Source: Chloroflexota bacterium (lineage in GTDB: Bacteria; Chloroflexota; Dormibacteria; CF-121). From it: a DNA stretch of 51,516 nt. The notes under the pieces were generated by a model, which saw nothing but the letters and a program-made list of their open reading frames with translations, had not been told where the DNA came from and made no database searches. Every line of letters begins with the position of its first letter. The stretch's first letter is position 1. Shown here piece by piece: positions 1 through 51,516 of the stretch. The position numbers and the translations under genes were made by a program. The DNA lies in assembly GCA_005881425.1 (NCBI GenBank), contig VBIC01000081.1:1-51516 (forward strand). The letters run 5' to 3'.

Positions 1-997
1 GTCGCACGATCCGCGTCCACTCGCGGCCCAGTTCCCCCCTGCGGCCTCCCTCCTCCTGCCATCGATCCACGGTCTCGATCAGCGACCAGTCGGTCAGCTC
101 ACGATATCGCTCCAGATCGTCCAGGGGATTGCCTGCCAGCAACAGCTCCACCGTCTCCCCGAAGATCTCCCGCATGTGGAGGTCGATACGTCGAACCGTG
201 CGGTGATAGTAGATGTTGTTGTAGAGGTAGAGCCGTGCGTTCAGAAACATGTGCAGCGCCTGGGCCGCGTGCTGGTGCAGCACCATTCCGGAGCCGTCGA
301 GGAACGAGTAGTGCAGCAGCCGCTGGAGGTCGACCGGCCCGGCTCTGACCCCGCACATGTAGGCGTCGCGGGCCACGTAGTCCAGATTGTCGGCGGTGTA
401 AAGGCCGTTGAGCACCGGCTTGAGGAGACGGACCCAGGCCGGCGGAGGGGGACCGTCCAGCGGGTGCCTGGCGATCAGCTCCGCCACCCAGCGGGGATCC
501 ACCCGCTCGCCGGCTTCGAAGGGCCCGCCCGGGCTCGCCTCCAGAGCCTCGATCGCTTGCCGCAGGGGGCCGAGAATGAGGGCCCGACCGACAGCCTCGT
601 GGTCGATGCCGTAGCGGTCCAGGTAGTTCTGGTCGAAGAAGTGGCCGAAGGGTCCGTGGCCGGCATCGTGGAGGAGACCGGCGACCCGGACCGTCTCCTC
701 GACACAGGCCGGGGACGGCGCCGCGGGGTCGAGTCCACGGAGATCGCGGTCGAGGCGCCGGGCCCAGTCGCCGGCCAGATGCATGGCCCCCAGAGCGTGC
801 TGAAAGCGCGAATGCTCCGCCCCCGGAAACACCCACCAGGCGGACTGCAGCTGGTGAATCCGCCGCAGGCGCTGGAGCCAGGGATGATCGAGGAGATCCT
901 GCTCCGAGGCGCCGCTGCGGCCTCGCCCCTGCTTGGTGATCTTGATGTAGCCGTGGACCGGATCGGCGACCAGATTGACGTCATCGAAGCGCTGCAT
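1..997 (-). CDS. HD-domain phosphohydrolase (dNTPase-like), 3' end outside window
   Basis: I translated this from an ATG at 997-995; the frame stays open to base 1, so the C terminus lies outside the window. The protein begins MQRFDDVNLVADPVHGYI, like SAMHD1/dGTPase-type HD proteins, and carries FQHALGAMHLAG followed by LLHDAGHGPFGHFFDQNYLD, which supplies the metal-binding H...HD core. Family members hydrolyse dNTPs or related nucleotides in the cytoplasm; the substrate here cannot be told. A TAGAAT hexamer lies 10 nt before the ATG on the coding strand. It is divergent from the thiolase gene with about 58 nt between starts. Longer open frames over the same region are overlaps in other frames with Ser/Arg-rich, non-protein-like composition. 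Confidence 0.85.
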   Translation of the reverse strand, partial: MQRFDDVNLVADPVHGYIKITKQGRGRSGASEQDLLDHPWLQRLRRIHQLQSAWWVFPGAEHSRFQHALGAMHLAGDWARRLDRDLRGLDPAAPSPACVEETVRVAGLLHDAGHGPFGHFFDQNYLDRYGIDHEAVGRALILGPLRQAIEALEASPGGPFEAGERVDPRWVAELIARHPLDGPPPPAWVRLLKPVLNGLYTADNLDYVARDAYMCGVRAGPVDLQRLLHYSFLDGSGMVLHQHAAQALHMFLNARLYLYNNIYYHRTVRRIDLHMREIFGETVELLLAGNPLDDLERYRELTDWSLIETVDRWQEEGGRRGELGREWTRIVR

Positions 998-1042
998 CGC
1001 ACCGTGAATTCTAATCTCGTTCCTTCGGCGCCTTGCGCCCGC

Positions 1043-1048
1043 TACCAT
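1043..1048 (+). promoter_or_regulatory. Putative -10 element, leaderless thiolase transcript
   Basis: TACCAT ends exactly 7 nt before the GTG start at 1056. No Shine-Dalgarno sequence is present. No convincing -35 box was seen. Confidence 0.4.
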
Positions 1049-1055
1049 CGTCTAC

Positions 1056-2243
1056 GTGGAGCGGGCCGTGATCGTCGACGCCGTCCGGACGCCGATCGGA
1101 CGCTACGGCGGCGCCCTGCAGGACCACCGGCCGGACGACCTCGCCGCCCTCGTCATACGAGCCGTGGTCGGCCGCAATCGCCTGGACCCGGAGAGCATCG
1201 AGGACGTCTTCTTCGGCGACGCCAACCAGGCCGGCGAGGACAATCGCAACGTCGCCCGGATGGCGGTCCTGCTCGCGGGACTGCCGGTGACGGTGCCTGG
1301 GGCCACCATCAACCGCCTCTGCGGATCCGGCCTGCAGGCCGTGATCTCGGCCGTACGCGAGATCGAGACCGCAAACGGTGAGCTCTTCCTGGCCGGCGGA
1401 GTCGAGTCGATGACACGGGCGCCCTTCATCCTGCCCAAGCCCAGCCGCGGCTTCGAGCGCGGGCCGCAGACGCTATACGACAGCGCCCTGGGATGGCGGA
1501 TGGTCAACCCACGCATGGCGGAAGAACACACCCTGAGCCTGGGTCAGACCGCCGAGGCGGTGGCCCGGCGGGGGGGAATCACACGTGAGGAGCAGGATCG
1601 CTTCGCGCTGCAGAGCCACCACCGCGCGGTCGCGGCGCAGGACGCCTGTCACTTCCAGGAGGAGCTGGAGCCGGTTCCGCGCCCCGCCGGCGAGGCGGTG
1701 CTGCGGGACGAGGGACCCAGGCGGGACACGACTCTGGAGAAGCTGGCGGCGCTCAAACCGGCCTTCGAAGCCGAGGGGACGGTGACGGCCGGCAACTCAT
1801 CCCCCCTCAATGACGGCGCAGCCTGCCTGCTGCTGGCCTCCGCCGGCCGGGCCCAGGCCCTGGGCCGCAAGCCGCTGGCCCGGGTGGTCTCCGCCGCCAG
1901 CGCGGGTGTCGAGCCGGCCCTGATGGGCCTCGGCCCGATCCCCGCCAGCCGTAAGGCGCTGGCCCGTGCCGGGCTGAAGCCGGCCGATCTGGACGTGGTC
2001 GAGATCAACGAGGCCTTCGCCTCCCAGGCGATCGCCTGCGTTCGCGGTCTCGATCTCGATCCTGCCCGGGTCAACCCCAACGGCGGCGCCATCGCACTCG
2101 GCCATCCGCTGGGAGCCAGCGGCGCCCGCATCCTCACCACCCTGGTCCACGAGCTGGCGCGCCGGGGCGGACGCTACGGCCTGGCAACCATGTGCATCGG
2201 CGTCGGCCAGGGTATCGCGCTCGTCGTCGAATCCCTGGCTTGA
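1056..2243 (+). CDS. Thiolase family protein, acetyl-CoA C-acyltransferase
   Basis: A 395-residue thiolase, the normal length for the family, catalysing condensation of acyl-CoA units or thiolytic cleavage of 3-ketoacyl-CoA in the cytoplasm. The nucleophilic cysteine is C89 in [11 protein letters not shown], the histidine is H350 in [12 protein letters not shown] and the second acid/base cysteine is C380 in CIGVGQGIA. The GTG start is supported by [15 protein letters not shown], the standard thiolase N terminus, and by a -10-like hexamer 7 nt upstream. It stands alone between the HD gene and a convergent small gene, so the pathway (beta-oxidation, beta-ketoadipate or polyhydroxyalkanoate) cannot be assigned from context. 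Confidence 0.93.
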
Positions 2244-2275
2244 GGGCTGCGGAGGACTATTTGTGAGGAGTCCTG

Positions 2276-2623
2276 CTACTCTTCGTCATCCTCGGCGCCT
2301 TCCAGGGTGAGCATCAGGCCGTCCTGGAGGTCGTAGAGGGCGTCCATCGCCTCTGCGATCCCGAGGTCGTCGGGGGCCCTGGCTCCGAGCGGATGCTCCA
2401 TCTCGGCCGCCAGCTCGTGCACCCGCGAGGACAGTTCAGGGGTGAGCTGGGTCTCCTCGGCGATGTTGAGCAACTCCAGCTCGTCGAGTAGCCCGTCGAT
2501 CTGGCGGATTCGATTCCGGCGGGCATAGCGCTGCTCGCGCTCGAGATGCCATCGCTCACGGAGCGCAGAAATCTGGACCGAGGTCTGCTCGATCATCTTC
2601 CCCGTTCCGGACGCCCTGGTCAT
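2276..2623 (-). CDS. Small helical protein of unknown function
   Basis: A 115-residue protein that I do not recognise. It looks almost wholly helical, with charged Arg/Glu-rich segments (LREREQRYARRNRIRQIDG-like region near residues 23-45) and an acidic C-terminal tail ending EGAEDDEE. It has no signal peptide or membrane span. It is divergent from the biotin ligase gene with only 11 nt between the annotated starts. An internal ATG at 2596 (MIEQTSVQ) is an alternative start that would leave more room for promoters. It converges with the thiolase, 32 nt away. Confidence 0.6.
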   Translation of the reverse strand: MTRASGTGKMIEQTSVQISALRERWHLEREQRYARRNRIRQIDGLLDELELLNIAEETQLTPELSSRVHELAAEMEHPLGARAPDDLGIAEAMDALYDLQDGLMLTLEGAEDDEE

Positions 2624-2634
2624 AGCTGTGCCGA

Positions 2635-3465
2635 GTGATTACTGTACTTTCAAAGCCGCAATTGGTCAAGGAGATCGAGTTCAGACCGCTCGACGTGGAG
2701 GCGGTGAAGGCCCGGCTCGAGGCTTCGGCCATCCCCTGGTCGATCCGCCACCTGGCCGAGTGTTCGAGCACCCAGGACCTGGCCGAGGAGGCGGCCCTTG
2801 GCGGCCACGGCCCGGGCCTGGTGGTGAGCACCGATTTCCAGCGCACGGGCCGCGGGCGCCGGGGCGGAACCTGGACCGCGCGGCCGGGGAGCTCCCTCCT
2901 GGTCTCGATCCTTCTGCAGCCGCCGCCCGCGCTGCTGCCCCTCACCCCCCTGCTGGCAGGCATCGCCGTGGTCCAGGGGATCGAGTCCAGCTGCGGGCTC
3001 AGGGCGGAGCTCGAGTGGCCCAACGACGTCATGGCCGGGGGCCGCAAGCTGGCCGGGATCCTGGTCCAGCGCCCGCCCGGGCCCACGGCCGTGGTCGGCA
3101 TCGGGGTCAACGTCAGGGCAGCGCCCTCCGGCCTGGAGGATGGGGCCAGGGCGACCTGCCTCAATAGCGAGCTGGGCCGTACCGTGGCCCGCGAGCCGCT
3201 CCTGGCCGGCATCCTCGAAGCCATCGCCGGAGGGCTGCAGCAGGCCGCCCTGTCCGGTCCTGCCTGGGTGCGCCGGGCCTGGCTGGCGCGCACCTCGATG
3301 ATGGGCCGGCGCCTGGCCTTCGAGGACGGTACAACCGAGCGGGTCGGGACCGCGCAGGACCTGCTGGAGGACGGCGCCCTCGTGGTCCGGCTCGACGACG
3401 GCAGCCCGCTCCGGCTGGTGGCCGGGGCGGTGCGACACGTCAGGACGGACCTGCCTCAGTCGTAG
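2635..3465 (+). CDS. birA: Biotin--[acetyl-CoA carboxylase] ligase
   Basis: A 276-residue biotin protein ligase that activates biotin to biotinyl-AMP and transfers it to the carrier lysine of biotin-dependent carboxylases. The biotinyl-AMP loop appears as GRGRRGGTW (canonical GRGRRGR-like), followed by LEWPNDV, GRKLAGILVQ and VVGIGVNV. It lacks the N-terminal helix-turn-helix of the E. coli protein, so it is probably a monofunctional enzyme rather than a repressor. The GTG at 2635 is used here; a TTG at 2662 (VKEIEFRPL) is a plausible alternative because a TACTTT hexamer lies upstream of it. It fits with the accA/accD genes elsewhere in the window. Confidence 0.92.
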   Translation: MITVLSKPQLVKEIEFRPLDVEAVKARLEASAIPWSIRHLAECSSTQDLAEEAALGGHGPGLVVSTDFQRTGRGRRGGTWTARPGSSLLVSILLQPPPALLPLTPLLAGIAVVQGIESSCGLRAELEWPNDVMAGGRKLAGILVQRPPGPTAVVGIGVNVRAAPSGLEDGARATCLNSELGRTVAREPLLAGILEAIAGGLQQAALSGPAWVRRAWLARTSMMGRRLAFEDGTTERVGTAQDLLEDGALVVRLDDGSPLRLVAGAVRHVRTDLPQS

Positions 3466-3911
3466 GTCCGGCCGCCGTCCTCGATGAAGCCACCCTCGTG
3501 GGTGCCCTGGGGATCGTGGTGGGTGAAGTGGATGAGACCGCCCTGCGCGTTCCAGATGTACTCGCCGTGGACGATCACCCGGTCACCCACCTGGACCGGC
3601 ACCCGCCGCCCGAGGCTCAGGTTGTGGTCGATCAGCACCGTGACGCTGAAGGCATCCAGGCGGACGACGAAACGCTCGTGAGCTCCGGCGGGACCGCCGG
3701 AGTCGGCCAGGACACGGACCACCGTGCCCTCGGCGGTGACCTCCACCTGCGAGTGGTGCTGCTGGTAATCGCGGGCGATCGCGGCGTCGTCCGGCCGGGG
3801 CGTTCCCCAGCAGGCAGCCAGGACCAGAACCGTCGACGCGCACGCCCAGGCGCGGAGCAGCCGGACTAGGTTACGGTCACCGTCCCCTGCATGCCCGAGT
3901 GGATGGTGCAC
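3456..3911 (-). CDS. DUF3465 family lipoprotein
   Basis: The conserved C-terminal part (GDRVIVHGEYIWNAQGG, then IHFTHHDPQGTHEGGFIEDG) matches what I know of DUF3465, a small OB-fold-like family of unknown function. The N-terminal part is a hydrophobic segment ending in the lipobox LVLAAC, so it is likely an exported lipoprotein. The start is uncertain: no ATG, GTG or TTG lies close before the hydrophobic stretch, and the GTG at 3911 used here overlaps the cupredoxin gene by 46 nt. It follows the cupredoxin gene in the same direction and its 3' end overlaps the convergent birA by 10 nt. Confidence 0.7.
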   Translation of the reverse strand: MHHPLGHAGDGDRNLVRLLRAWACASTVLVLAACWGTPRPDDAAIARDYQQHHSQVEVTAEGTVVRVLADSGGPAGAHERFVVRLDAFSVTVLIDHNLSLGRRVPVQVGDRVIVHGEYIWNAQGGLIHFTHHDPQGTHEGGFIEDGGRTYD

Positions 3912-4264
3912 TTGTAGGCGAAAGTCCCGGCCGTGCTGAAGGTCTGGACGAACTTGGTCCCCTGCGAGCACAGCCCCGAATCGAAGCTGCCGTTGTCGGC
4001 GGTGACGGTGTGCGAGCTGGAGGCGTCCTGCCAGTCCCACTCGACAGCCTGGCCGGCCTTGATGCTCACCGACTTGGGATCGAAGGCTCCGATCGTGTTG
4101 GGATCGGCAACGATCTTCACCATCTGGGCCGCGGTCGCCGAGGCGGCGCTGCTGGCGTTGCACCCGCCCCCGCCGCCGCCACCGGTCGTGTTGTCCGGAC
4201 TACCGCCGCAGGCGGCCAGCAGCAGGGCACAGCCCAGGGCAGCGGCCATCTTCCACACGCTCAC
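3866..4264 (-). CDS. Cupredoxin (plastocyanin-like) lipoprotein
   Basis: A 132-residue exported blue-copper protein, probably a membrane-anchored electron carrier. The signal peptide ends in lipobox LLLAAC (C19), followed by a polyglycine linker (residues about 28-34) and a cupredoxin domain. The type 1 copper ligands read as H85 (SSHTV), C119 (YKC), H122 and M125 (IHSGM). The start is set by a strong Shine-Dalgarno AAAGGAGG a few nt before the GTG at 4264; the longer frame from 4294 would include that site in the coding region. Its position just after the oxidase operon suggests it may feed electrons to the oxidase, which is inference. Confidence 0.88.
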   Translation of the reverse strand: MSVWKMAAALGCALLLAACGGSPDNTTGGGGGGGCNASSAASATAAQMVKIVADPNTIGAFDPKSVSIKAGQAVEWDWQDASSSHTVTADNGSFDSGLCSQGTKFVQTFSTAGTFAYKCTIHSGMQGTVTVT

Positions 4265-4295
4265 CTTTGCCTCCTTTCGCTGAAGCTCCTCCATG

Positions 4296-4301
4296 AGTCT
4301 A
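4296..4301 (-). promoter_or_regulatory. Putative -10 element for the cupredoxin gene
   Basis: TAGACT on the minus strand lies about 31 nt before the GTG at 4264. This leaves a short leader carrying the AAAGGAGG ribosome binding site. It suggests the cupredoxin and DUF3465 genes can be transcribed separately from the oxidase operon. Between 4302 and 4412 I see no gene and no clear terminator. Confidence 0.35.
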
Positions 4302-4412
4302 CGGACGACCCGCTTTCAGGGTCAAACGGTGGGGCGGCCGCGCGCCGGAAATCAGGTCGCAGCCCGACCCGCACCAGCCGCCGGGGCGCCCTCTGCCGGC
4401 CTGGCCCAAGAC

Positions 4413-4634
4413 TCAATCGTGGAGCGCACGATATTCACGGCGCGCGTCCCTGATCCAGAGCGCGAGGGCACAGACGCCGGTCAGCGCGCCGACTGCCAGC
4501 ATCACGGGACTGATGACGAGCCCGGTCAGAGTCAGGGCGATCCCGACCGCCAGCATCAGCGGCCACCAGCTGGGGCCGGGAAGGTGGATCTCCTCCTCAT
4601 GCGTGACATGGGATTCGGGATCACGCTCGCTCAC
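4413..4634 (-). CDS. Cytochrome c oxidase subunit IV-like membrane protein
   Basis: A 73-residue protein with a short charged N terminus (SERDPESHVTHEEEIHLPGPSWWP) and two membrane spans (LMLAVGIALTLTGLVIS and VMLAVGALTGVCALALWI). The motif HLPGPSWWP before the first span and the overall layout resemble the small bacterial oxidase subunit IV family. The GTG start at 4634 overlaps the TGA of the upstream 39-residue gene (GTGA), indicating translational coupling. It is the last oxidase gene of the respiratory operon. No subunit III gene was found nearby. Confidence 0.75.
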   Translation of the reverse strand: MSERDPESHVTHEEEIHLPGPSWWPLMLAVGIALTLTGLVISPVMLAVGALTGVCALALWIRDARREYRALHD

Positions 4635-4750
4635 TTGGTGAAGCCCACGTAGATGACGGCCCACAGGATCGAGGCGGCCAGCATCAGGACTGCGACCACG
4701 AACATCAGTGATCCGAGGCGAACGTTGGCGCGCGCTTCACTTCGTTTCAC
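4631..4750 (-). CDS. 39-residue single-span membrane protein of the oxidase operon
   Basis: A tiny frame starting GTG at 4750 just after a strong AGGAGG site. It reads MKRSEARANVRLG followed by one hydrophobic helix (SLMFVVAVLMLAASILWAVI) and a short YVGFTK tail. Size and topology resemble accessory subunits of heme-copper oxidases such as subunit IIa of ba3 oxidases, but I cannot claim homology. It sits between the heme A/heme O synthase fusion and the subunit IV-like gene, overlapping the latter by 4 nt. The good ribosome site and operon position make it a convincing coding gene. Confidence 0.7.
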   Translation of the reverse strand: MKRSEARANVRLGSLMFVVAVLMLAASILWAVIYVGFTK

Positions 4751-4766
4751 AGGACCTCCTCGTCTT

Positions 4767-6560
4767 TCATGCGATGAGCCGATCAGCGACCATGACGCCG
4801 AACAGGACGGCCAGGTAGGCGAGCGAGTAGTCGAACAGCGGCCGCGCGAAGCGGCGGCGCCGGTCGATCAGGTTGGCCAGGGCGAAGGCCACGAATCCCG
4901 CGCCAAGCACAACCGCGCCGGCCAGGTAGAGATAGCCGAGCGCGCGGGTCGCGAAGAGCATCATGCTGAGGGCGACCAGGACCAGCGTGTACCAGAGGAT
5001 CAGGCGCCTGGCCTCCCGCTCCGGCACGACCACCGGCAGCATCGGGATTCGCGCCCGCGCGTAGTCGCCCTTGAGCCAGAGCGCGAGCGCCCAGAAATGG
5101 GGCGGTGTCCAGAAGAAGACGATGGCGAAGAGATAGAGAGCGGTCAGATCGAGCGAGTGGGTCACGGCCGCCCAGCCCACCAGCGGCGGCATGGCGCCTG
5201 CGGCGCCGCCGATCACGATGTTCTGGGCCGTCGACCGTTTCAACCATGCCGTGTAAACCAGCACGTAGAAGAGAAGCGCGCTCAGGGCCAGCGTCGCCGC
5301 CAGCACGTTGACGCCGAAGGCCAGGATCAGGAAGGCGATGACTCCCAGGGCGATACCGAAGGCGAGGCCGTGCTCGGGCGTGATCCGGCCGTCGGGGATG
5401 GGCCGCCGACGGGTTCGCAGCATCGCGGCGTCGACGTCGCGGTCGATCCAGCAGTTGATGGCGCCGGCGCCGGCCGCGGCCAGGGCTCCGCCGAGCAGAG
5501 TCAGCAGGACCAGCCGTGTGGAGGGCCAGCCCCGGGCGGCGATCATCATGCTGCCCAGAGCGGTCACCAGCAGGAGCGGGATGATGCGCGGCTTGGTCAG
5601 GCTGAGGTAGTCGAGCGCCACGTCGCGGAAGAGCCGGCCCACTCCGCCGCGGGCCGGGGCCCCGCTCCTGTCGGCCAGGGGCGCTGACGGAAGGCGTGAG
5701 GCCATCACGCTCAGCGTCACGGTCCCGACCCAGACAGCAGTCGCCAGCGCCAGGTGCAGGCCGCGCAGCGCTGCGGGCAGTGCCAGGAGAACGACCGCCG
5801 CACCGACCGCGACCTGGAAGGCCAGGGCGGCCAGGGTCAGGGCGACCCAAAGCCGCACCCGACGCGAGCGCCCGAGCCGGCCCAGGACCGTCAACAGGGA
5901 GACGACGATGACGGCTGCCAGGAGCGCGGCCAGGCCTCGGTGCGCCAGCTGGATCAGAGGCAGGCGGTCGAAGGACAGGGTCAGCCCTGCGCCGCACAGG
6001 GGCCAGCCGGTGCAGGCCGCGCTGGCGCCGCTTTCCACGACCAACGAGCCGCTGAGGATCAGAAGGTAGGCCGCCCCCGCCGCCCGTCGCGCGGAGCGCA
6101 GGCTCGGCCGGTCGAGTGCGCCCTCCTCGGGCAGGGGCAGGACAGCGGCGACGGCGGTGACACAGGCGGCCCCCAGCAGCGCCTGCGCCGTGGCCAGATG
6201 GACCAGGACCACGGTGGGAGGCAGCTGGAGCAGCACGGCGATCGCGCCGAGCGCGACCTGAAGCCCGAGCAGGAGCAGGGCAATGGTCGCCGGCCAGCGC
6301 AGGTCGGGGCGGCGGCGGCCAAGCAGCCAGGCGGCGAGCGCGGTCGAGACCAGCAGCACGCTGGTCAGCGACGCGGTGGTTCGATGGGAGTACTCGATGA
6401 TGGGATGGAGATCGAGCGGCGGGAGCAGGTGGCCGTGGCAGAGCGGCCAGTCCGGACAGCCCAGCCCCGAGCCCGAGACACGCACCACCCCGCCCAGAAC
6501 GACCGCACCGTAGGCGGCCGCCGCCCCGGCCAGGGACAGCACCCGCAGGGTGCGCATCAT
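4767..6560 (-). CDS. Heme A synthase-heme O synthase fusion (CtaA-CtaB)
   Basis: A 597-residue bifunctional membrane enzyme. Residues 1 to about 300 are CtaA/COX15, with paired cysteines C35/C41 (GCPDWPLC) and C183/C189 (CTGWPLC), and heme-ligand histidines near H59, H121, H207 and H269. From about residue 310 (DYLSLTKPRIIPLLLV) it is CtaB, a protoheme IX farnesyltransferase with the prenyl-diphosphate motif NCWIDRDVDAAM. CtaB makes heme O from heme B and CtaA oxidises it to heme A, so the fusion joins consecutive steps. Fusions of these two enzymes are known in other bacteria such as Thermus. It directly follows the COX1 gene that needs heme A. Confidence 0.92.
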   Translation of the reverse strand: MMRTLRVLSLAGAAAAYGAVVLGGVVRVSGSGLGCPDWPLCHGHLLPPLDLHPIIEYSHRTTASLTSVLLVSTALAAWLLGRRRPDLRWPATIALLLLGLQVALGAIAVLLQLPPTVVLVHLATAQALLGAACVTAVAAVLPLPEEGALDRPSLRSARRAAGAAYLLILSGSLVVESGASAACTGWPLCGAGLTLSFDRLPLIQLAHRGLAALLAAVIVVSLLTVLGRLGRSRRVRLWVALTLAALAFQVAVGAAVVLLALPAALRGLHLALATAVWVGTVTLSVMASRLPSAPLADRSGAPARGGVGRLFRDVALDYLSLTKPRIIPLLLVTALGSMMIAARGWPSTRLVLLTLLGGALAAAGAGAINCWIDRDVDAAMLRTRRRPIPDGRITPEHGLAFGIALGVIAFLILAFGVNVLAATLALSALLFYVLVYTAWLKRSTAQNIVIGGAAGAMPPLVGWAAVTHSLDLTALYLFAIVFFWTPPHFWALALWLKGDYARARIPMLPVVVPEREARRLILWYTLVLVALSMMLFATRALGYLYLAGAVVLGAGFVAFALANLIDRRRRFARPLFDYSLAYLAVLFGVMVADRLIA

Positions 6561-6570
6561 GGAAGCCGGG

Positions 6571-8205
6571 TCAGGACGCGCGTTCCGCGGCCGCGCGCCT
6601 TAAGTCGCGGAGCGGCCTGGCGCTACGCACGGTGGGAACGGTGTCGAAGTTGTGCGCGGGTGGCGGCGACGCCGTCGCCCATTCCAGCGTGTTGCCCATC
6701 CAGGGATCCGCCGGGGCGCGGCGACCCGCCCAGAGGCTGATCAGGAGGTTGACGATGAAGAGCAGGATCCCGGCAGCGATGGTGAAGGCACCGATGGTGA
6801 CCACCCAGTTCCAGTCGGCCCAACCGATCCGGTTCGAGTGATAGGTCGCGATCCGGCGTGGCATCCCCAGCAAGCCCAGGAAGTGCATGGGCATGAAGGT
6901 CATGTTGAAGCCGATCAGCAGGACCCAGAAGTGCAGCTTGCCGAGCGCCTCATCGAGGTAGCGCCCGGTCATCTTGGGGAACCAGTAGTACATCCCGGCG
7001 AAGAAGCCGAAGACGCTGCCTCCGAAGAGCACGTAATGGATGTGAGACACGACCCAGTAGGTGGCGTGGATCTCGTAGTCGACTGCCAGCGAGGCCATGA
7101 AGACGCCGTCCACACCTCCTACCAGGAACTGGAGCACGAAGGCAACGGCGAACAGCATCGCCGTCGTGTACTTGATCGACCCGCCCCAGAGCGTGGCCAG
7201 CCAGTTCAGGACCTTCACCCCCGAGGGGACCGCGATCATCATCGTGGTGAACATGAAGAATTCCTGGAGGGCCAGAGGCAGGCCGGTGGTGAACATGTGG
7301 TGGGCGAAGACCATGAAGCCGAGCACGCCGATGGCGGCCATGGAGAACGCCATCGCCCGGTAGCCAAAGATCGGCTTGCGGGCGAAAACCGGAATGATCT
7401 CGGAGACGACGCCGAAGGCGGGCACGATCATGATGTAGACCGCGGGGTGCGAGTAGAACCAGAAGATGAACTGATAGAGAAGGGGGTCCGAGCCGTGGGT
7501 GAAGAAGGTCGTCCCCAGCTGCCTATCCATCAGCACCATGGCGAGGACACCGGCCAGGAATGGGCTGGCCAGGAGCACCAGGCCGGCCGTGACCTCCACC
7601 GACCAGACGAAAAGCGGCAGCCGGAACCAGCTCATGCCCGGGGCGCGCATGTTGTGGATGGTGACCAGGAAGTTGATCGCGCCCATGATCGACGAGATGC
7701 CGAGGATGTGGAGTCCGAGGATCCACAGGTCCTGCCCCAGCCCGGGGGAGAAGGCCTTCTCGGTCAGGGGAACGTAGCCGGTCCAGCCGGCTGCGGCGGC
7801 GCCGGTCTGGGTCAGGAGCCCGGCGTACATCGTGAGGCCCCCCAGGGGGATCAGCCAGAAGGCAAAGGCGTTGATCCGCGGGAAGGCCATGTCGCGGGCC
7901 CCGATCATGAGCGGGACGAAGTAGTTGCCGAGGCCGCTGAAGACGGGGATGATCCAGAGGAAGATCATCGTCGTCCCGTGCAGCGTCATCAGCTCGTTGT
8001 AGGTCTGGGGGTTGAGGAAGGTGTTGTTCGGCGCGGCCAGCTGGGTGCGCATGAGCAGTGCGAAGATCCCGCCCGCCAGGAAGAAGAGGAAGGTGGTGTA
8101 CAGGTAGAGAGCGCCGATCTTCTTGTGATCGGTGGTCGTCAGCCACTCGACTACGCCGGCTCCGGGTGCACGGCTGGCCGCTGCCGGGAGTGCGATCGCT
8201 GCCAT
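6571..8205 (-). CDS. ctaD: Cytochrome c oxidase subunit I, A2-type
   Basis: A 544-residue heme-copper oxidase catalytic subunit with about twelve membrane spans. The heme a ligand is H76 (LHGTTMIF), the CuB ligands are H253, H302 and H303 (AHHMFTTG), and H388/H390 lie in VVSHIHYVLFG for heme a3 and heme a. Helix VI reads FYSHPAVY (residues 250-257): it lacks the glutamate of A1 enzymes and has the YSHPxV signature of the A2 subfamily; Y257 is the histidine-crosslinked tyrosine. The K-channel lysine is in PSGVKVLNW. It reduces oxygen to water with proton pumping. It sits between ctaC and the ctaA-ctaB fusion. Confidence 0.96.
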   Translation of the reverse strand: MAAIALPAAASRAPGAGVVEWLTTTDHKKIGALYLYTTFLFFLAGGIFALLMRTQLAAPNNTFLNPQTYNELMTLHGTTMIFLWIIPVFSGLGNYFVPLMIGARDMAFPRINAFAFWLIPLGGLTMYAGLLTQTGAAAAGWTGYVPLTEKAFSPGLGQDLWILGLHILGISSIMGAINFLVTIHNMRAPGMSWFRLPLFVWSVEVTAGLVLLASPFLAGVLAMVLMDRQLGTTFFTHGSDPLLYQFIFWFYSHPAVYIMIVPAFGVVSEIIPVFARKPIFGYRAMAFSMAAIGVLGFMVFAHHMFTTGLPLALQEFFMFTTMMIAVPSGVKVLNWLATLWGGSIKYTTAMLFAVAFVLQFLVGGVDGVFMASLAVDYEIHATYWVVSHIHYVLFGGSVFGFFAGMYYWFPKMTGRYLDEALGKLHFWVLLIGFNMTFMPMHFLGLLGMPRRIATYHSNRIGWADWNWVVTIGAFTIAAGILLFIVNLLISLWAGRRAPADPWMGNTLEWATASPPPAHNFDTVPTVRSARPLRDLRRAAAERAS

Positions 8206-8250
8206 CAGTCCCTGGTCCTCTTGGAATGCCGCGGTGGAATGGTTCGCATG

Positions 8251-8922
8251 CTACTTCATCGCCGCGTACCAGCTGTCGTACTGGCCTGAGGTCATGGCGA
8301 TGACCTGGATCTGCATCAGGGCATGGCCCCGGCCACAGAGCTCATTGCACTCACCGAGGTAGGTGCCGGGCTGGCTGGCCTCGATCCAGCCATGGTTGGT
8401 CTGGCCCGGGATGGCGTAGACCTGCCCGCCCAGGCGCGGAACCCAGAAGGCGTGCAGGACATCCTTGCTCGTGACCTCCAGGCGGACCACCCTGCCGGTC
8501 GGGATGGTCAGGTCGGAGCGTCGCTTTCCGTTCGGGTACTGGTACTGGAAGGCGAACTGCTGGGCGATGACCTTGATCGTCATGTCGGCCGTCGGGCCGT
8601 TGCGGACGAAGTCCATGCTGCTGAAGGTCAGCCCGAAGATGAAGATCAGCATCACGAAGGGCAGGGCGGTCCAGGCGAACTCGAGCCGGGAGTTGCCATG
8701 CACCTGCGGCGGCTCCCGGTCGTCCCGCCGGCGGAAGCGGATCGCAGCGTACAGGATCAGCCCGCCGACCACGACCAGGACGAACATCGCCATCCAGAAG
8801 ACGAACTGATAGACCGAGAGGATCCGGCAGGCATCCGGTCCCGCGCAGTCCAGTGGACTGACGTCGACAGGCTGAACCGCCGCCAGCAGCGCGCCTGCGG
8901 CGATCATCGGTGAAAGAACCAC
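8251..8922 (-). CDS. ctaC: Cytochrome c oxidase subunit II
   Basis: A 223-residue COX2 with two membrane helices (about residues 36-62 and 84-102) and a periplasm-facing CuA domain. CuA ligands are all present: H157 in VLHAFWVP, then C192, E194, C196, H200 and M203 in GECNELCGRGHALM. There is no C-terminal cytochrome c domain, so it is not a caa3-type fusion and needs a separate electron donor, perhaps the triheme cytochrome or the cupredoxin encoded in the same region. The start at 8922 overlaps the end of the upstream membrane-protein gene by 19 nt. Confidence 0.96.
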   Translation of the reverse strand: MVLSPMIAAGALLAAVQPVDVSPLDCAGPDACRILSVYQFVFWMAMFVLVVVGGLILYAAIRFRRRDDREPPQVHGNSRLEFAWTALPFVMLIFIFGLTFSSMDFVRNGPTADMTIKVIAQQFAFQYQYPNGKRRSDLTIPTGRVVRLEVTSKDVLHAFWVPRLGGQVYAIPGQTNHGWIEASQPGTYLGECNELCGRGHALMQIQVIAMTSGQYDSWYAAMK

Positions 8923-9314
8923 CAGCGGCCTTCGCGCACCGGCTCACCCCGGCGCAGCCTGGCCACCAAACGGGCGTCGTGCAGGGCCGCGTACCAGAGG
9001 GCCAGCGCGCCCAGGAAGAAGCCGGTGAAGAGGAACAGCGAGAAGATCTGGACCGCCAGCGAGAGCACCACGGCCGGCCCTCCCCGAGGCCGCCACCAGA
9101 CCAGTAACGCGTCCGTCAGGGCGGGCACGTTGACGCTGACGAAGAACAGGCCGCTGACGGCACCGAGGAAGGTGATCGCCTTGCGAGGCTGCCGGTTGTA
9201 GAGCTGGCCGAGGCCCGGGATCAGGCTCAACCAGCTGGCCGCCGCCAGGCCGGGCCGGCGGCGAGGCGCCGGTGAGGGACGCGTTTCCGGTTCGACCACT
9301 CGATCGGCCAGCAT
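8904..9314 (-). CDS. Membrane protein of unknown function in the respiratory operon
   Basis: A 136-residue protein with a Pro/Arg-rich N terminus, a conserved-looking amphipathic motif LSLIPGLGQLYNRQPRKA (residues about 29-46) and probably three membrane segments. The PGLGQLYNRQ motif also occurs in small TM2-like and transporter-associated membrane proteins, but I cannot assign a function. Its ATG at 9314 overlaps the TAA of the preceding 44-residue gene by one base and its end overlaps ctaC, so it is certainly cotranscribed with the oxidase. Confidence 0.75.
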   Translation of the reverse strand: MLADRVVEPETRPSPAPRRRPGLAAASWLSLIPGLGQLYNRQPRKAITFLGAVSGLFFVSVNVPALTDALLVWWRPRGGPAVVLSLAVQIFSLFLFTGFFLGALALWYAALHDARLVARLRRGEPVREGRWWFFHR

Positions 9315-9448
9315 TATCGCTGCGTCATCCGGTAGCAGTAGTAAGCCACCAGCAGCAGCGTGGCGGCGGCCCAGATCAGGACGAAGACGAAGTCGCCCAG
9401 GCCCGGATCGCGGCTGAAGTTGAGGAGGCGGACCAGCAGGTCGATCAT
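9314..9448 (-). CDS. 44-residue single-span membrane protein
   Basis: A small frame from ATG 9448, reading MIDLLVRLLNFSRDPGLGDF, then a hydrophobic helix (VFVLIWAAATLLLVAYYCY) and a short RMTQR tail. The TAA stop shares one base with the ATG of the next gene. It is only 3 nt downstream of another tiny membrane protein gene. I recognise no family; its place inside a tightly packed bc/aa3 operon suggests a small subunit or assembly factor. Confidence 0.6.
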   Translation of the reverse strand: MIDLLVRLLNFSRDPGLGDFVFVLIWAAATLLLVAYYCYRMTQR

Positions 9449-9451
9449 GGC

Positions 9452-9583
9452 TCAGCCACCGGCCTTGTGGGCCTTGAACAGGTCCAGCGTGTACTCGCCG
9501 AAGATCACGGCGAAGGTGAGCGCGGCCAGGATCACGAAGGCCACGAGCGTGCCGATCAGGTTGCGAATCGCCTGGCGTCTCAT
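9452..9583 (-). CDS. 43-residue single-span membrane protein
   Basis: A small frame from ATG 9583 that overlaps the stop of the triheme cytochrome gene by 4 nt (ATGA type), so it is translationally coupled. It has a basic start (MRRQAIRNL), one membrane helix (IGTLVAFVILAALTFAVIF) and a polar tail GEYTLDLFKAHKAGG. A positive-inside reading places the tail outside the cell. No family is recognised. It may be a small structural subunit bridging the bc complex and the oxidase, which is inference. Confidence 0.65.
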   Translation of the reverse strand: MRRQAIRNLIGTLVAFVILAALTFAVIFGEYTLDLFKAHKAGG

Positions 9584-10605
9584 GGCAGGCTGGTGTACTG
9601 CTGCCAGAGTCGAATCCAGTGGACCAGCAGGTCTATCTGCGAGTTGGACATCAGATGCTTCAGCCCCCAGGGCGGCATGATCGAACCCAGGTGCTCGGAG
9701 CCGAGATTGCCGGCGAAGATGCAGCGGTGATAGTAGTCGTCGTTGAAGAATCCCAGCCGATTCTGATCGTCCAGCGGCGGCCCCTTGAGGCCTTCGCCGG
9801 TGGCCCCGTGGCACTGGGCGCAGCTGTTCTCGTAGAGCTGGGGCGCGTTCTGGTAGACGGCGAAGGGGTTGGGCACCAGGTTCTGGTGCGCCCCGGCTTC
9901 GGTGGTCGCCTGGCGGTTGCCGTTGTGGCAGATGACGCAGCCCGTCTCGTCGATGCCCAGGCCCTTGTACTGGCTGGGGAGGAAGCCGGTCAACTGCGCC
10001 ACCTCGGGCTTGCCGGTGGCCGGATCGGTGACCGCGTGGCCGTTGACGTCGAGCACGTAGTAGGGCATGGCCTTCGGATCCTGGCACTGGAGCGGGACGC
10101 TGCCGGCGCCGGGAGCGGCCGCGGCGGGCGACGCGCCCGGGGATGGACTGGCACGGGACGCCGACGGCGAGGCGGCGGGCGATGGGCTCGCGGCCGCGGC
10201 CGCGGCCGAAGCCGAGGCGGCGGGGGCGGCGGGCGACGGGCTGGCCCCGGCCGCCGCCGCTGCGCTGGCCGGCCGGCAGATGAGCGTGTCCTGGCCGTAC
10301 TTCGCGAACACGGCATCGTTGATGACCGCCGGATGGTTGGCGCCCAGCCTGCGGGCCGCCTCCTGCGGTCCGATCTTGACCGCGTCCGGCACATGGCAGG
10401 TGATGCAGCGCTCCACCTGGAAGTTGCCGTTGACCTGCACCTTGGGGAAAAGCTGCTGGATGTCACCGACGCTGAAATCGGCGCCGTAGCGCGCCGCGTA
10501 CTGCTGCTGGATCGGGACGTAGGGCCGGTTGAAGTCCTGGTAGAAGGCGAACGCCAGCAAGGCGACGAAGAGGATGCCGACCGCAAGGAAGGCCCGGCCC
10601 AGCAT
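9580..10605 (-). CDS. Membrane-anchored triheme cytochrome c
   Basis: A 341-residue protein with an N-terminal membrane anchor (residues about 5-22) and three CxxCH heme sites: CITCH at 67-71, CVICH at 223-227 and CAQCH at 262-266. The last heme probably uses M310 (GSIMPPWG) as sixth ligand. Residues about 112-170 form a low-complexity Ala/Ser/Pro linker between heme 1 and heme 2, bracketed by single cysteines C110 and C174. Its place after the Rieske, b6 and subunit IV genes makes it the likely cytochrome c subunit of the bc complex. It would pass electrons from the Rieske centre towards CuA. Actinobacterial QcrC is diheme; a third site here is notable. Confidence 0.9.
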   Translation of the reverse strand: MLGRAFLAVGILFVALLAFAFYQDFNRPYVPIQQQYAARYGADFSVGDIQQLFPKVQVNGNFQVERCITCHVPDAVKIGPQEAARRLGANHPAVINDAVFAKYGQDTLICRPASAAAAAGASPSPAAPAASASAAAAAASPSPAASPSASRASPSPGASPAAAAPGAGSVPLQCQDPKAMPYYVLDVNGHAVTDPATGKPEVAQLTGFLPSQYKGLGIDETGCVICHNGNRQATTEAGAHQNLVPNPFAVYQNAPQLYENSCAQCHGATGEGLKGPPLDDQNRLGFFNDDYYHRCIFAGNLGSEHLGSIMPPWGLKHLMSNSQIDLLVHWIRLWQQYTSLP

Positions 10606-10617
10606 CAGGCCGCGCCC

Positions 10618-11142
10618 TCAGCTCTCATTGCCCAGCACCCATCCCCAGTCGAAGTTGAACTCGTGGCCCCGGAAGAAGGTGCCGACCAGCACCAGGCCGA
10701 CGGTGATCACGGCGTAGAGGGCGAAGAGGAAGATGGCCAGCTTGCGCTCGGACGGGCGCCGGCTCGGGTTGCGGTCCAGATAGGGCACCAGGATCATGAG
10801 CACGATGACGAAGGTGGGGAAGGCGACTCCGGCCATCAGCGGTGGGAAGCGCGCCAGGAGCTCCTGCAGTCCCAGGAAGTACCAGGGCGCCTTCGACGGG
10901 TTGGGGGTCATCGCGGGATTGGCTTTCCCCAGCAGCGGTGCCTGGAGCCAGATGGAGACGACCAGCAGGAAGACGGTCATCGCCACCATAGCGATGAACT
11001 CCTTGAAGACGAACTCGGGGAAGGAGACGATCATCTCGTCTTCGCTGTCGTCGCGAAGCTGGAGCGGCGGCTCGCTCAGCCCCCGGCGGCGGGCCTCCAC
11101 CCGGTCGCGGGCATCGAGGCGTTCGCGGGCGCCGGTGGCCAT
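10618..11142 (-). CDS. Cytochrome bc complex subunit IV-like protein (cytochrome b C-terminal half)
   Basis: A 174-residue protein with three membrane spans, corresponding to the C-terminal part of cytochrome b (PetD/subunit IV). The Qo-site region shows NPAMTPNPSKAPWYFLGLQELL, matching the PetD pattern NPxxTPxxxxPEWYF but with A in place of the usual E of PEWY. About 60 hydrophilic N-terminal residues precede the first span. It follows the cytochrome b6 gene by 6 nt. A split cytochrome b is typical of b6f complexes and of Firmicutes and Chloroflexota menaquinol:cytochrome c reductases. Confidence 0.9.
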   Translation of the reverse strand: MATGARERLDARDRVEARRRGLSEPPLQLRDDSEDEMIVSFPEFVFKEFIAMVAMTVFLLVVSIWLQAPLLGKANPAMTPNPSKAPWYFLGLQELLARFPPLMAGVAFPTFVIVLMILVPYLDRNPSRRPSERKLAIFLFALYAVITVGLVLVGTFFRGHEFNFDWGWVLGNES

Positions 11143-11148
11143 GCCGGG

Positions 11149-11880
11149 TCAGAGCCCCCCGCTGAAACCGTCCTTGCGGACCCGCCAGAAGTGGACGACC
11201 ATCAGGAGGAAGCCGATCAGGGGCAGCCCGACCACGTGGGCCACGTAGAAGCGCAGCAGCGTGGCGTCACCGACGGCGCGTCCGCCCAGCATCAGGTAGC
11301 GCGTATAGGGGCCGGCGATCGGAGCGTACTTGGCCATGTTGGTGCCCACGGTCACGGCCCAGATCGATAGCTGGTCCCAGGGCAGCAGGTAGCCGCTGAA
11401 GCTGAGGAGCAGGGTGATCAGGAGCAGGAAAGTCCCGATCGCCCAGTTGAACTCGCGCGGCTTCTTGTACGCGCCCGTCAGGAAGACTCGGGCCATGTGC
11501 AGCCAGACGGTGATCACCATGGCGTGGGCCGCCCAGCGGTGCATGTTGCGGATCACGCCGCCGAAGGTGACCACGAACTGCAGGTCGCGCATGTCCTGGT
11601 AGGCATGGCTGGTGGCGGGGACGTAATAGAACATCAGGTACAGGCCGGTCACGGTCAGGACGATGAAGAGGAAGAAGGAGAGGCCGCCCAGGCAGAGGGT
11701 GTAGGACATCCGGATCCAGGAGCGGCGGACCCGGACCGGATGGATGTGGAGGACGAAGTTGGTCAGCGCCGTTCTGGCCGCGATCTTGTCGGTGAGGGGC
11801 AGGCCGTGCCGGAACAGCGAGCTCACCATCTGGGCCAGGACCGAGTAGATCTCGTCGATGGCCGCGCCGATCATTTTCAT
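11149..11880 (-). CDS. Cytochrome b6-type subunit of the bc complex
   Basis: A 243-residue four-helix cytochrome b6. The two b hemes are held by H114 and H128 ([16 protein letters not shown]) and H215 and H230 ([20 protein letters not shown]); the 15-residue spacing in the second pair is the b6 type. C63 in [12 protein letters not shown] lines up with the cysteine that binds the extra c-type heme in b6f and Bacillus-type complexes, so a covalent heme on the n-side is likely. The quinol is oxidised with the Rieske protein encoded just upstream. Confidence 0.93.
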
Positions 11881-11905
11881 CCGGTTTCCCCTGAGAGCTG
11901 GCCGA

Positions 11906-12475
11906 TCAGACTTTGAGCCGGGTGGTCAGGTCCACGAAGCTGTGCCGGTCGAGGAGCAGGTGCCCGTCGCGCCCCTTCTGGACCTGGATGTGGTCCATGG
12001 GCCTGGGCGCCGGCCCATAGAAGTTTACCGAGTCGCGGAAGTACCGGCTGCCGTGGCAGGGGCACTTGAAGCCCTGCACCGCCGGGTTGGCCGGAGAGGC
12101 CGATTGTCCGGTCAGTGGATCGCGCAAACCGCCGATTCCTTTTGCGACCAGGTCCGAGGTGACATCGGTGAAGTAGCGGGGCGTGCAGCCCAGGTGAGTG
12201 CAGATCAGGTTGAAGGCATAGATGCCGTCGGGGTCGCGGTTGATCACCACCCGCTTGTCGATCAGCACGGTCGTGCTGCCGACCCCGTATTCCGAGGCCA
12301 GGCCCGCCTTGAACAGCGAGGGCTCCTCATAGGTGGCGTTCGGATAACCGAATCGCACCGCCTCCACGCAGGCGGCCAGCGAGGCGGCGAGGAACGCCAG
12401 CCAGCCCAGGATGGCGAAGAAGCTCCGCCTCGAGATCTCACGGCTGTCCTCGGCCAGACGGCGGAGGCCGACCAT
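11906..12475 (-). CDS. Rieske iron-sulfur protein of the bc complex
   Basis: A 189-residue Rieske protein. The N terminus carries a twin-arginine type signal ([16 protein letters not shown], residues 14-29) that would also act as the membrane anchor. The 2Fe-2S ligands are C92 and H94 (CTHLGC) and C138 and H141 (CPCHGS), with C97 and C140 able to form the usual disulfide. The insert of about 40 residues between the boxes is long. The ATG at 12475 overlaps the TGA of the preceding small gene, which decides the start; the longer frame upstream is a shadow. Confidence 0.94.
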
Positions 12476-12609
12476 CAGACGTAAGGGTTGTGGGCGGGTG
12501 GCGTCAGGATGGTGGCGAAGACGATGGTGGACGCCATGATGATCAGGAAGAGCAGCGAGACCAGCAGGCAGCCGAGGTCGGCCTTGATCGCCAGCAGGAC
12601 ACCGCGCAC
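12475..12609 (-). CDS. 44-residue membrane protein opening the respiratory operon
   Basis: A small frame from GTG 12609, reading MRGVLLAIKADLGCLLVSLLFLIIMASTIVFATI in two stretches (kept short here: basic start, then a long hydrophobic helix) with the tail LTPPAHNPYV. Its TGA overlaps the Rieske ATG. A TATCCT hexamer lies exactly 7 nt upstream of the GTG, matching the leaderless pattern of other first genes in this window, so it is the likely first gene of the operon. Function unknown. Confidence 0.6.
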   Translation of the reverse strand: MRGVLLAIKADLGCLLVSLLFLIIMASTIVFATILTPPAHNPYV

Positions 12610-12616
12610 GGCAATG

Positions 12617-12622
12617 AGGATA
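12617..12622 (-). promoter_or_regulatory. Putative -10 of the respiratory operon
   Basis: TATCCT on the minus strand, 7 nt before GTG 12609. A weak -35-like TGGACG lies about 18 nt further upstream. This would start a transcript running through the bc complex and oxidase genes to about 4.4 kb. Confidence 0.45.
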
Positions 12623-12709
12623 GCAACCGGGTGGATTCGGCGTCCACCGGCCCGGGACGCGATAGGGTCGCCACCCGATGCGTCGACTCGCGTCCGGACC
12701 CGGGCTGGA

Positions 12710-12715
12710 TACCAT
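12710..12715 (+). promoter_or_regulatory. Putative -10, leaderless UPF0047 transcript
   Basis: TACCAT ends 7 nt before ATG 12723, with no Shine-Dalgarno in between. It is the same hexamer and spacing as at the thiolase gene. Confidence 0.4.
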
Positions 12716-12722
12716 TCCCGGC

Positions 12723-13136
12723 ATGGATGACGGGCCGATGACGCAGGAGGTGGTGGTGCGGACGGGCCGCCACAGCGAACTGCGGGACGTGACCGCGGCG
12801 GTCGAGGAGCGAGTCGCCTCGAGCGGCGTCCGCGAGGGCGTCTGCCTGGTCTTCGTCCCGCACACCACCGCCGGGGTGCTGATCAACGAGAACGCAGACC
12901 CGGGGGTGCTCGAGGACGTGATCGCGACCCTCGATCGGCTGGTGCCCTGGAAGGGCGACTACCGGCACAACGAGGACAACGCAGCCGCTCACATCAAGGC
13001 GATCCTGGTGGGGGCGTCGCAGCTGGTTCCGGTCCGGGACGGGCGGCTCAGCCTGGGCCGCTGGCAGGGAATCTACTTCGCCGAGTTCGACGGCCCCAGG
13101 GAGCGCCGGCTGCAGGTGACGGTTCGGCCCGCCTGA
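12723..13136 (+). CDS. UPF0047 family protein (YjbQ-like)
   Basis: A 137-residue single-domain protein of the UPF0047/YjbQ family. Recognisable blocks are VCLVFVPHTTAGVLINENADP, read here as VPHTTAGV plus INENADP, then KGDYRHNEDNAAAHIKA and GRWQGIYFAEFDGPR. The conserved histidines and glutamate form a presumed metal or phosphate site. E. coli YjbQ has weak thiamine-phosphate-synthase activity in tests, but the physiological role is unclear. The start at 12723 is chosen from the -10-like hexamer 7 nt upstream; 12678 and 12738 are alternatives. It is convergent with hsp20 across a strong hairpin. Confidence 0.9.
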   Translation: MDDGPMTQEVVVRTGRHSELRDVTAAVEERVASSGVREGVCLVFVPHTTAGVLINENADPGVLEDVIATLDRLVPWKGDYRHNEDNAAAHIKAILVGASQLVPVRDGRLSLGRWQGIYFAEFDGPRERRLQVTVRPA

Positions 13137-13143
13137 CATGGGA

Positions 13144-13167
13144 AAGCCGCCCCCAAGGGGGCGGCTT
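13144..13167. terminator. Hairpin terminator between convergent UPF0047 and hsp20 genes
   Basis: A perfect 11-bp inverted repeat (AAGCCGCCCCC and its complement) with a 2-nt centre. It lies between the stop of the UPF0047 gene and the stop of hsp20 and can serve both strands. No long T run follows on either side. Confidence 0.6.
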
Positions 13168-13185
13168 CACCCGGTCGGCGGTTCG

Positions 13186-13695
13186 TTACTTCCTGGCCGT
13201 AGCCGCGGTCTCGATCTGACGAGGCTCGCCGTTGCTCTGGGCGCCGCTGATCGGAATCTTCACCGACTTGGGCTTGGCCGGCTGCGCCTTGGGAACCGTG
13301 AGCGTCAGCACCCCGTTGTAGAACTGCGCCTTGGCCTGATCGCCGAGCGCGTCTTCGGGAAGGCTGATCTGGCGGCTGAACTTGCCATAGTAGTTCTCGC
13401 GCAGCCAGTAGCTCTCCGGGCGCGTCCCCTCGGGAAGCTTGATCTCCCCCTTGATCGTGATCACGCCGCTGTCGAACGTCACCTCGACCGCATTCGGATC
13501 GACGCCGGGGACCGAAGCGCGGACCACCCATTCCTTATCGGTCTGGTACACGTCCAGCGGCAGGTACCCCTCTCCGACGGCGTTCACCGACCGGGTCGAC
13601 CCCGGGAACCCGAACGAGTCGGAGAAGAGGCGGTCCATGGCGTTGTGCAGCGACATCAGGTCACTCACCGGGGACCAGCGGATCGTGCTGCTCAT
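13186..13695 (-). CDS. Hsp20/alpha-crystallin small heat shock protein
   Basis: A 169-residue small heat shock protein that holds unfolding proteins in the cytoplasm. The N-terminal segment is DLMSLHNAMDRLFSDSF, the alpha-crystallin domain spans about residues 40-135 (YLPLDVYQTDKEWVVRASVPG onwards, given here in part), and the C terminus holds the KIPIS motif, an IxI-type anchor. The ATG at 13695 is preceded by AAAGGAGGAGG; the upstream GTG at 13707 lies inside that ribosome site and is not a credible start. No CIRCE element is visible upstream. Confidence 0.93.
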   Translation of the reverse strand: MSSTIRWSPVSDLMSLHNAMDRLFSDSFGFPGSTRSVNAVGEGYLPLDVYQTDKEWVVRASVPGVDPNAVEVTFDSGVITIKGEIKLPEGTRPESYWLRENYYGKFSRQISLPEDALGDQAKAQFYNGVLTLTVPKAQPAKPKSVKIPISGAQSNGEPRQIETAATARK

Positions 13696-13831
13696 ATCGC
13701 GAAACACCTCCTCCTTTCTGTACGACGATTTCCTGCCGGCGATATACCCGCGGCCGGCGCCGGTTAAACTCGGTCGGGCTCCTCCCGCCGCCTCCCGTGG
13801 CCGGGGCGTAACCAGGGGTGAATGCCCGGTA

Positions 13832-13837
13832 TATACT
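13832..13837 (+). promoter_or_regulatory. Putative -10 of the fabH-accD-accA operon
   Basis: TATACT stands 27 nt before the fabH ATG. The short leader contains GGGAGG as ribosome site. A -35 box is not obvious. Confidence 0.35.
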
Positions 13838-13864
13838 GTTCAGACTCTGCAGGCGGGAGGACCC

Positions 13865-14845
13865 ATGCTGACCAGCATCAAGGCTGTCGGCACGCACGTT
13901 CCCCAGGGTGTCCTGACCAACGCCGATCTCGAGCGCATGGTCGAAACTTCGGCCACCTGGATTCGTGAACGAACCGGCATCCTGGAGCGCCGCATCGCCG
14001 CTCCGAACGAAGGCGCCACCGACCTGGCCGTGATGGCCGCGGAGGACGCGCTCTCGAGGGCCGGCCTGCGCCCGCAGGACACCGATCTCATAGTCCTGAG
14101 CACCTCGACACCCGACTCGACCTTCCCCTCCTGCGCGGCGCGGGTCCAGGAGCGCCTTTCGGCGCGCGGCCCAGCCTTCGACATCCAGGCAGCCTGCAGC
14201 GGCTTCCTTTATGGGCTGAGCGTCGCCGATCAGTTCGTGGGCAGCGGCGAAGCCCGGCAGGCATTGGTGATCGGCACCGAAACCCTGACCAAGATCGTCA
14301 ACTTCAAGGACCGCGGAACCTGTGTCGTCTTCGGAGACGGCGCCGGCGCGGTCGTCGTCGGACCCAGCTCCGACGGAGCCGGCATCCGGTCCTGCGTGCT
14401 GGGCTCGGACGGCCAGGGAGGCGACCTGATCTACGTGGCGCCCGGGGCACCCACCCCCGAGGGCCCCGGCCGGCCCGAGATCCACATGGACGGCCGCAAG
14501 GTCTTCCGCTTCGCCACCGAGATCCTGGCCCAGGCCACCCTGGAGGCGCTGGAGAAGGCCGGCGTGGCCCTGGAGGACGTGAGCCTGATCGTGCCTCACC
14601 AGGCCAACGCGCGCATCATCGAAGCCGCCGCCAAACGTCTGGGAGTGGCTCCCGAGGTCATGGTCAACAACATCGCCCAGTACGGCAACACCTCCACCGC
14701 CTCGATCCCGCTGGCGCTGCGCGAAGCGATCGACGCCGGCCGCGTCGCCGCCGGCGACTTCATCGTGCTGGTGGGCTTCGGGGCAGGCCTGACCTGGGGC
14801 GCCTGCGTCCTGCAATGGGAGGGCGGCGGGGCCGCCCCCAACTGA
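13865..14845 (+). CDS. fabH: 3-oxoacyl-ACP synthase III
   Basis: A 326-residue KAS III that starts fatty acid synthesis by condensing a short acyl-CoA with malonyl-ACP. The triad is complete: C111 (AACSGFLYG), H245 (PHQAN) and N275 (GNTSTAS). The closing GFGAGLTWGACVLQW is typical of FabH. The ATG at 13865 follows GGGAGG by 4 nt; the open frame extends far upstream but that part has no family resemblance. The gene is followed after 3 nt by accD and then accA, a fatty acid initiation operon. Confidence 0.95.
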   Translation: MLTSIKAVGTHVPQGVLTNADLERMVETSATWIRERTGILERRIAAPNEGATDLAVMAAEDALSRAGLRPQDTDLIVLSTSTPDSTFPSCAARVQERLSARGPAFDIQAACSGFLYGLSVADQFVGSGEARQALVIGTETLTKIVNFKDRGTCVVFGDGAGAVVVGPSSDGAGIRSCVLGSDGQGGDLIYVAPGAPTPEGPGRPEIHMDGRKVFRFATEILAQATLEALEKAGVALEDVSLIVPHQANARIIEAAAKRLGVAPEVMVNNIAQYGNTSTASIPLALREAIDAGRVAAGDFIVLVGFGAGLTWGACVLQWEGGGAAPN

Positions 14846-14848
14846 CGG

Positions 14849-15762
14849 ATGTTCCGGCCCAAGCCGAAGTACGTCGCGCTGCCCTCCCCGCGAGCCGGGC
14901 TGGGAGAGGAGATCGATCGCCTCACCTGCCCCAAATGCGACACTGCGCTCGAGCCGGCGCGGCTCAATGCCACCCTGCGCGTCTGCTACCGGTGCGGCTA
15001 TCACTTCCGGCTGCGCGCTTACGAGCGCATCGCCATGCTGGCCGATCCCCAATCCTTCCAGGAGGAGGACCAGGACCTGACCGCACGCGACGTGCTCGGG
15101 TTCCGGGACGCGCAGCCCTACTCGAGCCGCCTCGCCTCGAGCAGACCCGCCGCAACTCCGGCGTCAACGAGGCGGCGGTGTGGGGCGAGGCGTCGATCGC
15201 CCACAGGCGGCTGGTGATCGTCTGCCTCGACTTCGCCTTCATGGGCGGAAGCATGGGGGCGGCGACGGGTGAGAAGATCACCAACGGCATCGAGCGTGCC
15301 ACCCACCGGCGCCTTCCCTTGCTGATCGTCTCCTCCTCGGGCGGGGCGCGGATGCAGGAAGGGATGCTTTCCCTGATGCAGATGGCCAAGACCGCCGCGG
15401 CCATCGGTCGCCACGGCGCGGCCGGGCTGGCCTACATCTCCCTCCTCACCGATCCCACGATGGGCGGAGTCACCGCCAGCTTCGCCGCGCTGGCGGACGT
15501 CACCCTCGCCGAGCCGGGAGCCATGATCGGCTTCGCCGGCCCCCGCGTCATCCAGCAGGCGACCTACGAAACGCTGCCCGAAGGCTTCCAGACCGCCGAG
15601 TTCCTGGTCAAGCACGGCCTCATCGACCTGGTCGTGCCGCGCCCCGAGCTGCCCACCGTCCTCAAGCGGCTGCTCGAGCTCTACACGCACGCGGCCTCGG
15701 CAGGCGTGGTCGAGCTGCAGCCGCGCAACGGCGTAGCCGCCAGGGCTGCCGCCGGCGGATGA
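14849..15762 (+). CDS. accD: Acetyl-CoA carboxylase carboxyltransferase beta subunit, frameshifted
   Basis: AccD read in two frames. The N-terminal part from ATG 14849 contains the zinc ribbon CPKC...CYRC and runs to AQPYSSRL. The family continues in the -1 frame from about 15130 with EQTRRNSGVNEA, then DFAFMGGSMGAATGEKI, SSSGGARMQEG and the rest to the stop at 15762. Adding one C in the tract at about 15136-15140 would join the halves smoothly. No slippery heptamer is present. With accA intact and adjacent, and the gene normally essential, a base-calling deletion is the likeliest cause. AccD and AccA together transfer carboxyl from carboxybiotin to acetyl-CoA. Confidence 0.85.
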
Positions 15763-16571
15763 CCCAGGCTTCCGCCGCCGCGCTTGCCACCTGGGCCCAG
15801 GTCGAGCTCGCACGGCATCCCGACCGGCCCTACGCTCTCGACTACATCCACGCGCTCTTCAGCGATTTCTTCGAGCTGCACGGAGACCGCCTGTTCGGAG
15901 ACGACCACGCGATCATCGGCGGTCCGGCAATCCTGGATGGCCGAACGGTGATGGTGGTCGCCCAGCAGAAGGGGCGCAACACCGCCGAGCGGGCGATGCG
16001 CAACTTCGGCATGGCCAATCCCGAGGGATACCGCAAGGCGCTCCGGCTGGTCGGGCAGGCGGAGAAATTCGGGTTCCCGGTGGTGGCCCTGGTGGACACG
16101 CCCGCGGCCTTCCCCGGAGCGGGCGCCGAGGAAAGGGGGATCGCCTGGGCGATCGCCGACAACCTGCTGGCCTTCTCGCAGGCCCGCGTCCCGATCGTGT
16201 CGCTGGTCATCGGGGAGGGCGGGAGTGGCGGCGCGCTGGGGATCGGCGTGGGTGACCGGCTGCTCATGATGGAGCACTCGATCTACAGCGTGGCGCCCCC
16301 GGAGACCTGCGCCTCGATCCTCTGGCGGGACATCAGCCGCAAGCTGGAGGCAGCCGAGGCCCTGAAGCTGACTGCCCGGGACCTGCAGCGGCTGGGGCTG
16401 GTCGACGAGATCGTGCCCGAGCCGCCGGGCGGGGCGCACACTGACTACGGCGCGGCCGCGGATGCCGCCGGCGCGGCCCTGCGCCGGCATCTCGGCGCGG
16501 TCGAGGCTCTCCCGATCGACCAGCTCCTCGAAGAGCGCTATTTGCGCTATCGAAAGATCGGCGCAAGTTAG
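15759..16571 (+). CDS. accA: Acetyl-CoA carboxylase carboxyltransferase alpha subunit
   Basis: A 270-residue AccA lacking part of the N-terminal helical region of the E. coli protein. Conserved blocks are GDRLFGDDHAIIGG, GRNTAERAMRNFGMANPEGY, DTPAAFPGAGAEERG, IGEGGSGGALGIGVGDR and MMEHSIYSVAPPETCASILW. The start overlaps the accD stop by 4 nt (GATGA), indicating coupling and an equimolar heterotetramer. Biotin carboxylase and carrier protein genes are not in the window; birA is at 2.6 kb. Confidence 0.95.
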   Translation: MTQASAAALATWAQVELARHPDRPYALDYIHALFSDFFELHGDRLFGDDHAIIGGPAILDGRTVMVVAQQKGRNTAERAMRNFGMANPEGYRKALRLVGQAEKFGFPVVALVDTPAAFPGAGAEERGIAWAIADNLLAFSQARVPIVSLVIGEGGSGGALGIGVGDRLLMMEHSIYSVAPPETCASILWRDISRKLEAAEALKLTARDLQRLGLVDEIVPEPPGGAHTDYGAAADAAGAALRRHLGAVEALPIDQLLEERYLRYRKIGAS

Positions 16572-16597
16572 CTCACGGCTTCGAGTCCGGTACTCAT

Positions 16598-16677
16598 GTG
16601 GGGGGCTGCGCCCCCCACCTTGCGGCCGCGTCAAGGCACCGGTCGACAAGCTCCCTCTCCGGCCTTGACCCGGCCGC
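16598..16677 (+). repeat. Structured intergenic region after accA
   Basis: It holds a perfect 9-bp hairpin with a 3-nt loop (16598-16618, GTGGGGGGC arm), then two 16-nt arms at 16622-16637 and 16662-16677 that are complementary with a single mismatch and separated by 24 nt. The hairpin may terminate the fabH-accD-accA transcript. I see no gene between 16572 and 16794. Confidence 0.55.
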
Positions 16678-16794
16678 ATCGGCGTGCCGGTGCACGCCGA
16701 TCCCCCCGCTAAAGATGCGCGCTGCGCGCGCGTGCCCGTCGGCTTCGCCGCGGGCGGCCCTTGGAGCCGCAGGCGCTGCTAAGCTCAGGCACAA

Positions 16795-17883
16795 ATGGCG
16801 ACGCAGCCGCTGCGGGAGAGCGTCCCGCCGCGCCGTCCCCGGCTCGACCCATCGGTCTTCCGGCTCCCGGTAGACCGGATCCGCGAGGGCTACTACTCGG
16901 ACGTCTATTTCAACCGCACCGTCGACGTGCTGCGCGCCGACCGGCGCCACCCGCGGGTGCTGATGCAGGTCTTCCAGAAGCAGCAGGCGGTGGTGGGCGG
17001 GACGGACGAGGCGATCGCGATCCTCAAGCTCTGCTCCGAGGACTTCTCCCAGCTGCGGGTGCATGCCCTCTACGACGGCGACGAGATCGCACCCTGGGAG
17101 ACGGCCATGACGGTCGAAGGCGACTACTCCCTCTTCGCCCGCCTCGAGACGGTCTACCTCGGCGTGCTCAGCCGCCGGACCAAGGTGGCGACCAACGTGC
17201 GGCGCGTGGTCGAGGCCGCCAACGGAAAGCAGATCATCTTTTTTCCGGCCCGCCACGACCATCACCTGGTGCAGACGGGTGACGGCTACGCGGCGCACGT
17301 GTCCGGAGCGATCGGCGTCTCCACCGACGCCCAGGCGTCCTGGTGGGGCGGCAAGGGGGTGGGCACGGTGCCCCACGCGCTGATCGCGACCTACGGCGGC
17401 GACACCGTGCTGGCGGCCCGCAAATACGCCGAGTATGTCGATCCGAGCGTCAACCTGGTGGTGCTGGTGGACTTCGAGAACGACAGCGTCCGCACCTCGC
17501 TGGAGGTGGCCAGGGCGCTGGGCACCCGGCTCTGGGGAGTGCGCCTGGACACCTCCGAGACCATGGTCGACCAGAGCGTCCAGCAGATCATGGGCGACTT
17601 CGATCCGCGGGGCGTGAACGCCCAGCTCTGCCGGCTGGTGCGCAGGGCGCTGGACCGGGAAGGCTTCGAGCGGGTGAAGATCGTGGCCAGCGGCGGCTTC
17701 AACGTCCAGAAGATCGAGCGCTTCGAGCGGGAGCAGGTCCCGGTCGATGCCTACGGCGTGGGCAGCGCCTTCTTCCAGGGATCGTACGACTACACCGCCG
17801 ACGTGGTCATGGTCGAAGGCCGGCCGGTGGCCAAGACAGGACGCCGCTACCGTCCGAATCCCCGCCTCCAGGCGGTCGACTGA
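16795..17883 (+). CDS. pncB: Nicotinate phosphoribosyltransferase family protein
   Basis: A 362-residue enzyme of the nicotinate/quinolinate phosphoribosyltransferase fold that would convert nicotinate and PRPP to nicotinate mononucleotide for NAD salvage. Visible blocks are GYYSDVYFNRTVDVL near the start, RHDHHLVQTGDGYAAHVSG, the phosphate-binding strand GVRLDTSETMVDQS and KIVASGGFNVQKI, then DAYGVGSAF. A TAAGCT hexamer lies 9 nt upstream of the ATG and there is no ribosome site. The nicotinamidase gene follows within about 11 nt, which supports the salvage assignment over quinolinate use. Confidence 0.9.
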   Translation: MATQPLRESVPPRRPRLDPSVFRLPVDRIREGYYSDVYFNRTVDVLRADRRHPRVLMQVFQKQQAVVGGTDEAIAILKLCSEDFSQLRVHALYDGDEIAPWETAMTVEGDYSLFARLETVYLGVLSRRTKVATNVRRVVEAANGKQIIFFPARHDHHLVQTGDGYAAHVSGAIGVSTDAQASWWGGKGVGTVPHALIATYGGDTVLAARKYAEYVDPSVNLVVLVDFENDSVRTSLEVARALGTRLWGVRLDTSETMVDQSVQQIMGDFDPRGVNAQLCRLVRRALDREGFERVKIVASGGFNVQKIERFEREQVPVDAYGVGSAFFQGSYDYTADVVMVEGRPVAKTGRRYRPNPRLQAVD

Positions 17884-17894
17884 AGGGCGCGGCG

Positions 17895-18440
17895 TTGCCT
17901 GACGTGACCATCGTCGTGGACGTCCTGAACGGCTTCTGCAAGGAGGGAAACCTGGCCTCCCCCCATTGCGCCGGGGCGATCCCCCGCATCCGCCGCATCC
18001 TGGAGCGGCGCCTGCAGGCTGACGACGCCCTGATCTTCCTGGCCGACACGCACGACCCCCACGACCGGGAGTTCGAGGTGTTCCCCGTCCATTGCGTCCG
18101 GGGAACCCATGAGGCTGAGGTGGTGGACGAGCTCCAGGACCTGGTTCTCCGCGGCCACCTGATCCGCAAGCGCCGCTACTCCGGCTTCTTTGAGACCGAC
18201 CTGGAGGACCGGCTTCGCCGGCTTGCGCCCCAGACCGTGACCGTGGTCGGGGTCTGCACCGACATCTGCGTCATGCACACCGTGGCCGACCTGCGCAATC
18301 GCGACTACCAGGTGGTGGTCGTGAGGGAGGGGGTCGAGACCTTCGACGGTCCGGGACACCCCCATGACAGCGTGCAGGAATTCGCTCTCGCCCACCTGCG
18401 GGGCGTGCTCGGAGCGCAGGTGCAGACGCTCTCGCTATAA
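17895..18440 (+). CDS. pncA: Nicotinamidase / isochorismatase-family cysteine hydrolase
   Basis: A 181-residue cysteine hydrolase that would deamidate nicotinamide to nicotinate, the substrate of the enzyme encoded just upstream. Catalytic residues are visible: Asp in VVDVLNGFC, Lys in RKRRYSGFF and Cys in GVCTDICVMHT. The metal site DTHDPHDREF is typical of nicotinamidases rather than other isochorismatase relatives. The start is uncertain: TTG 17895 is used, GTG 17904 is equally possible, and the frame upstream overlaps the previous gene in a different frame. Confidence 0.88.
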   Translation: MPDVTIVVDVLNGFCKEGNLASPHCAGAIPRIRRILERRLQADDALIFLADTHDPHDREFEVFPVHCVRGTHEAEVVDELQDLVLRGHLIRKRRYSGFFETDLEDRLRRLAPQTVTVVGVCTDICVMHTVADLRNRDYQVVVVREGVETFDGPGHPHDSVQEFALAHLRGVLGAQVQTLSL

Positions 18441-18441
18441 T
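18436..18441 (+). promoter_or_regulatory. Putative -10 for the penicillin-binding protein gene
   Basis: A perfect TATAAT overlaps the stop codon of the nicotinamidase gene. The TTG start of the next gene is 11 nt downstream with no Shine-Dalgarno, so a leaderless or near-leaderless transcript is likely. Confidence 0.45.
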
Positions 18442-18452
18442 CTAACGTTATA

Positions 18453-20510
18453 TTGAGACGCTGGGCAACTTGCCGGGCCTGCCGGGCCCGGATGCCGGGC
18501 GACAGCCGCTTCTGTGCCGCCTGCGGCGCACGCTTGGGCAGGCCCTGGATCCTGCTGGCCGCCCTGGCCGCAGCGCTCGTGCTGGTCCTCCTGCCTGGCT
18601 CGCTCTATGTCTGGGCCGGGCTCCCCACCACCTCCAACCTCTCCAGCGCCCGGCTGCCGCTGTCGACCCGGATCTACGACCGGACCGGTCGGGTGCTGCT
18701 GGCCGAGATCCACCAGGGCAGCGAGCGGCGCCACCTGGTTCCAATCTCGCAGGTGGCGCCCGGCATGCAGCGGGCCACGATCGCGGTCGAGGACCACGAC
18801 TTCTACCGCCACGGCGGGATCGACCTGCTCAGCATCCTGCGGGCGGCCGGCCAGGACCTCTTCCAGGGCCGGATCGCCCAGGGCGGCAGCACCATCACCC
18901 AGCAGCTGGCCAAGAACGTCTACCTTTCCAGTGACCGGTCGATCCTGCGCAAGCTCGACGAGGCGATCCTCGCGGTGGAGCTCGAGCACCGTTACTCCAA
19001 GTCCCAGATCCTGGAGGCCTACCTGAACCGGGTCTACTACGGCAACGAGTCCTATGGCGTGGAGGCGGCGGCCGAGACCTACTTCGGAACGCACGCGGCC
19101 GATCTCTCGACGGCGCAGGCCTCCTTCCTTGCCGGACTGCCGGCCGCCCCCTCGGACCTGGATCCCTACGTCAACTTGGGGGGCGCCAAGAACCGCCAGC
19201 GCACGGTGCTGGCGGCGATGGTCCGGGCCCATCAGCTGACCCAGGCGCAGGCCGCGGCCGCCTTCGCTCAGCCCCTGCGCCTGCAGCGGCTCTCCGCGGC
19301 GCCGGACGCGAAGGCGCCTCACTTCGTGCGCTGGGTGGCCGGCCAGCTGGAGCGGACCTATGGTGACGGGCTGGTCCAGCAGGGCGGGCTGACCGTGGTC
19401 ACCTCCCTGGACTGGCGTCTGCAGGCGATAGCCGAGCAGCAGGTCCGCTCCCAGGTCGAGGCGCTGCGCGCCCACCACGTCAGCGACGGCTCCCTGGTGG
19501 CGATCGATCCCAGGACCGGCGGTGTTCTGGCGATGGTGGGTTCGGCCGGCCTGGACGTGCCCGGCGGCCAGTACGACATGGCGCTCGTCCCCCGCCAGCC
19601 GGGTTCGGCGTTCAAGATCTTCACCTACACCGCCGGCATAGAGTCGGGCAAGATCACCATGGGCTCCTGGATCCTGGACGCGCCTGTCCGGGTTCCGCTC
19701 TCCGACGGCTCTTTCTACCAGCCCCACAATTACGACGGCTCCTACCACGGCTGGCAGCCGATTCCGTTCGCCCTGGGCAACTCGCTCAACGTCCCGGCGG
19801 TCAAGGTCGAGGTCATGACCGGGATCCCTCAGGTGGTCGACGCGGCGCGCCGGATGGGAGTTACGACCCTGGACGGCGCACCCGCCTCATACCAGCCGAG
19901 CCTGACGCTGGGCGGATACGAGGTGCCCCTGCTGGACATGGCGGCGGGCGCCGGAACGCTGGCCGCCCAGGGCACCTACCGGCGGCCGCAGGCCATCCTG
20001 CGGGTTACCGCCCACGATGGGCAGACGCTCTTCGCTGACGATCCCCGCAGCCGCAGCCGGGCGGCCGTGTCTGCGCAGGCGAGCTTCATCATGACCAGCA
20101 TGCTCTCCGAAGATCGCAACCGGCAGATGGAGTTCGGACGGAGCGGCGCCCTGGTCATCCCCGGCCATCACGCCGCAGCCAAGACAGGGACGACCAGCGA
20201 CTTCCGAGACAACCTGACCGTGGGCTACACGCCCGATCTGGCGGTGGCCGTCTGGGTGGGGAACGCCGATCACAGCCCGATGCAGGGCGTGACCGGCATC
20301 ACCGGCGCGGCGCCCATCTTCCACGGATTCATGGTGGCTGCGCTCCAGGGCGCGCCGGACAGCTGGTTCAGCCCCGTCGACGGCTACACCGCCTATCTGC
20401 TGCCGGGAACGGCGCCCAACCAGCCGCCGCCGGCTCCGATCGCGGTCGGCGAGGGCGGGGGCGGCGGCCATGGCCACGGCCACGGCGGTGGCGGAGGGGG
20501 CGGCGACTAG
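18453..20510 (+). CDS. Class A penicillin-binding protein with N-terminal zinc ribbon
   Basis: A 685-residue bifunctional peptidoglycan synthase. Residues 7-24 form a zinc ribbon (C7, C10, C21, C24), followed by a membrane helix at about 31-56. The GT51 glycosyltransferase has its catalytic glutamate E113 in VEDHDFYRHGG and the motif GGSTITQQLAKN. The transpeptidase has S385xxK388 (SAFK), S444-L-N446 and K577TGT. The tail is a Gly/His run after GEGG. The TTG start is needed to include both cysteine pairs. The cytoplasmic zinc ribbon and the His-rich outer tail are unusual additions to a PBP1-type enzyme. Its 3' end overlaps the convergent gene by 4 nt. Confidence 0.93.
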   Translation: MRRWATCRACRARMPGDSRFCAACGARLGRPWILLAALAAALVLVLLPGSLYVWAGLPTTSNLSSARLPLSTRIYDRTGRVLLAEIHQGSERRHLVPISQVAPGMQRATIAVEDHDFYRHGGIDLLSILRAAGQDLFQGRIAQGGSTITQQLAKNVYLSSDRSILRKLDEAILAVELEHRYSKSQILEAYLNRVYYGNESYGVEAAAETYFGTHAADLSTAQASFLAGLPAAPSDLDPYVNLGGAKNRQRTVLAAMVRAHQLTQAQAAAAFAQPLRLQRLSAAPDAKAPHFVRWVAGQLERTYGDGLVQQGGLTVVTSLDWRLQAIAEQQVRSQVEALRAHHVSDGSLVAIDPRTGGVLAMVGSAGLDVPGGQYDMALVPRQPGSAFKIFTYTAGIESGKITMGSWILDAPVRVPLSDGSFYQPHNYDGSYHGWQPIPFALGNSLNVPAVKVEVMTGIPQVVDAARRMGVTTLDGAPASYQPSLTLGGYEVPLLDMAAGAGTLAAQGTYRRPQAILRVTAHDGQTLFADDPRSRSRAAVSAQASFIMTSMLSEDRNRQMEFGRSGALVIPGHHAAAKTGTTSDFRDNLTVGYTPDLAVAVWVGNADHSPMQGVTGITGAAPIFHGFMVAALQGAPDSWFSPVDGYTAYLLPGTAPNQPPPAPIAVGEGGGGGHGHGHGGGGGGGD

Positions 20511-20866
20511 CTGATTCGGGGCCGCGCCGGCGGCAGCTCGCCGCCCGCAGGCGCCCCGTCGGAGCGCAGGGCCTCGACCTGCCGTGTCAGCTCGTCGATC
20601 CGGCGTTCCAGGCTCTCGATCTGTTCCCGGGTGGCGATGGGCATGGCGGCAGTCGCGTTGCGCATGCCCTCCGCCGTGCGCCGGCGGAGATCGTCGAATC
20701 GGCGCCGTCCCTGTGTCCGGCTGAGTTCGCCCTGCTCCAGCCAGCGGTCGATGAGGCGGTCACCCTGGTCGAAGGCCCAGGCGGCTGCGCCGAGCAGGAT
20801 CGTGAAGCCTTCGCGGACCGCGGAACGCAGCTGAGCGCCCGACGGATCCGGCGTCTGGCCCTCCAC
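20507..20866 (-). CDS. Phasin-like coiled-coil protein
   Basis: A 119-residue soluble helical protein. It has an amphipathic first half (FTILLGAAAWAFDQGDRLID) and a C-terminal coiled coil (TREQIESLERRIDELTRQVE). This layout resembles poly(hydroxyalkanoate) granule-associated/phasin-like proteins, but the match is by character only. The GTG at 20866 has a TAGACT hexamer 6 nt upstream (20873-20878). It is divergent from the FmdB-type gene at 20939. Confidence 0.6.
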   Translation of the reverse strand: MEGQTPDPSGAQLRSAVREGFTILLGAAAWAFDQGDRLIDRWLEQGELSRTQGRRRFDDLRRRTAEGMRNATAAMPIATREQIESLERRIDELTRQVEALRSDGAPAGGELPPARPRIS

Positions 20867-20872
20867 GGCTCA

Positions 20873-20878
20873 AGTCTA
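20873..20878 (-). promoter_or_regulatory. Putative -10 for the phasin-like gene
   Basis: TAGACT on the minus strand, 6 nt before GTG 20866, with no ribosome site. Confidence 0.35.
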
Positions 20879-20926
20879 GCGCGGGCTCGGCGCGAACGCG
20901 GCTCCCCGGCCGACCGGACCCGCTCG

Positions 20927-20932
20927 TATGCT
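20927..20932 (+). promoter_or_regulatory. Putative -10 for the FmdB-type gene
   Basis: TATGCT, 6 nt before GTG 20939, with no ribosome site. Confidence 0.35.
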
Positions 20933-20938
20933 TCTCTG

Positions 20939-21310
20939 GTGCCGATCTACGAATATCGCTGCCCCGATTGCAGGGCCCGGCCCGCCATTTTCTTCCGCAG
21001 CCTGGCGGCGGTGGAGGCCTCGCCGGCCTGCCCCGGCTGCGGAAGTCGCCGGCTGACCCGGCTCATCTCGCGCACCTCGCAGGTGCTCTCCGAGGATTCC
21101 CGGATGGAGGCGCTCAGCGACTCTGCCCAGATGGCCGGGGTGGACGAGAACGATCCCCGGAGCGTCGCCCGCTGGGCCAAACGTATGGGCGAGGGGATGG
21201 GGGACGACGAGCTCGGCGGTGATTTCGACGAGACCGTCGACGAGATGGAGTCCGCGGCGGCGGATAATGGTGACGAGGAGGGTGGTGACGAGCTGGATTC
21301 CGACCTCTGA
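20939..21310 (+). CDS. FmdB family zinc ribbon protein
   Basis: A 123-residue protein starting MPIYEYRCPDC, the FmdB/CxxC-CxxC-SSSS-type zinc ribbon, with the second pair in CPGCGSRRL. The remainder is an acidic, poorly conserved tail (EMESAAADNGDEEGGDE). FmdB-type proteins are annotated as putative regulators, but their function is not established. It is followed after 42 nt by the enolase gene on the same strand. Confidence 0.85.
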   Translation: MPIYEYRCPDCRARPAIFFRSLAAVEASPACPGCGSRRLTRLISRTSQVLSEDSRMEALSDSAQMAGVDENDPRSVARWAKRMGEGMGDDELGGDFDETVDEMESAAADNGDEEGGDELDSDL

Positions 21311-25414
<4,104 letters not shown>

Positions 25415-25422
25415 GATGAAAG

Positions 25423-25451
25423 TGGAGCGCCCGCCCGCTGCAGGCGCTCCA
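25423..25451 (+). terminator. Hairpin after the enolase-UPF0182 gene
   Basis: A 9-bp perfect stem (TGGAGCGCC paired with GGCGCTCCA) with an 11-nt loop, 8 nt after the stop. No T run follows. It can act on either strand and also follows the small minus-strand frame ending at 25472. Confidence 0.5.
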
Positions 25452-25471
25452 TCGAAGCCCCCCGGAACCAT

Positions 25472-25552
25472 CTAACGAGGGCCCGGCCAGATGTCAGCTA
25501 CGGCCAGGACGGCGGCGACGACGCTTGCGATGAGCGCGACGAATCGATACAC
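25472..25552 (-). CDS. 26-residue hydrophobic microORF
   Basis: GTG at 25552 follows a strong ribosome site (AAAAGGAGGG) and reads MYRFVALIASVVAAVLAVAD, ending IWPGPR. One short membrane helix is predicted by eye. The coding strand has a perfect -35 TTGACA at 25625-25620 and a TAACGT hexamer 18 nt later, so promoter, leader and ribosome site are all in place. I recognise no family. The rest of the 25415-25708 interval holds the terminator hairpin and the divergent promoter region. Confidence 0.5.
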   Translation of the reverse strand: MYRFVALIASVVAAVLAVADIWPGPR

Positions 25553-25595
25553 GGCACCCTCCTTTTCAGAACGGGTGCCAGCCCTCGCGGGTCAG

Positions 25596-25625
25596 ACGTT
25601 AGCACCCGCTGTCAGTTGCTGTCAA
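25596..25625 (-). promoter_or_regulatory. Promoter of the 26-residue microORF
   Basis: Consensus TTGACA (25620-25625, minus strand), an 18-nt spacer and TAACGT (25596-25601). A leader of roughly 35-40 nt follows and contains a GC-rich inverted repeat (CGGGTGC ... GCACCCG) just before the ribosome site. Confidence 0.5.
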
Positions 25626-25655
25626 TATACTTTCCGCAACCGAGGTGAGTAAAGC

Positions 25656-25661
25656 TATACT
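25656..25661 (+). promoter_or_regulatory. Putative -10 for the XRE-TPR gene
   Basis: TATACT, about 47 nt before ATG 25709. It is divergent from the microORF promoter, so the two units share a regulatory region of about 100 nt. Confidence 0.35.
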
Positions 25662-25708
25662 TATCGGGCAGCATTGAACTCGTTATTCGGGGGGCACTCC
25701 TGAATTCG

Positions 25709-27019
25709 ATGGGGGCGGCCTTGAATTCGGTCGGCGAGCGTATCCGGGAGGCACGCCAGGCCCGCGGGCTCACCCAGGCCCAGCTGGCCCGGGGGATCGT
25801 GACCAAGGGCTTCATCTGCCAGGTGGAGCGCAACCGGGCCATGCCCTCGCTGCCGAAGCTTCAGATCATCGCCGACCGGCTGGGGCTGGCCCTGGACGAC
25901 CTGGTCGGCGAGCACCGTTCGACCGACCTCACCTATCTGGCCAAGAGCGCCGAGCTGGCCGTCAAGGCCGGAGAGCCGGCCCGCGCGGTCGAGCTGGCCG
26001 AGGAGGCCGTCAGCCTGGCCACGTCAGCCTCGGAGCGGGCCAACCTGCACCGGATTCGCGGCACCGCCCTGGACGCCATGGGCGAGGCGGATTCCGCGCT
26101 CAAGGCCTACCAGACGGCGGCCGCCACCGCGCCGCCGGACGACCTCGAGCTCAACGCCGCGATCTGGGTCGAAATCGGGACCGTGCTGGAGCTGCGAGAA
26201 CGGTTCAACGCGGCCATCGAGGCCAATCTCCGCGCGCTCGAGTGGCTGGACCGGTGCCGTCATGCCGAGCCGGCGTTGCGGCCGCGCGTCCTGGTCAACC
26301 TGAGCCGGGTGGAGTCGACGCTGGGGCAGGCCGACCGAGCGATGGAGCACGCCCAGCTGGCCCTCATGGCTGCGACCGATTCGGAAAGCCTCTTCCGCAT
26401 CGCCAACGCACACATGGCGCTCGGCATCCTGGCCCGAGAAGCCGGGCAGCTCGAGCGCGCGGTCGAGCATTGCAACCGCGCCCTCGACCTGCATCGCCGG
26501 ATCGGGCACGAGCAGATCGCCAACCGGATCCTGAACAACCTGGGCGACGTGCATTTCGCCGCCGGCCGGGTCGAGGAAGCGACCGACTATCAGACGCGCT
26601 GCCTCTTACGGGCCCGGCAGATACACGACAGCATGGCGGTGGCGGTAACCGCGGCAGAGCTGGCCCGGTACGCTCTCCTGGAAGGAGACTTCCAATCGGC
26701 CCTGCCCTACGCTCGCGAGGGTAGAGAGGCGGCCCACGCCGTCGAGGACCACGTTCGCGAGGCGGTGGCCGGCGCCTACGAAGCCCGCGCCCTCTTCGGC
26801 CTGGGCCGGCACAAGCTGGCGGAGCGCCTCTTCAGGCGGTCGCTGCGCCAGCTCGACCAGCGTGAGGCGCTGGCCAAGCTGGCTCACGTCTGCTCCCTCT
26901 ACAGCGAGGTGCTGCGCCAGCGCGGCGAGGTGGACCGGGCCTTCGCGTTTCTGCGGATGGCCTCGGAGCGGGACTTCAAACAGCTCCCCGGCCTGGTGGG
27001 TGTGCCCAGGGGCGAATGA
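25709..27019 (+). CDS. XRE-family regulator with TPR repeats
   Basis: A 436-residue protein with an N-terminal Cro/XRE helix-turn-helix (GERIREARQARGLTQAQLAR to about residue 65) and a long TPR array to the C terminus (for example AERANLHRIRGTALDAMGE-type units, NNLGDVHFAAGRVEEATDYQ and EARALFGLGRHKLAERLF). HTH-TPR proteins of this type often sense a peptide or partner protein through the TPRs. No obvious peptide gene is adjacent except the divergent 26-residue frame. Its stop overlaps the start of the receiver/HD-GYP gene by 4 nt, so the two are coupled. TTG 25721 is an alternative start. Confidence 0.85.
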   Translation: MGAALNSVGERIREARQARGLTQAQLARGIVTKGFICQVERNRAMPSLPKLQIIADRLGLALDDLVGEHRSTDLTYLAKSAELAVKAGEPARAVELAEEAVSLATSASERANLHRIRGTALDAMGEADSALKAYQTAAATAPPDDLELNAAIWVEIGTVLELRERFNAAIEANLRALEWLDRCRHAEPALRPRVLVNLSRVESTLGQADRAMEHAQLALMAATDSESLFRIANAHMALGILAREAGQLERAVEHCNRALDLHRRIGHEQIANRILNNLGDVHFAAGRVEEATDYQTRCLLRARQIHDSMAVAVTAAELARYALLEGDFQSALPYAREGREAAHAVEDHVREAVAGAYEARALFGLGRHKLAERLFRRSLRQLDQREALAKLAHVCSLYSEVLRQRGEVDRAFAFLRMASERDFKQLPGLVGVPRGE

Positions 27020-28023
27020 AAGGACCCCTACCCGAGCCGCCGGCTCACGAGCCGGCAACCGTGCTCGTGGTGAGTGGGGAGTCCGATGCGGAGGGAATTC
27101 GGAACGCGGCCGGCGCTGCCGGCCTGGCCTCGCTCCTGGCCCCTGACGGCGCGACCGCCCTGCGGCTGTTGCCGGCTCGATCGATCGACCTGATCCTCTG
27201 CGAGGCCAGCCTTCCCGACATGGACGGCACCGAGCTCTGCCGGGCGATCAAGCAGGCTCGCGCCACAGGCACCATTCCCGTCATCCTGATGCTGGAGGAG
27301 GACGATCTGCGGGGGCAGGAGCGTGCCCGGGCGGCGGGCGCCGACGATGTCGCCTTCAAGCCGCTGCAGCGGGGAGCCATCGCCGCGCTGATCGGCGCCC
27401 GAATCGAGGTCCGGCGGCTGCGGCGGCGGCTCACCGAGCTCGAGGGCGTGGTGGTCTCGTTGTCCCGGGCTCTGGACGATCGGACCCCGGTCACCGGCGG
27501 CCAGGCGGAGCGGATCGCGCACTGGGCCACCCAGCTGGGGTCCGCCGTCGGCCTGGGCGAAGGCGACCTGACCTCCCTATACAAGGCGGCTCTCCTCCAC
27601 GATCTCGGCATGGTCATCGTCCCCGACAGCATCCTGGCCAAGCCCGGTCCGCTGGACGAGGGTGAGTTCAGCCAGGTGATGCAGCACGCCGAGGCGGGAG
27701 AGCGGCTGCTTCAGGCGATCCCCGAAGCGGACAGCGTCCTCCCGGCGGTCCGCCATCACCACGAGCGCGTCGACGGATCGGGCTACCCCGACGGCCTGGC
27801 GGGCGACCGGATCCCGCTCTTCGCCAGGATCGTGGCCGTGGCAGACGCCTTCGTGGCTCTGACCAGCCAGCGCCCGTACCGCCAGCGGCGGTCAGCCAAG
27901 GGCGCCCTCCAGGTGCTCCGGCAGGGCGCCGGCCAGCAGTGGGACGCGTCCCTGGTGGACCGCTTCGGCCGGGTCCTCGAGGAAGCCGAACCCCGCCCGT
28001 CCGAGCTCGAGAGCGCCGGCTAG
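27016..28023 (+). CDS. Degenerate receiver fused to HD-GYP domain
   Basis: A 335-residue protein. Residues about 14-130 have the receiver fold, but the phospho-acceptor position is E63 (LCEASLPDMDG) and the acidic pair after the first strand is replaced by S-G in VLVVSGES; K115 is kept. The HD-GYP domain follows, with H195-D196 (LLHDLG), HHHE at 247-250 and GYP at 256-258 in DGSGYPDGL. The lysine normally after HDxG is methionine. HD-GYP enzymes degrade cyclic di-GMP; the receiver is probably not phosphorylated. It is coupled to the XRE-TPR gene and converges on the cox cluster with a 4-nt overlap. Confidence 0.88.
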   Translation: MKGPLPEPPAHEPATVLVVSGESDAEGIRNAAGAAGLASLLAPDGATALRLLPARSIDLILCEASLPDMDGTELCRAIKQARATGTIPVILMLEEDDLRGQERARAAGADDVAFKPLQRGAIAALIGARIEVRRLRRRLTELEGVVVSLSRALDDRTPVTGGQAERIAHWATQLGSAVGLGEGDLTSLYKAALLHDLGMVIVPDSILAKPGPLDEGEFSQVMQHAEAGERLLQAIPEADSVLPAVRHHHERVDGSGYPDGLAGDRIPLFARIVAVADAFVALTSQRPYRQRRSAKGALQVLRQGAGQQWDASLVDRFGRVLEEAEPRPSELESAG

Positions 28024-28595
28024 GGCGGGCGCTCGTCGAGCCCGGACCAGTCCTGCGGGGTGTCGATGTCGAGGCCATAGCGCGCCGGCAGCGGCACCTC
28101 GTCGACGGCATCCGGGTGGCGAAGGGCGAGGACCTGGGCTCCTCGGTCGCCCGACAGCCGCCGCAGCTCGGAAAAGAAGCGCCGGTCGTAGATACGCGGA
28201 TTTCCGGCGACCGTGCCGTAGCGCGGGGCCACGATCCGGCCGGGTCTGAAGGCCTGGATCAGGGTCCGAACCGCCGCCGCGTCCAGGAGCGGCTGGTCGG
28301 CGACGCCGATCAGGACGGCCTGGGTCTGCTCGGGCAGGGCCTCGAGCCCGAGCGCGATGGAACGGGCGAGGCCCCGCTCGGGATGCGGATTCTCCGTGAG
28401 CAGGGCGGGAATCCCATCCAGCTCCCCGCGCAGATCGAGAGACGGCGGCAGCACCACGACCAGCGGGGAGCAACCGGCCTCGCTGAAGGTGTGGGCCGCC
28501 CGGCGCAGGAGGCTCTCACCCCTGAAGCGTTCCAGCAGCTTGGGCCTGCCGTAGCGGGTCGCCTGCCCGGCGGCGAGCAGCACGCCGGCGATCAC
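28020..28595 (-). CDS. MobA-like nucleotidyltransferase, probable molybdenum cofactor cytidylyltransferase
   Basis: A 191-residue NTP-transferase with the N-terminal nucleotide-binding loop LLAAGQATRYGRPKLLERF, the GVADQPLLD metal site and GNPRIYDRRFF. This is the MocA type, which makes molybdopterin cytosine dinucleotide, the cofactor form used by the CO-dehydrogenase/xanthine-dehydrogenase family. The start overlaps the coxG stop by 4 nt. It closes the cox accessory operon that runs from 33.1 kb. Confidence 0.88.
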   Translation of the reverse strand: MIAGVLLAAGQATRYGRPKLLERFRGESLLRRAAHTFSEAGCSPLVVVLPPSLDLRGELDGIPALLTENPHPERGLARSIALGLEALPEQTQAVLIGVADQPLLDAAAVRTLIQAFRPGRIVAPRYGTVAGNPRIYDRRFFSELRRLSGDRGAQVLALRHPDAVDEVPLPARYGLDIDTPQDWSGLDERPP

Positions 28596-29053
28596 TCGGT
28601 GGGCGAGGTCCTCAGCTCCTGCTCCAGGCAGCTGGCGAACCGCTGGGCCATCCGCTGGGCGACCTCCTGCATGATGGCGGACCGGCCGAACTGAGCCACG
28701 ATCCCGGTGACGGCGACGTCGGAGGCCATGGTGACGGCGGTCCTGCCGTCGACCTCGCGCAGGCTGGCGGTGACCGTGGCCGAGGCGCCGCCCCGACCCC
28801 GGGACTCATTACCCTCCGCGCGCAGGCGCACCTCGTGAGCCGCGTCGTCGACCGCCTCGATGCGCAGCCGGCCCCGATAGGCGACCGCGATCGGTCCCAG
28901 CTTGACCTCGATCTTGCCGGCGTAGGTCCGGTCATCGACGACCTCGGTCAGCTCGGCGCCGGGGACGCAGTGCGCGATTGTGGGGACGTCGAGCACCTGC
29001 GACCAGACGGCCGCCAGAGGCGCGGCCACCTCGAAGCTGGTGGTGATGATCAC
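28592..29053 (-). CDS. coxG: CoxG/SRPBCC family protein
   Basis: A 153-residue START/SRPBCC-fold protein of the carbon monoxide dehydrogenase subunit G family. It starts MIITTSFEVAAPLAAVWSQV and contains DVPTIAHCVPGAELTEV and the GKIEVKLGPIAVAYRG block typical of CoxG. CoxG is linked to membrane attachment of CO dehydrogenase in Oligotropha-type systems. Gene overlaps of 4 nt on both sides place it firmly in the accessory operon. Confidence 0.9.
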   Translation of the reverse strand: MIITTSFEVAAPLAAVWSQVLDVPTIAHCVPGAELTEVVDDRTYAGKIEVKLGPIAVAYRGRLRIEAVDDAAHEVRLRAEGNESRGRGGASATVTASLREVDGRTAVTMASDVAVTGIVAQFGRSAIMQEVAQRMAQRFASCLEQELRTSPTE

Positions 29054-30045
29054 CCGTCCAGCCTATCCCAGCCGCCGTAGGGCGGAAAGCGGAAGGCCAT
29101 GTCGCGAGAGAGCAGGCCACCGTGGCCCAGGCCGGCGAAGTCTCTCGCCGAAAGCCTGACGCCGCTGAACAGGCGGGGCAGGAGCAGGTCGAGCACGGTT
29201 GCCTTGGAGAACATGCCGCAGGCGGCCACGCCGAAGATCGGCATCTCCCCGAGGTAGGCCAGCCAGACAGCACTCCCCGGATGCGCGGGGGCGCCCTGCC
29301 TCTCCATCCGGGCACCGATCCGGGAGAGCGCCAGCAGCGTCGGATCCAGGGGATCGGTCGCGTTGGCACCCGCGGTCAGGACCAGGTCCGCGTCTTGGGC
29401 CAGTCCCGCGAGCGCCTCCGCCACCTGCGCCGGATCGTCGGCGACGTAGCGGATCGCCTGCACCCTCGAGCCGAACCAGGCGACCTTCATCTCGATCGAC
29501 TCCTGGAAGCGCTGCCGCTGCGCGGCGTCCAGACGCTCGCGCACCAGCACCGCTACCCGCATGGAGCGAAATCTCAGGACGCGCACGACGCCGCCAGAGG
29601 GGCCGGCGACCCTTTCCGCCTGGCGCAGCCGCACTTCGGCGACGACGAAAGGCGTGACCTTGACCCCGGCCACCGTCTTTCCCTGGGAGACCAGCTGGCC
29701 GTCGAAGAGAGTGAAGATGGAGACGTCGTCGATGGCGTTCAAGGCGTTCAGCGCCTCCACGTCGATCTGGAGGATGCCGTTGGTGTCCGCGCCCAGCCGC
29801 ATCTGGCTCTCCACCGGCCCGAAGACCGCCTGGTCCTCGTGCACGTCGCCGGGATCCATGCGCACCACGTGGAGCTCGCGCACGCCCGCCCGGCGCACCA
29901 GCTCGAGGTCCTGAGCGCTGAGTCGGCGGCCTTTGAGGAGCAGCGCGCGATGGTGGTCGCCCGGGTCCTCAATTGTCTGGGCCAGGATCGCGCCCTCGAT
30001 GGCCTCCGCGGTCAGGGCGTCGCCACCGAGCGCTTCGGCTTTCAC
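29050..30045 (-). CDS. MoeA/MogA-like molybdopterin-binding protein
   Basis: A 331-residue protein. The N-terminal part has the RALLLKGRRLSAQDLELV pattern, and the C-terminal part (about 165-310) is a MoCF-binding domain with TAGANATDPLDP where canonical MoeA has TGGxxxG, and PAHPGSAVWLAYLGEMPIFG. Such proteins occur in cox and xdh clusters and are thought to help insert or modify the molybdenum cofactor. GTG 30045 overlaps the XdhC-family stop by 4 nt. Confidence 0.82.
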   Translation of the reverse strand: MKAEALGGDALTAEAIEGAILAQTIEDPGDHHRALLLKGRRLSAQDLELVRRAGVRELHVVRMDPGDVHEDQAVFGPVESQMRLGADTNGILQIDVEALNALNAIDDVSIFTLFDGQLVSQGKTVAGVKVTPFVVAEVRLRQAERVAGPSGGVVRVLRFRSMRVAVLVRERLDAAQRQRFQESIEMKVAWFGSRVQAIRYVADDPAQVAEALAGLAQDADLVLTAGANATDPLDPTLLALSRIGARMERQGAPAHPGSAVWLAYLGEMPIFGVAACGMFSKATVLDLLLPRLFSGVRLSARDFAGLGHGGLLSRDMAFRFPPYGGWDRLDG

Positions 30046-31034
30046 CTCGCCGACCTGAGGGCGTCCCGCATCAGGCCGCCGCTGCGCCCGTGGCTTACGG
30101 CCACGACCTCCGCCAGGATGGCGAGCGCCGTCTCCTCGGCGGTCTGCGAGCCGAGGTCGAGGCCGATCGGCGCGTGGACCGCCTCGAGCCGCTCGGCGGG
30201 AACGCCCGCTGCTTGCAGCCGCTTCAGCCGGTCGCGGTGCGTCTTCCGGCTTCCGATCGCGCCCACGTAGCGGGCGCCTCCTTCAAGGGCGGCGCGGATG
30301 GCCGGGTCGTCGAACTTGGGATCGTGGGTCAGGATCACGATGAAGCTGGAAGCGTCGACGGCCAGGTCGCGGAGCGCGTCGTCGGGCCAGGCCTGGATGA
30401 CCCGATCCGCTCGCGGAAAGCGTTCGGCGCCGGCGAACTTGGCCCGGGCGTCGATGACGATCACCCGGAAGCCCAGCTCCTTGGCCAGCCGCGTGAGAGG
30501 AATGGCGACGTGCGATCCGCCCACCACGATCAGCTCGTGCGGACGCGGGAAGGGTTCCAGGAAGCGCCCGTCGATCCGCTCCGGCGTCTCGCGGGCCAGC
30601 AGTTCGCGGGCCTGGGGATCGCTCTCCGCCAGCAGGCGCCGGGCGCCGAGCGCCCGCTCCAGGCCGGTCTCCAGGACCACCGGCCGCTCCTCGGTGAGCG
30701 CGGCGATCAGCTGGCGGTGGACCTCGGTCAGCGGTTCCACCAGCACCTCGACCTCGCCCCCGCAGCTGAGACCCACGGTCCAGGCCAGGTCGTCGCTCAC
30801 CCCATAGTGAAAGAGCCCGGCGCCGCCGCCTTTCAGCACCCGCTGGGCCTGCTCGAAGACCTCCCCTTCGAGGCAGCCGCCGCTGACCGAGCCCGCGATC
30901 CGGCCGGAGCGACTGATCGCCATCCGCGATCCGGCCGGCCGGGGAGCGCTGCCCCAGGTGCTGATCACCGTGGCCAGGGCCACCGGATCGTCCTCACTGA
31001 GCCATAAGACGACCTCCGCGATCACGTCCCGCAT
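30042..31034 (-). CDS. XdhC/CoxF family maturation factor
   Basis: A 330-residue XdhC/CoxI-type protein. The N-terminal XdhC domain shows TWGSAPRPAGSRMAIS, GSVSGGCLEGEVF and VGLSCGGEVEVLVEP. The C-terminal Rossmann domain shows LIVVGGSHVAIPLTRLAKELG and YVGAIGSRKTHRDRL. Members bind molybdenum cofactor and support its sulfuration and insertion into CODH/XDH-type hydroxylases. ATG 31034 has a TAGACT hexamer 9 nt upstream (31044-31049), so an internal promoter may exist here. Confidence 0.9.
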   Translation of the reverse strand: MRDVIAEVVLWLSEDDPVALATVISTWGSAPRPAGSRMAISRSGRIAGSVSGGCLEGEVFEQAQRVLKGGGAGLFHYGVSDDLAWTVGLSCGGEVEVLVEPLTEVHRQLIAALTEERPVVLETGLERALGARRLLAESDPQARELLARETPERIDGRFLEPFPRPHELIVVGGSHVAIPLTRLAKELGFRVIVIDARAKFAGAERFPRADRVIQAWPDDALRDLAVDASSFIVILTHDPKFDDPAIRAALEGGARYVGAIGSRKTHRDRLKRLQAAGVPAERLEAVHAPIGLDLGSQTAEETALAILAEVVAVSHGRSGGLMRDALRSAR

Positions 31035-31060
31035 CTGAAAATGAGTCTAGCCCGACCGGA

Positions 31061-32254
31061 TCAGGCGCCAACCGGCCAGGCCGCCTGGCGGCGGACCGGA
31101 CGGCGGTCGTGCGCCCGGAGCAGCAGCCGGCCCAGCGACTCCAGGCTGGCCAGGTTGTGACAGGGAAGGAAGTCGTCGACGTAGGGCAGCGCCGCCTGCA
31201 GCCCGGTGGTCAGGGGCTCGTAGGCGGGATCGCCCATCAGCGGGTTCATCCATATCAGGCGATGGCAGGAGCGCTGAAGGCGTGCGACCGCGTCCCGGAG
31301 CTGAGCCGGGTCCCCCCGGTCCCACCCGTCGCTGATCAGGACCACGGTCGCGCCGTGGGCCAGGACGCGGCGGCCGAAGCGCCGGTTGAAGCTGGCGATC
31401 GCCTCTCCGATCCGGGTCCCCCCTGACCAGTCGGTGACCGCGCCCGTGACCCGGTCCAGCGCCGCCTCGGCGTCGTGCGAGCGGAGCATGCGGGTGATCC
31501 GCGTCAGCCGGGTGGCGAAGACGAAGGCCTCGACCTGCTCGGTCGCGTTCTCGATCGCGTAGGTGAAGTTGAGCAGGACCCGCGTGTACCGCTCCATGGA
31601 CCCGCTTATGTCGCAGATCAGGACCAGCGGCCGGGGCTTGAGGCGGGGCCGGCGGAAGGAGAACTGGAGCGGTTCCCCACCGAAACGGAGGCTGCTGCGC
31701 AGCAGGCGGCGCAGGTCGAGCCGCCTGTTGCCGCCGCGGCGGTAGCGGCGCGACCGTCGCAGCCCGGCCGGAATGCGCATCAGGCGGATGAGCCGCCGAA
31801 TCTCGCCCAGCTCGGCATCGGTCAAGGTGTCGAAGTCCTTGTGCCGCAGGCGCTCGGCGGCGGAAAAGCTGGCGTTGGCCAGCTCCTGCGCGTCTTCCGC
31901 AGCCGGGTCGTCGGGATCCAGCACGCTCAGCTGCCGGACGGAGGCGGAGGCCCAGCCGTCGAGGGCGCTGTCGCGGGCCAGGTCGTCGCCGCCGGACTCC
32001 GCCGACCGGTGGGCAGCGTCCAGCCGGCCGAGGAAGGCGTGGAGTGCGCGGTCGAGCAGCGGACCGTCCTCCTTGCGCCGGGCGAAGTGTGCCCGCACCG
32101 CGGTCCGGACGTCGGCCTCCATCTCCAGATCGAGCAGGGTCAGGGCGCGCAGGAAGGCCAGCGTGCGGACCGGCCCCGCGTCGAACCCCAGGCCGCGGAG
32201 GATGGCGCCGAACGCAAGCCAGTTGCGGGTGAAGGGATCGCGGCGCTCAGGCAC
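31061..32254 (-). CDS. coxE: VWA-domain protein, CoxE family
   Basis: A 397-residue protein with a helical N-terminal half and a C-terminal von Willebrand A domain. The MIDAS motif is D215-I-S217-G-S219 in CDISGSM, followed by SGGTRIGEAIASFNRR and VLISDGWDRGD. CoxE acts with the CoxD AAA+ ATPase in maturing the Mo/Cu active site of CO dehydrogenase. GTG 32254 overlaps the ATPase stop by 8 nt and yields MPERRDPFTRNWLAFG; the longer upstream frame is a shadow of the ATPase gene. Confidence 0.9.
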   Translation of the reverse strand: MPERRDPFTRNWLAFGAILRGLGFDAGPVRTLAFLRALTLLDLEMEADVRTAVRAHFARRKEDGPLLDRALHAFLGRLDAAHRSAESGGDDLARDSALDGWASASVRQLSVLDPDDPAAEDAQELANASFSAAERLRHKDFDTLTDAELGEIRRLIRLMRIPAGLRRSRRYRRGGNRRLDLRRLLRSSLRFGGEPLQFSFRRPRLKPRPLVLICDISGSMERYTRVLLNFTYAIENATEQVEAFVFATRLTRITRMLRSHDAEAALDRVTGAVTDWSGGTRIGEAIASFNRRFGRRVLAHGATVVLISDGWDRGDPAQLRDAVARLQRSCHRLIWMNPLMGDPAYEPLTTGLQAALPYVDDFLPCHNLASLESLGRLLLRAHDRRPVRRQAAWPVGA

Positions 32255-33143
32255 CCGCAGCCTTGAGCAGGGCCCGGGTTGGCTCTCCACGCAGGCGGGC
32301 CAGGTCCTCCTGGTACTTGACGATCGAACCCAGTGTGGCGGAGACCGCATCCTCACTCAGCTCGGTCTCGCCCAGCGCCAGCAGGGCTCTCGTCCAGTCG
32401 AGCGTCTCGGCGATCCCGGGCAGCTTGTAGAGGTCGAGCTGGCGCGTGGCGGCGATGAAGCGGGTCACCTGCCGGGCCAGCCGCCTCGGCACCTCGGGAA
32501 TCCTGGCCTGGACGATCTCGTACTCCCGCTCGACGGTCGGGTAGTCGATCCAGAAGTAGAGGCAGCGCCGCTTCAGCGCGTCGTGGATCTCGCGGGTCCG
32601 GTTGGAGGTGATGACCACGGCCGGCGGGCGCTCGGCGCGGACCGTGCCGATCTCCGGAATCGAGATCTGGAAATCGGAGAGCAGCTCCAGCAGGAAGGCC
32701 TCGAATTCGTCATCGGAACGGTCGATCTCGTCGATGAGCAGCACCGGAGGCCGGGCGCCACGGTGCTCGATCGCCTGGAGCAGTGGTCGCTTGACCAGGA
32801 AGGCCGGGCTGAAGATCTCGCGCTCCATCGCGGCCCGGTCGGCGTCCTGCGTCTCCAGGAGGCGGATATGCAGCATCTGGCGTGCGTAGGCCCATTCGTA
32901 GACGGCAGTGTTGATGTCGATCCCCTCGTAGCATTGCAGACGGATCAGCTCCCCCTCGAGGATGGCGGACAGGACCTTGCCCACCTCGGTCTTCCCCACC
33001 CCCGCCTCGCCTTCCAGCAGCAGAGGCTTGTCCAGCTTGAGCGCCAGGAAGATGGTCGTCGCCAGGTCGCGGCCGGCCACGTAGCGGTGGTCCTTGAGCG
33101 CGCCCTCCAGCTCCTCGATCGTCTGAAAAGGCAAGCCCTCCAT
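32247..33143 (-). CDS. coxD: MoxR-type AAA+ ATPase, CoxD family
   Basis: A 298-residue AAA+ ATPase. Walker A is GEAGVGKT at 45-52, Walker B LLIDEID at 135-141, and the sensor region reads AVVITSNRTREIHDALKRRC. In cox clusters this protein partners the VWA protein to remodel the hydroxylase during active-site assembly. I chose ATG 33143 because TAGAAT (33151-33156, minus strand) lies exactly 7 nt upstream, the spacing used by other first genes; ATG 33152 falls inside that hexamer. Confidence 0.92.
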   Translation of the reverse strand: MEGLPFQTIEELEGALKDHRYVAGRDLATTIFLALKLDKPLLLEGEAGVGKTEVGKVLSAILEGELIRLQCYEGIDINTAVYEWAYARQMLHIRLLETQDADRAAMEREIFSPAFLVKRPLLQAIEHRGARPPVLLIDEIDRSDDEFEAFLLELLSDFQISIPEIGTVRAERPPAVVITSNRTREIHDALKRRCLYFWIDYPTVEREYEIVQARIPEVPRRLARQVTRFIAATRQLDLYKLPGIAETLDWTRALLALGETELSEDAVSATLGSIVKYQEDLARLRGEPTRALLKAAGA

Positions 33144-33150
33144 CCGGCCC

Positions 33151-33156
33151 ATTCTA
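33151..33156 (-). promoter_or_regulatory. Putative -10 of the cox accessory operon
   Basis: TAGAAT on the minus strand, 7 nt before ATG 33143, divergent from the aldehyde dehydrogenase promoter about 30 nt away. Confidence 0.45.
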
Positions 33157-33185
33157 GGTCGTCGACGGTCCGCCGATCCCGGTTG

Positions 33186-33191
33186 TAACTT
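33186..33191 (+). promoter_or_regulatory. Putative -10, leaderless aldehyde dehydrogenase transcript
   Basis: TAACTT ends 7 nt before GTG 33199, with no ribosome site. Confidence 0.4.
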
Positions 33192-33198
33192 ACGTTGC

Positions 33199-34887
33199 GT
33201 GGAGTCGCTCCAACCGACATCGCGGCAGGCCATGGACGCCGCGCTGGCCCGCCTGCGCGAGGGGGCGACCGCGTTCGCGCGACTTCCCCTGTCCCAGCGG
33301 GTCAGCCTGGCGCGGTCGATGCGCGACGGCTACGCGCGCATCGCCAGCGGTAGCGTGGAGGCGGCCTGTGCGGCCAAAGGCATCAGGCAAGGGACCCCGG
33401 CCGCGGGCGAAGAGTGGCTCTCCGGCCCGGTGGTCACCCTGACCCACCTGCGCCAGTGGCTGCAGACGCTGCGCTCGATCGCCCGTTCGGGCACCACGCC
33501 GATGGGGCGGATCGGGGAAACGATCGACGGCCGTCCCCGGGTCCAGGCGTATCCGCGCAGTGCTCTCGACCGCGCCGTCTCGCCCTCGCTGTCGGCCGAG
33601 GTCCATCTGCAGGCGGGGGCCCGGGTCGAGGAGCGGGCCCGCTTCTACCGGGAGGAGCACCCCGACGGACGGGTGGTGCTGGTCCTGGGCGCGGGCAACG
33701 TCAACGCCATACCGCCGCTCGACGTCGCGACCAAGCTCTTCAACGAGGGGAAGGTCTGCGTGCTCAAGATGCATCCGGTCAACGCCTACCTCGGTCCGCT
33801 GCTCGAGGAGGCTTTCCGGGATGCCATCCGCCAGCGTTTCCTGGCGGTGGTCTACGGTGGCGCCGAGGAGGGTGCCTATCTCGCCTTTCACCGGGACGTC
33901 GATGAGGTGCACCTCACCGGCTCCGAGCGGACTTACGACGCGCTCGTCTTCGGTCCTCCCGGCCCCGACCAGGACCGGCGTAAGGCGCTGCGCCGACCGC
34001 TGCTGGACAAGCCGGTCACCTCCGAGCTGGGGAACGTCTCACCAGTGATCGTGGTGCCCGGCCGTTACAGCGACCGGCAGCTGCGCTGGCAGGCCGACCA
34101 CATCGCCGGCGGCGTGACCAACAACGCGTCCTTCAATTGCAACGCCAACAAGCTGATCGTGACTGGCCGATCGTGGTCCCAGGGCCGCGAGCTCCTTTCC
34201 GGGATCGAAGCCGTCCTCTCGGAAACGCCTGTCCGGCGCGCCTACTATCCAGGCGCGGCCGACCGCTTCAGCTCGCTGGTGGCGGGACACCCCGGCGCCA
34301 TCCTCCTCGGCGCGAGGGGGAAGGAGGGGCTGCCCTGGACCATCCTCCCCGACCTCGATCCGCGTTCGGAGGAGGAGGCGGCCTTCCGCACCGAGCCCTT
34401 CTGCTCCGTCCTCTCCCAGACCTCGCTGGAAGCCGGTGATGCGGAGGCCTTCCTGGCCGAGGCAGTCCGCTTCGTCAACGAACGGGTGTGGGGGACACTG
34501 AGCGCCACGGTCGTCATATCACCTCAAAGCCTGCGCGACCCCCTGACCGCCCGCGCCCTGGAGCGGGCGCTCGTCGACCTCCGCTACGGCACCGTGGCCG
34601 TCAACCTCTGGGCCGGTTGGGGCTTCGGCATCGGGACGCCGTGGGGCGGCCACCCCAGCTCGGCGCCGCCCGAGATCCAGAGCGGACACGGTTTCGTCCA
34701 CAACACCGGGATGCTGGAGGGCGTGGAGAAGACCGTGCTCCGCCATCCCATCACCTCGTTTCCCAAGCCCGTCACCTCCGCCTCTCACCGCACCCTGCAC
34801 CAGATCGGCCCCCCGCTGACCGCCCTGCAGGCCGGCGGCGACTGGCTGCGCCTGCCTCAACTGCTGGCCGCGGCGCTGCGCGGCTGA
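33199..34887 (+). CDS. Aldehyde dehydrogenase superfamily protein
   Basis: A 562-residue protein, longer than the usual 480-500. The cofactor-binding region shows LVLGAGNVNAIPPLD and VCVLKMHPVNAYLGP. The general base is E276 (TSELGNVSPVIV) and the nucleophile C314 (NNASFNCNANKLIV). The C-terminal part (GTVAVNLWAGWGFGIGTPWG) is not the common ALDH ending. The substrate is unknown. It lies alone on the plus strand between the two minus-strand halves of the cox cluster and is followed by a strong terminator, so a link to CO-dehydrogenase-like metabolism is only positional. Confidence 0.85.
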   Translation: MESLQPTSRQAMDAALARLREGATAFARLPLSQRVSLARSMRDGYARIASGSVEAACAAKGIRQGTPAAGEEWLSGPVVTLTHLRQWLQTLRSIARSGTTPMGRIGETIDGRPRVQAYPRSALDRAVSPSLSAEVHLQAGARVEERARFYREEHPDGRVVLVLGAGNVNAIPPLDVATKLFNEGKVCVLKMHPVNAYLGPLLEEAFRDAIRQRFLAVVYGGAEEGAYLAFHRDVDEVHLTGSERTYDALVFGPPGPDQDRRKALRRPLLDKPVTSELGNVSPVIVVPGRYSDRQLRWQADHIAGGVTNNASFNCNANKLIVTGRSWSQGRELLSGIEAVLSETPVRRAYYPGAADRFSSLVAGHPGAILLGARGKEGLPWTILPDLDPRSEEEAAFRTEPFCSVLSQTSLEAGDAEAFLAEAVRFVNERVWGTLSATVVISPQSLRDPLTARALERALVDLRYGTVAVNLWAGWGFGIGTPWGGHPSSAPPEIQSGHGFVHNTGMLEGVEKTVLRHPITSFPKPVTSASHRTLHQIGPPLTALQAGGDWLRLPQLLAAALRG

Positions 34888-34890
34888 AGA

Positions 34891-34918
34891 AAGACCGGCG
34901 GAAAGTACCGCCGGTCTT
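34891..34918 (+). terminator. Hairpin terminator after the aldehyde dehydrogenase gene
   Basis: A perfect 11-bp stem (AAGACCGGCGG with its complement) and a 6-nt loop, 3 nt after the stop. It lies between convergent genes and can also end the coxS-L-M transcript. Confidence 0.65.
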
Positions 34919-34942
34919 CGGAGCGCCTGTTTCAAAAACGGC

Positions 34943-35803
34943 TTATTTCGAGCCGGTGATCGCCTCCAGCGCCCGGCGGGTCAGCACCGCGGCCAGGTGA
35001 CGCCGGTACTCGGGACTCCCGTTCAGGTCCTCGGGCGGCTGCGTGCCGTCGGCCGCCTGGGCGGAGGCCTCGCGCAGGGCATCGGGGGCGACCGCCTTCC
35101 CGGTCAGGGCCCGTTCCGCAGCGGCGGCCCGAAGGGGCCGCGGCCCCATTCCCGTGAGCCCGATCGCCACCCGCTCCACTCGCCCCTCGCGCAGGCTGAC
35201 CTGGGCCGCGACGGCCACGATGGCCCAGTCCTGAGAGCGCCGGCTGAACTTGAGGTAGGTGCCGCTCGACGCGGACGGCGGACGCGGGATCCGGATCTCG
35301 CGCAGGATCTCAGCCGGCTCCAGGGCGGAGGTGAAGGTGTCGACGAAGAAATCCTGGGCCTTGATCGAGCGCTCGCCGCGCGGGCCGACCGCGATCAGCT
35401 CGGCGTCGAGCGCGAGCAGGCAGGTGGGGAAGTCCCCGTTCGGATCGGCGTGGGCCGCCGCGCCGCCGATGGTGCCGCGGTTGCGGACCTGAGCATCGCC
35501 GATCTGGGCTGCGGCCTGCTGCAGCAGCGGCAGCCGGGCCTTGACCAGCTCGGAGAACTCGATCTCATGATGGGTGGTGAGCGCGCCCAGAGCGATATGG
35601 GAGTCGGCCTCGCGAATGTAGCTGAGGTCCTGGATCCGGCCGATGTCCACCAGGAACGAGGGCGTGCTCAGCCGGAGCTTCATCAGGGGGATCAGGCTGT
35701 GGCCGCCGGCCAGGACCTTGGCCTCGGAACCGTGCTTCACCAGGTCGGCGACCGCCTCGGGCAGGCTGCGGGGAGCGACGTAGTCGAAGGCTGCCGGAAT
35801 CAT
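34943..35803 (-). CDS. coxM: CO dehydrogenase-like FAD-binding medium subunit
   Basis: A 286-residue flavoprotein subunit. FAD contacts are visible in AGGHSLIPLMKLRL (residues about 32-45) and TIGGAAAHADPNGD (about 111-124), followed by the C-terminal CO_deh_flav_C domain. It passes electrons from the 2Fe-2S subunit to the quinone pool or another acceptor. Its start overlaps the coxL stop by 4 nt, giving the gene order S-L-M typical of form II clusters. Confidence 0.94.
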   Translation of the reverse strand: MIPAAFDYVAPRSLPEAVADLVKHGSEAKVLAGGHSLIPLMKLRLSTPSFLVDIGRIQDLSYIREADSHIALGALTTHHEIEFSELVKARLPLLQQAAAQIGDAQVRNRGTIGGAAAHADPNGDFPTCLLALDAELIAVGPRGERSIKAQDFFVDTFTSALEPAEILREIRIPRPPSASSGTYLKFSRRSQDWAIVAVAAQVSLREGRVERVAIGLTGMGPRPLRAAAAERALTGKAVAPDALREASAQAADGTQPPEDLNGSPEYRRHLAAVLTRRALEAITGSK

Positions 35804-38151
35804 CCCTTCCTCCCTCCGTTGCGATGCATCAGCTGCCAGAGCTTGGCCGGGCTGGCAGGCATGGGCACGTCTTTCACCCCGAACGGCTGCAATGCGTCGA
35901 CCACCGCGTTCATCAGCGCCGCGGTCGAGGCGATGGTGCCCGCTTCACCGATCCCCTTGGCTCCCAGCGGGTTGACCGGGCTGGGAGTGATGGTCTCCTC
36001 CAGCTGGAAGAACGGAAGATCGGCGGCGCTGGGGACGAGGTAGTCCACCAGCGTTCCCGTCCGAAGCTGGCCGTCCTCGCCGTAAACGCCCTCCTCGAAG
36101 AGCGCTTGCCCGATGCCCTGGGCGATCCCTCCGTGGATCTGGCCGTCGACCACCATGGGGTTGATCCGCGTCCCGCAGTCGTCCAGCGCCACGTAGCGCT
36201 CGATGCTCACCTTGCCGGTCTCGGGATCGACCTCGACCACTGCCACGTGAGTGCCGAAGGGCCAGACGAAGTTCGTGGGATCGAAGAAGGTCGTGGCCTC
36301 CAGACCGCCTTCCATTCCGGCGGGGAGCCGGTTGGTCTGAAAGGCTGCCATGGCCAGCTCCTGGATGGTCACGGACTTCGCGGGCGAGCCCTTGACGAAC
36401 GCCTTGCCGTCCTCGTAGACGACGTCGTCCTCCGCGGCCTCGAGCAGGTGAGCGGCGATCTTGCGCGCCTTCTCCCGGACGCGTGTGGCCGAGATGTGCA
36501 CCGCGCTCGCGTCCAGGGCGGTGCTGCGGCTGCCGTAAGTGTTCATGCCCATCGGGCCGATGCCCGTATCGCCGTGGACCACGTCCACGTCGGCCACGGG
36601 GATGCCCAGGACGGCGGACACCACCTGGGCGAAGGTCGTCTCGTGACCCTGGCCGTGGGGCGAGCTGCCGGTGATGGCCGTTGCCTTGCCGGTGAAATGC
36701 AGCCGGACCACGCCCATGCCCCAGAGGGAAACACCGGTGTTGGCCTGGGTGGGAGCGGCCGGACCCAGCCCGCAGATCTCCAGGTAGGAAGCCAGCCCGA
36801 TACCGAGGTAGCGTCCCTGCTTGCGGGCCTCGGACTGCCGCCGGCGGAGATCGTCGTAGCCTGCCACCTGGAGCGCTCGCTCCAGGCCGGCGACGTAGTC
36901 ACCCGAGTCGAAGGTGAACCCGAAGAGGCTGGTGTACGGTTGCTCGGCGCCGGTAACGAGGTTCCTGCGGCGGACGTCAGCGGGATCCATCCCGGTTTCC
37001 TGGGCGACCAGGTCCATCACCCGCTCGATCACGTAGGTCGCTTCCGGCCGGCCGGCGCCGCGGTAGGCGTCGGTGGGTGTCCGGTTGGTGAAGACGCCGA
37101 CCAGCCGCCCATCGATCGCCGCGAGCCGGTACGGCCCGGGAGCCACCAGCAGGCCCAGGCTCATGAAGGTGCCGAACTGGCTGCAGTACGCGCCCAGGTC
37201 CAGCCACTGGGTGAGGCGCAGGCCCAGGACGGTGCCATCGCGTTTGGCTGCGATCTCGACGTCCCAGATCTGCGAGCGTCCGTGGTGGGTGGCCCTCATG
37301 TTCTCCTCGCGGTCCTCGATCCACTTCACGGGACGGCCCAGGCGGCGCGAGGCGAGCGCGGTCAGGACCTCTTCCGGAAAGACCCGGATCTTGGAGCCGA
37401 AGCCGCCGCCCACGTCGGGCGCGATCACGCGGACCTGGCTCTCGGGGATGCCCAGGATCACCGCCAGCCAGACCTTGACGAAATGGGGGATCTGGGTGGA
37501 CGACCAGAGCGTGAGGCTGTTGGCGAAAGGCTTGTAATCGGCGACGACGCCGCGGGTCTCGATGGCGATGGGGATCAGCCTCTGCTGCTGCAGGCGCTGG
37601 CTGATCGTGACCTCGGCCTCCTTGAAGGCCGCCTCGATGTCACCCCCGGCGCGCTTGACGTCGTAGGAGAGGTTCGACCCCAGGCTCTCGTGGATCACCG
37701 GCGCATCCTTTTGGATCGCCTTCTCGACGTCGGTGACCGCCGGCAGCGCCTGGTAGCGGACCTCGATCCGCTCGGCGGCGTCCTGCGCGGCCGCGCGGCT
37801 CAGGGCCACGACCAGAGCCACCGGCTCGCCCACGTAATGGACCTTGTCGGTGGCGATCGGATACTGCTCCGGATACGCCTTCTCCGGGACGAAGGTGACG
37901 GTCACCGGCAACGGGGCCTGGAACTCCTCGCGCAGCTCCTTGCCGGTGAAGATGGCGACCACGCCGTCCGCCTCCTTGGCCCGGATGGTGTCGATGGCGA
38001 GGATGCGCGCATGGGGCTCGCTGCTGCGTACGACGTGCAGGTGCAGCACGGCGTTCTGAGGCAGGTCGTCGACGAAGCGGCCGCTGCCGGTGACCAGCTG
38101 CGGGTCCTCCCGGCGCTTGATCGAGGCTCCGATCATCTGAGAGACAGCCAT
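35800..38151 (-). CDS. coxL: CO dehydrogenase-like molybdenum large subunit, form II
   Basis: A 783-residue molybdopterin subunit starting MAVSQMIGASIKRREDPQLV. The active-site loop is AYRGAGR at 362-368, the form II signature, not the AYxCSFR of form I CO dehydrogenases that carries the copper-binding cysteine. Cofactor contacts include PDVGGGFGSK, SSPHGQGHETTF and the C-terminal GAKGIGEAG with the catalytic glutamate. Form II enzymes are related hydroxylases whose ability to oxidise CO is disputed, so the substrate could be another aldehyde or heterocycle. The ATG at 38151 is one base beyond the coxS stop. Confidence 0.95.
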   Translation of the reverse strand: MAVSQMIGASIKRREDPQLVTGSGRFVDDLPQNAVLHLHVVRSSEPHARILAIDTIRAKEADGVVAIFTGKELREEFQAPLPVTVTFVPEKAYPEQYPIATDKVHYVGEPVALVVALSRAAAQDAAERIEVRYQALPAVTDVEKAIQKDAPVIHESLGSNLSYDVKRAGGDIEAAFKEAEVTISQRLQQQRLIPIAIETRGVVADYKPFANSLTLWSSTQIPHFVKVWLAVILGIPESQVRVIAPDVGGGFGSKIRVFPEEVLTALASRRLGRPVKWIEDREENMRATHHGRSQIWDVEIAAKRDGTVLGLRLTQWLDLGAYCSQFGTFMSLGLLVAPGPYRLAAIDGRLVGVFTNRTPTDAYRGAGRPEATYVIERVMDLVAQETGMDPADVRRRNLVTGAEQPYTSLFGFTFDSGDYVAGLERALQVAGYDDLRRRQSEARKQGRYLGIGLASYLEICGLGPAAPTQANTGVSLWGMGVVRLHFTGKATAITGSSPHGQGHETTFAQVVSAVLGIPVADVDVVHGDTGIGPMGMNTYGSRSTALDASAVHISATRVREKARKIAAHLLEAAEDDVVYEDGKAFVKGSPAKSVTIQELAMAAFQTNRLPAGMEGGLEATTFFDPTNFVWPFGTHVAVVEVDPETGKVSIERYVALDDCGTRINPMVVDGQIHGGIAQGIGQALFEEGVYGEDGQLRTGTLVDYLVPSAADLPFFQLEETITPSPVNPLGAKGIGEAGTIASTAALMNAVVDALQPFGVKDVPMPASPAKLWQLMHRNGGRKG

Positions 38152-38152
38152 G

Positions 38153-38671
38153 TCAGTCCCTCCTCGCCGAGGGCGCGGTGGCCGGAGCCTTGCGCTCGGC
38201 ACCCTCACCCATCACCTTGGCCGCCGCCTGGATCGCCTTGACGATGTTGTGGTAGCCGGTGCAGCGGCACAGGTTGCCCTCGATCCCCATCCGGATCTCC
38301 TTCTCGGTCGGATCGGGATTGCGGGCGAGCAGCTGGCGGGCGGCCATGATCATCCCCGGCGTGCAGTAACCGCACTGCAGCCCGTGCTCGTCCCAGAAGG
38401 CCTGCTGCAGTGGATGCAGCTGAGTGCCCTGGGCCAGGCCTTCGATGGTGAGCAGCTGGCTTCCGTTCGCCTGGACGGCGAAGACGGTGCAGGCCTTGAC
38501 GCTGTGCCCGTCCATCTCGATGGTGCAGGCCCCGCAGTTGCTGGTGTCACAGCCGACGTGAGTGCCGGTCAGGCCGGCCTGTTCCCGGATGTAGTGAACG
38601 AGGAGCAGTCGTGGCTCCACCTCGTGCTCGTAGTTCGTGCCGTTGATGGTCATCGAGACCCGCTGTCGCAT
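38153..38671 (-). CDS. coxS: CO dehydrogenase-like 2Fe-2S small subunit
   Basis: A 172-residue subunit with two 2Fe-2S clusters: the plant ferredoxin type (C41, C46, C49, C61) and the helical type (C100, C103, C135, C137 in CGYCTPG and CRCTGYHN). ATG 38671 lies 5 nt after GGGAGGAGG; the GTG at 38677 is too close to that site. It is the first gene of the S-L-M operon, and the Ala/Lys-rich C-terminal tail is not conserved in the family. Confidence 0.95.
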
Positions 38672-38716
38672 GGGCACCTCCTCCCTGCAGGCCGAGCTAC
38701 CGCCTTCCTACCGGCC

Positions 38717-38722
38717 GGTATA
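38717..38722 (-). promoter_or_regulatory. Putative -10 for coxS-coxL-coxM
   Basis: TATACC on the minus strand, about 45 nt before the coxS ATG, leaving a leader with a strong ribosome site. The 38672-38792 interval contains nothing else I can identify. Confidence 0.3.
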
Positions 38723-38792
38723 GCACCCGCAAGCCTCGATGTCCAGAGCCGTAGAGGAGGACCCGGTGGGCGCGGCCGCCGAGCGGCGCGAT

Positions 38793-39758
38793 TCAGGCCA
38801 CGGCTATGGCTGTGCCGGGATCGACGAGGTGGACCCAGGTGAGGCCCGCCGGCAGGCGTACCGGCCTGCCAGCCGCATCGACGAAGCGCAGGGGAGCATC
38901 AGGGTTGCTCAGGTCCCAGCTGATGGAGTAACGGCGCCCGCCGGTGAAGAGGTCGGCAGGGCCGTGGCCCTGCAGGTCGAAGTCCTGGGCGGGCGCTCCG
39001 ACGACGTCCGTGAACCCGGCGTCGTGGTGCGCGACCTGGAGCAGGATCACGTTCACGACCTTGATCCCTCCACCGGTCGACTGGTCGACCAGCGGACCGC
39101 CGGCCGTGCTGTAGAGGTAGGCGCTGTCGGCCGCGGCGTAGCTGTAGCTCACCCGGTGGAAGGGCGTCTGGTCGAACTGGATCCGGGCTGCGGCGGCCGG
39201 CGAGGGGCTGGCTGAGGGCTGGCCGGGCGCTGCCGGCTGATAGGTGAGGCTGGGGCCGTGCCTGCGCACTCCCGACGCCAGCCGGTCACCGGTCGTGTAC
39301 AGGTTGTGGGGCGGCTGCCGGCTCGGCTCGCGGAAGAAATACTGGCCCCCGTCGCTCCCTTCGGAGAGGGCGGGAACGTTCTGGGCTTTGATCTGGTCCA
39401 GTACCTTCTGGTTGGCGCCGCTGAAGAAGATCACCCCCTGATAGGCCTTCTGCAGGCGCAGCGTTACCGGCCTGGCGCTGCGAACCGGGCCGATCCGGGT
39501 TCCCGATCCGGGGTGGAAGTAGATCACCGTCATCCGCGTGATCCCTCCTTCGGCCAGGTACTCGAAGACCAGGTCCGCCTGCTGCAGCCCCGATTGGGGA
39601 CGGGCCTGGGGCGAGTTCTCGACCTGGACCATGGCCGGGCCGGGACGGGCCGGGGTGGGGGTCGAGGCCGGGGCCAGGGCGGTGCCGGAGCCGCAGGCCG
39701 CGAGCGTGGCCGCAGCAAGCGAGCTGGACAGCCGGACTAGCAAAAAGCGTGATAGCAC
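38793..39758 (-). CDS. DUF3048 domain lipoprotein (YerB-like)
   Basis: A 321-residue exported protein. The N-terminal signal ends in lipobox TLAACGSG, followed by a Pro/Thr-rich linker. The DUF3048 core shows VQVENSPQARPQSGLQQADLV (in part), EGGITRMTVIY, RIGPVRSARP and FFSGANQKVLDQI. A Ser/Pro/Ala insert splits it near residue 185. Bacillus YerB is the namesake; the biochemical role is not known, though a cell-envelope role is likely. GTG 39758 begins right before the basic-hydrophobic signal. Confidence 0.85.
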   Translation of the reverse strand: MLSRFLLVRLSSSLAAATLAACGSGTALAPASTPTPARPGPAMVQVENSPQARPQSGLQQADLVFEYLAEGGITRMTVIYFHPGSGTRIGPVRSARPVTLRLQKAYQGVIFFSGANQKVLDQIKAQNVPALSEGSDGGQYFFREPSRQPPHNLYTTGDRLASGVRRHGPSLTYQPAAPGQPSASPSPAAAARIQFDQTPFHRVSYSYAAADSAYLYSTAGGPLVDQSTGGGIKVVNVILLQVAHHDAGFTDVVGAPAQDFDLQGHGPADLFTGGRRYSISWDLSNPDAPLRFVDAAGRPVRLPAGLTWVHLVDPGTAIAVA

Positions 39759-39796
39759 GATACGCGACTATTGTAATGGCCGAAAGTCGCGCCGGG

Positions 39797-40039
39797 CTAG
39801 GCCGCGATCCCGATCGTGCGCAGGGCGGAGCCGAGCTCCCGCGAGTGGGACGGCTGGCCGCGCTCACGCCAGTCGAGGATCAGGTCGGCGAAGGCCGACT
39901 TGCTGAGGCGCTGGCGGGTGACCGCCTTGGAGCGCGGGTCCACGATCTCCAGCTCCACCCAGACGACGCCGCTGTCCACCAGCCGCGCCGGATACGCGTT
40001 GGCTTCGATCAACCGGATGAGTTCACTTTCCCCGAGCAT
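39797..40039 (-). CDS. Small protein of unknown function
   Basis: An 80-residue protein read from ATG 40039, 6 nt after a GGGAG ribosome-like site. It reads MLGESELIRLIEANAYPARL and later SKSAFADLILDWRERGQPSH. Mixed alpha/beta appearance, no signal or membrane segment, no family recognised. The open frame extends upstream to 40204 but that part lacks protein-like composition. It is divergent from the PHP gene. Confidence 0.5.
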   Translation of the reverse strand: MLGESELIRLIEANAYPARLVDSGVVWVELEIVDPRSKAVTRQRLSKSAFADLILDWRERGQPSHSRELGSALRTIGIAA

Positions 40040-40162
40040 CTCGTTCTCCCGAATCAACCCACCGTCTGCCGACTGCTGATACTCCCAACGGCAGGTGGGC
40101 GGAAATCCGTCACCACTCCGGAGGGAACCGTCCGGATCCCAAAAAGGGCCCGGCGCGAGCCT

Positions 40163-40168
40163 TAGACT
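40163..40168 (+). promoter_or_regulatory. Putative -10, leaderless PHP-domain transcript
   Basis: TAGACT ends 7 nt before ATG 40176, with no convincing ribosome site. Confidence 0.4.
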
Positions 40169-40175
40169 GAGGGCG

Positions 40176-41009
40176 ATGCTGGCGGATCTCCACATGCATT
40201 CCACCGTCAGCGACGGGTGGAAGGACCCCGACGAGGTGGCCCATCTCGCCGCCGATGGGGGCGTGCAGGTGATGGCGCTCAGCGACCACGACTCCTTCTA
40301 CGGTGTGCTGCGCGCCCGGAGGACGGCGCACGGCCGTGGGCTGGGCTACGTGACCGCGATCGAGATCACGACCTACCCGCCGCTGCAGTTCCGCCACATC
40401 CTCGGCCACGGGGTGGACATGCAGAACCCGGTGCTCCGGAGCCTGATCGGGCGCAACCAGGCGGTGCTGCGGCGCCAGACCGAAGCCTGGATCGCGGTCC
40501 TCCGGGAGAGGGGCTGGTCGCGAACCCTGGGGCTGGACGCCTTCGCCCACAAGCCGATGGTCATGCCCGGCGCGGTCCTCAAGCTGGTGCTGCAGCATGG
40601 CCTGATGTCGGAGAAGGATGCCTGGAGCAGCGTCCGGGAGGCGGTCGACTTCCTGCCCACCGAGGTCTACACCCCGATGCCTTCGCCCCAGGAGGCGATC
40701 GAGGCGATCCACGCCGCCGGAGGCCTGGCCGTGCACGCGCACCCGGGGACGGTGCCCGACCAGGAGCTGATGAAGGAGAGCCTGCCCCTGCTCGACGCCC
40801 TCGAGGTCTACACCCGGCGACACCGGCCGGAGCAGATCTCCGTCTACGAGGAGCTGGCGCGGCGGCACGGCCTGCCGACTACGGTGGGCACTGATTTTCA
40901 CGGCTTCAAGGACGAAGCCTACGAGGCGCCCCGCATCTCCCTCGATCCCCGCTACCTGGACCGGCTGCGCCCCCGGATCGAATGGCCGGCGCTGGAGGCG
41001 ACCGGTTGA
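40176..41009 (+). CDS. PHP-domain phosphoesterase
   Basis: A 277-residue PHP protein with the four metal-binding motifs: HMHSTVSDG at the N terminus, LSDHDSF, the AVHAHPG block near residue 190, and TVGTDFHGF near 245. Family members such as YciV/TrpH-like enzymes hydrolyse short RNAs, nucleotides or phosphoesters with trinuclear metal centres. It is the first gene of a two-gene unit with the unknown protein that follows. The start is decided by the -10-like hexamer 7 nt upstream. Confidence 0.9.
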   Translation: MLADLHMHSTVSDGWKDPDEVAHLAADGGVQVMALSDHDSFYGVLRARRTAHGRGLGYVTAIEITTYPPLQFRHILGHGVDMQNPVLRSLIGRNQAVLRRQTEAWIAVLRERGWSRTLGLDAFAHKPMVMPGAVLKLVLQHGLMSEKDAWSSVREAVDFLPTEVYTPMPSPQEAIEAIHAAGGLAVHAHPGTVPDQELMKESLPLLDALEVYTRRHRPEQISVYEELARRHGLPTTVGTDFHGFKDEAYEAPRISLDPRYLDRLRPRIEWPALEATG

Positions 41010-41725
41010 CGGCGGCGGCGCCGACCGGCGCCATCGTCGAGGCACGCGGCCACCTGCTCGAAGCCGGCGGGCGTGAGACCGCCTCCATGGCGGCGGCGAT
41101 CGAGGGCCTGGCCGAGGTGCCGGCGTTTTCGGTGATGGCGGCCGCCTCGCTGGCGGCGCGACCGCAGTGGGCAGGCGCGGTCGACGACCTGTTCGAGCGG
41201 CCTCTCTTCCAGACGGCGCGGGCCGCACTCCACAATGCCCTCACCGCCACCCTGCTGGGCGAGACTCTCTACCGGAACGTCTTCCTCTCCTTTGCCGACG
41301 CCGTCATCCTCTGGCACTACGGGCACACCCAGCAGCGGACCGGGGTGGCGCGGCTCGACAGTATCTACGGTGTGACCCTGCGGCTGCTGCGGGCGGCCGA
41401 CCGGTTCGCCGAGCTGGAATCCGCGCCTGAGCCACAACCGCCTTACTTCCATCGCCTGCGGCGGATCGGCCTGACCCGGGGCGGCGCCTACGCCGTGCTC
41501 CGGCGCGCCGCCCGGCTGATGGGCGCCGTGGAAGTCGGGATCACGGGAGAGCGCATCCATCCCCTTCGGGGCAGCATGCTGACCAGCTACGCGAGCTTCA
41601 GCGCCCAGGTGATGGCCATGGCCCGGGCCGTCGAGGAGGGGCGCGATGCCATCACCCGCGAAGACGTCATGGCCGGGCTCCAGGCATTCACGTCGCTGGT
41701 CGCGACCCCGCCGCCCCCGGCCTGA
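40982..41725 (+). CDS. Helical protein of unknown function coupled to the PHP gene
   Basis: A 247-residue, mostly helical, Ala/Arg/Leu-rich protein with no signal peptide. Segments that look conserved are FADAVILWHYGHTQQRTGVARLD (in part) and RGSMLTSYASFSAQVMAMARAVEEG. I recognise no family. The ATG at 40982 overlaps the PHP gene by 28 nt; a TTG at 41006 would give the usual 4-nt coupling overlap and 239 residues. It converges with tldE 6 nt away. Its coupling to a PHP enzyme suggests a partner or substrate-handling role, which is inference. Confidence 0.65.
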   Translation: MAGAGGDRLTAAAPTGAIVEARGHLLEAGGRETASMAAAIEGLAEVPAFSVMAAASLAARPQWAGAVDDLFERPLFQTARAALHNALTATLLGETLYRNVFLSFADAVILWHYGHTQQRTGVARLDSIYGVTLRLLRAADRFAELESAPEPQPPYFHRLRRIGLTRGGAYAVLRRAARLMGAVEVGITGERIHPLRGSMLTSYASFSAQVMAMARAVEEGRDAITREDVMAGLQAFTSLVATPPPPA

Positions 41726-41731
41726 GGCGTC

Positions 41732-43069
41732 TCAGTCGCCGCCTATCGCCAGCTCCTCGATCAGGACCGTGGGGCAGCCGCAGAATCCGCCCGCGAACCG
41801 GAAGCGCAGGTCGTCGGCGACTCCCACGATCAGCTTGAGGACGCCGATCAGGTTGCCGGCCACGGTCATCTCGCGTACCGGCTCGGCCAGCCGGCCGTCG
41901 CGGATCCAGTGCCCGCTCACGCCGAAGGAGAATTCGCCCGAGACCGGGTTGACGGTGTTCAGCCCATGCAGCTGCTCGACGTGGAGCCCGTCATCGACCC
42001 GACCGATGATGTCGTCTCGCTTCTGGGTACCAGGCTGCAGGACCAGGTTCGTGACGCCCACCTCGGGCACGCTCTTGTAGGAGCGCACGGCGCTGCCGGT
42101 CGACTGACCGCCGCTGCGCCTGGCGGTGTAGGTGTTCTGCAAGTAGCCGAGGAGCATGCCGTCTTTGACCAGCTCGATCCGGCGGGCAGGCACGCCCTCG
42201 CCGTCGAAGGGACGGCTCGCCAGGCCGCCTGGCAGGCGCGCGTCGTCCACGATCGTGACCGCCGGCGCCGCCACCGGCTGTCCCAGCTTGCCGGCAAGCA
42301 GTGAGCGGCGCTTGAGCACGGCCTCGCCGCTGAACGAGCTTCCCATCACTCCCAGGATCATGGTCCCGGCGTCGGGATGCAGGACGACCGGGACGCGCGC
42401 CGTCCTCACCCGCCGCCCACCCAGGAGCCCGACGGCATTGTCCACCGCCTCGCGGGCGACGCCTGCCAGGTCCAGCCCGTCCAGGTCGCGGCTGTAGGTG
42501 AAGGCGAAGCCCGACTGCCGCTCCGAGTCCTGCTCCGCGATGGCGTCGATCACTCCGTAAGCCACGGTACGTTCGAACCCGACGTCGAGTCCCCGCGTGT
42601 TGGCCAGCTCCACGTGACCCGCGCCGTCGCTGTAGACCACGTCGCTGACCCGGCGCACACGTGGGTCGAGCGAGGTCGCGACCCGTTCCATCTCGAGCGC
42701 GAACTCGACCTTGCGCTGGGGGTCGATGGAGCCCAGGTCGGGGGCGTACAGGCCGGAGAGCTCCTCGATCACCTCCGGCTCGGGCAGGACGTTGGCCTCT
42801 TCGGCGTGGTTGTAGCGCCCGTTGCGGAGCGCCTCGTCCGCCAGAGCATCGAGCGCGTCGGCGTCGGTATCCGAGGTGTAGGCGAAGCCGACCCGGTGCT
42901 CCGAGAAGGTGCGCAGGCCGACGCCGCGGCTGGCAGCCGAGACCAGCGACTCGATCTCGCCGTTGAAGACCTTGACCGTGAACTCGGTACCCCGCGAGAG
43001 GTAGGCCTCGGCGGCATCGGCACCCTGGGCCCGGGCACGGCTGAGAAGGCGCTCGGCGATCGGGTTCAC
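41732..43069 (-). CDS. pmbA: TldE/PmbA-like metalloprotease subunit
   Basis: A 445-residue member of the TldD/PmbA family without a metal-binding HExxxH, hence the TldE partner. It has the family landmarks GVGLRTFSEHRVGFAYTSD near residues 49-67, SSFSGEAVLKRRSLLAGKLG and GHWIRDGRLAEPVREMTVAGN at the C terminus. TldD and TldE form a heterodimeric protease that trims unfolded peptides and RiPP leader sequences. It lies 42 nt after tldD in the same operon. Confidence 0.92.
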   Translation of the reverse strand: MNPIAERLLSRARAQGADAAEAYLSRGTEFTVKVFNGEIESLVSAASRGVGLRTFSEHRVGFAYTSDTDADALDALADEALRNGRYNHAEEANVLPEPEVIEELSGLYAPDLGSIDPQRKVEFALEMERVATSLDPRVRRVSDVVYSDGAGHVELANTRGLDVGFERTVAYGVIDAIAEQDSERQSGFAFTYSRDLDGLDLAGVAREAVDNAVGLLGGRRVRTARVPVVLHPDAGTMILGVMGSSFSGEAVLKRRSLLAGKLGQPVAAPAVTIVDDARLPGGLASRPFDGEGVPARRIELVKDGMLLGYLQNTYTARRSGGQSTGSAVRSYKSVPEVGVTNLVLQPGTQKRDDIIGRVDDGLHVEQLHGLNTVNPVSGEFSFGVSGHWIRDGRLAEPVREMTVAGNLIGVLKLIVGVADDLRFRFAGGFCGCPTVLIEELAIGGD

Positions 43070-43111
43070 GGGGCGATCAGGGCGATCAGGGCCGGTCCCC
43101 GCCCGCCGCGC

Positions 43112-44527
43112 TCAAGGCCTCATCGCGCCCGCCGGGACGACGCCCGTGCCGCCCACGGTCAGCTCGCTGATGCGAATCGTCGGCTGGCCCACCGATACCG
43201 GGACGCCCTGGCCGTCCTTGCCGCAAGTGCCCGGCGCCAGCTTGAGGTCGTTGCCCACCATGTCGATGCGGTGCAGGGCGCGGGGACCATTGCCCACGAT
43301 GGTCGCGCCTCGAACCAGCCGTCCTACCCGTCCGGCCTCGATCAGGTAGCCCTCGGTGACGGCAAAGACGAAATCTCCGGTGACCACGTCGACCTGGCCA
43401 GCGCCCAGCTTGCGCGCGTACAGGCCGCGGGGGGTGGCGGCGATGATGTCCTCGACCGAGTGTGCCCCCGGTGCGATGAAGGTGTTCGTCATCCGCGGGA
43501 TGGGCAGGTGCTGGTAGGACTGGCGGCGTCCGTTACCGGTCACCGGATGCGCCAGCTGTCCCGCCCGGAGCCGATCGAACATGTAGCTGACCAGGACACC
43601 GTCCTGGATCAGGACGGTGCGCCGGGTGGGTACCCCCTCATCGTCGACACCGAGCGTGCCCCATCGCGCTTTCAGTGTCCCATCGTCGATCGCGGTCACG
43701 ATCGGGCTGGCCACGGTCTGGCCCACCTTGCCGGTGAAGACCGTGGAGCCCTTGCTCACGAAGTCTGCCTCCAGCCCGTGGCCGCAGGCCTCGTGGAAGA
43801 GCACCCCGCCGAACTCGTTGCCCACCACTACCGGCATCGTGCCCGCTGGTGAGGGCGCGGCGTCGAGCAGCATCAGGGCGCGCTCCGCCGCCATCCGTGC
43901 ATACTCTGCCGCGGAGGCTTCGTCGAAGAACTCGAAGCCGCGCTGCGCGCCCGGGGCTTCCATGGCCGTCTGGATCTCGCCGTTGCGCTCGGCCACCGCC
44001 TGGACCATCAGTCGCACCCGGGTCCGTGCGTCCTGGTGCTGCACGCCTTCGGAGTTGACCACCAGGACCTCCTGCCTGCTCTCGCCGTAGCCGACGGCAA
44101 CCTGGCGGATCTCACCCCCCTTCTCGCGGGCAGCCTGGTCCGCCTCCAGCAGCAGCTCCACCTTGGCCTCGACGTCGACACCGCCGGGATCCAGCTCCAC
44201 CTCCTGGGGCGGGTGAGGTGTGTCGACCACCTGGCCCAGCGCGAAGCGGCCGCCGCCCCTACGTCCGACGGAGGCGGCCACCTCGGCCGTCTTGAGCAGT
44301 CCAGTGTCCGAGAGGTCCTCGGTGTAGATGTAGCTGACCACGCCGCCGTGGATGATGCGCAGGCCGGCGCCCCGGTCGTTGCCGGAGCTGACGCGCTGGA
44401 CCTGGCTCTCCTCGACGGTGACCGCTTGATTCCGTTTGCGCTCGACGAACAGCTCCGCGAAGTCTGCTCCCGAGCGGAGCGCTCGGCGGATGACCGCGTC
44501 CGCGAGCGAGGGATCGAGCAGGGGCAT
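43112..44527 (-). CDS. tldD: TldD-like zinc metalloprotease subunit
   Basis: A 471-residue TldD with the metal-binding motif HEACGHGLEAD near residue 250 and the C-terminal TCGKDGQGVPVSVGQPTIRI block that supplies the third ligand cysteine. It would form the active heterodimer with the next gene product. ATG 44527 has a TAAACT hexamer exactly 7 nt upstream, so the start is well supported; the frame upstream overlaps the exporter gene region. No RiPP precursor or cyclase gene was seen in the window. Confidence 0.94.
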   Translation of the reverse strand: MPLLDPSLADAVIRRALRSGADFAELFVERKRNQAVTVEESQVQRVSSGNDRGAGLRIIHGGVVSYIYTEDLSDTGLLKTAEVAASVGRRGGGRFALGQVVDTPHPPQEVELDPGGVDVEAKVELLLEADQAAREKGGEIRQVAVGYGESRQEVLVVNSEGVQHQDARTRVRLMVQAVAERNGEIQTAMEAPGAQRGFEFFDEASAAEYARMAAERALMLLDAAPSPAGTMPVVVGNEFGGVLFHEACGHGLEADFVSKGSTVFTGKVGQTVASPIVTAIDDGTLKARWGTLGVDDEGVPTRRTVLIQDGVLVSYMFDRLRAGQLAHPVTGNGRRQSYQHLPIPRMTNTFIAPGAHSVEDIIAATPRGLYARKLGAGQVDVVTGDFVFAVTEGYLIEAGRVGRLVRGATIVGNGPRALHRIDMVGNDLKLAPGTCGKDGQGVPVSVGQPTIRISELTVGGTGVVPAGAMRP

Positions 44528-44534
44528 TCGCCTG

Positions 44535-44540
44535 AGTTTA
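44535..44540 (-). promoter_or_regulatory. Putative -10 for tldD-tldE
   Basis: TAAACT on the minus strand, 7 nt before ATG 44527. Confidence 0.45.
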
Positions 44541-44543
44541 GCG

Positions 44544-45803
44544 TCAGGAGGCAGGCGGCGGGCTGGCGGGTTCCACCACCAGGGCCGAGACCCAGAACCC
44601 GAGCACGGCAAGGACCGCGGCGGTCGCGACGAAGATCGCCCGCAGGCCGGCCGTGGCCGCGACCGCCGAGCCGAGCAGCGGCCCGATGGCGTTGCCGAGC
44701 GCCGTGGCGCTGCTGGTCAGGCCGTAGGCGGAGCCGCGCAGGCTGCCGGGCGTGGCCAGTCCCACCATGGCATTCGTCGCCGGGATCAGGACTCCGAAGA
44801 AGATGCCCAACCCCGCGCGCAGGAGGAGCAGCTGGAGGACATCGGTGGCGAATGCCTGGGGAAGGAAGAAGGCCGCGGCGGCGAAGGTGGCGAAGATGAG
44901 CAGCCTGCGATAGCCGCTCCGCTCCACGATCCGGCTGTAGGAGACGGCGGCAAGCGCGCTGCAGACGGCGGTCGCCCCGAAGACCAGGCCGGAATAGAGC
45001 TTGACCGGGGCGCCGGCGGGCGAGATCTGAGCTACGAAGAGCGGCAGTATGGGAAAGACGATGGCCGAGCTGACCTGGATCAGGAGAAGCACCACCAGGA
45101 GCGGCATCAGAAGCGGCGAAGAGATCCCGGAGCGAAGCGACCGCAGGAATCCGGGCCGCCGCCGGGAGGCCAGGGGCAGGTAGTGCTCGTGGACGAAGAG
45201 CCAGATGGCCAGGCCGGCAGACGCCAGCAGGATCCCGGCCACGATGAACGTGCCCCGGATGCCGACCGCCTCCGCGATCACTCCGCCCACCACCGGACCT
45301 CCCGAGATCCCGAGATAGATGCTGGTCTGGAGGAGGCCCATCCCGTAGGCGAGCCGCTCCCGCGGTACGATCGTCGCCACCAGTGCGGTGGAGGCGGCCA
45401 CCGTCCCGGTGACGGCGCCCTGGAGCAGGCGCAGTCCGAGCAGCTCGAAGACGTTCTGCACCAGGCCCATGCCGGCCAGCACCAGCCCGCCCGCGATCAT
45501 CGCCCGCAGCACCATCGGCTTGCGCCCATGGCGGTCCGCGAGCGCGCCCCAGATGGGGCTGAAGAGAGCGAGGGCCAGCGCCGTGCTGGCCACGAGCGCA
45601 CCCGACCACAGCTCCACCGCCTGGTCTCCCTCGACCCCCAGCTCCTTGAGGTACAGAGCCAGGAAGGGGAGGACGAAACCGAAGCCGAGCATGGCCGTCA
45701 GCTGGGCGAAGCAGGTGGCGTAAAGGCTCGTCCTCCAGGAAGGGCTGACGCCCTCGGAAACATGGCTCGGCGCCGCCCTGGCCAGCTTTGGCCTAAAGCG
45801 CAT
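44544..45803 (-). CDS. MFS transporter, drug-exporter type
   Basis: A 419-residue protein with twelve hydrophobic segments. The loop 2-3 motif ALADRHGRKPMVL is the MFS motif A (GxxxDRxGRR type), and GLLQTSIYLGISGGPVVGGVI is the antiporter motif C, pointing to a proton-coupled exporter of the DHA1 type. The substrate is unknown. It is followed 16 nt later by tldD, which probably has its own promoter. A 186-nt gap before it contains the dispersed repeat. Confidence 0.9.
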   Translation of the reverse strand: MRFRPKLARAAPSHVSEGVSPSWRTSLYATCFAQLTAMLGFGFVLPFLALYLKELGVEGDQAVELWSGALVASTALALALFSPIWGALADRHGRKPMVLRAMIAGGLVLAGMGLVQNVFELLGLRLLQGAVTGTVAASTALVATIVPRERLAYGMGLLQTSIYLGISGGPVVGGVIAEAVGIRGTFIVAGILLASAGLAIWLFVHEHYLPLASRRRPGFLRSLRSGISSPLLMPLLVVLLLIQVSSAIVFPILPLFVAQISPAGAPVKLYSGLVFGATAVCSALAAVSYSRIVERSGYRRLLIFATFAAAAFFLPQAFATDVLQLLLLRAGLGIFFGVLIPATNAMVGLATPGSLRGSAYGLTSSATALGNAIGPLLGSAVAATAGLRAIFVATAAVLAVLGFWVSALVVEPASPPPAS

Positions 45804-45816
45804 GCGGGTTAGCGCC

Positions 45817-45862
45817 TACGAGCCCGTAAGGGCGAGGAGCGAGACGCCGCGTCAGCGGTGGC
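45817..45862 (+). repeat. Dispersed intergenic repeat, copy A
   Basis: Begins TACGAGCCCGTAAGGGCGAG and continues for 46 nt to GCGGTGGC. It matches copy B (50054-50098, minus strand) at about 42 of 46 positions with one gap. About 36 nt downstream comes GCAAGGCAA, also shared with copy B, then a perfect hairpin GGCCGCA/TGCGGCC with an AT-rich loop (about 45902-45924). The whole 45804-45989 gap contains no gene. Confidence 0.65.
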
Positions 45863-45989
45863 GAGCCAGGGCGCGCGGCGAGCAGGCACGCGCAAGGCAA
45901 TTCGGCCGCATTGGAATTCTGCGGCCAGGCCGCGCGCGGGCCGTCCGCGAGCCGCAACTCGCCCGGTAGTTACTGGACTCGAAGCCGCT

Positions 45990-46883
45990 TCAGCCGGCGC
46001 CGCGGGCGTAGCTGTGAAGGCCGACGATCCAGAGGTTGACGGCGTAAAGCGTCACCAGGATGGAGACGAAGCCCGCGGTCGCGATCAGTGCGGTGCGCCG
46101 CCCGCGCCAGGCCTGCAGGCTGTGGGCGTGGAGGTAGATGGCGTAGACCATCCAGGTGATAGCGGCCCAGGTCTCCTTCGGATCCCAGCCCCACCACCGG
46201 CCCCAGGCGTGCTCGCCCCAGATCGCCCCGGCCATGGTGCCGAAGGTCCAGATCGGAAATCCGAGCAGGACGGCCCGAAAGGTCAGCTGGTCCAGCGTCT
46301 GCAGCGAGGGCAGGCGCAGGGACGCAGCCGACTCGTGGAGCCAGGATCGCGCATTCAGGCTCCGGTCCTTGACCAGGTAGAGGGCGGCGAAGACGAAGCT
46401 GGAGACCAGCACCCCGGAGGCGACCATCATGCTCGTGACGTGGATCTTCAGCCAGTAGCTCTGCAACGCCGGCACCAGGGGCTCGGGCGACTGGTAGAGG
46501 GCAAAGCCCACCCCCATCAGCGCCACCACCACGAACAGGGCCGGACCGCCCGCCAGTGTGGCGACCGGATAGCGGACGGTCATGAGCAGGAAGACGAGCA
46601 CCGCCACCAGGGCCAGCATCGAGCTGTACTCGTACATGTTGGCCAGCGGGTAGTGGGAGTCGGCGAAGCCCCGGAACACCACCGCCAGCAGGTGGACGGC
46701 GGACCCGGGCACGACCAGCGCCAGACCGATGCGGCGCAGCCCTTCCTGCCGGTAAGCGAAGTAGGCGAAGAAGGCCAGCATCCCCGCCAGGTAGAGCACG
46801 AGGGCACCGAAATAGAGGTGGAGGGAGAGGTCGCCGGGCGCGGCGGTCGGATGGGCCAGATCTCCCCTGAGCAGGGCGAGCAC
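45990..46883 (-). CDS. ccsB: CcsB-like cytochrome c biogenesis protein
   Basis: A heme-handling membrane protein of the CcsA/CcsB/CcmC family with about eight spans and the signature WGRWWGWDPKETWA (near residue 235), plus conserved histidines in ADSHYPLANMYE and KIHVTSMM. It delivers heme for c-type cytochromes such as the triheme protein encoded at 10 kb. The readable start is GTG 46883, but the first helix appears to begin earlier: one extra C in the run at 46902-46905 would give ATG 46945, MAKATVAGPAAPAA followed by PFAFYLLVLALLRGDL. That ATG lies 2 nt after the ferredoxin-frame stop. I think 46945 is the true start. Confidence 0.88.
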   Translation of the reverse strand: MLALLRGDLAHPTAAPGDLSLHLYFGALVLYLAGMLAFFAYFAYRQEGLRRIGLALVVPGSAVHLLAVVFRGFADSHYPLANMYEYSSMLALVAVLVFLLMTVRYPVATLAGGPALFVVVALMGVGFALYQSPEPLVPALQSYWLKIHVTSMMVASGVLVSSFVFAALYLVKDRSLNARSWLHESAASLRLPSLQTLDQLTFRAVLLGFPIWTFGTMAGAIWGEHAWGRWWGWDPKETWAAITWMVYAIYLHAHSLQAWRGRRTALIATAGFVSILVTLYAVNLWIVGLHSYARGAG

Positions 46884-46947
46884 GAGCAGGTAGAAGGCGA
46901 AGGGGCGGCCGGGGCGGCGGGGCCGGCGACGGTGGCCTTGGCCATCT

Positions 46948-47358
46948 TCAGCCGCGGGCCGGGGCCGGCGCGGCCACGGGGGTCAGCGGGATCACCTGCA
47001 TGCCGTCGTCGCGGAAGCGCACGCGCTGGAAGGTGATGCAGTTCACCGGACAGTGGTCCTCGCAGATGCGGCAGTTGGTGCAGCGGTCGTAGTTGACCAG
47101 GATCTTACCCGCCTTGCCCCCGAACTCCTCGCCGACCACCGTGTTGCAGATCTCGACGAAGCCTCCGCTCGAGGTCTCACGCTCCTCGCCGTAGACGACC
47201 ACGTCGAGCGCCTTCTCCGGGCAGACGTCGTCGCAGGCGCCGCAGAGGATGCAGGTCGACTCGTCGACGTGATGGACAGTGTCGCACTGGAAGCAGCGGA
47301 GCGCCGCCGTGATCGCCTGCTCGTCGTTCCAGGGCAGCTCGACCGGCGACATGTCCAT
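46948..47358 (-). CDS. Ferredoxin-like C-terminal part of the same protein, separately readable
   Basis: A 136-codon frame with its own ATG (MDMSPVELPWNDEQAITAAL). It holds CFQCDTVHHVDESTCILCGACDDVCPEKAL and CTNCRICEDHCPVNCITF, the cysteine pattern for two 4Fe-4S clusters plus an extra CxxC. In full-length relatives of the GltD type this follows the flavin domain directly, so I read it as the C-terminal domain of the gene above and not as a separate gene. If the frameshift were real it could be translated independently from 47358. Confidence 0.7.
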   Translation of the reverse strand: MDMSPVELPWNDEQAITAALRCFQCDTVHHVDESTCILCGACDDVCPEKALDVVVYGEERETSSGGFVEICNTVVGEEFGGKAGKILVNYDRCTNCRICEDHCPVNCITFQRVRFRDDGMQVIPLTPVAAPAPARG

Positions 47359-49106
47359 CCGTTTGGGGGCGGGAAGGATGGGCGGCTCCTCGCGGTTGTA
47401 GTAGTCCGCCTCCTCGGCACCGAGGCCCCCAGGAACTCGTTGATGGAACGCGCCGTGCGGTGCCCCCAGGCCACGGCGTCGACGATGAAGGACGGGCCCT
47501 GGACGCAGTCGCCGCCGGCAAACAGCCTGGCGACCTTCGTATGTCCCCCGGTGTCCGCCTCGATCAGCTTGCGCGGGCTGAGAGGGGTGTCCTTGTCGGC
47601 GAAATCCATGATCTGGCCCGAGGCGAAGATCGCGTAGCGGCAGGGGATCACGTGCTCGGTGCCGGGCAGCTTCTGGACGCTGGTGATGAGCAGCTTTCCA
47701 CTCTCAGGGTCGAACTCCAGCTTCTGCTCGTCCACCCTGATGAATTCCACGCCCGAAACGTGTCCCTGCTCGTCGGCCTTGATGGCGTTGACGATCACCC
47801 CGGTGTGAAGCTGGAGCCCGATCTCGCGTGCCTCCACGAGCTCGTTGCCGAAGGCCGGCAGCCGGTCGGCGGGCTCGATCGAGACCATCCAGACCTTGCG
47901 CGCCCCGCTCTTGATCGAGGTCTGGGCGGCGTCGGTCGCCACCGCGCCGCCCCCGATGACCACGACGTCACCGCCGCTCGGGAAGTCGTCAGGGATCACG
48001 TCGTAGGAACGCACGCGAAGGAACTCCATGGCGGAGATCACCTCAGGGAGATCGGAGCCCGGCACCGGCAGGATCCGTCCCGTCATCATCCCGACCGAGA
48101 GGAAGAGGGCGTCGTAGTCCTCGAGCAGCCTGGCCAGGGGAATCTCCTTGCCCACGTTGGCGTTGAGGTGGACATTCACCCCCATCTGGATGATCATGTC
48201 GATCTCCCAGAGCAGCTGGTCCATGTCGAAGCGGAAATGCGGGATGCTGGCCGAGAGCAGCCCGCCCAGCTTGGCTTCGCGCTCGTACAGGTCGACGGCG
48301 TATCCCATGAGCCGGAGGTCCTGGGCGGCGGTCAGTCCGGCCGGTCCGGAGCCGACGATCGCCACCCGGCGGCCGTTCTCCGGAGCCAGCTGATGGCGGA
48401 TCTTCACGCCGCGGGCGAAGGCGTAGTCCGTGGCGAAGCGCTTGATGGACTTGATCGAGACCGCGTTCTCCGTTCCCTGGACCCAGCCACGCTTGCAGTC
48501 CGTCTCGCAGGGATGATTGCACAGCCGTCCCAGCATCGACGGGAAGGGGTTGGTCTCGTGGATCACCAGCCAGGAGTCGAGATACCTTCCCTGCGACACG
48601 TAGTCCACGTAGGCGGCGATGTCCTGGTGGATGGGACAGGCACGCTGGCAGGGAGAGACGGGAATGTTGATCCCCAGGTCGCGGCGGCCCAGGAACTGCT
48701 TGTTGGCCGCGGTGTCCGTGGTGGTGCGGCCGATCTCTTCCAGGATCTCGAACGCGGTCACCATGCCGACCGGCCGCGCCGTCTTGCGGAAGAGCCGCCC
48801 CTCGTCCTGGGTCAGCATCAGGTAGGGCGTGTCCTCGCGGAACATGATTTCGGCCCCGGCCTCCATCGAGTCGTCCACCGAGCGCTCAGGCAGGGGCGAC
48901 CGCATGAAACGCTCGACCGGCTGAGCGCCGTCCCCGAAGGCGGCCACGCTCTCCCGGTGGCCGAAGACCCCCAGCACCTGGCCCTCACGGACCACCAGCA
49001 GCGCCTCCGCCCCTGACTCCCGAAGGCGGGCCACGGCATCGGTCGCGGCAAGTGTAGGCGGGCAGCTTTCGAGCAGGGGCCGCGCGACCTTGCTCAGGGC
49101 CGGCAT
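46948..49106 (-). CDS. CBS-GltD-like flavoprotein-ferredoxin protein, frameshifted
   Basis: From ATG 49106: residues about 1-130 are a CBS pair (SGAEALLVVREGQVLGVFGHR); then the GltD-type Fe-S N domain with CQRACPIHQDIAAYV and CNHPCETDCKRG; then FAD (VAIVGSGPAGLTAAQDLR) and NAD(P) (DVVVIGGGAVATDAAQ) domains up to ARSINEFLG. There the frame breaks; the family continues in another frame as GAEEADYYNREEPPILPAPK into a two-cluster ferredoxin ending at 46948. One extra base in the run at 47426-47430 would restore it as NEFLGGLGAEEADYYN. Without correction the first frame runs on to a stop at 47043. It resembles glutamate synthase small-subunit-type NAD(P)H oxidoreductases; the electron partner is unknown. 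Confidence 0.85.
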
Positions 49107-49498
49107 CAGGAAGCTCTCCCCACGATGAGGAGATCCTTGACCGTGAGCGCCCCGAGGGGCATGCCCTCGGGCGTCGTCACCAGGACCAGCTGGCGGCCGG
49201 TCTCGCGCATGACCCGTGCCGCCTCGGCAACCGGCGTCCTGGGGCGGACCTCGGGGAGCGGGGTCCGGATGATATCCGCCGCGCGGCCGTCGAGCCGGGC
49301 CTTGACGTAGCGCTGCAGGATGTCCAGGTAGGAGACGTAGCCGAGGCAGCGCTGGTCGACGATGACGGGCAGCTCGTGGACCCGGTTCTGGGCCATCATG
49401 CGCGCCGCCTGGGCCAGGGGCGTGTTGGGAAAGCAGAACGCGAACTCGGCGGACATGGCCCGCTCCACCGTGGCCAGTTCCGGCGCCGTGGTTGCCAT
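49106..49498 (-). CDS. CBS-domain pair protein
   Basis: A 130-residue protein made of two CBS motifs: CFPNTPLAQAARMMAQNRVHELPVIVD (in part) and VRPRTPVAEAARVMRETGRQLVLV, with GYVSYLDIL and GALTVKDLLIVG. CBS pairs bind adenosyl ligands such as AMP, ATP or SAM and sense energy state. Its TGA overlaps the ATG of the CBS-GltD gene (TGATG), so two CBS pairs are made from adjacent coupled genes, suggesting a shared regulatory module for the oxidoreductase. Confidence 0.9.
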   Translation of the reverse strand: MATTAPELATVERAMSAEFAFCFPNTPLAQAARMMAQNRVHELPVIVDQRCLGYVSYLDILQRYVKARLDGRAADIIRTPLPEVRPRTPVAEAARVMRETGRQLVLVTTPEGMPLGALTVKDLLIVGRAS

Positions 49499-49506
49499 CT
49501 TTGGGA

Positions 49507-49512
49507 ATTATA
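49507..49512 (-). promoter_or_regulatory. -10 element for the CBS/CBS-GltD/ccsB unit
   Basis: A perfect TATAAT on the minus strand, 8 nt before ATG 49498, with no ribosome site between. Confidence 0.5.
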
Positions 49513-49605
49513 GGTAAGGGTCCGCCGGTTCCCGGCGGGGCGCGCGTCACCCCTTCGGCAGGCGAGCGTCACCGGGCCGTGACCAGCAACCGGCCCGGCG
49601 CGCGT

Positions 49606-49611
49606 TATACG
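49606..49611 (+). promoter_or_regulatory. Putative -10 for the 97-residue membrane protein
   Basis: TATACG ends 7 nt before TTG 49619. Confidence 0.35.
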
Positions 49612-49618
49612 TGGCGGA

Positions 49619-49912
49619 TTGGCTGACCACCTCGCGCCCTCCTACGCCAGCCCGGGCGAGCCGGTCGAAGCGCTCTCCCAACCTCGCCGCCTCCCCTCGG
49701 GGCGGCCCCGGGTCTCCTTTCCCTATCGCAGCCGATTCCACCGGCTGGTGCGCCTGCTCGGGATGGGAACCCTGCTCTGTTCGGGCCTGGGCCTGCTGGC
49801 ATCCGTGGCCGGGCTGCCCCTCAACCCGCTGAGCATGCTGGCCGCCCTCCTGCTCAGCCTGATCCTGATCGGGTACACCGTCAGGCCCAGCCTGCGCAGG
49901 CCGCGGTTCTGA
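49619..49912 (+). CDS. Small two-span membrane protein
   Basis: A 97-residue protein with a polar, Pro/Arg-rich first half and two membrane helices (LLGMGTLLCSGLGLLASVAG and LSMLAALLLSLILIGYTV). No family is recognised. The TTG start is weak by itself, but a TATACG hexamer lies exactly 7 nt upstream, the spacing used elsewhere in the window. It is divergent from the CBS gene. Confidence 0.5.
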   Translation: MADHLAPSYASPGEPVEALSQPRRLPSGRPRVSFPYRSRFHRLVRLLGMGTLLCSGLGLLASVAGLPLNPLSMLAALLLSLILIGYTVRPSLRRPRF

Positions 49913-50053
49913 CTTACACGCGCCGTGGCGCCTCCGGGGCTCCGCGGGGCGCTCGCTGCAAAATTTGACGCAGCTCGCTTGCCTTGCACCTCGCCCCTTC
50001 GGCGCCGGCGCTTACGCGCGAAAGCGCGACTCGCCCTGACGGGCTCGTACCAT

Positions 50054-50098
50054 GCCACCGCGGACGCGGCGTCTCGCTCCTCGCCCTGTGGGCTCGTA
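50054..50098 (-). repeat. Dispersed intergenic repeat, copy B
   Basis: Read on the minus strand it begins TACGAGCCCACAGGGCGAGG right after the amidohydrolase stop and matches copy A over 45 nt. A second, partial copy of its first 20 nt follows at 50030-50049 (TACGAGCCCGTCAGGGCGAG). Further on come a GCAAGGCAA and an AT-rich loop flanked by GCTGC/GCAGC. The 49913-50098 gap between convergent genes contains only this element. Confidence 0.65.
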
Positions 50099-51265
50099 CT
50101 AAGCCTCGAGCATGCGCAGGACGGCGGCGGCCATGACCTCGAGGCCGATCGCGAGGCAGCGCTCGTCGACCGCGAAATCGGCGGTGTGATGAACCCGCGG
50201 CCCGTCTTCGGGCGCCCCGCCGAGCAGGAAGAAGCATCCTGGGCGCTGTTCCAGGAAGTAGGCGAAGTCCTCGCCGGCCATCAGCGGCTCGAAGGGGGTG
50301 ACGTTGCCGGCGCCCACCACGTCCCTGGCCGCGGCCGCGACCAGGTCGGCCATGCCGGCGTCGTTGACGACCGCCGGCGCCCCGGCCAGGTGGCTGAAGA
50401 CCGCGCCCCCGCCCATGGCTGAAGCGACGCCCTGAGCCAGCTCCGCGGTCCGTCTCAGGAGGCGCTCCCTGAGCCCGGCGCTGAAGGCTCGCAGCGTACC
50501 CTGGATCGCCACCTCGCCGGCGACGACATTGGGGGCGCTGCCGCCATGGACGCTGCCCAGGGTCAGGACGGCCGGCTCCGTGGGGGCGGTCTCCCGGCTG
50601 ACCAAGGTCTGGAGCGCGGTAATGACCTGGGCGGCGATCACCACCGCGTCGACGGTGAGGTGGGGCATGGCGCCGTGGCCGCCCTTGCCAGTGATGGTGA
50701 GGCTGAAGAGGTCCGCGCTGGCCCACATCGGCCCGGGACGGACAGCCACCTGGCCCGTCTTCAGCCCCGCCCATACATGAAGGCCGAGCACCCGGTCGAT
50801 ACCCTCGAGCACGCCCGCCTCGATCATGGCGCTGGCTCCGCCGGCCACCTCCTCGGCCGGCTGGAAGGCGAAGCGGACCCGTCCGGCGAGATCCTGGCGG
50901 CGCTCCGCCAGCAGGTGAGCCAGCGTCAGCGCGATGGCCAGGTGCACGTCGTGGCCGCAAGCCTGCATCACGCCAGGGCGGATCGAGCTATAGGCGAGCC
51001 CGGACCGCTCCTCGATCGGCAACCCGTCCATGTCGGCCCGCACCAGCACGCTCTTGCCAGGACGCTCGCCGCTCAGGGTGCCCACCACCCCGGTCCTGGC
51101 CACGCCGGTTGTGACCTCGAGCCCGAAGTCGCGGAGGTGGTCGGCGATCACGCGCGCCGTGTCGACTTCCTGGAAGGCCAGCTCCGGCTCGGCATGGAAG
51201 TGACGCCGGCGTCCGAGGAGGTCGCGCTCCCTGGCCGCGACGGCCTCGCGCAAACCCGGTGGCAC
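50099..51265 (-). CDS. M20-family amidohydrolase
   Basis: A 388-residue M20D-type metallo-amidohydrolase of the hippurate hydrolase/N-acyl-amino-acid amidohydrolase kind. Landmarks are [37 protein letters not shown] (metal ligands), [21 protein letters not shown] and GGHGAMPH in the dimerisation lid, and [11 protein letters not shown]. The substrate cannot be told. GTG 51265 is preferred because CAGAAT lies 6 nt upstream and because ATG 51295 would overlap the start of the divergent LigD-like gene. Confidence 0.9.
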
Positions 51266-51293
51266 GAGGCCATTCTGCCAAACTGCAAATGGC

Positions 51294-51516
51294 ATGCCTC
51301 GATCACTCAAGGAATACCAGCGCAAGCGTGATTTTTCCAGGACGCCCGAGCCCGCCGGCACTCAGGTTCCCAGCGGCAACCAGCGCTTCGTGGTCCAGAA
51401 GCATTGGGCCACCCGGCTACACTACGACTTCCGGCTGGAGATGGAAGGCGTGCTCATCTCCTGGGCGATCCCCAAAGGGCCAACCCTCAATCCAGCCGAG
51501 CGACGGCTGGCCGCCC
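51294..51516 (+). CDS. LigD-type 3'-phosphoesterase domain protein, 3' end outside window
   Basis: Read from ATG 51294 to the window edge (74 codons). It begins [20 protein letters not shown] and continues [20 protein letters not shown] and [12 protein letters not shown], the hallmark of the LigD phosphoesterase domain, with H and D/R residues of the metal site in [13 protein letters not shown]. The domain trims 3' ends during non-homologous end joining. Whether it is a stand-alone enzyme or the start of a full LigD cannot be decided here. It is divergent from the amidohydrolase with about 28 nt between starts. Confidence 0.88.

Follow-up and report, generated by a model that had tools for sequence, protein, structure and literature searches.

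A 26-codon gene divergent from an XRE-TPR regulator in a Chloroflexota bacterium: a probable peptide-pheromone precursor beside its probable receptor

Introduction

What is the role of a 26-codon, mostly hydrophobic reading frame that lies back to back with the gene for a putative DNA-binding TPR protein, in a bacterium of the phylum Chloroflexota (Dormibacteria; CF-121)? The question arises from a 51,516-nucleotide stretch of contig VBIC01000081.1 (“the window” throughout, always at its full length), for which a preliminary description offered three options for the peptide: a signal, a toxin-like peptide, or a membrane regulator. Comparison with related loci supports the first and does not favour the other two, because the hydrophobic part of the peptide resembles a leader, and the part that varies between clades is a short polar C-terminal tail. 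The interpretation argued for here, to which we give roughly three chances in four, is that the two genes would form an RRNPP-like circuit: the microORF would specify a short pheromone in precursor form, which the divergent XRE-TPR protein would sense in the cytoplasm and answer as a regulator.

A conserved reading frame with the shape of a secretion precursor

The microORF (25472..25552, minus strand; GTG...TAG, 26 codons) encodes MYRFVALIASVVAAVLAVADIWPGPR, and proved to be real from start to stop as first described. A divergent peptide ORF of 26-28 residues is found in each of the 15 orthologous loci whose upstream DNA is complete (the window and 14 relatives); conservation of the frame beside XRE-TPR genes in relatives had been suggested as a check, and the frame is kept in every copy. 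The aligned copies give the consensus MYRxxALIAxVVAAVLAVADxxPGGx. In 13 of the 15 copies (two of other length were dropped), pN/pS is 0.49 in frame, against 1.15 and 1.77 when the alternative frames are read, and none of 200 column shuffles gave so low an in-frame value. Differences number 514, 354, and 844 at codon positions 1, 2, and 3, so that most variation is at the third. By these measures the microORF is under purifying selection.

The layout of the peptide is an Arg near the start, an uncharged hydrophobic core, A-V-A (also SVA or TTA), and then D or E, followed by about six further residues, commonly xxPGx ending in a basic one. Judged by eye, the basic N-end, the hydrophobic core, and [AST]-x-A before D/E are present in 17 of 17 aligned peptides, and the polar tail is likewise kept in all of them. 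The whole resembles a Sec precursor at its smallest, which would yield a product of seven residues; the putative cleavage site divides it into a leader, MYRFVALIASVVAAVLAVA, and a predicted mature tail, DIWPGPR. Two ORFs in the entire window satisfy a strict “short Sec precursor” rule, the microORF being one. Two paralogs at 52% have cousin peptides, ending AEIWPGWK and ADIMPGWK. A separate small ORF with a Shine-Dalgarno sequence, at position 4750 of the window (minus strand, 39 codons; MKRSEARANVRLGSLMFVVAVLMLAASILWAVIYVGFTK), resembles a single-pass membrane protein.

Could the peptide itself be a small, uncleaved membrane protein, or a type I toxin-like peptide, under control of the XRE-TPR protein? 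Type I toxin-antitoxin peptides are uncleaved, membrane-inserting toxins with an antisense RNA; the mostly hydrophobic character of the 26 residues would suit such a role, as would the structured leader of the transcript. It is nevertheless very unlikely, given the small-x-A motif before D/E and the polar tail in 17/17 aligned peptides, and given counterparts of about 80 residues that are extended after the leader, as well as seven with repeated WPN cores (both described below).

Promoter, leader, and terminator of the peptide gene

The expression signals proposed for the microORF hold up, with one qualification. The ribosome-binding site before the GTG was located at 25557-25566 (minus strand; AAAAGGAGGG), and its final GGG falls within a hairpin stem. 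The -35 element (25620..25625, minus strand) is a consensus TTGACA as claimed, and that hexamer is unique in the 51.5-kb window, both strands considered; 14 of the 15 copies have TTGACA and one TTGACT. The -10, described as acceptable, is weak here: the candidates at 25596..25602 (minus strand) are CTAACG, 17 nt from the -35, and TAACGT, at 18 nt and with 3 of 6 matches by our own count. Ten of the 15 copies have TTAAAT instead, spaced 17 nt from the -35 in eight, 18 in one, and 16 in one, and the window copy is among the five without it. A promoter scanner passed over the TTGACA promoter and chose an overlapping TTTACT-18-TATATT just upstream.

Downstream, a terminator scan places a terminator-like hairpin at 25423..25451 (minus strand), closing the peptide transcript; with a Shine-Dalgarno sequence before the ORF and this hairpin after it, a monocistronic transcript of less than 200 nt would be made. 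Just 3' of the stop codon (25460..25467, minus strand), TTCCGGGG is present in all 15 copies; with 4 matches in the window and 3.6 expected it is not rare there, and its interest therefore lies in its conservation alone.

The inverted repeat noticed in the leader, GGCACCC/GGGTGCC, is also real, and covaries. It forms a hairpin around the ribosome-binding site (25553..25579, minus strand; arms 25573-25579 and 25553-25559). Across the 15 copies 95.8% of cells pair, with six cells changed on both sides, counts that are inflated by relatedness and by derivation from the same sequences; slid versions of the hairpin pair in 34-59% of cells. Pairing, both-side-changed cells, and covariation score were each reached by 0 of 500 shuffles. 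Two of five measures do not exceed the shuffles: pairs with double changes (2, reached by 46/500) and pair types (reached by 499/500). The lowest-energy fold differs in one of four copies (L014). The hairpin probably holds translation of the peptide low.

Is the conserved element then mainly a regulatory RNA, with the reading frame incidental? The covarying hairpin and the invariant presence of TTCCGGGG (15/15) are what such an RNA might be expected to leave behind, and the preliminary description had reserved this conclusion for a leader conserved without its frame. What is found is a frame kept in 15/15 copies and a hairpin conserved as well, which makes the choice between peptide and leader RNA a false one. 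In-frame purifying selection, the conserved start, stop, and Shine-Dalgarno sequence, the narrow length range (26-28), and the counterparts adjoining more distant receptors make an incidental frame barely credible, and the intergenic region has no match to a known regulatory RNA in Rfam at E up to 1.

The XRE-TPR protein

The regulator gene (25709..27019, plus strand, or from TTG 25721 by homology) encodes a protein of 436 aa, or 432 from the TTG, with HTH_3 and TPR_12 domains; the divergent layout noted at the outset holds in all 15 loci. A structural model built with 16 sequences has a mean pLDDT of 87, with a less confident N-terminal HTH (about 50-75) followed by about nine helical hairpins (helical pairs 72-424). 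Among solved structures, animal LGN matches best, through its TPR domain (Z 32). The bacterial matches, RapI (Z 27.2, rmsd 4.1 over 344), a Rap with its peptide (Z 26.6), and NprR (Z 25.4, rmsd 4.3 over 342), span nearly the entire repeat region. Engineered TPRs and LGN lead the sequence search, which also gave one Rap TPR match and a resemblance of the HTH to PlcR (E 2.6e-6) and ComR. With LGN best by structure and engineered TPRs best by sequence, neither comparison singles out RRNPP: the predicted fold suits a peptide-binding TPR groove, and is no proof of RRNPP descent.

Other affiliations were considered. PADLOC gave only partial HTH or TPR matches, and a known defence system was rejected; the PHROGs matches, to phage regulators and an unnamed family, were partial too. 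Plasmid carriage was likewise rejected: the receptor has matches in 15 plasmid records, none extending over 80% of its length, and the eight listed are TPR or CHAT-domain proteins at 22-28% identity. Among the NCBIfam matches listed, none reaches its cut-off.

Distribution in the family

XRE-TPR orthologs were found in 15 of the 17 other same-family genomes searched, at 56-60% identity in 14 of them; the fifteenth, in G016, is split into two pieces, at 60 and 49%. Both partners are present in 16 of the 18 same-family genomes, and neither in G001 and G007 (82% complete). A peptide model run against 110 genomes of the class scored strongly at 18 places (E 5e-12 or better): 17 of these adjoin a receptor that had itself been retrieved by searching, and the eighteenth is a G016 copy with a cut receptor start. 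Because 17 of these 18 sequences had gone into the model, what the search adds is the hit in G016, together with the lack of strong copies standing alone. A further five hits were weak (E 0.009 to 0.043) and left uncounted; among them, a WPNP-type peptide in G012 adjoins a receptor (L074).

G016 has two copies of the locus (G016:C299 and G016:C409; L279 and L280), each cut by a contig end: one retains the receptor and the intergenic site, the peptide lying beyond the contig end, and the other the peptide, the site, and the first receptor codons. Reading the G016:C409 receptor and the G016:C299 peptide as a single locus split between contigs was rejected, as these are two different copies. The genome is listed at 6% contamination, and the two copies represent either a second strain or a true duplication.

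The genome from which the window comes has a second pair, a receptor (L033) with MRRFLISLAMSIALAVLAVGAAAADGIPAPWAPVGP upstream. It also has, at L176, a short Sec-like ORF (MRRFGLALLLATIGMLSTAAIALADYIGPHVPTS, at about 2276, minus strand) lying back to back with a gene that by eye resembles a BTAD-type regulator (2492-3265, plus strand), so that the pairing may extend to other regulators.

A candidate operator and the HD-GYP neighbour

Between the two divergent genes lies a 17-bp near-palindrome, GTATAG-N5-CTAAAC, which is perfect in the paralogous locus L024 (GTTTAG-N5-CTAAAC); GTWTAG-N5-CTAAAC occurs in 11 of the 15 aligned copies. The candidate operator in the window (GTATAGCTTTACTCACC; putatively 25644..25660, minus strand) has a degenerate right half. 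It is centred about 62 bp ahead of the predicted start site of the peptide transcript, and about -62 is a usual position for activators. It overlaps TATACT (25656..25661, plus strand), the likely -10 of the XRE-TPR promoter, whose -35 is poor.

Is this site part of a wider regulon? All 18 family genomes were searched for the exact pattern, which occurs in 12 of the 16 carriers. Ten have a single match, at the peptide-receptor locus; G003 has another at the paralogous locus, and G016 has it at both copies. The window's own genome, G002, G004, and G008 have degenerate sites and no exact match, and G001 and G007, being without the system, have none either. The reversed pattern, used as a control, matches only in G008, once per strand. 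With exact sites confined to the peptide-receptor locus or its copies, the circuit appears to be local, bearing in mind that the genomes are incomplete.

The next gene after the receptor, in 15 of 15 ortholog loci, encodes a receiver-like plus HD-GYP protein (27016..28023, plus strand, overlapping the XRE-TPR stop); it was not found in the available DNA downstream of the two paralogs. HHER[VI]DG[AS]GYP is kept in all 15 orthologs, and on the strength of its domain the protein is a predicted cyclic-di-GMP phosphodiesterase, and the putative output of the circuit. The receiver domain has Glu at the usual phospho-Asp place (CEASLPDMDG, by eye); at this place the 14 readable orthologs of 15 have Glu (7), Asp (6), or Gln (1), so the domain may not be a phosphorylated receiver.

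The same design across the class and the phylum

Does the pairing recur beside other XRE-TPR genes? In the class, 124 distinct genes or pieces were assembled, 118 of them with an N-terminus and 400 bp of upstream DNA. Under the strict precursor rule, which was written after the first loci had been seen and was shaped on them, 73 of the 118 have a microORF within 400 bp upstream, compared with 0/112 far-upstream windows, 1/109 downstream windows, and 1/2360 dinucleotide shuffles (Fisher P 2e-41 for the upstream enrichment, related loci not being independent). These 73 loci hold 68 different peptides. The rule was then frozen and applied to 73 genes or pieces sampled elsewhere in the phylum, from among the matches listed: nine have a precursor, compared with 0/68 and 0/71 in the two comparison sets (0/139 jointly; Fisher P 5e-5). 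The other 64 have none under the rule, including every receptor of family f19, for which neither the rule nor conservation clustering gave a convincing precursor.

Among the 45 class receptors without a microORF under the strict rule, seven have longer precursors and at least four pass a looser rule (L139, L146, L152, L166). The misses are not random, 22 of the 25 genes of one clade having no precursor within 400 bp. XRE-TPR genes of the clade of L019, L020, L022, L076, L082, and relatives, likewise without a nearby precursor, follow an ORF with a prephenate dehydratase-like C-terminus (by eye), and their products may be orphan receptors.

The tails differ by clade (WPNP, IGPTP, TGPG, xxCC, xxPGx), and some have no more than 5-9 residues. 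Mapped onto a tree of 113 receptors, the tail types require 17 changes, where shuffled labels require 70 on average; five types are each confined to one side of one branch; the labels follow our own motif rules, and the tree is a quick FastTree one with several long branches flagged. The seven longer, Sec-like precursors, beside class receptors that fail the rule, have repeated WPN cores (L118-L143; those of L143, for example, are EIWPNG, DIIWPNA, and DVIWPNG), and their clade adjoins the single-copy WPNP clade on the receptor tree. They surfaced by conservation clustering of short ORFs with the motif unused, a procedure that mostly yielded apparent shadow frames of flanking genes. Some counterparts reach about 80 residues, the added stretch lying behind the leader. 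In another phylum family, f32, divergent Sec-like precursors (L201, L211, L241, and L248) have repeated DPG, DPW, or DPI motifs: L248 has two copies of VDPGYPQ, and L211 two of EDPW. At two loci the precursor start is 5-6 bp from the first base of the receptor stop codon. A CC pair is present in 19 of the 73 precursor tails (such as GGVAPCCS; loci such as L115, L117, and L145), and might form a disulfide or be modified.

These tails bear on where the product acts. An exported and cleaved peptide could do its work outside the cell, as an antimicrobial, a matrix component, or the ligand of a surface sensor, with the XRE-TPR protein regulating no more than its production: leader and cleavage site are silent on where the tail acts, and CC in 19/73 tails would suit a disulfide peptide. 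The adjoining TPR receptor, with whose clade the tail types shift, argues for a destination inside, as does the brevity of tails of 5-9 residues, and the repeated cores are like the tandem pheromones of Phr precursors described in PMC11343458. Extracellular action is thus considered unlikely, and a pheromone sensed by the XRE-TPR protein is the reading carried forward.

Comparison with known systems

A published survey describes RRNPP systems by a propeptide of 10-100 aa, Sec secretion (by SignalP), a receptor of 250-500 aa, TPRs, and adjacent genes (PMC10075063). Four of these five features are found here: a propeptide of 26 aa (26-28 in orthologs), a receptor of 436 aa (432 from TTG 25721), TPRs (TPR_12 at E 1.5e-24, and helical pairs in the model), and divergent neighbours in 15/15 loci. 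The fifth, Sec secretion, fits by peptide shape, judged by eye. The scope given for that survey is Firmicutes and viruses (PMC10075063), and an RRNPPA study is framed as describing Firmicutes (PMC9765709); no RRNPP-like system in Chloroflexota was found in the open-licence literature, by titles and abstract openings. With four of the five features present and no Chloroflexota precedent found, the system is filed as one that works like RRNPP in another phylum, membership by descent not being implied.

Which known systems come closest? PlcR-PapR and NprR-NprX, of the Bacillus cereus group, similarly pair a short precursor exported by Sec with an adjacent receptor of 250-500 aa that combines an XRE HTH and TPRs. 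Their precursor genes are downstream of the receptor, and the pheromone is the precursor C-terminus (that of PapR resembles ADLPFEF); here the phylum is another, the precursor is divergent and has 26 residues, and the partner is an HD-GYP protein. The sequence search brought out no relation beyond the HTH and generic TPRs; the structural model aligns to NprR over 342 residues. Rgg-SHP of Streptococcus likewise places a short hydrophobic peptide gene beside an HTH regulator, in a divergent layout and with a C-terminal pheromone. SHPs are described as using PptAB rather than Sec (PMC10075063). Unlike Rgg-SHP, the present system has a small-x-A, signal peptidase-type site and a receptor with canonical TPR matches.

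Rap proteins are not known to have a DNA-binding HTH, and the fold of RapI matches the receptor model. Among Rap-Phr precursors, Phr3T and Phr105 are reported to have repeated or pseudo-repeated pheromones (PMC11343458). These tandem pheromones resemble the repeats of L118-L143; unlike them, the repeats here belong to another clade, and are absent from the window's own peptide. Many peptide-receptor pairs per species are described for Paenibacillus (AloR; PMC7425212); these are Firmicutes systems, and the likeness to the class repertoire is by description, in the many pairs per species.

A proposed circuit and its significance

We infer secretion, import, binding, and regulation from sequence, as follows. 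Sec export and cleavage after AVA would release DIWPGPR, which would be re-imported (Opp-type binding proteins are encoded, the oligopeptide-binding family PF00496 having 7 matches on 6 contigs of the genome) and would bind the TPR groove. Peptide binding would shift binding of the XRE domain at the single near-palindromic site between both genes; this operator would control the peptide promoter from about -62, and would also overlap the -10 from which the receptor itself is transcribed. Translation of the peptide would be restrained by the hairpin at its ribosome-binding site. The switch would alter expression of the HD-GYP protein, the circuit probably acting through the HD-GYP gene that overlaps the receptor.

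A broader proposal, which we regard as evenly balanced, is that Chloroflexota hold a large undescribed pheromone repertoire of XRE-TPR proteins with tiny Sec precursors, divergent, upstream, or downstream, and with single or repeated cores; in the family considered here, one locus would be controlled, with cyclic-di-GMP affected via HD-GYP. Their origin may be separate from that of the Firmicutes RRNPP family.

The case also illustrates that comparison can bring a gene of 26 codons to light. Chloroflexota are mostly uncultured, and the analysis supplies named candidate signals for them, for example DIWPGPR, DSLPGPR, and EVWPNP. If the receptor-peptide pairs are what they appear to be, one candidate signal would be linked to cyclic-di-GMP control, another bacterial group would be added to those thought to communicate by short peptides, and the strategy itself would be wider than thought or would have evolved more than once.
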